Positions 1-21,573 of a stretch of 21,573 bases of DNA are shown one piece after another. The stretch is taken from the IMG/VR virus record IMGVR_UViG_3300048928_000631, positions 1 through 21,573 of that record, one strand, 5' to 3'. How positions within the stretch are numbered: position 1 is the stretch's first letter; each line of letters opens with the position of its first letter. Source of the stretch: a virus. Made by a program: the position numbers and the translations under genes. The notes under the pieces are model-generated. The model was not told where the DNA came from. It saw nothing but the letters and a program-made list of their open reading frames with translations, and searched no databases.

Positions 1-363
1 CTAACGACGCCGGATATATGGTCGCAAACCGTATCGAACCAGTACTTGTAACACCCGGGGCGTCCATATACGGTTAACCCTTGCGAGACGCTCAATCTGT
101 CGGCCTAGCAGGTCGATTTCTTTAAAATCCTGCCCCTCTTTTTTACTCTTCATCACCAGTTGAATGACCCGCGCCTCGATGCTGGTTTCAATGCGCGAAA
201 TCGGGGCGACAGCGTCCCATTTTTCACGCTGTTTCCAGCTCTGCACTGTGGGTTTTTTCAGACTGAGCATTTCCGCTATTTGCGTGACGGAAAAACCCTG
301 CCAGTAAAGCAGTGCCGCCTGTCTGCGCGGGTCGCTGATTAATCCTGCGTTGTTCTCGGTCAT
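1..363 (-). pseudogene. P: Terminase large subunit gpP, N-terminal fragment
   Basis: This leftward frame encodes the first part of the P2 packaging ATPase, the motor that binds procapsid and DNA. The first ~93 residues fit the family: an SDPRRQAALLYWQGFSV start, a helix-turn-helix-like segment (QIAEMLSLKKPTVQSWKQRE, about residues 29-48), and the conserved KSKKEGQDFKEIDLLGRQIE stretch. After RLARVNR the resemblance to gpP stops. Some 20 basic residues follow and then a TAG at positions 1-3, giving 120 residues where gpP has about 590. The Walker ATPase and nuclease domains are missing. The gene reads away from O, as in P2. The break near position 70 could be a recombination or insertion junction, a deletion or an assembly join. 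Identity of the 5' part is secure; the cause of the truncation is inferred to be real but unproven. Confidence 0.82.
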
Positions 364-527
364 TGTGTCGCTCCGCTGAATGGATGAGCGTCACGCTACG
401 CAACCGCTCACACCCTCGCATTAACCCCCTGTTGTGTAATGGATCGTCAGACGGCCACCGCTGGCCGTGCGGGCTTCAGGTCGGGAAACTAGCCCCGAAC
501 CTAACTCCCACTCAGGACATCTGAACA
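364..527. promoter_or_regulatory. Divergent P/O late promoter region
   Basis: This 164-base spacer separates leftward P from rightward O, where P2 keeps two divergent Ogr-dependent late promoters. A TGTTGTGTAAT element lies at 430-440 in the rightward orientation; the same TGTTGT core recurs ahead of V and FI. A perfect hairpin follows (ACGGCCA 451-457, TGGCCGT 462-468, four-base loop), then a second one (TCGGG 481-485, CCCGA 494-498) just before O. No good sigma-70 -35 box is visible, as expected for activator-dependent late promoters. The function is inferred from position. Confidence 0.5.
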
Positions 528-1373
528 ATGGCAAAGAAAGTATCGAAATGGTTTCGAATCGGTGTTGAGGGTGATACCTGCGACGGCCGCAATATTGAGG
601 CAAGCGACATTCAGCAAATGGCCGCCGCGTTTGATCCGCGCGTCTACGGTTGCCGCATCAATCTGGAGCACATCAGAGGCTTATTACCCAGCGGTGACTT
701 TAAGCGCCTCGGTGATGTCGTCGAACTGAAAGGCGAGAAAATTGATGATGATTCAGCTCTGAAAGGTAAGTGGGCGCTGTTTGCCAAAATCACCCCGACT
801 GACGAGCTGGCCGCAATGGTCAAAGCGGGGCAGAAAATTTATACCTCCATGGAAATTCGCCCGAATTTCGCCAACACCGGTAAAGCCTATCTGGTCGGTC
901 TGGCCGTGACTGATGACCCCGCCAGTCTTGGAACGGAAATGCTCGAATTCAGCGCACGCGCTAAGGTCAACCCATTCGCCGGTAAGAAAGACCAGCCGGA
1001 TGATTTGTTCTCCGTGGCCACCATTGCCGAGCTTGATTTCGAAGACATGCCCGACAACCTGCTTACCAGCCTGACGGAAAAGATCAAAGGGATGTTCAGC
1101 ACCAAACAGACCAGTGATGACGCCCGTTTTTCTGACGTGCAGGGCGCGATCACTGTCGTGGCTGAGGAATTACAAACCGTAGGTGAAACCACCGCAAAAC
1201 GTTTCTCTGAATTGGAGCAGGAAATTACCGCGCTTAAAGGACAGGTAAAAACCAGCGATGAAGCGCTTACCTCTTTAAAAACCTCCCTCGACAGCACCGA
1301 AAGTTTCAAACAACCGAAACGCCCGGTCTCTCCGGGTGGCAACGGTGAAAGCACCTTTTTGACAAACTGCTAA
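528..1373 (+). CDS. O: Capsid scaffolding protein and maturation protease gpO
   Basis: gpO is the internal scaffold around which the P2 capsid assembles, and its N-terminal half is a serine protease that trims itself and the capsid proteins. The product is 281 residues, close to P2 gpO. The catalytic triad reported for P2 gpO is present at the same positions: D19, H48 (LEHIRG) and S107 (YTSMEI). The C-terminal part, about residues 185-265, is charged and helical with coiled-coil character (ETTAKRFSELEQEITALKGQ), fitting the scaffolding domain. It is the first gene of the O-S operon, 43 bases before N. The intact triad suggests a working protease. Confidence 0.96.
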   Translation: MAKKVSKWFRIGVEGDTCDGRNIEASDIQQMAAAFDPRVYGCRINLEHIRGLLPSGDFKRLGDVVELKGEKIDDDSALKGKWALFAKITPTDELAAMVKAGQKIYTSMEIRPNFANTGKAYLVGLAVTDDPASLGTEMLEFSARAKVNPFAGKKDQPDDLFSVATIAELDFEDMPDNLLTSLTEKIKGMFSTKQTSDDARFSDVQGAITVVAEELQTVGETTAKRFSELEQEITALKGQVKTSDEALTSLKTSLDSTESFKQPKRPVSPGGNGESTFLTNC

Positions 1374-1416
1374 CCGGCGGCGTTCCCCTTTATTCCTGAA
1401 AAACAGTGAGAGAAAT

Positions 1417-2529
1417 ATGCGTAAGAACACCCGTTTTAAATTTAATGCCTACCTGTCCCGTCTGGCCGAGCTGAACGGCGTCGATGTGGAGGATTTGAGT
1501 AAAAAATTCAGCGTTGAACCTTCCGTCACGCAGACCCTTATCACCACCGTGCAGGAGTCCTCAGAATTTCTGAGCCGTATCAACATGGTGCCGGTGGACG
1601 AACAGGAAGGTGAAAAAATCGGCCTTGGAGTGACCGGCTCTATTGCCAGTACCACGGATACCGACGGTGGCAGCGAGCGTAAAACGGCAGATTTTCAGGC
1701 GCTGGCTTCACGCAAATATAAGTGCGAGCAGGTCAATTTCGATTTCCATATTCGCTACAACACCCTCGATTTGTGGGCGCGTTATCAGGACTTCCAGACC
1801 CGTCTGCGCGATGCAATCGCCAAACGTCAGGCACTGGATTACATCATGGCCGGTTTCAATGGCGTAAGCCGCGCGGAAACGTCTGACCGCAGCAAGTTCC
1901 AGATGTTGCAGGACGTGGCTGTCGGCTGGCTGCAAAAGCTGCGTAACGAAGCCGCCGAGCGTGTGATGGATAAAGTCACCGACGACACCGGCGCGGTGGT
2001 TTCCGACACCGTGCGCATCGGTAAGAACGGTGATTTCGAAAATATCGACGCCGCTGTCATGAACGCCACCGATTTTCTGCTGGATGCGTGGCATTCAGAA
2101 GACCCCGGACTGGTAGTGATTTGCGGTCGCAAAATGCTTTCCGATAAGTATTTCCCGCTGATTAACAAGTCACAGGAAAATAGCGAAAAACTGGCCGGTG
2201 ACATTATTGTCAGCCAGAAACGCATTGGTAATTTGCCTGCGGTGCGTGTGCCGTACTTCCCTGACAATGCCCTGCTGATCACCCGTCTGGATAACCTGTC
2301 TATTTACATCATGGACAGCTCACACCGCCGCCATATCGAAGAAGTGGCGCGTCGTGATCGCATCGAAAACTACGAGTCATTGAAAATTGATTTCGTCGTC
2401 GAAGACTACGGCTGCGCGGCGATGATTGAAAACATCCAGCTCGGTGATTTTACGCCAGCGGAAACCTCTCAACTGTCCGCACCTGTCACGGACAGCGAAA
2501 CCCCAGCCGAAACAGAAAGCGAGGCATAA
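1417..2529 (+). CDS. N: Major capsid protein gpN
   Basis: This is the precursor of the P2 family major capsid protein, which builds the icosahedral shell with gpO and is trimmed at its N-terminus by the gpO protease. At 370 residues it is slightly longer than P2 gpN (357). The N-terminal MRKNTRFKFNAYLSRLAELN block is typical of the family. The body contains conserved-looking segments such as SPLIN-type ends, VPYFPDNALLITRLDNLSIY and EDYGCAAMIENI. The last ~20 residues are a Thr/Glu/Pro-rich tail that accounts for the extra length. A GAGAG ribosome site precedes the ATG. It lies between scaffold and small terminase as in P2. Confidence 0.96.
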   Translation: MRKNTRFKFNAYLSRLAELNGVDVEDLSKKFSVEPSVTQTLITTVQESSEFLSRINMVPVDEQEGEKIGLGVTGSIASTTDTDGGSERKTADFQALASRKYKCEQVNFDFHIRYNTLDLWARYQDFQTRLRDAIAKRQALDYIMAGFNGVSRAETSDRSKFQMLQDVAVGWLQKLRNEAAERVMDKVTDDTGAVVSDTVRIGKNGDFENIDAAVMNATDFLLDAWHSEDPGLVVICGRKMLSDKYFPLINKSQENSEKLAGDIIVSQKRIGNLPAVRVPYFPDNALLITRLDNLSIYIMDSSHRRHIEEVARRDRIENYESLKIDFVVEDYGCAAMIENIQLGDFTPAETSQLSAPVTDSETPAETESEA

Positions 2530-2532
2530 CCC

Positions 2533-3303
2533 ATGCTGAGCCCCGCACAGCGTCACATGATGCGGGTCTCTGCTGAAAAAGCCTCGTCGCAGCGGGTGAG
2601 TAACCCGCTGCATTCGGCACTGCCTTACGGCCAGATGCTGATGAAGCTGCGCGGAGACCGCCAGATACTGAAAACAATTTATTCCGTGGAAGACAAAGCC
2701 CGGCGTAAGCGCGACATGTTGCCGTCGTATGCACCGTGGATCGCCGGTGTACTGGCAAGCGACGCGGGCAGTCAGGACGACATACTGATGACCATGCTCC
2801 AGTGGTCGCTGGATGCCGGAGACATTCGCGGGTCATTTGACATGGCGCGCTATGCGCTGAAACACGGTCTGACCGTCCCTAACAACAAACGACCCGCTCC
2901 GTACCTGTTTGCCGAAGATGTTGCGCTGGCGGCAATGCGCGCCCGCAGTGCCGGTGAGCCCGTCAGCGTTGATGACCTGCTGACCGCCATTGATATGACG
3001 CTACCGTTTGATATGCCAGACCCTGTGCGCGCCAAGCTGCACAAAATCACCGGTCAGGTTTTGCGTGATGACGGCCAGCCTGAGCAGGCACTGATTCACC
3101 TGCAACGTGCCATGCAGCTCGACAGCGCCGCCGGTGTGAAAAAAGACATAGAACGGCTGGAGAGAGAATTGCGGCCAGCACCCGAACCTGTGAAGCCCAA
3201 AGCCGTCCCGGTTAAGCGCGGGCGTCCGGGGAAGACCGCAAAGCCTGCGGCGACGCAGGCCAAGCGTGGACGCCCACGCAAAAACATACTCTCCGGCAGT
3301 TAA
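2533..3303 (+). CDS. M: Terminase small subunit/endonuclease gpM
   Basis: In P2, gpM is the terminase subunit that cuts cos DNA and works with the gpP ATPase to package it. The product is 256 residues, near P2 gpM (247). The N-terminal region (SPAQRHMMRVSAEKAS) and the central LPFDMPDPVRAKLHKITGQVL region match the family. The C-terminus is strongly basic and carries two RGRP tetrapeptides within KRGRPGK and KRGRPRK, at residues 229-232 and 245-248, which look like AT-hooks. It begins 3 bases after the N stop, with a GCGAGG ribosome site inside the end of N. Its gpP partner gene is broken in this window, so packaging may be defective unless P is supplied elsewhere. Confidence 0.94.
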   Translation: MLSPAQRHMMRVSAEKASSQRVSNPLHSALPYGQMLMKLRGDRQILKTIYSVEDKARRKRDMLPSYAPWIAGVLASDAGSQDDILMTMLQWSLDAGDIRGSFDMARYALKHGLTVPNNKRPAPYLFAEDVALAAMRARSAGEPVSVDDLLTAIDMTLPFDMPDPVRAKLHKITGQVLRDDGQPEQALIHLQRAMQLDSAAGVKKDIERLERELRPAPEPVKPKAVPVKRGRPGKTAKPAATQAKRGRPRKNILSGS

Positions 3304-3321
3304 CCTAAAGCGCCCCGCGCC

Positions 3322-3379
3322 GGACGGCACGCAGGCTGATGCAGGTTTTTGCCTCGTCTGACGCCTGCGTCCACCGTCC
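3322..3379 (+). repeat. Long hairpin between M and L
   Basis: Two nested inverted repeats form one extended stem. GGACGG at 3322-3327 pairs with CCGTCC at 3374-3379, and ACGCAGGC at 3329-3336 pairs with GCCTGCGT at 3363-3370, leaving a 26-base loop that includes a TTTTT. It occupies most of the 96-base M-L gap. No T-run follows the stem, so it is not a classical terminator; an mRNA processing or stability element is possible. Confidence 0.6.
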
Positions 3380-3399
3380 ACCTATTTGAGGTTTGAGAA

Positions 3400-3912
3400 A
3401 TGGACATTGTTATGACCACCGCCCCGGCGCGATCCGCTGTGGTTATTCCCCCTGACTTGGTTATTCCGCCTGATGCGGTGGTGAGTCCGGTTATCACCAA
3501 TACCTTTTTTTTCCCTGACGTTGACCCGGAGCAGGTGAGTGAAAACATCCGGCTTGGCCACGTCGTCACGCATGCGCGTTTTCGCCGCGCAATTAAGGCC
3601 GCGATGGCCGAGGTGAACGCCGAGCTTTATCCCTATCGCGATGCGCAGATTGAGGCGGGTTTTAAAACGCTGGCGGAGGTTCCCGCCGAGCAGCTCGACG
3701 GTGAAAGCGTGAAGTGTTTCCACTATTTGAGCGCGGTCTGCGCGATGACTACCGCCGTGATTTATGAGCGTTACCGCAGCTATGACGCCAGCGCGAAAGG
3801 GGACAAAAAGGCCGAAGCGCTGGAGGTTTCTGTGGATGACCAGTGGCGCGATATGCGCTGGCACGTCTCTCGCCTGCAAGGTCAGGCGCGCGGCATGGTG
3901 AGCCAGCTCTGA
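3400..3912 (+). CDS. L: Head completion/stabilisation protein gpL
   Basis: gpL is the P2 head completion protein, added after DNA packaging to prepare the filled head for tail joining. The product is 170 residues against about 169 in P2. Family features are the early SPVITNTFFFPDVDPEQVSENIRL region, in which FFPD-DP is characteristic, and the AKGDKKAEALEVSVDDQWRD segment toward the C-terminus. A GAGGTTTGAGAA ribosome site supports the ATG at 3400; an in-frame ATG at 3412 is an alternative. The stop overlaps the X start by one base. Confidence 0.93.
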   Translation: MDIVMTTAPARSAVVIPPDLVIPPDAVVSPVITNTFFFPDVDPEQVSENIRLGHVVTHARFRRAIKAAMAEVNAELYPYRDAQIEAGFKTLAEVPAEQLDGESVKCFHYLSAVCAMTTAVIYERYRSYDASAKGDKKAEALEVSVDDQWRDMRWHVSRLQGQARGMVSQL

Positions 3913-4115
3913 TGCAAGTTATCGCGCAGCAGGGCGATACGCTCGACGCCCTGTGTTATCGCCACTACGGGCGCACCGGCGGCGTGGTTGAGTCCGTGCT
4001 TGCTGCCAATCTCGGACTGGCTGAGCTGGGCGAAATTTTGCCACATGGCACCGTGGTGATTTTACCCGCCGTTGACGCCGCGCCGGTATCTGAAACCGTC
4101 CAGTTATGGGACTGA
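3912..4115 (+). CDS. X: Tail protein gpX (LysM-like)
   Basis: gpX is a small essential tail protein of P2-like phages, placed in the baseplate/hub assembly and built on a LysM-like fold. The reading frame gives 67 residues starting MQVIAQQGDTLDALCYRHYG, the same length as P2 gpX. The GDTLDALCYRHYG opening and the LPHGTVVILP ending are the usual signature. The ATG overlaps the L stop (TGATG), so translation is probably coupled. A longer frame starting at 3843 inside L has no support, because the added part is out-of-frame L sequence. Confidence 0.93.
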   Translation: MQVIAQQGDTLDALCYRHYGRTGGVVESVLAANLGLAELGEILPHGTVVILPAVDAAPVSETVQLWD

Positions 4116-4327
4116 AAATGGAAAAAATCACATCACAGATTGCCTACGGCCTTGCTATGTCACTGGCGTTTATTGGTGCGCTGACTCCGCAGGATATTGC
4201 GTTTCTGGTGGGGGCTCTGGTGGCCGTAGGGACATTCTTTGTTAACTGGTATTACCGCCGCAAAAGCTACAAGTTGCTGGAGCGTAACGGCCTGAGCCGG
4301 AGGGTTTTCGATGAGCTCAATCGCTAA
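4106..4327 (+). CDS. Y: Pinholin-like holin with two start codons
   Basis: This gene occupies the position of P2 holin Y but does not resemble it. The 73-residue product has two hydrophobic segments, about residues 12-29 and 31-48, and a basic C-terminus. The N-terminus (MGLKMEKITSQIAYG) resembles the phage 21 pinholin S21, which starts with two closely spaced Met codons giving antiholin and holin. Here ATG codons are at 4106 and 4118, and the extra peptide adds a lysine, as in S21. A GGGA element sits before the second ATG and little precedes the first. The gene overlaps the end of X by 10 bases and the start of K by 17. Holin identity is strong; the pinholin type is inferred from the sequence and from the SAR-like endolysin next door. 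Confidence 0.85.
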   Translation: MGLKMEKITSQIAYGLAMSLAFIGALTPQDIAFLVGALVAVGTFFVNWYYRRKSYKLLERNGLSRRVFDELNR

Positions 4328-4820
4328 GCGTTGCAGTGTGGTCGCAGTGCTGGCTCTGGCTGCACTGATGCCTGATTACCGTTATGTAAAAACCTCCGAT
4401 GAGGGGCTGGCACTTATTGCTGACCTTGAGGGGTGTCGCCTGAGTCCGTACCAGTGCAGCGCAGGCGTATGGACATCAGGTATCGGCCACACAGCGGGGG
4501 TGAAACCGGCAAAAAACATCACCGAACATGACGCCGCCCGCTATCTGATCGCTGACGTCATCATGACCGAACGCGCCGTGGATAAGTGTATGCCGGTGGC
4601 CATGCCGCCGCCGGTATATGACGCGGTGGCCAGTTTTGCGTTTAACGTTGGCACCGGCGCAGCCTGTCAATCCACGCTGGCCAACTTCATCAGGCTTGGT
4701 GAATGGGCGAAAGCCTGCCAGCAGCTCCCGCGCTGGGTGTATGTCAACGGCGTGAAAAATACGGGGCTGGAAAACCGACGCGCGCGCGAGCTGAAACATT
4801 GCCTGAAGGGGGTGTCATGA
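4311..4820 (+). CDS. K: SAR-type endolysin (lysozyme) gpK
   Basis: This is a muramidase of the T4/P1 lysozyme family, degrading peptidoglycan at lysis. The 169 residues begin with a short basic end followed by a weakly hydrophobic Ala/Leu/Val segment (about 8-20), typical of a signal-anchor-release domain that sends the enzyme to the periplasm tethered and inactive. The catalytic pattern E-x8-C-x5-T is at E40, C49 and T55, followed by GIGHT. Cysteines at 8 (in the SAR segment), 42 and 49 mirror the arrangement in P1 Lyz, where the active-site cysteine is blocked by a disulfide until the SAR segment leaves the membrane. P2 gpK itself is a cytoplasmic enzyme, so this cassette has a different lysis mechanism. 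The gene overlaps the holin and, by 4 bases, lysB. Confidence 0.92.
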   Translation: MSSIAKRCSVVAVLALAALMPDYRYVKTSDEGLALIADLEGCRLSPYQCSAGVWTSGIGHTAGVKPAKNITEHDAARYLIADVIMTERAVDKCMPVAMPPPVYDAVASFAFNVGTGAACQSTLANFIRLGEWAKACQQLPRWVYVNGVKNTGLENRRARELKHCLKGVS

Positions 4821-5239
4821 AATTTATCATTGCCGCGTTACTGCTCTCACTGGTGGCATCCCTTGCCGGTTGGCGATGGGCGAATAATAAGGTCACTGAG
4901 GCAAGCCGCACTATTGCGCAAATGCAGGGGGCGCTTGCGGCCAACGCGGTGGCCATCAGCGAACTGCAAGCCAGCGGTCAGCGTAATGAGCGAGCGCTGG
5001 TGGTACTGCGTCAGCAAATCACCGCAGCGGGTCAGCTTGCCAGCCGTCGTAATCAGACCATCACGAGGTTACTGAATGAAAATGAAACCCTGCGCCGCTG
5101 GTATCAGTCTGCTCTGCCTGACGATGTTGTCCGGCTGCACACGCGACCTGAATTTACCAACCCCGGCGATTATTTACGTTGGCTGTCCGAAGGTCAGCAG
5201 TTGCCCAATACCGGCCAGCCGCCCGAAAACCAACGGTGA
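4817..5239 (+). CDS. lysB: Inner-membrane spanin LysB (Rz-like)
   Basis: This is the i-spanin that joins an outer-membrane partner to fuse the two membranes in the last step of lysis. The 140-residue product has one N-terminal membrane segment (about residues 3-19, IIAALLLSLVASLAGW). A long helical, coiled-coil-prone periplasmic part follows, rich in Gln, Glu, Ala and Arg, with a Pro-containing end. The ATG at 4817 overlaps the K stop (ATGA) after a GGGGGTG ribosome site. A longer frame from 4703 only adds out-of-frame K sequence. The o-spanin gene lies in another frame over its 3' half, the standard Rz/Rz1 arrangement. The P2 lysA gene that would come between K and lysB is absent. Confidence 0.9.
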   Translation: MKFIIAALLLSLVASLAGWRWANNKVTEASRTIAQMQGALAANAVAISELQASGQRNERALVVLRQQITAAGQLASRRNQTITRLLNENETLRRWYQSALPDDVVRLHTRPEFTNPGDYLRWLSEGQQLPNTGQPPENQR

Positions 5240-5366
5240 TTTAAGCGAGGACAATCGCCAACTTGAGGGCGCACTGGTGAACTGTGCGCTGCAAGTCGAA
5301 GCCGTTAAACAGTGTCAGGAGTCCTACGATGTTAAAGCCCGCCAGCCTGAGAAAGGCGCTATTTAA
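5076..5366 (+). CDS. lysC: Outer-membrane spanin lipoprotein LysC (Rz1-like)
   Basis: This is the o-spanin partner of LysB. The 96-residue product has a lipoprotein signal ending in a lipobox (LSGC, modified cysteine at 21), preceded by a short hydrophobic stretch. Proline residues follow (NLPTPAI, CPIPASRP), usual for Rz1 proteins. The start lies inside lysB in a different frame; ATG codons at 5076 and 5082 are both possible. The 3' end overlaps R by 38 bases. A LysC that runs past the end of LysB is the P2 arrangement, whereas lambda Rz1 is fully nested. Confidence 0.88.
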   Translation: MKMKPCAAGISLLCLTMLSGCTRDLNLPTPAIIYVGCPKVSSCPIPASRPKTNGDLSEDNRQLEGALVNCALQVEAVKQCQESYDVKARQPEKGAI

Positions 5367-5796
5367 ATCAGTGCCGCTGCTGCGTGATAACCCGGACATG
5401 TTGCACATGTTTGTGGACGGCGGCGTTATTAACGCCACGCTGGCCGCGTCGCTATCATTCGAGAACCGCTATACGCTGGATATTGTGGTAACGGATTACA
5501 CCGGTGATATCAACCTGCTGATTGTGCCGGTCAACGTCTGGCTGCGTGAGCATCAGCCGGACATTATGACCACCGAAGACGGGAAAAAACGCGGTTTCAC
5601 CTACGTGGCGGATATTAATAGCGACGACAGCAAAGACGTACGCATGAGCCTGCAACTGACCGAGCGCACAATCGTCAAAGAGGTTGACCGCAGGCTAAAC
5701 GTGACGCAGCTGGACGAACCCCCGCCACCGGTGCCGGTACACCGGCCTATGGAGTTGTATGTGCATGGCGAACTCGTGAGTAAATGGGATGAATGA
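5329..5796 (+). CDS. R: Tail completion protein gpR
   Basis: gpR acts late in P2 tail assembly, probably at the head-proximal end. Starting at the ATG at 5329, after an AGGAG ribosome site, the product has 155 residues, the length of P2 gpR. MLKPASLRKAL at the start, a central YTLDIVVTDYTGDINLLIVPVNVWLREHQPD region and a following LQLTERTIV are family landmarks. The upstream in-frame start at 5284 would add lysC-overlapping sequence and has no better ribosome site. The stop overlaps S by 8 bases. Confidence 0.93.
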   Translation: MLKPASLRKALFKSVPLLRDNPDMLHMFVDGGVINATLAASLSFENRYTLDIVVTDYTGDINLLIVPVNVWLREHQPDIMTTEDGKKRGFTYVADINSDDSKDVRMSLQLTERTIVKEVDRRLNVTQLDEPPPPVPVHRPMELYVHGELVSKWDE

Positions 5797-6238
5797 GCTC
5801 AAGCCTTTTGACGATAAGTTATCAGGGCTGCTGGCCAGCCTGTCACCGGCTGGCCGTCGCAAGATGGCCGCAGAGATTGCTAAAAAGCTACGAGCCAGCC
5901 AACAGCAGCGCATCAAGCAACAAAAGGCACCGGACGGTACGCCGTATGCAGCCCGTAAGCGACAGCCTGTCCGGGGGAAAAAGGGCAGGGTAAAGCGAGA
6001 AATGTTCGCCAAATTGCGTACGGCGCGATACCTCAAGACGAAAGGCAGTAGTGAGTCTGTGGTGGTCGAATTTGCTGGCAGGGTGCAGCGGATTGCGCGA
6101 GTCCATCAGGAGGGGTTGTGGGATAAACCGAATAAACACAGTGCGTCTGTACCGTACGAAAAGCGCGAGTTACTTGGTTTCAGCACCGCTGACCGTCAGA
6201 TTATTGAGAATGTAATTCTCTCCCGGCTCATTGAATAA
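5789..6238 (+). CDS. S: Tail completion protein gpS
   Basis: gpS is the second P2 tail completion protein, needed for stable tails that can join heads. The 149-residue product matches P2 gpS in length. It opens with LKPFDDKLSGLLASLSPAGR and has a basic middle (APDGTPYAARKRQPVRGKKG) like that of family members, followed by a VHQEG segment. It is the last recognisable gene of the O-S operon. The sequence composition changes sharply after its TAA. Confidence 0.93.
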   Translation: MNELKPFDDKLSGLLASLSPAGRRKMAAEIAKKLRASQQQRIKQQKAPDGTPYAARKRQPVRGKKGRVKREMFAKLRTARYLKTKGSSESVVVEFAGRVQRIARVHQEGLWDKPNKHSASVPYEKRELLGFSTADRQIIENVILSRLIE

Positions 6239-6521
6239 ATAGAACTGTGGAACAGAGTGTTATTTCATTGCATTATTAAATCTTTGACTTTCCCATTTCA
6301 TGCAGTTATGACTACCAGTGCCATCAATAGTGAAAAAATTCTTTAAATATCGCCATAAATAGGAGTTAGCTTCATAATTCCGCCACGGACTTGAAAGTTC
6401 AAATTATCATTGCGATAGGTTTTCTATTAAAATATATGTAAAGTGCTCATGTAATCTCGCAAGCAGAGTGCCCAGTGAATTATAATTCTACATGGACACC
6501 CTATTAGTGTGCGGGTTGGTT
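6239..6521. other. AT-rich spacer between S and the inserted cargo gene
   Basis: These 283 bases lie between the convergent 3' ends of S and the leftward cargo gene. No coding frame with protein-like content and no strong intrinsic terminator is visible on either strand. A perfect 12-base palindrome, GAATTATAATTC, sits at 6477-6488, about 35 bases beyond the cargo stop. Base composition is like that of the cargo gene rather than the phage genes, so this is probably the left flank of the inserted segment. Confidence 0.5.
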
Positions 6522-8459
6522 CTATTTAATAAGCCTCATTACTTCCAAGTCCTTAGCATCTAATAATTGTGGGTTTTTAACCATTTTGATTATAACTCCG
6601 TAAGGAATTGGAAATCTAGGAGTCTCTTTTCTATCCTTCCCCTTAATATCCTCCAATGTTTTCGCTAACTGAGCATCTTCAACTTTCGATAAGTATTGAT
6701 TCGTTGATGCAATAATCTCATCTGTTAAAAATCTATTAGCCATTCTCTCATGTTTTAAAATCACTGAGTAAACATCGTCTTTTTTAGCTGGAAAAAGTAC
6801 AACATCGGTAATTCCATGGTATTTTGCATAATTGAAATTTATCCTGTATCTTTGTGCGACCTGAATTTTGAAATATTCATAAATAATTTTATGTAAATTA
6901 TCTGGTTTTGCAGCGTCAGCTTTGACGAAGTGTTCAAGGTAAGAAGTTATGAAATGAGCTGTTTTTTGGAAAGTATCCTGTGATATAAATTTAAGTGTAT
7001 CTCTCACATAGCTAGAATAGTACTCTCCCGGGTAGGCTTCCAATAAAAAATCAGTCCGCTGTAAATCATCGAAATGCAGAGAATAAGATTCACCTAGGTT
7101 GTCAGAGAAGTAATGCAAGAAATTTAAATAAGTCATTTGCTTATCTAAAGGTGGGTGCATAACAATCCCAAAAAGCTCTGAAATTTCATTTTGATTTTTT
7201 GCTATACTGTAGTTATTTTTTTTATCATGGCTTTCGTGAAAATATTCTAAATAAAATTCTCTTCGGGTAGGAGATGCTGTTAGACAGTCAAAATATTCAG
7301 CTGGAAAATTTTTATCATGATAAATTAAAGTGAGTGAAGCCAATGTATAATGTATTCTTTTTTTTGCCCACATATCAATTAATGGGGATACCACCATATT
7401 GGAAATAAGTTTTACGGCGGTTTTAGAGTACAGGTTCGTTTTGTATTTTTGATCAAAGAAGAATAAAATAAAAATACACTCAATCAAGTTCTGATTTATA
7501 CTTATAGAATTGTAAAACTGCTCAGACAACTTTATGTTTGAAAAGTGGTACTTATAAGCAAGTTGAGTTGCTTCATCATGATGTTTAGATATGGCCTCAT
7601 TATTAATGTAGTTATAAATTTCAGCCACTAGATTAATATCGCATCGTTCTGCATATTCTTTTAATAAAGAAGTTCTCTCTTCTTCCCAGTCTCTAAAGCT
7701 GGAAAAACTAGTTTTCCTTTCTAAAAATACACTAGGTGTTATACTTGGTAAATCAAGCAAGGATGATAATTTAGAGAAAACACCAATATCAAATATGTTA
7801 AGTCGAGTTTCATTTCCTATCAACGTGGAGCTAGAGTTTACATGGCCTATGTTATCAAAAAAAGAGAATGGCTTACCATTGTTCCCAGTATTAGGTTGCG
7901 ACCAAGTTGGATAAAAGGAGTTGATTTCACCATTGCGATGTAAGACAGAAACCCTCAAGCATTTTAATGGTTCGTCAAGCTTGTAATAACATATTATCTC
8001 ACCGTCTCGACTCTCTGGTTCACTTATATTTAATAGGGCTTCATCTAATAAATTAAGGATTTCATTTTGCCCCATATCTTTTGGAAATAAAGTCTTCCAA
8101 AGATAGCCAGACTTATAACTATTCTCAGGGTACATTGTCATCTTGGCAGCACCAGAAGTGAGCATCGATTCTGGTAATTTTATTAAAATTGTTCCATTTT
8201 GAAGTTCACGTTCATAAAACCATTCCTCATCTCTTTCTGAATAAAAATAAGAAACTTTTTTTAAATCTGGTTTTTGCTTTAGCAAATTGATCCATCCAGA
8301 ATATGTATGCAACCCCCCAGATATAACCTTTTTTGCTATACGCCCGCCTGTGGTTTGAAATACCTTGTCCGTAAGGTCGCCGTAAAGAACGTGATTAAGA
8401 CATTTCTGTGATAGGGTTATTTCCAAATCCGCATTTATATGATACCGACGAAGTTCCAT
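6522..8459 (-). CDS. EndoU-domain nuclease, candidate anti-phage defence protein
   Basis: The predicted product has 645 residues from the ATG at 8459, which has an AGGAA ribosome site about nine bases upstream. A GTG at 8489 would add ten residues and lacks such a site. Residues ~15-190 read as a bacterial EndoU RNase domain: LNHVLYGD with H23, GGLH with H51, a candidate catalytic lysine K94 (NGTILIKLP), KTLFP at 122-126, then EILNLLDEAL, and RNGEINSFYPTW with S181 and Y183. The remaining ~450 residues are mixed, mostly helical and not recognised; no clear membrane span or signal peptide is seen. EndoU proteins cleave RNA, and several bacterial ones cleave tRNA. The gene is AT-rich, leftward against its neighbours, and sits between S and V, where P2 has the T5-excluding Z/fun gene. 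The defence role is inferred from that location. Confidence 0.75.
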   Translation of the reverse strand: MELRRYHINADLEITLSQKCLNHVLYGDLTDKVFQTTGGRIAKKVISGGLHTYSGWINLLKQKPDLKKVSYFYSERDEEWFYERELQNGTILIKLPESMLTSGAAKMTMYPENSYKSGYLWKTLFPKDMGQNEILNLLDEALLNISEPESRDGEIICYYKLDEPLKCLRVSVLHRNGEINSFYPTWSQPNTGNNGKPFSFFDNIGHVNSSSTLIGNETRLNIFDIGVFSKLSSLLDLPSITPSVFLERKTSFSSFRDWEEERTSLLKEYAERCDINLVAEIYNYINNEAISKHHDEATQLAYKYHFSNIKLSEQFYNSISINQNLIECIFILFFFDQKYKTNLYSKTAVKLISNMVVSPLIDMWAKKRIHYTLASLTLIYHDKNFPAEYFDCLTASPTRREFYLEYFHESHDKKNNYSIAKNQNEISELFGIVMHPPLDKQMTYLNFLHYFSDNLGESYSLHFDDLQRTDFLLEAYPGEYYSSYVRDTLKFISQDTFQKTAHFITSYLEHFVKADAAKPDNLHKIIYEYFKIQVAQRYRINFNYAKYHGITDVVLFPAKKDDVYSVILKHERMANRFLTDEIIASTNQYLSKVEDAQLAKTLEDIKGKDRKETPRFPIPYGVIIKMVKNPQLLDAKDLEVMRLIK

Positions 8460-8490
8460 GCTAAAATTCCTATTATTATTTAAAATCACA

Positions 8491-8510
8491 AATCAGATTA
8501 CTTTCTGATT
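8491..8510. repeat. Inverted repeat upstream of the EndoU gene
   Basis: AATCAGA and TCTGATT form a perfect 7-base inverted repeat around a 6-base spacer. It lies about 31-51 bases upstream of the preferred ATG, inside the likely leader or promoter of the leftward cargo gene. It could be an operator or a short mRNA hairpin. Nothing else in the window shares it. Confidence 0.4.
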
Positions 8511-8850
8511 CGAAAGGTCATGCTGCATTTCTATATAATACGTATTACATCTATATTATTAATATAACTCACCACGATTTTAGTAGTCTTCGAAAACTCT
8601 TACACTGCTGGCATCCATCATTTTACTTTCTAAAATAAGTTCAGCATCTGTGCAGGTCTGTTAGCCAATATAATAGTGCGAAACACAATCTGAACTCAAT
8701 ACATGAAATTCGCTTCTGGAGAATTAGGGGCGTCAGATTAGGTTTGGATAGGTTTAACATAAGCGTTATTAAGAATTCAATTGTTTGAAAAATAAGCAAT
8801 AAAATAATATTTCAAATTCATATGAAATTCTTTCCGTTAAGTGCCAATTT

Positions 8851-8868
8851 TGTTGTATCACCTATAAT
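8851..8868 (+). promoter_or_regulatory. Candidate late promoter element of the V operon
   Basis: TGTTGT at 8851-8856 and TATAAT at 8863-8868 lie 50-67 bases before V. GTTGT, eight bases, then TAATCCT nearly fits the late-activator consensus recalled for the Ogr homologue B of phage 186 (GTTGT-N8-TNANCCA). P2 has an Ogr-dependent promoter at this place. The element is short and no start site can be fixed from sequence. Confidence 0.4.
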
Positions 8869-8917
8869 CCTACGTCCCTTCATTGCGGCCAAATCTGTCT
8901 GACAGCATCATTCTCTC

Positions 8918-9559
8918 ATGAATACACTCGAAACCCTTTCCGAACTTGCGCGCGCCGTGCGCGACATTATCCGCATTGGCGTAGTTGCCGAAGTGAATAC
9001 AACGATGGGTGTCTGCCGCGTCCAGTCCGGTGAACTGATAACTGACTGGCTGCACTGGCTGACACCCCGCTCAGGTAGCGCACGCACATGGTGGGCTCCT
9101 TCGATAGGTGAGCAGGTTTTGCTGCTTTCCCTTGGCGGTGAGCTTGATACCGGGTTCGTGCTGCCGGGCATTTATTCCGATGATTTCCCCGCGCCCTCGG
9201 CATCACTGCAGGCGTATCACGTCAGTTTTTCTGACGGTGCCGTGCTGGAGTACGAGCCGGAAACCGGCGCGCTGACCGTGAGCGGCATTCAGACCGCTGA
9301 TATTTCCGCTGCAACGTCAATCAGTGCAACCGCGCCGAATGTCACCGTCACGGCCAGCAGCAAAATCACGCTTGATACGCCGGAGGTGGTGTGTACAAAC
9401 AAGCTGACCACTGGCTCATTAGAGGTGAAAAAAGGCGGTGTGATGAAAGGTAATATTGCCCACATCGGCGGCGCGTTCACGTCCAACGGCGTGCAGGTTG
9501 ATACCCATTCACACGGCGGCGTCCAGACCGGTGGCAGAAACACCGGTAAACCTATTTGA
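8918..9559 (+). CDS. V: Baseplate assembly protein and spike gpV
   Basis: gpV forms the trimeric central spike at the tip of the P2 tail, which pierces the outer membrane. The 213-residue product is close to P2 gpV (211). The N-terminal part (MNTLETLSELARAVRDIIRIG, then an OB-fold-like region with WWAPSIGEQVLLLSLGGELDTGFVLPG) is the phage baseplate V domain. The C-terminal part is repetitive beta-structure, with many Thr, Ser and Ala from about residue 125. The HSH motif at 197-199 near the end is the HxH iron-binding apex of P2-type spikes. It is the first gene of the baseplate and fibre operon. Confidence 0.95.
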   Translation: MNTLETLSELARAVRDIIRIGVVAEVNTTMGVCRVQSGELITDWLHWLTPRSGSARTWWAPSIGEQVLLLSLGGELDTGFVLPGIYSDDFPAPSASLQAYHVSFSDGAVLEYEPETGALTVSGIQTADISAATSISATAPNVTVTASSKITLDTPEVVCTNKLTTGSLEVKKGGVMKGNIAHIGGAFTSNGVQVDTHSHGGVQTGGRNTGKPI

Positions 9560-9576
9560 TAGCTGAGGTTTTGATA

Positions 9577-9927
9577 ATGACTAACGCGAAATATCTCGGC
9601 ATGTCACGCCAGTCAGGGCGCTCGGTTGAAGACATGGAGCACATCAATCAGTCAGTCAGTGACATCTTGCGAACGCCGATAGGCTCTCGGGTCATGCGCC
9701 GAAATTATGGCTCGCTGCTTTCCGCGCTGACCGACCAGCCGCAAAACGCGGCGCTGCGGCTGCAAATCATGGCCGCGTGTTATTCGGCGATCCTTCGCTG
9801 GGAACCGCGCGTCAGCCTGAGCAGCATCACCTTTGAAACTACTTACAGCGGGGAAATGGTGGTCAATATTACCGGCAACCGCACTGATTCCCCCGGCGGT
9901 TTTTCTTCTTCCATCTCACTGAGTTAA
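9577..9927 (+). CDS. W: Baseplate wedge protein gpW (gp25-like)
   Basis: gpW is the P2 counterpart of T4 gp25, a lysozyme-like but inactive baseplate wedge and sheath-initiator protein. From the ATG at 9577, preceded by a GAGG ribosome site, the product has 116 residues, near P2 gpW (115). LRTPIGSRVMRRNYGSLL and LRWEPRVSLSSI are the typical gp25/GPW segments. A TTG at 9556 would extend it by seven residues across the V stop but is unlikely. Confidence 0.94.
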   Translation: MTNAKYLGMSRQSGRSVEDMEHINQSVSDILRTPIGSRVMRRNYGSLLSALTDQPQNAALRLQIMAACYSAILRWEPRVSLSSITFETTYSGEMVVNITGNRTDSPGGFSSSISLS

Positions 9928-9931
9928 TACT

Positions 9932-10840
9932 ATGGCCACGATTGATTTAAGCCTGCTCCCTGCGCCGGATGTGGTCGAAGAGCTGGACTATGAAACCCTG
10001 TTTGAAGAGCGTAAGGCGACGTTGCTCTCCCTGTATGACGAAAGCGAACGTGAAGCCGTTGCGCGTACCCTTTCGCTCGAATCGGAACCGATTGTGAAGC
10101 TGTTGCAGGAAAATGCCTACCGTGAGGTGATTTTGCGTCAGCGTGTCAACGAGGCGGCGCGCGCCAATATGCTGGCCTACGCCACCGGCGCTGACCTCGA
10201 CCAGCTCGGCGCAAACTATAACGTTGCGCGGCTGGTTATCACGGAGGCTGATGATACGGTGCTGCCGCCGGTTGCTGAGGTACTGGAAAGTGACAGTGAT
10301 TTTCGTGTGCGTATTCAGCAGGCTTTCGAGGGTCTGAGCGTGGCCGGTTCAACGGGCGCTTATCAGTTCCATGGCCGCAGTGCTGACGGTCGGGTTGCGG
10401 ATGTGTCAGTGATTAGCCCGGAGCCTGCCAGCGTGACTATTTCTGTGCTTTCGCGTGAGGGTGACGGCACGGCCAGCGCGGAGCTTATCGCGATTGTGAA
10501 TGCGGCGCTCAACGCCGAAGACGTGCGCCCGGTTGCTGACCGCGTGACCGTACAGTCAGCAAAGATTGTGCCTTATCAGATTATTGCCGAGCTCTACGTT
10601 TATCCGGGGCCGGAATTAGAGCCCGTCAGGCTGGCCGCGCTGGATAAGCTTAACGCTTACACGCAGGCACAGCACCGGCTGGGGCGTGATATTCGTCTTT
10701 CGGCTATCTATGCCGCGCTGCATGTTGAAGGTGTGCAGCGTGTCGAGCTCACGCAGCCGCTGGCCGATATCGTGCTGGATGATACGCAGGCATCTTATTG
10801 CACTGAGTCCTCAATCACTATCGGGGGCACCGATGAGTAA
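9932..10840 (+). CDS. J: Baseplate wedge protein gpJ
   Basis: gpJ is the P2 baseplate J protein, the homologue of T4 gp6 that forms the wedge ring around the hub. The product is 302 residues, the P2 length. The Baseplate_J family is recognisable from LLPAPDVVEELDYETLFEER at the start, a central ATGADLDQLGANYNV, and SVAGSTGAYQFHGRSADGRV before the last third. The gene follows W by four bases and overlaps I by eight, indicating coupled translation. Confidence 0.96.
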   Translation: MATIDLSLLPAPDVVEELDYETLFEERKATLLSLYDESEREAVARTLSLESEPIVKLLQENAYREVILRQRVNEAARANMLAYATGADLDQLGANYNVARLVITEADDTVLPPVAEVLESDSDFRVRIQQAFEGLSVAGSTGAYQFHGRSADGRVADVSVISPEPASVTISVLSREGDGTASAELIAIVNAALNAEDVRPVADRVTVQSAKIVPYQIIAELYVYPGPELEPVRLAALDKLNAYTQAQHRLGRDIRLSAIYAALHVEGVQRVELTQPLADIVLDDTQASYCTESSITIGGTDE

Positions 10841-11363
10841 TGCGCGCCTGTTACCTGTGGGCTCCTCGCCGCTGGAGGTTGCCGCCGCTGCGGCCTGCGC
10901 TGCGCTGACCGCTGTCCCCGTCCCGCTGCGCGATTTATGGAACCCGCAGACCTGCCCGGCGAAGTTTTTACCCTATCTGGCGTGGGCGTTTTCGGTTGAC
11001 CGGTGGGACGAAAGTTGGCCGGAGGCAACGAAACGCGGGGTGATCCAGTCGGCTTATTTCATCCATACCCATAAAGGCACCATCAGCGCAATCCGCCGGG
11101 TGGTTGAGCCGCTGGGGTATGTCATCAATATTTCTGAATGGTGGGAAACAAACAGCCCGCCCGGCACGTTTCGCCTCGATATTGGCGTGCTGGAAAGCGG
11201 CATTACCGAAGAAATGTATCAGGAAATGGAGCGGCTCATTGCGGATGCGAAACCCGCCAGCCGCCACCTTGAGACACTGACCATTATTCAGGATATCCCG
11301 GGACACATTTTTGTCGGTGCGCTTTCTTACGACGGCGACGTCATCACCGTTTATCCGGCCTAA
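10833..11363 (+). CDS. I: Tail protein gpI
   Basis: gpI is a wedge component of the P2 baseplate that connects J to the tail fibre (Tail_P2_I family). The ATG at 10833, overlapping the J stop, gives 176 residues, as in P2 gpI. LWNPQTCPAKFLPYLAWAFSVDRWDESWPE, seen in overlapping parts at about residues 35-60, is the strongest family match, with KGTISAIRRVVEPLGY after it. An upstream in-frame start at 10686 only adds out-of-frame J sequence. Confidence 0.95.
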   Translation: MSNARLLPVGSSPLEVAAAAACAALTAVPVPLRDLWNPQTCPAKFLPYLAWAFSVDRWDESWPEATKRGVIQSAYFIHTHKGTISAIRRVVEPLGYVINISEWWETNSPPGTFRLDIGVLESGITEEMYQEMERLIADAKPASRHLETLTIIQDIPGHIFVGALSYDGDVITVYPA

Positions 11364-11377
11364 GCAGAGGAACATTC

Positions 11378-13984
11378 ATGGCGACTTATAAAGCATTACT
11401 CACTACCGCCGGAGCTGCCAAAATCGCCGCCGCCACGGCGGGTGGAACTCAGGTGAACATCACCCGTATGGCCGTCGGTGACGGGGGCGGTAAGCTCCCG
11501 ACGCCTGACCCAAAACAAACCAAACTTGTTAATGAGGTTTATCGCGCTAATCTCAACCGCTTAAGCATCGATGCCAAAAACAGTAATTATCTGGTGGCCG
11601 AGCTGGTGATTCAGCCCGATGTCGGCGGCTTCTGGATGCGTGAAATGGGCTTATACGATGCTGACGGCGTGCTGATTGCTGTCAGCAATATGGCTGAAAG
11701 CTATAAGCCGCAACTGGCCGAGGGCTCAGGCCGATTACAGACGCTGCGCATGGTGCTCATCGTCAGTGAAATTGAGTCTATCGCGCTGAGCATTGACGGC
11801 TCTACGGTGATGGCCACAAAAGACTATGTTGACGATAAGCTGACTGCACATGAAAAATCCCGTAACCATCCCGACGGTACGCTGACGGCAAAAGGTTTTG
11901 TGCAGCTTAACAGCTCGGTAAACAGTACCAGTGAAACGCTGGCTGCTACGCCCAAAGCGGTGAAGGCCGCCAACGACAATGCCAATAGCCGCGTACCATC
12001 CACCCGCAAGGTGAACAATAAAGCGCTGAGCGCTGACATTACCCTGACGGCGGCGGAAGTGGGGGCAATGAGTAATCTGATGCTGGCAACCGACACGACG
12101 AAGATTAAGCGTCTGGATGACCCGTCAATTATTGACGTCACGAATCCCATCAGTATTTCTGCCACGTTTGAAGACCACCCTTTGGGCGCGTCCTATGTCG
12201 TAGCCGGTCAGTTACATAACTGGCGGCGCTACTGGGCGGCGGGTGCGGCGGGCTATCAGCGACTGATTAATAACGACGGACAAATTTTTGAGCGCATCGG
12301 TTCATATACTGCGGCGGGTGGCTGGAAATGGTTCCTCAGCGACAGCGGTTATCCGTTCGGCTGGCGGAAAATTTTGGACAGCGGGAGCATGACGCTGACG
12401 GATTTGACGCGGCTGGGCGTCGCCCAATCAGGTGAGAACGCGGATATTACCGGCCTCAGCAAACTGACCAGCATTGCTTCCAGTGTGAAAATGGCGATGA
12501 ATCTGGAAGTAGGAAGCTCCATTCAGGCGAACTATCGCGTCGGTATAATGCGCGCAGGCGATTATGAAGCCTATATGTCATTGACCAGCCGGGCGGGAAA
12601 GGTATCGGCTGAGAATTTACCTTCCACCTTAACCTCAATGGGGAATGTCTATTTTCGTGTGCCTAACACATTAACAGATACTGACCCCCATGCGGGGCGT
12701 GCGCTGGGTGGCCTTTCTTCAGCTATTTATCCCGCCGGTGAGGGGGTTATGCGGATGGATGCCCGCGATGAAACGGGCACTATTAAAGCGCGCATTGTCT
12801 GCGATGGTCAGACCGACAGTGTACAAATTGCTAACGGCGTTTTACGGCCTGAATCAGGTATTACCCTTTCCTCAACGAATGCGAATTCAGTGATCCGCGG
12901 GCGGAATGATGCCGTCATTCTGCGCGACCATAACAACGGTAATGTGACGTTATCCGCCAGCGTCAAGGATGCCGGTTCCGGTGTCGGCGGCACGTTGTAT
13001 CTGGGATATAACCGGGACACTGCCAACATCTACACCTCTGCCGTTTCCGTTGATTCTCCATTAACGGTGAATGCCAAAATGGTGGCTGAACAAGCGGCGA
13101 CGTTCTCCGATTCGATGACAGTCAAGGGCGAGGTGGCATTTACAAAAGGCGGTAGTGTTGGTTATCTCGAAGGGGCTAATCATTACGCGACCAAAGCGGG
13201 GGCGTGGGAAGGTGCGGGAGGCTTTTCCAGCCAATATTCACAAACCAAAGCTCCTTTCATCGTCCCTTACGGATACACGGCTCCAAAGGACGTGAGTTCA
13301 TACGCCCCAATTGCCAAAGGGGTGATTCAAACCACCGGTTATGGCTATGGTACAGCGGTTAGTTTTGGTGCATACACAAGTGGTGGTCAAAAATTTGCGA
13401 GCGCCGCTATTCATGCCATCGGAGACAGCGGCGTTACTCAGGCGTGGTTATTCGATCCTACTGATGGAAGCTTTAGCTGTCCCGGTTCAATCAACAGCGG
13501 CAATATTTATTCATCACTTGGAATTTATGAGCAAGGACAGCGCGTCTATAGCCCTAACTACAGGCCAACACCCGAAGCGATAAATGCTATCGCGCGTGAT
13601 ACGTGTTCAACCGCAGGCTTTGTCTCGGGCAATGCAAACGATCCTTATATGCGTCACACAACCACCAATGGCGTGGTTGTTCTGCCCACGAGGGAGCAGT
13701 TACAAAACGAAATTGCGGGAACCCGCAACTGGGCAAATAACGACTTACGGCAGGATATCTATAACTACGGCGATAACCGCTATATCTGTGACGTACAGCG
13801 CGGCAGTCAGGCGCTGGAAAATGCGGGCTGGAGTGCGCAGCAGGTTTGGGAAGCGCCAACGGGATGTTTCATGACGGGGTTAAATATCCGCCCGGACATG
13901 GGCGACTGCCGAATGATGGGGAAATATTACCGCGCGTTAATGGTGCGAACGGCGAGCGGAAGCTGGCGACAGGTGGGAAACTAA
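11378..13984 (+). CDS. H: Tail fibre protein gpH
   Basis: gpH is the receptor-binding side fibre. The product has 868 residues, against about 669 in P2. Residues 1-150 form the conserved N-terminal collar domain that docks on gpI/gpJ (MATYKALLTTAGAAKIAAAT, VGGFWMREMGLYD). Residues ~170-203 (TLTAKGFVQLNSSVNSTSET, ATPKAVKAANDN) match the short fibre repeat of lambda and P2 side fibres. A long, Gly/Ser/Thr/Asn-rich shaft follows without simple internal repeats. The C-terminal tip from about 820 (VWEAPTGCFMTGL, YYRALMVRTASGSWRQVGN) is of a modular type exchanged among enterobacterial phages, and it is matched by the assembly gene one base downstream. Host range cannot be read from the sequence. 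Confidence 0.93.
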   Translation: MATYKALLTTAGAAKIAAATAGGTQVNITRMAVGDGGGKLPTPDPKQTKLVNEVYRANLNRLSIDAKNSNYLVAELVIQPDVGGFWMREMGLYDADGVLIAVSNMAESYKPQLAEGSGRLQTLRMVLIVSEIESIALSIDGSTVMATKDYVDDKLTAHEKSRNHPDGTLTAKGFVQLNSSVNSTSETLAATPKAVKAANDNANSRVPSTRKVNNKALSADITLTAAEVGAMSNLMLATDTTKIKRLDDPSIIDVTNPISISATFEDHPLGASYVVAGQLHNWRRYWAAGAAGYQRLINNDGQIFERIGSYTAAGGWKWFLSDSGYPFGWRKILDSGSMTLTDLTRLGVAQSGENADITGLSKLTSIASSVKMAMNLEVGSSIQANYRVGIMRAGDYEAYMSLTSRAGKVSAENLPSTLTSMGNVYFRVPNTLTDTDPHAGRALGGLSSAIYPAGEGVMRMDARDETGTIKARIVCDGQTDSVQIANGVLRPESGITLSSTNANSVIRGRNDAVILRDHNNGNVTLSASVKDAGSGVGGTLYLGYNRDTANIYTSAVSVDSPLTVNAKMVAEQAATFSDSMTVKGEVAFTKGGSVGYLEGANHYATKAGAWEGAGGFSSQYSQTKAPFIVPYGYTAPKDVSSYAPIAKGVIQTTGYGYGTAVSFGAYTSGGQKFASAAIHAIGDSGVTQAWLFDPTDGSFSCPGSINSGNIYSSLGIYEQGQRVYSPNYRPTPEAINAIARDTCSTAGFVSGNANDPYMRHTTTNGVVVLPTREQLQNEIAGTRNWANNDLRQDIYNYGDNRYICDVQRGSQALENAGWSAQQVWEAPTGCFMTGLNIRPDMGDCRMMGKYYRALMVRTASGSWRQVGN

Positions 13985-13985
13985 G

Positions 13986-14534
13986 ATGATTACATTTAAA
14001 AATATCAAAATCTCTAAGCAAGTTTTCGAGGAAGGTTTGGCAATCCCCGTCCTCTATTTCGAAGATGAAGACGGTAATGACTGGTACACATTACGCGATG
14101 AGAAATGGGCGGGTAAAAACGCATTTATTGCCGTGGGTCAGGATGGGTTTATTAATACATGGTCGGAGAACCCGAACTTTTTAACGTTATCAGAAGGCGT
14201 GAGTGTTTACGAAGTTTCAGCTAAAAATTTACCGGCGGATATTGGCGAGCAAACCTACAGCTATCAGGACGGGACATTTATTAAGTTCGAGCCGGTAGCG
14301 TCTGAAGTGGCTGAACAAAAAAGAAATGATTTGCTGAGCAAAGCGGCCATAGCCATTGCGCCGTTACAGGATGCTGTAGATATCGATGATGCAACAGAAG
14401 CGGAGCTGCAAGAGCTCAAAGCATGGAAAACGTACCGTGTGGCTCTTAACCGGCTGGATTTGACCAGTGCTGCTGATATCACTTGGCCAGAACTACCCGG
14501 CAAAAATAGCGCAAATACCGATACGATCAAGTGA
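13986..14534 (+). CDS. Tail fibre assembly chaperone (Tfa-like)
   Basis: This 182-residue protein occupies the gpG position, directly after H, and is likely the chaperone that trimerises or matures the fibre tip. The C-terminal region (EAELQELKAWKTYRVALNRL, DITWPELP, about residues 137-170) is the Caudo_TAP/Tfa signature known from lambda and Mu. The N-terminal part (VLYFEDEDGNDWYTLRDEKW) is of the kind that contacts the fibre tip. It is more like lambda-type Tfa than P2 gpG, suggesting that it came together with the 3' part of H as one module. Confidence 0.88.
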   Translation: MITFKNIKISKQVFEEGLAIPVLYFEDEDGNDWYTLRDEKWAGKNAFIAVGQDGFINTWSENPNFLTLSEGVSVYEVSAKNLPADIGEQTYSYQDGTFIKFEPVASEVAEQKRNDLLSKAAIAIAPLQDAVDIDDATEAELQELKAWKTYRVALNRLDLTSAADITWPELPGKNSANTDTIK

Positions 14535-14550
14535 ATTGCATTTAATGAAT

Positions 14551-14578
14551 CGATCGGCCATACCGATCGGTTTCGTTT
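14551..14578 (+). terminator. Weak terminator-like hairpin after tfa
   Basis: CGATCGG (14551-14557) and CCGATCG (14563-14569) form a perfect 7-base stem with a 5-base loop, followed by GTTTCGTTT. The interrupted T-tract makes it a weak terminator at best. It overlaps a perfect palindrome, CGTTTAAACG, at 14574-14583. It marks the end of the fibre module, ahead of a small gene. Confidence 0.4.
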
Positions 14579-14654
14579 AAACGATCTGTGATAACTATTT
14601 GATAGCTTGTCAGAAATGGCGAAGGATATCGGAAATTTTTTAAGGAGGATTTAA

Positions 14655-14798
14655 ATGGAACTTACGGAGCAGGAAACTGAAATCATTGCGGGATTTTTGG
14701 CTGAGAATTGGGCGGCGTTTTCGCAGTCTGCTGAAGAGGTCATGTCAGTGTGCGCCCTGCATCGTCTGGCCGAAAAATTAGGGCTGGAAAGTGCCTGA
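14655..14798 (+). CDS. Small protein of unknown function (47 residues)
   Basis: The frame starts MELTEQETEIIAGFLAENWA and ends LHRLAEKLGLESA. A near-consensus ribosome site, TAAGGAGGA at 14641-14649, is six bases before the ATG. The product is small, acidic and likely all-helical; no family is recognised. It lies between the tail-fibre assembly gene and a strong terminator, a place where related phages often carry small accessory genes. The ribosome site and amino-acid composition support real translation; the function is unknown. Confidence 0.68.
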   Translation: MELTEQETEIIAGFLAENWAAFSQSAEEVMSVCALHRLAEKLGLESA

Positions 14799-14828
14799 TT
14801 ATCCGTTCAGCCATTGAGTCAGACCATC

Positions 14829-14848
14829 GCCCCGAAAGGGGCTTTTTT
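14829..14848 (+). terminator. Intrinsic terminator of the V operon
   Basis: The stem GCCCC (14829-14833) with loop GAAA and GGGGC (14838-14842) is followed directly by six T residues (14843-14848). This is a textbook rho-independent terminator with a stable tetraloop. It closes the V-W-J-I-H-tfa operon and its small last gene before the FI operon begins. Confidence 0.93.
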
Positions 14849-14853
14849 ACGCC

Positions 14854-14944
14854 TGTTGTACCCTGAACCTCCCAACGCCCATCACTCGCCCTGACTGCCG
14901 TTAAACAACAAAATGACCTTGCCTATTTTAACGGAGTTAAGCCG
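14854..14944 (+). promoter_or_regulatory. Candidate late promoter region of the FI operon
   Basis: A TGTTGTA element at 14854-14860 follows the terminator and precedes FI by about 90 bases. GTTGT, eight bases, then CCTCCCA partly fits the recalled 186 B-site consensus. TTAAAC at 14901-14906 is a possible -10-like element. P2 has an Ogr-activated promoter ahead of FI. A GGAG ribosome site at about 14933 serves FI. Confidence 0.4.
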
Positions 14945-16132
14945 ATGAGTGATTTTCACCACGGCGTGCAGGTCGTCGAAATTAACGACGGTACGCGCGT
15001 CATTACCACCGTATCCACGGCCATTATTGGTATGGTCTGCACGGCCAACGATGCTGACGAAAAAGTCTTTCCTCTTAACACGCCGGTGTTAATCACCGAT
15101 GTGATCGCCGCGCAGGGCAAGGCGGGGAAAACCGGCACCCTGTTACCGGCGCTGACGGCCATTGGCGACCAGTGCAAACCGGTCACCGTCGTGGTGCGCG
15201 TGGCGGAATCAGAAAACGAAGACGAGGAAGCCGCCGCCGCCGAAACCCTTTCTAATATCATCGGTGGGGCTGATGAGAATGGCCAATATACGGGCATGAA
15301 AGCTTTGCTCACTGCCGAAGCGGCCACCGGTGTTAAACCGCGCATTCTCGGCGTGCCGGGGCGGGATCCGCAGGCAGTTGCTACGGCGCTGGCCACGGTT
15401 TGTCAGTCGCTGCGCGCTTTCGGCTATATCAGCGCGTGGGAATGCAAAACCCTCTCTGATGCGATTAAGTACCGGGACAATTTCAGCCAGCGTGAACTGA
15501 TGCTTATCTGGCCTGATTTTATTTCATGGGATACCAAAACAAACGCCAGCTCTACCGCCTACGCCACGGCGCGCGCGTTAGGTCTGCGCGCCAAAATAGA
15601 CCAAGGCACCGGCTGGCATAAAACCCTGTCTAACGTTGGCGTTAACGGCGTGACCGGTATTAGCGCATCGGTGTTTTGGGATTTGCAGGCATCCGGCACC
15701 GATGCTGACCTGCTCAATGAGGCCGGTGTCACGACGCTGGTGCGTAAAGACGGCTTCCGCTTTTGGGGTAACCGCACCTGTTCTGATGACCCGCTTTTCC
15801 TGTTTGAGAACTACACCCGCACCGCGCAGGTGCTGGCTGACACGATGGCCGAAGCGCATATGTGGGCGGTGGATAAGCCGATGACCGCAACGCTTATCCG
15901 CGACATCATCGACGGCATCAACGCCAAGTTCCGTGAGCTCAAATCGAACGGCTACATCATTGACGGTAATTGCTGGTTTGATGAATCGGCGAACGACAAA
16001 GAGACCCTGAAAGCCGGGAAACTTTATGTCGATTATGACTACACGCCGGTGCCGCCGCTGGAAAGCCTGACCCTGCGTCAGCGCATCACTGCCAACTACC
16101 TCGTCAATCTGGCGGCATCCATTAACAGCTAA
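14945..16132 (+). CDS. FI: Contractile tail sheath protein gpFI
   Basis: FI is the contractile sheath subunit surrounding the tail tube. The 395-residue product is one short of P2 FI. The start MSDFHHGVQVVEINDGTRVI and the region TVSTAIIGMVCTANDADEKVFP are typical of P2-type sheaths, as is the C-terminal sequence from FRELKSNGYIIDGNCWFDE to the end, which forms the inner conserved domain and the strand-exchange tail. It heads the tail operon and is followed by the tube gene after 11 bases. Confidence 0.97.
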   Translation: MSDFHHGVQVVEINDGTRVITTVSTAIIGMVCTANDADEKVFPLNTPVLITDVIAAQGKAGKTGTLLPALTAIGDQCKPVTVVVRVAESENEDEEAAAAETLSNIIGGADENGQYTGMKALLTAEAATGVKPRILGVPGRDPQAVATALATVCQSLRAFGYISAWECKTLSDAIKYRDNFSQRELMLIWPDFISWDTKTNASSTAYATARALGLRAKIDQGTGWHKTLSNVGVNGVTGISASVFWDLQASGTDADLLNEAGVTTLVRKDGFRFWGNRTCSDDPLFLFENYTRTAQVLADTMAEAHMWAVDKPMTATLIRDIIDGINAKFRELKSNGYIIDGNCWFDESANDKETLKAGKLYVDYDYTPVPPLESLTLRQRITANYLVNLAASINS

Positions 16133-16143
16133 GGGCAATCACA

Positions 16144-16662
16144 ATGGCACTTCCTCGCAAACTGAAATACCTCAATCTGTTTAACGACGGTCTGAGCTAC
16201 ATGGGCGTGGTGCAGTCAGTCACGCTGCCTAAGCTGACCCGCAAGCTTGAGAACTATCGCGGCGGCGGCATGAACGGCTCCGCGCCGGTTGATTTTGGTC
16301 TGGACGACGACGCGCTGACCGTTGAGTGGTCAATGGGCGGGCTCCCGGATGCAACCCTGTGGGCGCAGTATGCCGCCGCCGGTGCGGCGGATGTGCCGCT
16401 GCGTTTTGCCGGGTCATTCCAGCGTGACGACACCGGCGATACTTCTGCCGTGGAAATCGTCATGCGGGGGCGTCACAAAGAAATCGACACCGGCGACATG
16501 AAACAGGGCGAAGACACCGAAAGCAAAATCACCACGCAGTGTACGTATTACAAGCTGGTGATTGACGGTAATACGCTGATTGAAATCGACACCGTGAACA
16601 TGGTCGAAATCGTCAACGGCACCGACATGCTGGAAAAACACCGCCGCAATATCGGCCTTTAA
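16144..16662 (+). CDS. FII: Tail tube protein gpFII
   Basis: FII is the major subunit of the inner tail tube through which DNA passes. The 172-residue length is the same as in P2. The sequences MALPRKLKYLNLFNDGLSYM, KLTRKLENYRGGGMNG and RHKEIDTGDMKQGEDTESKI are hallmark P2 tube segments. It sits between the sheath gene and the tail assembly chaperones, as expected. Confidence 0.97.
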   Translation: MALPRKLKYLNLFNDGLSYMGVVQSVTLPKLTRKLENYRGGGMNGSAPVDFGLDDDALTVEWSMGGLPDATLWAQYAAAGAADVPLRFAGSFQRDDTGDTSAVEIVMRGRHKEIDTGDMKQGEDTESKITTQCTYYKLVIDGNTLIEIDTVNMVEIVNGTDMLEKHRRNIGL

Positions 16663-16719
16663 TTACCGCGTGGCCGGTGGGTGCTGGCCACGCTCATAAC
16701 CTGACGTGGGGATAATCTG

Positions 16720-17022
16720 ATGAGCAATAAAGACCTGACTACCGCCGACGAAAACACCAACGTCGTGACGCTGGATAAACCCCTCAAGCGCGGCGAAACC
16801 CTGATTGATTCGGTGACGGTTATCCGTCCCACTGCCGGAGCATTGCGCGGCGTCGGTCTGGCTGACGTGGCTAATGCGCAGGTTGATGCGCTGCTGGTGG
16901 TACTGCCGCGCATCACTTACCCGAGCCTGACAAAAGAAGAGTGCAACGCGCTGGAGCTGCCAGACCTTGTGGCGCTGGCGGGCAAGGTGATTGGTTTTTT
17001 ATCGCCGAATTCGGAACACTGA
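16720..17022 (+). CDS. E: Tail assembly chaperone gpE
   Basis: gpE is the short product of the P2 tail assembly chaperone pair, which binds the tape measure protein before the tube polymerises, like lambda gpG. The product has 100 residues (about 91 in P2). The body contains TLDKPLKRGETLIDSVTVIRP and LPRITYPSLTKEECNALEL, both family-like. A GGGGA ribosome site precedes the ATG. The last codons read GGT TTT TTA, which forms a slippery site for production of the longer E+E' protein. Confidence 0.93.
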   Translation: MSNKDLTTADENTNVVTLDKPLKRGETLIDSVTVIRPTAGALRGVGLADVANAQVDALLVVLPRITYPSLTKEECNALELPDLVALAGKVIGFLSPNSEH

Positions 17023-17174
17023 CGTTCCCGCCCCGCTTTGGGGTAGATGACCTGATGGCTGACGTGGCGGTGGTCTTTCACTGGCCACCGTCAGAGCTCT
17101 ATCCGATGAGCCCCGCCGAGCTCGCACAATGGCGCGCAAAGGCAATCGAACGAAGTGGACACGCCAATGAGTAA
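16720..17174 (+). CDS. E': Frameshift product gpE+E'
   Basis: A -1 ribosomal frameshift on T-TTT-TTA (16995-17001) would join the first 94 residues of E to 57 residues of the overlapping frame, giving 151 residues ending in SGHANE; P2 E+E' has 142. The shifted part (FGTLTFPPRFGVDDLMADVA, then HWPPSELYPMSPAELAQWR) is the family's C-terminal domain. The frame has no convincing start of its own before the slip site. The ratio of the two products normally controls tail assembly, as for lambda gpG and gpGT. The stop overlaps the start of T by eight bases. Confidence 0.88.
16995..17001 (+). promoter_or_regulatory. Programmed -1 frameshift site
   Basis: The heptamer T TTT TTA fits the X-XXY-YYZ rule in the E frame (GGT TTT TTA). 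A perfect palindrome, CCGAATTCGG, lies at 17005-17014. P2 is known to use a -1 shift at a similar T-rich heptamer to make E+E'. Confidence 0.88.
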
Positions 17175-19632
17175 CGTTAAGTTGCAGGTTCTGCTCAAGG
17201 CCGTTGACCAGGCAAGTCGCCCGTTTAAATCCATCCAGACAGCGAGTAAATCGCTGTCCGGGGATATCCGAAATACCCAAAACTCCCTCAAATCGCTGAA
17301 CGCCCAAGCCGAGCGTATCGAGGGTTTTCGTAAAACGAGCGGTCAGCTTGCCGTTACCGGCCAGTCTCTCAAAATTGCAAAACAGGAAGCCGCCGCGCTG
17401 GCTGTCCAGTTTAAAAACACCACCAACCCGACGCGTGCGCAGGCCAAGGCGCTGGAAGATGCCAAGCGCGCCGCGTCTGACCTGCAAATTAAATACAACG
17501 GACTGCGGCAATCGGTACAGCGTCAGCGTCAGGAACTGGCGCAGGCCGGGATCAATACACGCACACTGTCAGCCGATGAGCGCCGCCTGAAAACCTCAGT
17601 CAGTGAGACGACGGCACAGCTCAACCGCCAGCGCGATGCGCTTGCCCGCGTGAGTGCGCAGCAGGCCAGACTCGGTACGGTAAAAAAACGCTATGACTCC
17701 GGCAAGCAGTTAGCCGCCGGTGCGCGCGGGGCGGGTATGGCGGGGGTCGGAGTGGCCGCCGCCGGGCTGTATGGGGAAGCCCGGTTTATCGCGCCGGGCA
17801 TTGGTTTTGATAAACAGATGTCAGGTACGCAGGCCATTCTTGGCCTTGATAAGGGTGATGAGAAACTCGGCCAAATTCGTAAGCAGGCGCGTGATATCGG
17901 CGCGACAACGGCGTTTTCTCCGGGCGACGTCGCCCGTACACAGACCACACTTGCCCGCTCGGGCTATGACGCCGATTCAGTGCTGGCCGCAACGGGCTCC
18001 ACCGTTAACCTGAGCCTTGCGGCGGATGTGGATATCGCCGAAGCCGCCGATATCATCACCAATATGCAATCGGCGTTTAACCTGCCGACCACGGAAATTC
18101 AGCGCGTAGCGGACGTGATGACCAAGGGGTTTACCTCGTCAAATACCGGGCTGATTGAGCTTGGCGAAGCGATGAAATATGTGGCGCCCATTGCAGAGGC
18201 GGCGGGTGCCAGCATCGAAGACACGACGGCTATGCTCGGCGTGATGGCGGATAACGGCATTAAAGGGTCGATGGCCGGTACGGGTGCAAGCGCTATTTTC
18301 AGCCGTCTGCAAGCCCCCGTTGGTCAGGCTCCGGCGGCGCTTAATGAGCTGGGTATTAAAACCCGAGACGCAAAAGGCAACATGCTGCCGGTGGTAGGGA
18401 TCCTCCAGTCGATTGACCGTTCTTTTAAAAAGAACAAACTCGGCACCGCTCAGCAGGCTGAATACCTGAAAGTTATCTTTGGTGAAGAGGCCATGAAAGG
18501 CGCGGTCAAGCTGGTGGCCGCTGCGGGCAACGGCAACCTTGCCGAGAAGCAAGGGGCGATTAAAGACTCTGCCGGCACCACGGAGCGTATCGCCAACGTC
18601 CAGACCGACAACCTCGACGGGGATTTAAAAAACCTCGCCTCGGCATGGGAAGATTTACAGATTGAGGTGTTCGAGAAACAGGATAAGACCCTGCGCCGCC
18701 TGACCACCTCGGCCACCGAGTGGTTAGGGAAAATCGGGGCATGGGCTAAGGCCAATCCTGAGCTGACGAAAACACTTTTTGCTGTGGCCTCCGGCGCGCT
18801 GGCCATCATCGGCGTACTGGGCGGAATTGGTCTTATCGCGTGGCCGGTGATAGCGGGCATTAATGCGATTATCGCCGTCGCCGGTACGCTTGGGTTGATA
18901 TTCAGCACGGCGGGTACGGCCATTGTCACTGCGCTGGGCGCAATAACATGGCCGGTGCTGGCCGTCGGCGCGCTGTTTGTCGCTGCGGCTCTGCTTATCC
19001 GTAAATACTGGGAACCCATCAGCGCCTTTTTCTCCGGCGTGGTTGAGGGGTTGGGCGTTGCATTTGAGCCTATCAAAGAGCTTTTTGCGCCGCTTAAGCC
19101 GGTATTTGACGGCTTGGGGCAGATGCTTAAAAAAACATGGCAGTGGTTCAAGGATTTAATTGCACCGGTGAAATCCACGCAGGAAACGCTGGAAAGTTGC
19201 AAAAATGCCGGGGTGCTGTTTGGTCAGGCCGTGGCTAATGCGCTCACTGCACCTTTGCAGGTATTCAACAAACTGCGTCGCGGCGTTGACTGGTTGCTGG
19301 AAAAGCTCGGGCTTATCAAGGGTGAGTCTGAGGAGATCGACAAAGCCGCTGATAAGGCAGAGCAGCGAGCTAAATCAGAGGGCGGTAATTCAGAGGCCGC
19401 AAGTTCAGAACCGTACCAGCCGCCGGGCGGTAATTTTGGATTCAGTTACGGCTACGTGCCGGTGTCGGCGGGTGGTGGGCGTTCTTATACCGACAACAGC
19501 AAAAATAGTTATCAGATTTCCATCGGTGCCGGTATGGGCGCACAGGATACCAGTCGTCAGGTGATGGATGCGCTGGATGCCCGAGAACGCCAGCGGCGTG
19601 CAGATTTACGCTCACGGCTGGGTTATGACTAA
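17167..19632 (+). CDS. T: Tail tape measure protein gpT
   Basis: gpT sets tail length and probably helps DNA cross the inner membrane. The product has 821 residues (815 in P2), so the tail should be about P2 length. The N-terminal ~180 residues are Gln/Ala/Arg/Lys-rich and coiled-coil-like. Next comes the P2-type core domain (about 200-420, with FDKQMSGTQAILGL and IGATTAFSPGDVARTQTTLA). A long hydrophobic stretch follows at about 535-612, with Gly/Ala-rich membrane-like helices. A Ser/Gly-rich C-terminal part ends the protein. The ATG at 17167 is preferred; a GTG at 17155 would add four residues. The start overlaps the end of E', as in P2. Confidence 0.96.
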   Translation: MSNVKLQVLLKAVDQASRPFKSIQTASKSLSGDIRNTQNSLKSLNAQAERIEGFRKTSGQLAVTGQSLKIAKQEAAALAVQFKNTTNPTRAQAKALEDAKRAASDLQIKYNGLRQSVQRQRQELAQAGINTRTLSADERRLKTSVSETTAQLNRQRDALARVSAQQARLGTVKKRYDSGKQLAAGARGAGMAGVGVAAAGLYGEARFIAPGIGFDKQMSGTQAILGLDKGDEKLGQIRKQARDIGATTAFSPGDVARTQTTLARSGYDADSVLAATGSTVNLSLAADVDIAEAADIITNMQSAFNLPTTEIQRVADVMTKGFTSSNTGLIELGEAMKYVAPIAEAAGASIEDTTAMLGVMADNGIKGSMAGTGASAIFSRLQAPVGQAPAALNELGIKTRDAKGNMLPVVGILQSIDRSFKKNKLGTAQQAEYLKVIFGEEAMKGAVKLVAAAGNGNLAEKQGAIKDSAGTTERIANVQTDNLDGDLKNLASAWEDLQIEVFEKQDKTLRRLTTSATEWLGKIGAWAKANPELTKTLFAVASGALAIIGVLGGIGLIAWPVIAGINAIIAVAGTLGLIFSTAGTAIVTALGAITWPVLAVGALFVAAALLIRKYWEPISAFFSGVVEGLGVAFEPIKELFAPLKPVFDGLGQMLKKTWQWFKDLIAPVKSTQETLESCKNAGVLFGQAVANALTAPLQVFNKLRRGVDWLLEKLGLIKGESEEIDKAADKAEQRAKSEGGNSEAASSEPYQPPGGNFGFSYGYVPVSAGGGRSYTDNSKNSYQISIGAGMGAQDTSRQVMDALDARERQRRADLRSRLGYD

Positions 19633-19644
19633 GGAGATATTCGT

Positions 19645-20109
19645 ATGATGTTAACGCTCGGATTATTTGTGTTTCAGCTTCAGACCGTCCCTTATCAGAG
19701 CCTGCAACGCAATGTTGATTACCGCTGGCCGTCAAACAGCCGTGTTGGCCAGCGACCCGCACTGCAATTTCTCGGCGTTAATGAGGAAAAAATTACCCTG
19801 TCAGGGGTGCTTATGCCGGAAATCACCGGCGGGCGCATGTCACTGCTGGTACTTAACCAGATGGCCGATGAGGGCAAGGCGTGGCCGCTGCTGGAGGGCT
19901 CCGGCACTATTTATGGCATGTTCGTTGTAGAAAGCCTCAGTGAGACCCGCAGTGAATTCTTTGCCGATGGCAGCGCGCGAAGCATTGAATTTACGCTAAC
20001 GCTCACCCGCGTGGATGAGACCCTGATTTCCATGTTTGGTGACTTGCAGGCGCAGGCTGATGGATTGCTGAATAAAGCCAGCTCGGCGGTGCAGGGGGTG
20101 TGGTCATGA
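19645..20109 (+). CDS. U: Tail protein gpU
   Basis: gpU is a tail component of P2, thought to adapt the tube to the baseplate hub. The 154-residue product compares with 159 in P2. The start MLTLGLFVFQLQTVPYQSLQ and the sequences YRWPSNSRVGQRPALQFLG and LPLLEG-like WPLLEGSGTIYG are the Phage_P2_GpU signature. An AAGGAG ribosome site precedes the ATG at 19645. The stop overlaps the D start (ATGA). Confidence 0.94.
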   Translation: MMLTLGLFVFQLQTVPYQSLQRNVDYRWPSNSRVGQRPALQFLGVNEEKITLSGVLMPEITGGRMSLLVLNQMADEGKAWPLLEGSGTIYGMFVVESLSETRSEFFADGSARSIEFTLTLTRVDETLISMFGDLQAQADGLLNKASSAVQGVWS

Positions 20110-21269
20110 TAACGGGTATGGCACTCGAAGCCGGGGCGAAACTGGCTCCGGCGTTTATGCTGACGCAGGCGGGTAATGACATCACGAAAGATATCAGCGC
20201 CCGGCTGTTATCTCTGACGCTCACGGATAACAGGGGGTTTGACGCTGACCAGCTCGACATTGAGCTCGATGACAGCGACGGTCAGGTGGAGATGCCTGCG
20301 CGCGGCGCGGTGCTCTCCCTGTTCTTGGGCTGGCAGGGTTCGGCGCTGCTGGGTAAGGGGCAATTTACGGTTGATGAAGTTGAACACCGTGGCGCGCCGG
20401 ATACGCTGACCATCCGGGCGCGCAGTGCTGACTTTCGCGGCACCCTGAACTCACGGCGTGAAATGTCTTACCACGACACTACGCTCGGTCAGGTGGTGGA
20501 GCAGATCGCCGCGCGCAATAAGCTGACGGCCAGCGTGGCCACGCAATTGAACTCCATCAGTATTCCGCACATCGACCAGTCTCAGGAATCTGACGCCAAG
20601 TTTTTAACCCGTCTGGCCACGCGCAACGGGGCGGATGTTTCGGTGAAAACGGGTAAGTTACTTTTTCTGAAAGCGGGGAGCGGCACGACCGCCAGCGGCA
20701 AGCCCATACCGATTATGACGATTGAGCGCGCCGACGGAGACCGGCATCAGTTTGCTATCGCTGACCGGGGCGCATACACCGGCGTAACGGCTAAATGGCT
20801 GCACACTAAAGACCCTAAGCCGAAAAAGCAAAAGGTCAAAATCCAGCGAAAGCCAAAGTTTAAACAACTGCGCGCACTGCAACACCCCAAAGCGAAACCG
20901 GTTAAAGCCAAGGCGGTGGCAGTCAAAACACCTGAAGCCAAAGAAGGTGAATACATGGCCGGTGAAGCGGATAACGTGTTTGCACTGACCACCATCTATG
21001 CCAGTAAAGCGCAGGCCATGCGCGCAGCGGCGGCAAAGTGGGATAAGTTGCAACGTGGGGTGGCCGAATTCTCCATTAATCTGGCCATGGGGCGCGCGGA
21101 TTTATATCCTGAAACGCCGGTGCAGGTTAAAGGGTTTAAGCGCGTCATAGACGACCAGTCATGGATTATCACTAAGGTGGTTCACTCACTTAGCAATGGT
21201 GGCTACACGACGTCCCTAGACCTTGAGGTAAGGCTTTCGGATGTGGAGTTTGATACGCAGGAAGAATGA
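20106..21269 (+). CDS. D: Baseplate hub protein gpD
   Basis: gpD forms the central hub of the P2 baseplate, linking spike gpV with the tail tube (phage late control gene D family, related to T4 gp27). From the ATG at 20106 the product is 387 residues, the P2 length. LTLTDNRGFDADQLDIELDD near residue 40 is the most recognisable motif, followed by FLTRLATRNGADVSV and VQVKGFKRVIDDQSWIITKV. Residues ~235-279 form a Lys/Pro/Ala-rich linker. It is the last gene of the FI operon. Confidence 0.96.
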   Translation: MITGMALEAGAKLAPAFMLTQAGNDITKDISARLLSLTLTDNRGFDADQLDIELDDSDGQVEMPARGAVLSLFLGWQGSALLGKGQFTVDEVEHRGAPDTLTIRARSADFRGTLNSRREMSYHDTTLGQVVEQIAARNKLTASVATQLNSISIPHIDQSQESDAKFLTRLATRNGADVSVKTGKLLFLKAGSGTTASGKPIPIMTIERADGDRHQFAIADRGAYTGVTAKWLHTKDPKPKKQKVKIQRKPKFKQLRALQHPKAKPVKAKAVAVKTPEAKEGEYMAGEADNVFALTTIYASKAQAMRAAAAKWDKLQRGVAEFSINLAMGRADLYPETPVQVKGFKRVIDDQSWIITKVVHSLSNGGYTTSLDLEVRLSDVEFDTQEE

Positions 21270-21354
21270 TGAATTAATTGGTTAACTATTTGTTTTAATT
21301 GAATTTAGTGATTAAAATAAACGCATCTTAAAGTGATTCATTGAGGTGGTGATC
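21270..21354 (+). promoter_or_regulatory. AT-rich leader of ogr
   Basis: These 85 AT-rich bases separate D from ogr. In P2, ogr is both read through from the tail operon and transcribed from its own promoter here. TTGTTTTAATTGAA and AT-rich blocks that could serve as -10 boxes are present, but no clear -35/-10 pair is visible. A GAGGTGGTG ribosome site lies just before the ogr ATG. Confidence 0.3.
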
Positions 21355-21573
21355 ATGTTCCATTGTCCAATCTGCAAATACGCTGCACATACCCGTTCCA
21401 GCCGTTACTTGAGTGAGAACACCAAAGAACGTTATAACCAGTGCCAGAACATAAATTGTGGCCATACGTTTAAGACGATGGAATCATTCGACGGCTCAAT
21501 TATGAAGCCGGGGCATATCAACGCAGTGATGCCTCACCCAACCTCGCACGGTCAGCAAACCTTCCTGATGTGA
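21355..21573 (+). CDS. ogr: Late transcription activator Ogr
   Basis: Ogr is the small zinc-binding activator that recruits host RNA polymerase, through its alpha subunit, to the P2 late promoters. The ATG at 21355, with a GAGG ribosome site, gives 72 residues, the P2 length. Cysteines C4, C7, C30 and C35 form the C-x2-C-x22-C-x4-C zinc site. The sequence RSSRYLSENTKERYNQCQN and the ending PHPTSHGQQ are typical of the family. An upstream GTG at 21346 would add three residues and is less likely. It should drive the O, V and FI operons in this window. Confidence 0.96.
   Translation: MFHCPICKYAAHTRSSRYLSENTKERYNQCQNINCGHTFKTMESFDGSIMKPGHINAVMPHPTSHGQQTFLM

Follow-up and report, generated by a model that had tools for sequence, protein, structure and literature searches.

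The stretch of DNA analysed here, hereafter the window, is a virus record of 21,573 bases with P2-type late genes, and its lysis genes most probably (a probability of roughly 0.88) form a standard HP1/Fels-2-type module of the Peduoviridae (P2 family), in which a pinholin is combined with a disulfide-caged SAR endolysin and with LysB/LysC. This reading draws on the identity of each gene, on the homology of the endolysin to P1 Lyz and of the holin to the HP1 family, on cysteines that are conserved and occur together, and on linkage of the cassette. Many related phages are known to have this design, to which the window adds a further P2-like example; for specialists little changes beyond the confirmation of a known lysis design in another P2-like phage. 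The useful part is that otherwise near-identical phages swap the holin, the endolysin, and the beginning of lysB as a unit. Natural endolysin variants with the motif E-x8-D-C, in addition, provide a way to ask whether disulfide caging requires a catalytic cysteine.

The genes are arranged in the order gpX, holin, endolysin, lysB, lysC, and then gpR. The gpX tail gene (3912..4115, + strand) is identified by PF05489 (90 bits) and codon analysis, and its 3' codons, Leu-Trp-Asp-stop, overlap the holin and form the upstream holin ATG. The holin (4106..4327, + strand, alternative start at 4118) has 73 codons and is assigned to the HP1 family of class II holins, as a probable pinholin, according to PF16080 (53.5 bits, above the cutoff of 28.8), the PHROGs holin family phrog_20 (3.8e-25), and hydropathy. 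It overlaps by 17 nt the P1 Lyz-like GH24 SAR endolysin (4311..4820, + strand, 169 aa), which is recognized by its sequence and fold matches to P1 Lyz and by invariant cysteines. LysB (4817..5239, + strand), an Rz-like inner-membrane spanin, scores 117.7 bits with TIGR03495 (cutoff 92.75), and LysC (5076..5366, + strand), an Rz1-like outer-membrane spanin, scores 114.3 bits with NF038368 (cutoff 27) and also matches PF23793; lysC is read in another frame than lysB, inside it and beyond its end. PHROGs labels the products as holin, endolysin, and Rz-like spanins, and NCBIfam as LysB and LysC; matches of this strength are well outside what chance would give. The megablast search of the cassette against phages gives 0 matches. 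As for the rest of the late region, a 655-aa ORF on the minus strand (6522-8489), which is flanked on both sides by late tail genes, has 0 matches in Pfam, PHROGs, NCBIfam, and PADLOC.

By analogy with characterized systems, we infer how export, tethering, disulfide exchange, pinhole size, and triggering may be organized. Sec would take the endolysin to the inner membrane, where the N-terminal SAR helix would hold the enzyme, and a disulfide would link C42 to the catalytic C49 for as long as the enzyme stays tethered. The small two-helix holin would accumulate and, at a set time, depolarize the membrane through small lesions. The SAR helix would then exit the bilayer, C8 would displace C49 from C42, and the freed endolysin would cut the wall, after which LysB/LysC would break the outer membrane.

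The initial annotation regarded the holin and the endolysin as a matched pair, and the loci recruited with gpX bear this out. Among these 72 loci, 46 combine a pinholin-type holin with a SAR-type endolysin, 17 combine Y with K, and 0 are mixed; the rest are 1 Y locus at a contig end, 7 loci in which neither type is found, and 1 locus having a distant lysozyme with no holin match. The pinholin/SAR cassette is thus common in gpX loci. The available part of PMC9239132 likewise states that the majority of phages whose endolysin is of the SAR type also encode a pinholin.

The holin was originally described as resembling S21 of phage 21 and not P2 Y, of which the second half stands and the first needs correction, since the closest family is that of HP1. 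No match to PF04550, the P2 Y family, is found for the window holin in the Pfam search, whereas P2 Y and 186 Orf24 are members of this family with >142 bits each. The models for P21 holin S (PF04971, 22.4 bits) and for the class II-like family PF16082 (25.6 bits) remain under their cutoffs (26 and 30, respectively). Pairwise BLASTP aligns the window holin neither with P2 Y nor with HP1 Hol, so the pinholin label, which is probable from sequence, is derived from family profiles. EssD, the S21-like holin of DLP12, does align (30% over 61 residues), and the window shares with the phage 21/DLP12 S21-R21 type (EssD/RrrD) a two-TM class II holin with AYG; apart from the Pfam cutoff, this type differs in that RrrD lacks the three regulatory cysteines. 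According to hydropathy, the two hydrophobic segments of the window holin occupy about residues 12-26 and 31-45, and TMD1 is clearly hydrophobic, unlike that of EssD and the S21 type, so the SAR-like first helix of S21 is not obviously common to both. The search for solved relatives of the holin returns only weak, unrelated matches.

The hol/lys genes of the Haemophilus phage HP1 (Peduoviridae) are similar to those of the window in several respects: both holins score above the PF16080 cutoff, the SAR endolysin has E-G-C...C...T and an N-terminal Cys, the genes overlap, and a LysB-like gene lies downstream. HP1 differs in having a holin without a dual start, a cassette located elsewhere in the genome, and a Cys-to-Glu distance of 36 residues (32 in the window). 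In the available part of Adamczyk-Poplawska et al. 2020 (PMC7312051), HP1 hol is reported to be a pinholin with no dual start and lys a SAR endolysin, on the basis of cloning, leakage tests, and hol deletion. The same part describes the overexpressed HP1 holin as C-out/N-in, unlike S21, which, together with its single start, the hydrophobic TMD1 of the window holin, and the S21 Pfam score under the cutoff, agrees with another explanation: the SAR endolysin is kept, but the holin, as a member of the HP1 family, makes large holes in the conventional way or is triggered unlike S21 (e.g., by movement of the C-terminal rather than the N-terminal helix). We consider this unlikely, because the HP1 holin leaked no beta-galactosidase according to PMC7312051, and because holins of this type are strictly paired with SAR endolysins in the gpX loci.

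The features that had suggested S21-like regulation are indeed present in the window holin, with ATG codons at 4106 and 4118 (M1-G-L-K-M5) and IAYG at residues 12-15. Since both ATGs are in frame and separated by an added Lys, translation from 4106 could yield an antiholin carrying the Lys and translation from 4118 the active pinholin, and the two starts are kept in 70 of 93 distinct holin ORFs (from 124, i.e., 123 loci and the window). However, the first start only is found in 17 of these 93, the second without the first in 5, and neither in 1. The residue preceding the second start is Ser in 36, Thr in 28, Asn in 24, Pro in 3, and Gln and Lys in 1 each of the 93, the single Lys being that of the window; correspondingly, K or R lies between the starts in only 1 of the 70 dual-start sequences from viral contigs, again the window itself. 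Its nearest relatives read MGLTMEKI, with ACA in place of the AAA of the window, one base apart. Moreover, the Leu-Trp-Asp/Glu-stop codons of gpX give rise to the upstream ATG, and the presence of two starts therefore follows largely from the gpX overlap: of 122 pinholin-type loci, 101 have ATG and 18 have GTG at the upstream position, and ATG is also present in 18/18 Y-type loci, though their holin begins 3' of gpX. In P2 and 186 themselves no ATG is formed at the gpX end. Both starts may be used in the window, but the S21 dual-start antiholin is rejected as an explanation of them, its added charge being unconserved and its ATG dictated by gpX, and regulation of this kind appears highly improbable.

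As for the endolysin, the residues C8, E40, C42, C49, and T55 can be read directly from the ORF where they had been placed, with E40/C49/T55 as catalytic and C8, C42, and C49 as regulatory residues, and with a SAR-like segment at about residues 8-20. The suggested match to the P1 Lyz arrangement is upheld by both sequence and fold. The protein scores 130.8 bits with PF00959, its closest solved relative is P1 Lyz (1xjt, 1.1e-25; 1xju, 3.2e-24), and the identity to P1 Lyz in a four-way alignment is 35%. Foldseek with the AlphaFold model ranks 1xjt (E 1.0e-07) and 1xju (E 2.0e-07) first, followed by the DLP12 and R21 endolysins. The model has a pLDDT of 80 and a pTM of 0.81, with mostly <50 at residues 44-64 around the active site, so disulfide geometry is not drawn from it. 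The GH24 fold with E-x8-C-x5-T is confirmed, and P1 Lyz also shares the Cys at E+2 and the Cys in the SAR segment. P1 differs in its holins and in having lydD/lydE adjoining lyz, in an 11-column insert in the four-way alignment, and in a SAR Cys located 29 residues before Glu (32 in the window). Xu et al., in 2005, are said to have found that the active-state disulfide of P1 Lyz joins the SAR Cys and the E+2 Cys.

Seven cysteines of the window endolysin (C8, C42, C49, and four more) are invariant in 26/26 aligned relatives, and 110 of 112 distinct lysozymes, the window included, have Cys exactly at E-32. The 2 exceptions are L008, in which the contig end cuts the protein, and L152, an unrelated lysozyme. 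A wider survey, with P1 Lyz, HP1 Lys, the variant L088, and the four-way alignment as queries, comprises 413 loci and 308 distinct proteins, 6 sequences without an anchor being dropped from the counts. An N-terminal Cys is accompanied by the E+2 Cys in 287/287 cases, while 18 of the 21 proteins without the former also lack the latter, counts that are inflated by kinship among the sequences; the other 3 are the truncated L008 and two proteins without a SAR-like segment (L361 and L365). A good number of the 21 have short leaders and yet keep the catalytic Cys. The catalytic Cys alone was rejected as a sign of caging, since GH24 lysozymes with short leaders and no long N-terminal segment carry it too, and the informative part is the pair of C8 and C42. 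Given the 26/26 invariance, the 287/287 co-occurrence, and P1 Lyz as the closest relative, P1-type disulfide caging of a SAR endolysin in the window is well supported at the sequence level. The hydropathy of the N-terminal stretch agrees with a SAR helix, but the stretch is short (~13 residues, then Pro-Asp) and less hydrophobic than in P1 Lyz, RrrD, and HP1 Lys, which, like the C8-to-Glu spacing of 32 residues (29 in P1 and 36 in HP1), is a point against this reading. Secretion through an ordinary cleaved signal peptide, with purely structural cysteines, can hardly be the explanation: the hydrophobic stretch after K6-R7 is indeed short, but no clear signal peptidase I site is seen by eye, and C8 is invariant and co-occurs with C42, which would be pointless if it were cleaved off.

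The motif E-x8-D-C, with a catalytic Asp and Cys next to it, occurs in 7 of the 308 surveyed proteins, which is not a frequency because one of the queries (L088) is itself such a variant. The SAR Cys and the E+2 Cys are kept in all 7. Searched as an exact DNA pattern, the motif is present in 12 viral contigs, with the SAR Cys at -32 in 12/12 and the E+2 Cys present by construction, being built into the pattern; the scan of genome contigs with this pattern gives 0 matches. The carriers are L088 and L092 (4400-4906 in each), L168, L195, L200, L202, and L203, and L446-L457, and the L088/L092 lineage is closely related to the window. In a tree of 250 sequences, all required to have the SAR Cys at -32, thinned to 62 rows and built with the motif masked, supported branches force at least 3 changes of the trait; a single gain with later losses could also account for it. 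We put it at slightly below even odds that the caging cysteine is separable from catalysis in this family. If E-x8-D-C enzymes are still caged, they would represent a natural test of the P1 model made by evolution, and the disulfide would silence the enzyme by holding the active site misfolded and not by capping a catalytic thiol. The literature search, which cannot target a motif, brought up no report on such variants.

The endolysin has relatives at 60-71% identity in Fels-2, SopEPhi, EtG, ENT90, RCIP0057, Midge, KP12, and other Klebsiella and Yersinia P2-like phages. Those of Midge and RCIP0057 carry a SAR endolysin annotation, and the Fels-2 record notes similarity to P1 Lyz. In Fels-2 the endolysin has the same place, 3' of gpX and the holin and 5' of lysB, but two small ORFs lie between it and lysB. 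The available part of PMC9902359 describes a P1-like SAR endolysin in a P2-type cassette of KP12, and reports that purified KP12.peg.319 lysed Klebsiella in spot tests; this protein is presumably the KP12 relative matched here.

According to the initial annotation, lysA is missing from the window as part of the change of lysis system. The gene is indeed missing, as lysB begins at 4817, overlapping the endolysin stop codon and leaving no room for it. Its absence, however, is uninformative on the holin type, because 10 pinholin/SAR loci have a lysA-like gene between the endolysin and lysB, while phage 186, which has Y/K, has none. These ten pinholin/SAR loci are L023, L047, L048, L049, L051, L056, L060, L066, L069, and L071, and in L049 two ORFs are called at this position.

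The claim that the cassette was switched fits the family but not the window itself. On a 55-row tree of gpM+gpL, the window included (10 of the 46 pinholin/SAR loci are omitted, as gpM or gpL is not found, and the Y locus at a contig end, L120, is counted as Y/K), at least 8 changes of cassette type are needed, of which well supported branches force 4, compared with 15.4 when shuffled. The 14-row clade of the window, in turn, is uniformly pinholin/SAR. For 6 of the 18 Y/K rows there is a pinholin/SAR partner with gpM+gpL identity of >=95%, and these six exchange pairs (L091/L100, L102/L111, L107/L105, L095/L112, L094/L104, and L093/L110), otherwise near-identical P2-like phages, may represent few events in one clade. 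The left breakpoint lies one base past the X stop in 5 of the 6 pairs and 28 bases before it in the sixth, and on the right similarity returns within lysB, 160-186 bases downstream of the endolysin stop. These positions show that the holin, the endolysin, and the 5' part of lysB move as a unit.
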